Below are positions 1 to 7,784 of a stretch of 7,784 nt of DNA, piece by piece. A program made the position numbers and the translations under genes. The notes beneath the pieces are model-generated. The model searched no databases, was not told where the DNA came from, and saw nothing but the letters and a program-made list of their open reading frames with translations. This stretch comes from Methanosarcinales archaeon (GTDB lineage Archaea > Halobacteriota > Methanosarcinia > Methanosarcinales > Methanosarcinaceae), in the NCBI GenBank assembly GCA_012329085.1, contig JAAXQB010000232.1:1-7784 (forward strand), in the 5' to 3' direction. The number at the start of each line of letters is the position of its first letter. The first letter of the stretch is position 1.

Positions 1-117
1 CTTTCTCAAAATGAAGATATAAATTTTTCTAAAGAAAGTTATGGGAGGGGTTGTTTTTTAAAAAAAGAAATGATTGATAACTTAGTAAAGGATAATAAAA
101 GAGTTTTTTATAAATAA
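1..117 (+). CDS. 3' end of an unidentified protein (5' truncated by window edge)
   Basis: Frame 1 is open from the first base to a TAA at 115-117, giving 38 residues that end in NKRVFYK. The other two + frames close within about 20 bases, so this is the only + strand frame that could continue from outside the window. The peptide is charged and lysine-rich (for example RGCFLKKEMIDNLVKDNK) with no motif I recognise. The stop codon lies inside the loop of a strong terminator hairpin, which supports a genuine gene end. The stretch is more AT-rich than the other coding regions here and short, so chance openness is possible. No function is proposed. Confidence 0.4.
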   Translation, partial: LSQNEDINFSKESYGRGCFLKKEMIDNLVKDNKRVFYK

Positions 118-131
118 CAAAAAACTCTTTT
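97..131 (+). terminator. Intrinsic terminator of the left-edge gene
   Basis: A perfect 13-bp stem is visible: AAAAGAGTTTTTT at 97-109 pairs with AAAAAACTCTTTT at 119-131, with a 9-base loop at 110-118 and a T-run reaching 133. The TAA of the partial left-edge frame falls in the loop. On the minus strand the stem is also followed by a short T-run (TTTTATT), so it may act in both directions and back up termination of the penicillin-binding protein transcript. Confidence 0.75.
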
Positions 132-134
132 TTA

Positions 135-302
135 ATTATTAATAAATCCTTAAGATTAAAAGTTGTTAGAGTAATAAAATATAAATCTTTTGAGAAAATG
201 TTAATTTTTGAAGAGATAAAAAATGTTATTCCAGATAAAAAAAGTTTAAAAGATATTGTAAATGTATATCGTAAATTTTATTAAATAGAAGACGAAAAGT
301 AA
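135..302 (+). pseudogene. Decayed C-terminal fragment of an ASCH-domain protein
   Basis: Frame 3 is open from 114 to a TAA at 282-284. From about 138 it reads like the C-terminal half of an ASCH domain (PUA-like fold, RNA-associated): LRLKVVRVIKYKSFEKML, then IKNVIPDKKSLKDI and VYRKFY. Family members typically show KSFEEML, NVLPG.KSIEEGV and YRKFY in this order, usually followed by an acidic stretch and YGV. Here the acidic stretch is still readable in frame after the stop, as IEDEK at 285-299, followed by a second TAA at 300-302. No N-terminal half and no plausible upstream start exist: the frame closes at 111-113 in the terminator hairpin. An ATG at 198 could at most give a 28-residue peptide. 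I read this as a truncated, stop-interrupted relic. The family call is from memory of the motif pattern. Confidence 0.55.
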
Positions 303-320
303 TAAAAGATTTTTATTACT
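298..320 (-). terminator. Probable terminator of the penicillin-binding protein gene
   Basis: A 10-bp perfect stem is present: AGTAATAAAA at 298-307 pairs with TTTTATTACT at 311-320 around a 3-base loop. It begins 12 bases past the TAG of the minus-strand penicillin-binding protein gene. Read on the minus strand the stem is followed by TTTTCG, a short U tract. Each arm holds a single G or C, so the hairpin is weak. Position and strand fit termination of that gene. Confidence 0.5.
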
Positions 321-331
321 GAAAGTTAAAA

Positions 332-2878
332 CTATAAAATCAAAAATTGTATTTTTTGAGAAGTTTTATTTAAAACAGAATCATAAACAACAACAACCAA
401 ATCAACCAAACCTTTTTTTGTGTTTATTTTTTCAGGAATAAAAGAAAAATCAAAAGGATAAGACCTTGATGATCCAATAAATAAATCATTTATATAAAAA
501 TCAACTTTATTTATTGGAAATTTCCCATCAGTTTTAATTTTAACTAAAATTCGTTCATTTTTGTTAAATATTGAACCAAAAATAGGTTCAACAATAGAAA
601 CACTGGGAAAAAATTCAGGCTTATGAACATCGTCATAGATTGTTGGTTTTTCAGTTGCTTCATTTTGATCAAACCCTTGTTCTATTACCCATTTTGAAAC
701 AGGGTATTCCCAAAGATTATATTGAGGATCGTCTTCAGGTGATTCAGGAATTTTTCCATTAGGATTATTTTTATAAACCCAATGTAAAATATTATGAATA
801 TTTGTAACAATTCGCTCCTCCGTTAATTCTTTTGGTGTATGTATTGTTGCTAAATTTCCAGAAATTGTGTCAATGTAGTATGTTTTACCACCCTTCCATA
901 TGCCACGCAATACTGGTTTAATATTTTCCTTATCTTGATAAGCAGGTTTTTCAAAGGATTTTTTAGGTACTAAAGCAAGAGCTTCTTTCATAAACTTATT
1001 CCACATTGGAGCAACAATAAATCCAGCAACTTTTTTATCCATAGATGAATTATCATTATTGCCAACCCATGCACCAACAGCTAAGTTTGGTGTATATCCG
1101 ATTATCCAAGCGTCTTTATAGTCATTAGTTGTTCCAGTTTTAACAGCAACATCTCTTTCTTTAAAATAAAGAAGAGATTGTGCTCCAAATGCGGGAGTTC
1201 TTGCCTTGTTATCAGATAAAATATCAGAAATTTGTAGTGCTACATTTTTTTCAACAACCCTTATTTCGTTTTTTTGGAAATATTCCAACACATTGCCGTT
1301 TCTATCTTCAATTCTTTTAATTGCTGAATATGGATTTCTTAATCCTTTGTTTGCAAAAACGGAATACGCGCTTGTCATCTCAAGCAGAGACACTTCACCA
1401 CCACCAAGAACAAGAGTTAAGCCGTATTGGTTTTTATTACCAAGGCTTGTAATACCTAGTCGTTGCGCCATTAAGAGCGAGTCATTAATACCAGTAAGAT
1501 ACAGGGCTTTAATTGCGGGTATGTTTATAGACTGAGCCAAGGCATCACGAAATGTTGTTGGTCCGCGAAATATATTATCGTAATTTCCAGGAGTATAGCA
1601 ATCATCAGGGTTAATTTCACTTGAAATAGGTACACCAAAAACATCACACATTGTATGAAACTGTGTCTCTACATCAAATACAGTCGTTTCTGGTGTATAT
1701 CCTTCTGAAAAAGCAGAAGCATATACAAACGGCTTAAAGGCAGAACCAGGTTGTCTTTTGCCGAGAGTTACATTGAAATTGCCTTCATTTTCAATGTTAA
1801 AATAATCACGAGAGCCAACCATAGCAAGAATGTGTCCGTTTTGGGGATTAATAACCACCATTCCAGCATTGTTTGCATTAAATTTTTCTTCATTTATTTT
1901 TCCATAATAAACAACAGCACCCTCTGCTATTTGTTGCATTTCATAATCAATCGTTGTTATAACCCTAAAACCATTATTTCTAATAGTGTCTTTGCCATAT
2001 TTTTGTTCAAGAGTTTCTTTTACCCACATAACAAAATGAGGAGCTTCAATACCAAAAACTTCTTGTGGTAAAAATACAACAACTTCTTTTTGTGCGTTAA
2101 TCTGTTCTTCTTTTGTTATAAAACCAAGATGGTACATACGCTCCAACACTAGATTTTTTCTGTATTTAAGTGAGTCTAAATTATTTCCATAAGGAGAATA
2201 AAATGTTGGTGCTTTTGGAAGAGAAGCTAAAAATGCAGATTCCGACAAACTAAGATTTTTTGCAGATTTTCCAAAAAAAGCACGACTTGCTTCTTCAACT
2301 CCATAAATATTTCCACCATAAGGAATTTCGTTTAAATAAAGAGTAAGAATTTCTTCTTTGCTTAACATTCGTTCAAGTTTTAATGAAAAAACCCACTCCT
2401 TAAGCTTTCTAGAGATAGTTTTTTCTGGTGTTAATACCACATTTTTTACGACTTGTTGTGTTATTGTGGATCCACCTTGTTCGAATCTTCCAGCAAAAAT
2501 GTTTACAATAAATGCCCTTAAAAATGATACTGGTTGTATGCCGTGATGGTTGTAAAAACCACCATCTTCTATTGCAATAGTTGCTTTTTTTATATAACTA
2601 GATATATTGTCTGGTGAAACAACTGTGCGTTTAATATTTTCATGAACATCATAAAGAACTATTTCACCAGTTCTATCATAAATTCTTGTTGACTCAGCAA
2701 TTTTTCTGTCTTTAAAAGTATCCAGACTAGGTAAGTCTATTGTTGAAAACCATAAAAAAAATAAACCCATTGTAAAAAACACAAAAGAGAAAAAAATAAC
2801 AACAACAATTTTAATTATATGAATTAATTTAGATTTTTTTTTATTTTTTTTACGCATACATATTACACTAAAACACAT
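332..2878 (-). CDS. Class A penicillin-binding protein (PBP1A-like, glycosyltransferase/transpeptidase)
   Basis: Bifunctional murein synthase that polymerises lipid II and cross-links stem peptides on the outer face of the membrane. The 848 residues show a lysine-rich N-terminus and one membrane segment (about 18-46). The GT51 glycosyltransferase follows, with EDGGFYNHHG (catalytic Glu104), GGSTITQQ (135-142), the second Glu161 in KLKEWVFSLKLE and YLNEIPYG (181-188). The transpeptidase has SAFK (nucleophile Ser379, Lys382), SIN (450-452) and KTGTT (580-584). All catalytic motifs are intact. A C-terminal extension of about 200 residues ends in a probable Ig-like beta domain (about 758-848). 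Cys411 and Cys427 bracket a loop and could form a disulfide. ATG at 2857 (Met8, before RKKNKKKSK) is an equally good or better start, giving 841 residues; neither start has a Shine-Dalgarno sequence. It stands alone after ruvC, with its own putative promoter and terminator. Family certain, exact subclass inferred. Confidence 0.95.
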   Translation of the reverse strand: MCFSVICMRKKNKKKSKLIHIIKIVVVIFFSFVFFTMGLFFLWFSTIDLPSLDTFKDRKIAESTRIYDRTGEIVLYDVHENIKRTVVSPDNISSYIKKATIAIEDGGFYNHHGIQPVSFLRAFIVNIFAGRFEQGGSTITQQVVKNVVLTPEKTISRKLKEWVFSLKLERMLSKEEILTLYLNEIPYGGNIYGVEEASRAFFGKSAKNLSLSESAFLASLPKAPTFYSPYGNNLDSLKYRKNLVLERMYHLGFITKEEQINAQKEVVVFLPQEVFGIEAPHFVMWVKETLEQKYGKDTIRNNGFRVITTIDYEMQQIAEGAVVYYGKINEEKFNANNAGMVVINPQNGHILAMVGSRDYFNIENEGNFNVTLGKRQPGSAFKPFVYASAFSEGYTPETTVFDVETQFHTMCDVFGVPISSEINPDDCYTPGNYDNIFRGPTTFRDALAQSINIPAIKALYLTGINDSLLMAQRLGITSLGNKNQYGLTLVLGGGEVSLLEMTSAYSVFANKGLRNPYSAIKRIEDRNGNVLEYFQKNEIRVVEKNVALQISDILSDNKARTPAFGAQSLLYFKERDVAVKTGTTNDYKDAWIIGYTPNLAVGAWVGNNDNSSMDKKVAGFIVAPMWNKFMKEALALVPKKSFEKPAYQDKENIKPVLRGIWKGGKTYYIDTISGNLATIHTPKELTEERIVTNIHNILHWVYKNNPNGKIPESPEDDPQYNLWEYPVSKWVIEQGFDQNEATEKPTIYDDVHKPEFFPSVSIVEPIFGSIFNKNERILVKIKTDGKFPINKVDFYINDLFIGSSRSYPFDFSFIPEKINTKKGLVDLVVVVYDSVLNKTSQKIQFLIL

Positions 2879-2902
2879 TTTAAATAGAAACTATATTTTA
2901 AA

Positions 2903-2911
2903 ATAATACCA
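2903..2911 (-). promoter_or_regulatory. Putative extended -10 promoter of the penicillin-binding protein gene
   Basis: Read on the minus strand, TGG-TATTAT forms an extended -10 (TGn followed by a hexamer one base off TATAAT). It lies 24 bases before the first ATG and 45 before the alternative ATG. No good -35 hexamer is seen at the right distance, as extended -10 promoters can tolerate. The same 11-mer, GTATTATTTTA, occurs at the putative pilB -10. AT-rich spacers produce such hexamers by chance, hence the modest score. Confidence 0.35.
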
Positions 2912-3087
2912 CAAAATGGAATGTTTGTTTTGCTTAAAAAATTAACTAATCTTATTTTTATGAAATAGAGATAATTTTAAGGCAGATACATTTTTAAAAA
3001 CAAGGCAATAAAAAGATTAATTAAAAGCAATAAGTGAATCGTAATAAAAATACCCAAAATAAATGAAGTTATTGTGTGAGGTAATTA

Positions 3088-3573
3088 TTAATAGTTATGT
3101 TTTGAAATAGCAAGGTGTGTGAGCCCAGCAGCTATTGCATCAACCTCATCATCATATTTAATTGTGTGTGGAATATGAATTAACCTATTTATCATTGCAA
3201 GAACCTCTTTTTTTGTTGCACGCCCATTTCCAGATACAGCCACCTTGATAGCAGAAGGGGAATATTCACCCACTGTAAGCCCAAGTTTACACGCCTCATA
3301 CAATACAACACCTCTTGCTTCAGATACATGCATTGCGGTTTTTTGGTTTGTGCTAAAAATTAATGTCTCTATAGAAATGTCGGTGGTTTTGTATTTGTTT
3401 ATAACACGCACCACTTCTGCACCTATGAGCACAAGTCTTTTATGAAAAGGAAGCTTTGCGCAAGTTTTAAAACACTCCGAAAACAACAACTTGTCTTTTT
3501 GATTAAAATCTCTTTCAATAACAGCAAAACCAACTCTTTCAAAACCAGGATCTATTCCAAGTACTCTTATCAT
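3088..3573 (-). CDS. ruvC: Crossover junction endodeoxyribonuclease RuvC
   Basis: Cytosolic dimeric nuclease that cuts Holliday junctions symmetrically after RuvAB branch migration, completing homologous recombination and fork repair. The 161 residues are the usual length for RuvC (about 155-190). The RNase H-like fold opens with LGIDPGFERVGFAVIE (acidic Asp8), continues with SIETLIF (Glu69) and ends with DDEVDAIAAGLTH (Asp142 and Asp145). These match the four catalytic carboxylates of the family (Asp7, Glu66, Asp138, Asp141 in E. coli). The start ATG overlaps the yebC TGA as ATGA (3570-3573), so translation is probably coupled to yebC and no separate ribosome binding site is needed. The product ends SKHNY-TAA. 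No convincing terminator is seen before the next gene. Confidence 0.95.
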   Translation of the reverse strand: MIRVLGIDPGFERVGFAVIERDFNQKDKLLFSECFKTCAKLPFHKRLVLIGAEVVRVINKYKTTDISIETLIFSTNQKTAMHVSEARGVVLYEACKLGLTVGEYSPSAIKVAVSGNGRATKKEVLAMINRLIHIPHTIKYDDEVDAIAAGLTHLAISKHNY

Positions 3574-4103
3574 ATTTTTACATTTACAAAAACATCTTGT
3601 ACATCATCATTTTCCTCAAGTTCATCTATTATTTTTTCTAACATAATGGTATCTTTTTTCGCAAGAGAAATTGTTGTTTTTGGAAGCCATTCCAATTCTT
3701 TTTTATCAAAATTCCAAACAACAGAGCCTTGCCCAGCAAGAGTTGCTCCGTTTTTTGTTAAAATATGTTTAATTTCTTGAGAAGTTCTATTATTATTATC
3801 AGTTAATCCATTAATAACCAATGCCGAGCCACCTGGTCCATATGCCTCATATACAACCGTAGACATTTGCAAAATATCCTTACCAACACCTCTTTTTATT
3901 GCGCGGTCTATATTGTCATTAGGCATATTTACAGACTTGGCTTTTTCAATAATCGCACGGAGCGTTGGTGAATTAATATCACCACATACTTTTTTTGATT
4001 CTAAAGAGAGTAATCGTGCTATTTTACTAAAAATTTTACTTCTTTTTGCATCAGTAATAGCTTTCTTGTGTTTTATTTTTGACCATTTATTATGTCCTGA
4101 CAT
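3570..4103 (-). CDS. yebC: YebC/PmpR/TACO1 family protein, short form lacking the middle domain
   Basis: The family was long annotated as DNA-binding regulators; the mitochondrial homologue TACO1 is a translational activator, and a ribosome-linked role is now favoured. The start is the canonical MSGHNKWSKIKHKKA, followed by DAKRSKIFSKIAR and the YEAYGPGGSALVI core. At 177 residues it is well below the usual 235-250. After GSVVWNFDKK (126-135), where family members run on into the DEDELMEAALEAGAEDV domain, this protein goes straight to ELEWLPKTTISL and the C-terminal LIDELEENDDVQDVF-type segment. About 55-65 residues are missing in frame, with no sign of a frameshift. It is first in a two-gene unit with ruvC (4-bp overlap), as often seen in bacteria. 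No Shine-Dalgarno is visible; a perfect TATAAT sits 17 bases upstream of the ATG. Confidence 0.92.
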   Translation of the reverse strand: MSGHNKWSKIKHKKAITDAKRSKIFSKIARLLSLESKKVCGDINSPTLRAIIEKAKSVNMPNDNIDRAIKRGVGKDILQMSTVVYEAYGPGGSALVINGLTDNNNRTSQEIKHILTKNGATLAGQGSVVWNFDKKELEWLPKTTISLAKKDTIMLEKIIDELEENDDVQDVFVNVKI

Positions 4104-4120
4104 ATTTTAATTTTATTAGA

Positions 4121-4126
4121 ATTATA
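4121..4126 (-). promoter_or_regulatory. Putative -10 box for yebC-ruvC
   Basis: A perfect TATAAT on the minus strand ends 17 bases before the yebC ATG, which would give a 5' leader of only about 10 bases. No TTGACA-like -35 is seen at 16-18 bases. A nearly leaderless mRNA would fit the missing Shine-Dalgarno sequence. In a 126-bp AT-rich spacer the hexamer could be accidental. Confidence 0.35.
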
Positions 4127-4229
4127 TACTTGTTGTATTTTCATTGTTTTTTATAGAAGACCATTTGGTGTGTGTTTGCGTAAATTTCTATAAATTACTC
4201 GCATATTTTAATCTATAGAAGCCTTAATT

Positions 4230-5252
4230 TTATAATAATTTTTCTTGCCTATCTTTTGGAATTTCGTGTCCAAGATGTTCATAAGCACGAACCGTTGCAA
4301 CTCTTCCTCTAGGAGTTCTCTCCATAAAACCTAATTGTATTAAATATGGTTCATAAACTTCCTCAATAGTTAGCGACTCTTCGGATAAAGATACAGCTAT
4401 TGTTGAAAGACCTACTGGGCCACCATTAAAATTATTTATAATTATTTCAAGTATTTTCCGATCAATTGAACCAAGCCCCATTTCGTCAATTTCAAGAAGA
4501 AGTAGGGTTTTATTTATTACACTTTTTGTAAGTGAGGTTTTTGTTATTTGAGCAAAATCACGACAACGCTTGAGAAGGTAATTTGCTGTGCGTGGAGTAA
4601 ATCGACTTCGTTTAGCAATTTCTCGAGCAGCCTCTTTCTCAATTTCTATATTAAGAATTTTTGCAGACCTTAAAACTATTTCAACGATTTCTTCTTCCGA
4701 GTAAAATTCAAGCCTAAATATTCCGCCAGAAAAACGGGAACGAAGAGGAGAGGAAAGTAGAGCTATTCTTGTTGTCGCTGCTATTAGTGTAAATGGAGAT
4801 AATTCAAGTTGTACAGTGCGAGCCGAAGGACCTTTTCCAATCATAATATCAAGAGTTCCAGATTCCATTGCTGGATACAAAACCTCTTCAATAAATTTAT
4901 TTAATCTGTGTATCTCGTCAATAAATAAAATATCTCCAGGAGAAAGGTTGGTTAAAACAGAAGCAAGGTCACTTACTTTTTCGATTGCTGGACCAGAGGT
5001 AGTTTTAATTTGACTGTTAGTTTCTCTTGCTATTAGATTTGCAAGAGTTGTTTTACCAAGTCCAGGTGGTCCATAAAACAGAAGATGTTCAGGACGGTGC
5101 CCCCTCTCTTGTGCTGCTGTCAAGAGTATGTGTAAATTTTCCTTAATACTCTTTTGTCCAACATATTCACTCCACGACAATGGACGAAGTGTGTTATCTA
5201 AAAGACCAGCAGTTTTTTCGCCATCACTATTTTTATGTGAACTACTTGACAT
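4230..5252 (-). CDS. ruvB: Holliday junction branch migration ATPase RuvB
   Basis: Hexameric AAA+ motor that, loaded by RuvA, pumps DNA through Holliday junctions in the cytosol. The 340 residues match the family length. After a short hydrophilic N-terminus comes LRPLSWSEYVGQ, then Walker A GPPGLGKTT (61-69, Lys67), Walker B LFIDEIH (Asp112, Glu113), sensor 1 AATTR (158-162), the arginine finger in SPLRSRF (168-174) and sensor 2 TPRTANYLLKR (Arg221). The C-terminal winged helix (about 265-335) carries GGPVGLSTIA and ERTPRGRVAT, the DNA-contacting region. All motifs are intact. It lies upstream of yebC-ruvC with a 126-bp gap; ruvA is not in the window. The start ATG is followed by SSSSHKNSDGEK and lacks a Shine-Dalgarno. 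A + strand promoter overlaps this start codon (5246-5274), so transcription in the two directions may interfere. Confidence 0.96.
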   Translation of the reverse strand: MSSSSHKNSDGEKTAGLLDNTLRPLSWSEYVGQKSIKENLHILLTAAQERGHRPEHLLFYGPPGLGKTTLANLIARETNSQIKTTSGPAIEKVSDLASVLTNLSPGDILFIDEIHRLNKFIEEVLYPAMESGTLDIMIGKGPSARTVQLELSPFTLIAATTRIALLSSPLRSRFSGGIFRLEFYSEEEIVEIVLRSAKILNIEIEKEAAREIAKRSRFTPRTANYLLKRCRDFAQITKTSLTKSVINKTLLLLEIDEMGLGSIDRKILEIIINNFNGGPVGLSTIAVSLSEESLTIEEVYEPYLIQLGFMERTPRGRVATVRAYEHLGHEIPKDRQEKLL

Positions 5253-5274
5253 ATATTCTTTTATGTGCTAAATT
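5246..5274 (+). promoter_or_regulatory. Putative sigma70 promoter of the + strand structured RNA
   Basis: TTGACA at 5246-5251 is a perfect -35. After a 17-bp spacer, TAAATT at 5269-5274 is a 4-of-6 -10 preceded by TGC, an extended -10. Transcription would start near 5281, 28 bases before the closing stem of the RNA at 5309. The -35 overlaps the ruvB start codon on the other strand. The only gene-like object downstream on this strand is the folded RNA. Confidence 0.55.
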
Positions 5275-5294
5275 ATTAATAGTTTGATTCGCAA

Positions 5295-5428
5295 CAGCTT
5301 TTAGTAATAAGTAATATGCGATACATAAGTCTCTAAGCGTTAATATGTTTTTTTTCGAGGAATTTTTGGTGTCCTGTTTTTACGGGGTTTTACTGAGTAT
5401 ATCCTTAGAAAAAATTTCAGCTTTTAGT
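5295..5428 (+). repeat. 11-bp exact direct repeat, leader copy and internal copy
   Basis: CAGCTTTTAGT occurs at 5295-5305, just before the closing stem of the structured RNA, and again at 5418-5428 inside it. The internal copy supplies the 5' arm (CUUUUAG) of the small hairpin 5421-5442. The leader copy could compete for the same 3' arm (CUAAAAAG) if transcription starts near 5281. Confidence 0.6.
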
Positions 5429-5477
5429 GTAGTGCTAAAAAGTGTCTTTTAGAGACTTGTGTATCGTATTTTATTTT
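5309..5477 (+). ncRNA. Structured non-coding RNA, 6S-like architecture (candidate)
   Basis: No frame in the 256-bp pilB-ruvB gap looks coding. On the + strand, 5309-5337 pairs with 5448-5476: 22 contiguous pairs (5316-5337 with 5448-5469), one U.U mismatch, then 6 more. The wobbles G5311.U5474, G5318.U5467, U5326.G5459 and G5337.U5448 become A.C mismatches on the minus strand, so the + strand is the RNA. Inside lies an unpaired 5' strand with a U8 run (5338-5359). The apical arm (5360-5367 with 5410-5418, one bulge) carries hairpins 5371-5376/5383-5388 and 5393-5397/5404-5408, again with G.U pairs. A small hairpin (5421-5427/5435-5442) sits on the 3' side of the bubble. The 3' end is UUUUAUUUU. 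Closing stem, large bubble with 3'-side hairpin and apical arm at about 170 nt recall 6S RNA, the RNA polymerase decoy. Signature motifs of SRP RNA, tmRNA and RNase P RNA are absent. A dead transposon-derived palindrome is the main alternative. RNA status is moderately likely; the 6S identity is a guess. Confidence 0.55.
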
Positions 5478-5494
5478 AAAAAATTAAAATAAAA
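5469..5494. repeat. A/T-only 11-bp hairpin between pilB and the structured RNA
   Basis: TTTTATTTTAA at 5469-5479 pairs perfectly with TTAAAATAAAA at 5484-5494 around AAAA. It begins 14 bases past the pilB TAG and overlaps the 3' end of the + strand RNA. It could help end transcription arriving from either side, but it contains no G.C pair and is not followed by a clean T-run on either strand. Confidence 0.45.
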
Positions 5495-5508
5495 ACACAA
5501 CCAAAAAA

Positions 5509-7188
5509 CTAAACAGAATCTTCAATATTAATAACCCTTCTTAACTCCTCTACAGAAGTTTCTCCATTAACTATTTTAACTATACCATCTTCTGTCATAT
5601 TAAGAATACATTGAGGTTCTGTAATTTTTGCGATCTCTTTCTCGCTGGGGCTACTAGATATGACAGACCTAACTGCACTATCCATTAACACTGCTTCATA
5701 TATACCAACACGACCACGGTATCCAGTGTTATTGCATTCACCACACCCGACAGCTTCCCAGAGTTGTTTAAAGGAGCGATCTTTTTTTTCTTTTTTATTT
5801 GCTCCAGCAAGTATTTTTGTGATTAGTTCAAATTCTGTTTTTTCTGGAGTATAGGCTTTTTTACAAGAAACACATAAGCGCCTCATAAGTCGTTGAGCCA
5901 TTGATGCAAGCAACGCAGAACCTATAACTTTTGGATTAATACCAAGGTCAATTAAGCGAGGAATTGTACCAGATGCATTGTTTGTATGTAGTGTTGAAAA
6001 AACAAGATGTCCTGTTAATGAGGCATTTATAGCAATTTTTGCAGTCTCACTGTCGCGAATTTCTCCAATCATAATAACATCAGGATCTTGCCTAAGAGCG
6101 GCGCGTAATCCATTTAAAAATGTATAGTTTGTATTTTTATCTACTTGTGTTTGTGAAATACCTTTTATGTGATACTCAACAGGGTCTTCAATGGTTATTA
6201 TTTTTATTCCAGGATTATAAATAGTTTTCAAAAGTGCATAAAGTGTTGTTGTTTTTCCTGATCCTGTTGGTCCAGTCGTCAATATCATTCCATTTGGTTT
6301 TCTGATTTCTTTTTGAACAATAGATAATAGAAATTCATTCATACCAAGCTTTGGTAATGGTCTGGTTATTGACCTTGGGTCAAGAAGTCTTAATACTACA
6401 TTTTCACCAAAAGAGCCAGGAAGTAAAGAAGTTCTTATTTGAAGTGTTGTTTCACCAAGCTTTACACTAAAACGACCATCTTGTGTGTCTGCATCAACAT
6501 TAAGCTTTAAACCAGAAAGTAGTTTTAAGCGAGCTAAAAGTAGCTTATATGTTTTTTTATCAACATTAACAACATCACACAAAACACCATCAAGGCGGTA
6601 TCTAACACGCACACAATCTTCTTGTGCTTCGGTGTGAATATCTGACGCACCTAATGAAAAAGCCCCTGCAATTAAAAATTCTAGTATCTTTGAGACGCGA
6701 TGGGTTCCTTTTTGGGTAAGCATTTGTTCTGTGTATTTTTTAATACCATCAATATTTTTTGTTTTTTTTACAACCTCAGTAAAGGCCTCTTTTTGTACAC
6801 TAAGGACACCTTTTTCTGTTGTTTGTGTAAATGATAAATCTTTATATCTTTTCCAGATAATTTCAAGTTGATCTCTTGATGTCATATATAGCACTGCGGT
6901 ATATCCATTGTTTTTAACTTCTTGCAAAACAAGAGCAACTTTTTTGTTTTCTGGAGAAAAGACAGCAATATGTAATGTTTTTTTGACTATCTTAAATGAA
7001 CCAACTAATGCATCTCGTGCAACATCTTCTTTTATCATAGACACAGCTAAGTTGCTTATTGGGGTAGAAGACATTTCAATATAGGGTAATCCATATTTAA
7101 CAGAAAGCATACGAACAAGAGCTCGCTCCTCTTTGATATGCAATTCCTTTATTTGTTTCTCTCTTTTTTTGTCATCAAACTGTATCAT
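5509..7188 (-). CDS. pilB: Type IV pilus assembly / type II secretion ATPase (PilB/GspE family)
   Basis: Hexameric cytoplasmic ATPase that drives pilin polymerisation at the inner-membrane platform. The 559 residues hold an N-terminal T2SSE/MshEN-type domain (about 25-115) and a linker. The catalytic region follows: ASDIHTEAQED (181-191), then RYRLDGVL; Walker A GPTGSGKTT (306-314, Lys312); Asp box ITIEDPVEY (331-339); Walker B DPDVIMIGEIRDSETA with Glu376; and His box LTGHLVFSTLHTNNA (His394, His401). A zinc-type tetracysteine is complete: C439-x2-C442 and C482-x2-C485, separated by a lysine-rich insert. The tetracysteine and intact Walker B fit an assembly ATPase rather than a PilT retraction ATPase. 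PilB and GspE cannot be separated by sequence alone; PilB is preferred because type IV pili are the common system in this type of bacterium. No other pilus gene lies in the window. No Shine-Dalgarno is present; a TTGTTT-17-TATTAT promoter sits upstream. Confidence 0.92.
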   Translation of the reverse strand: MIQFDDKKREKQIKELHIKEERALVRMLSVKYGLPYIEMSSTPISNLAVSMIKEDVARDALVGSFKIVKKTLHIAVFSPENKKVALVLQEVKNNGYTAVLYMTSRDQLEIIWKRYKDLSFTQTTEKGVLSVQKEAFTEVVKKTKNIDGIKKYTEQMLTQKGTHRVSKILEFLIAGAFSLGASDIHTEAQEDCVRVRYRLDGVLCDVVNVDKKTYKLLLARLKLLSGLKLNVDADTQDGRFSVKLGETTLQIRTSLLPGSFGENVVLRLLDPRSITRPLPKLGMNEFLLSIVQKEIRKPNGMILTTGPTGSGKTTTLYALLKTIYNPGIKIITIEDPVEYHIKGISQTQVDKNTNYTFLNGLRAALRQDPDVIMIGEIRDSETAKIAINASLTGHLVFSTLHTNNASGTIPRLIDLGINPKVIGSALLASMAQRLMRRLCVSCKKAYTPEKTEFELITKILAGANKKEKKDRSFKQLWEAVGCGECNNTGYRGRVGIYEAVLMDSAVRSVISSSPSEKEIAKITEPQCILNMTEDGIVKIVNGETSVEELRRVINIEDSV

Positions 7189-7222
7189 TTTAAAATATCT
7201 TTTTAATTACAATATATATAAA

Positions 7223-7251
7223 ATAATACTTTGTTTTCAGTATTAAAACAA
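7223..7251 (-). promoter_or_regulatory. Putative promoter of the pilB-type gene
   Basis: On the minus strand, TTGTTT (7251-7246) and TATTAT (7228-7223) are separated by exactly 17 bp. The predicted transcription start is near 7216, leaving a leader of about 28 bases before the ATG at 7188. The -10 sits in GTATTATTTTA, also found at the penicillin-binding protein promoter. Confidence 0.45.
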
Positions 7252-7280
7252 TATAATAAAAAAAGAGAAGCAAAAACAAT

Positions 7281-7310
7281 AACTTGGTGCTTTGTGAAAC
7301 TTAGTGTTTT
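7281..7310 (+). repeat. Imperfect 13-bp tandem repeat upstream of the right-edge promoter
   Basis: AACTTGGTGCTTT at 7281-7293 and AACTTAGTGTTTT at 7298-7310 match at 11 of 13 positions with a 17-bp period. They lie about 20-50 bp upstream of the TTGACA box at 7329, where activator sites are often found. Function unknown. Confidence 0.35.
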
Positions 7311-7328
7311 TATGATGACAGCAAAGGG

Positions 7329-7356
7329 TTGACAAAATCAAATTAAGGTTTATAAT
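7329..7356 (+). promoter_or_regulatory. Consensus sigma70 promoter of the secreted glycine-zipper gene
   Basis: TTGACA at 7329-7334 and TATAAT at 7351-7356 are both perfect consensus hexamers with a 16-bp spacer. Transcription would start near 7363, giving a leader of about 96 bases before the ATG at 7459. This is the strongest promoter in the window. It diverges from the pilB promoter about 80 bp to the left. Confidence 0.8.
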
Positions 7357-7374
7357 TATTGCAGTTAATTTGAT
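7337..7374 (+). promoter_or_regulatory. Operator-like perfect inverted repeat around the -10 box
   Basis: ATCAAATTAA at 7337-7346 and TTAATTTGAT at 7365-7374 are perfect reverse complements separated by 18 bases that contain the TATAAT. The half-site centres are 28 bp apart, close to integral helical turns. The left arm occupies the -35/-10 spacer and the right arm the start-site region, so a dimeric repressor bound here would block RNA polymerase. It could also fold as a hairpin in DNA. Regulation is inferred from geometry only. Confidence 0.5.
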
Positions 7375-7447
7375 CTTTACAAAAAGATAACACTATGACT
7401 TTGTGTTTATGGTGTTTTATATGATAAAAAAATAAAAAACTAAAAAA

Positions 7448-7452
7448 GGAGG
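7448..7452 (+). promoter_or_regulatory. Strong Shine-Dalgarno site
   Basis: AAGGAGGTG contains GGAGG at 7448-7452, six bases before the ATG at 7459. It fixes the start of the right-edge gene and is the only canonical ribosome binding site in the window. The other starts have none. Confidence 0.85.
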
Positions 7453-7458
7453 TGTGTC

Positions 7459-7784
7459 ATGAAAAAAATGATAACAACTTTTATGGTGATATTTTTTATC
7501 ACCATAACTTCAATCACTAACGCTGATGCTGGAAGTATTCAGCGATACAGCGTTGAAATCGGGGCACAACCCGATGGAGGGATTTTGGGCAAATCCTTGG
7601 GTGTTTTGTCTAATGCTGGATTGGGGTATGCCCTGGGCTCGCTACACAGTAGTGACGCCGCGAGGAGCGAGGCGCTGAAGTACGGGCGCCAATCGTTTGA
7701 TTTTTACAACCGTGTTGAGAGGCACACGGTTGTAAGACAATTACGAGACGGTCGTCTCGTTGTTGTAGAGAGCAATCGTGCTCC
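7459..7784 (+). CDS. Secreted glycine-zipper protein, unknown function (3' end outside window)
   Basis: Open from the ATG at 7459 to the window end, giving 108 complete codons. A classical signal peptide is visible: MKKM, a hydrophobic core TTFMVIFFITIT, and cleavage predicted after ADA (Ala22-Asp23-Ala24). The mature part contains glycines at 40, 44, 48, 56 and 60 with Asn52 in phase, an uninterrupted four-residue period typical of glycine-zipper membrane helices, in GGILGKSLGVLSNAGLGYALG. An arginine-rich segment follows (RQSFDFYNRVERHTVVRQL, then RDGRLVVVE). Consensus promoter and Shine-Dalgarno suggest strong expression. By hand count GC is about 58% over 7561-7680 against roughly one third in the other genes, with codons such as GCC, CGC and GGG that neighbours avoid, which suggests transfer or unusual selection. 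I do not recognise a named family. Membrane or cell-surface action is inferred. Confidence 0.8.
   Translation, partial: MKKMITTFMVIFFITITSITNADAGSIQRYSVEIGAQPDGGILGKSLGVLSNAGLGYALGSLHSSDAARSEALKYGRQSFDFYNRVERHTVVRQLRDGRLVVVESNRA
7704..7783 (+). repeat. Three consecutive hairpins inside the right-edge gene
   Basis: TTACAACCGTGT at 7704-7715 pairs perfectly with ACACGGTTGTAA at 7724-7735 (12 bp, 8-base loop). ACGAGACG at 7743-7750 pairs with CGTCTCGT at 7753-7760 (8 bp, 2-base spacer). GAGCA at 7770-7774 pairs with TGCTC at 7779-7783 (5 bp). All lie in coding sequence and the third may extend past the window. Confidence 0.6.

Follow-up and report, generated by a model that had tools for sequence, protein, structure and literature searches.

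The pilB-ruvB spacer of the window

The window, a 7,784-nt stretch of DNA, contains a predicted structured RNA on its plus strand in the spacer between two minus-strand genes, ruvB (4230–5252; NCBIfam PRK00080.1, 459 bits, above the cut-off) and a gene for a pilB/gspE-type ATPase (5509–7188; TIGR02533 at 452.5 bits and TIGR02538 at 441.7 bits, both below the curated cut-offs). Further out, positions 3570–4103 encode a YebC-type protein that scores below the curated cut-offs (177 aa, compared with 238–245 positions in the two best models) and overlaps ruvC by 4 bases. A plus-strand gene start at 7459–7782, truncated by the window end, encodes a secreted-looking protein with a signal-peptide-like start by eye and zero NCBIfam or Pfam matches.

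The presumed promoter of the RNA is near-consensus and oriented away from ruvB. Its −35 element, TTGACA (5246–5251, plus strand), shares bases with the start codon of the minus-strand ruvB gene, and its −10 element, TAAATT (5269–5274, plus strand), follows at a distance of 17 bp. Placing the start site from this promoter gives a presumed 5′ leader at 5281–5308. The closing stem, P1, consists of 28 pairs between 5309–5337 and 5448–5476 with a single internal U.U mismatch (5315/5470), and four of its pairs are G.U (5311.5474, 5318.5467, 5326.5459 and 5337.5448). The initial annotation had described this stem and its four plus-strand wobbles, and both are found in the sequence as claimed; it was also correct that the stretch lacks a coding frame, since no ORF of at least 60 aa overlaps the RNA.

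The predicted fold of the plus strand has a free energy of −60.3 kcal/mol (z = −5.84), which was equalled by none of 200 shuffled sequences; the minus strand is less stable (−39.4, z = −4.11). Twenty-seven of the 28 P1 pairs form in this fold, with position 5337 going to a small hairpin instead. P1 leads to three arms separated by 0–4 unpaired bases, all on the plus strand: H1 (5337–5348, 4 bp in the window), the central arm H2 (5350–5414), which carries the most conserved core, and H3 (5418–5444) on the 3′ side of the junction. In 100 held-out relatives (see below), the modelled part of P1 was 96.1% paired, H1 89.3%, the helices of H2 77–96.5% and H3 91.7%. The held-out alignment also places a UGG/CUG module (U.G, G.U, G-C) within H2, with its 5′ half at 5367–5369 and its 3′ half at 5393–5395. 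Instead of the large central bubble described initially, the window RNA has a closing stem that opens into a three-arm junction. The proposed U-rich 3′ end likewise gave way to an A+T-only hairpin past P1 (about 5470–5493, plus strand) with no U run behind it. In the fold, this hairpin competes with the 6 outermost P1 pairs, and its predicted role may be to form the RNA 3′ end or a pilB terminator on the opposite strand.

Conservation of the RNA among relatives

A RuvB scan of 563 relatives yielded 80 loci that were kept, the top ones from Parcubacteria. Because the RuvB of the window is 70–74% identical to that of the best loci, the window probably belongs to the same class. In most top relatives, the spacer upstream of ruvB carries, antisense to that gene, an RNA of the same anatomy preceded by a TTGACA promoter; L008 is an exception, having pilB and ruvB and lacking an RNA match. 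Searches of the 80 ruvB loci with the window RNA by nhmmer and blastn gave no convincing match. Fifteen RNAs were delimited by hand, and all 15 fold as a closing stem plus arms (L009 with two arms only). Twelve of these make up alignment A1, in which compensatory double changes occur at 29 of the 36 predicted pairs; L002, truncated by a contig end, was excluded from A1–A4.

Covariance model R1 was run on 239 genomes of the phylum that includes Candidatus Kaiserbacteria (G005, locus L005) and gave 15 matches at E ≤ 0.1. Both PilB and RuvB adjoin 12 of these, PilB alone one, and neither the two weakest; because the R1 search is blind to context, this synteny provides separate support. For alignment A2, 30 sources were searched, with L069 and L092–L095 falling below threshold, and model R2 comprised 25 sequences and 45 pairs. 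At E ≤ 0.01, R2 detected the RNA in 248 of the 334 genomes of the G005 class (Parcubacteria), or in 229 of 315 without the 19 genomes counted as suppliers of training sequences. The 86 genomes with no match reflect loss, incomplete assembly or missed detection. A single match was present in 241 of the 248 positive genomes and two matches in seven; four of the latter (G010, G296, G316 and G405) show, in the local sequence, an antisense match that coincides in position with the sense one. Many copies scattered through the genome, which the initial annotation had linked to a mobile element, were thus not the pattern in these relatives, and the mostly single matches together with the strand asymmetry described below led to the rejection of a mobile palindrome. 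In the phylum sample R2 matched 16 of 239 genomes: the 13 context-supported R1 genomes, G142 (both neighbours), G204 (RuvB) and G144 (neither). Alignment A4 was freed of antisense rows by retaining the best row per locus; L144 fell below threshold, L141 stood in for its duplicate L093, and the duplicates L081, L096, L098, L099, L102 and L108 were kept out. The usual neighbours are all missing at L094, L095 and L144.

Covariation was evaluated in alignment A3, which contains 100 further loci from the R2 class matches listed, none of them in R2 training. These loci score 63.5–87.7 bits, and the weaker members of the 248 lie outside the inspected set. Double compensatory changes occurred at 39 of the 45 pairs, including all four pairs of H3, in an alignment that is biased toward the R2 structure because its sequences were both found and aligned with R2. 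None of 500 shuffles reached any of five measures, 90.5% of cells were paired as against 37–52% for slid structures, and places 1–21 in a mutual-information ranking of well-filled columns were all taken by model pairs. The covariation that the initial annotation had named as a check is therefore strong. The top-ranked pair outside the model (A3 columns 117/252) is non-canonical: it alternates between A.C and G.U and borders the conserved GG/CC of H2.

The part of the RNA matched by the model spans 108–216 nt in 158 members (median 147), and P1 extends uninterrupted beyond it by a median of 5 pairs (11 in the window). The inner end of P1 has the consensus GGCAAU/AUUGCC. Within the UGG/CUG module the G-C pair is present in 100 of 100 A3 sequences, the G.U pair in 87 and the U.G pair in 71. 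H1 is variable; L085, L089 and L090 have 1–2 nt in its place. In most members the junction is closed on its 5′ side or occupied there by a variable hairpin: among 156 branching folds, the number of unpaired bases between P1 and the next helix was 0 in 106 (as in the window), 1 in 30, 2–3 in 14 and 4–17 in six (17 in L009). The 5′ junction segment is also poorly conserved (A3 columns 18–49, 100 sequences), with a best column of 71%.

Both PilB and RuvB were neighbours at 96 of 104 inspected loci. The remaining eight had PilB only (three), RuvB only (four) or neither (one), and three of them (L169, L173 and L237) fall short because their contigs end. PilB was present in 29 of 29 loci from L096 to L124 and RuvB also in 28 of 29 (L122: a 32-residue piece). 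In none of the 100 A3 loci did either gene lie on the strand of the RNA. The RNA nevertheless persists where ruvB (L087, L200 and L236) or pilB (L143 and L215) is not adjacent. Of 157 members whose upstream sequence was long enough, 150 had TTGACA as the best −35 site, 140 of these 150 with a 17-bp spacer, and TTGACAT was present in 97 of the 157. TTGACA occurred on the sense strand in 152 members compared with six on the opposite strand, and the mean promoter score was 10.6, compared with 8.1 for both shuffled and reversed sequence. Five members are without TTGACA (L143, L191, L194, L200 and L228), which TTGACT replaces in three. With respect to altered neighbourhoods, the promoter is retained in L087 and L236 without adjacent ruvB and in L215 without adjacent pilB, but it is absent in L200 and L143. 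At the other end, T runs of at least 5 were found within 70 nt downstream in 87 of 158 members and A runs in 16, the window not being clear. The sense strand folds better than the antisense strand in 150 of 158 members, and the covariance models likewise favour it (108.1 versus 43.3 bits in L012, for example).

6S RNA, other known families and a rod variant

The initial annotation had assigned the RNA a 6S-like layout. PMC8414754 describes canonical 6S RNA as opening, between its closing stem and its apical arm, into a large single-stranded 5′ central bulge, and as carrying a product-RNA template whose first ~11 nt are conserved. The 6S family model RF00013 gave no match in the window, at L001, L003, L005, L007 or L009, or in any of 25 relatives' genomes, as against matches in 6 of 14 control genomes. 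Membership in the 6S family was ruled out by this silence together with the closed junction, which leaves an open 5′ bulge absent from most members (0–1 unpaired bases in 136 of 156 folds). Contrary to the initial impression that Patescibacteria have no well described 6S RNA, RF00013 matched 22 of 239 phylum genomes at E ≤ 0.1, three of them over the Rfam cut-off; five of the 6S loci were rescanned, with three over the cut-off and two just under. R2 in turn gave no match on 12 phylum 6S loci. The 22 6S-positive and 16 R2-positive genomes did not overlap among the 239, which is weak evidence because only ~1.5 overlaps are expected by chance.

A second, rod-shaped variant was found in the class that includes Candidatus Uhrbacteria (G011), where R2 gave seven weak hits among 115. 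Six of these (L246, L247 and L249–L252) carry CACGACAAGCATGG just inside P1; L248, which is without this motif, was excluded from alignment A5. The six rod loci have a similar H2, lack H1 and H3, and are not adjacent to PilB or RuvB; at four of these loci, TTGACA precedes the RNA by 50–78 nt. The neighbouring genes include a large VanW-like gene in the four loci scanned for it (L246, L249, L250 and L252) and trigger factor, identified by Pfam in L246 and by resemblance in L247. Among 252 loci, the pattern CACGACRAGCAUGG (R = A/G) is present in seven: the six just named and L017, whose copy is antisense and upstream of ruvB. When the seven rod sequences were aligned, 27 of 39 pairs were doubly compensated and an invariant 10-nt 5′ bulge was present, which corresponds to the open bulge of 6S RNA. 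This bulge may resemble the antisense of a 16S rRNA primer site. Rfam gave no match at the RNA of the six rod loci scanned (L246, L247 and L249–L252).

Model R3, built from the seven rod sequences, was run on 75 sources, of which 58 were counted with the class RNA. It gave weak sense matches at the class RNA of L110, L087 and L085 (E 0.0035–0.013) and weaker ones at L105, L103 and L120 (E 0.044–4.9), along with an antisense match at L105 (E 0.048) and a match at the wrong place in L011 (E 0.11). The class RNA and the rod variant are probably homologous, the cross-matches being weak when taken alone.

The proposal of an unannotated plus-strand structured RNA in the pilB-ruvB spacer was borne out by its conservation, and a search with all Rfam families, taken up to E 5, found nothing at its position in the window or in L001, L003, L005, L007 and L009. 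Among 35 class genomes, 33 had an RNase P RNA match (28 of them exceeding the cut-off) and 33 had a tmRNA match above the cut-off; weaker tmRNA matches, present in all 35 genomes, include tRNA-like ones and are also given by archaeal controls. A copy of either at the RNA locus was rejected, both being found separately in most class genomes. SRP RNA was found by neither RF00169 nor RF01854 in the window or in any of the 35 genomes. These models match 12 of 14 and 9 of 14 controls, respectively, and their silence alone is no proof of absence because both also miss Bacillus subtilis and a Bacteroides control. An SRP identity for the class RNA was considered at this point and dropped when the Ffh RNA-binding domain (PF02978) was also found in 0 of 35 class genomes, compared with 14 of 14 controls. 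The SRP54-type GTPase domain (PF00448) gave one partial match in 35 (E 7.7e-6; controls 14 of 14). From these sequence searches, the SRP pathway seems to have been lost in the G005 class.

Possible functions of the class RNA

Taken together, the comparative evidence indicates that positions ~5281–5493 almost certainly represent one copy of a class-wide, mostly single-copy family of structured RNA genes. Because the RNA is class-wide, mostly single-copy, preceded by a very strong promoter and retained without adjacent ruvB or pilB, it very probably acts in trans and should be abundant. We judge it to be a housekeeping RNA, with expression, abundance and essentiality all at the level of prediction. 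It would serve a conserved protein partner as a folded scaffold, and that partner might grip the wobble module of H2 and the inner end of P1. The likeliest partner would be the housekeeping RNA polymerase, with the RNA taking the place of 6S RNA through another architecture. The 6S slot is our preferred guess, since 6S RNA was undetected, the size, promoter and 3′ hairpin fit, and the second variant has 6S geometry; a 6S-like job is possible, and the identification of polymerase as partner is tentative. The missing open bulge and conserved template of the class RNA, as modelled, count against such a role. A trans-acting ribonucleoprotein scaffold with RNA polymerase as its likeliest partner is the best overall explanation, at a probability of roughly 0.4. 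On balance we lean toward a Patescibacteria family of two architectures, junction and rod, forming a core and probably essential ribonucleoprotein that either replaces 6S RNA or performs a new job.

A trans-acting housekeeping RNA could equally serve the ribosome, a translation or membrane-targeting factor or an unknown protein, and would then form a ribonucleoprotein of a new kind. The same gene evidence applies to this reading as to the polymerase one, and the class layout mostly offers no open promoter mimic. It also fits that RNA-protein machines appear to be unusual in the class, given that neither SRP RNA nor the Ffh domain was matched in the 35 genomes. No result points to a particular partner; we consider this reading quite possible at somewhat under even odds. 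Less probable, and on the whole unlikely, is a local regulator that, transcribed in the direction of pilB from the strand opposite the ruvB leader, silences or insulates read-through between the two genes. The near-strict synteny would fit a local role too, as would the opposite orientation of both neighbours and the overlap of the window −35 element with the ruvB start codon, but interference does not need a conserved multi-arm fold, the RNA persists where one or the other neighbour is not adjacent (in three of five such loci with its promoter), and the second variant is located elsewhere in six genomes.

A highly diverged SRP RNA, tmRNA or RNase P RNA would account for the SRP RNA that was undetected elsewhere in the class genomes, yet RNase P RNA and tmRNA are found separately in most of them, the Ffh domain gave no match in 35 and Rfam is silent at the RNA in the window and five relatives, which makes this reading very improbable. 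We give still less credence to a DNA-level element, such as a mobile-element end or a replication or recombination site. A long palindromic stem adjoining ruvB is what such an element might look like, but the stem is mostly present once per genome and the model scores, folding and TTGACA placement are all biased toward the sense strand.

RNAs common to most of a bacterial class are few: rRNA, tRNA, RNase P, tmRNA, SRP and 6S. The class RNA, with strong covariation and no Rfam entry, is a candidate addition to this list. Its host group is large and uncultured, and SRP RNA, Ffh and 6S RNA all went unmatched in the genomes sampled from it. The RNA offers a concrete handle on transcription and protein targeting in these minimal cells. 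Among the matching titles and abstract openings, a scope that stops short of preprints and most subscription papers, none described it.

In comparison with 6S RNA, the class RNA has a similar length, a long closing stem, an apical arm and a 3′-side hairpin (H3), but it differs in its mostly closed junction in place of an open 5′ central bulge, in having no well conserved product-RNA template and in giving no RF00013 match. The second variant, a rod with a 5′ bulge, shares the canonical 6S layout as given in PMC8414754. SRP RNA, like the class RNA, stands alone as a structured molecule and has a long helical arm; no SRP model matches the class RNA, and the Ffh RNA-binding domain gave no match in the 35 class genomes sampled. 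The large orphan bacterial RNAs raiA, OLE, ROOL and GOLLD have elaborate conserved folds, and comparative genomics preceded knowledge of their function. Although the scanned sequences of the class RNA match none of the Rfam families, it resembles these RNAs in having a conserved elaborate fold that was found by comparison.
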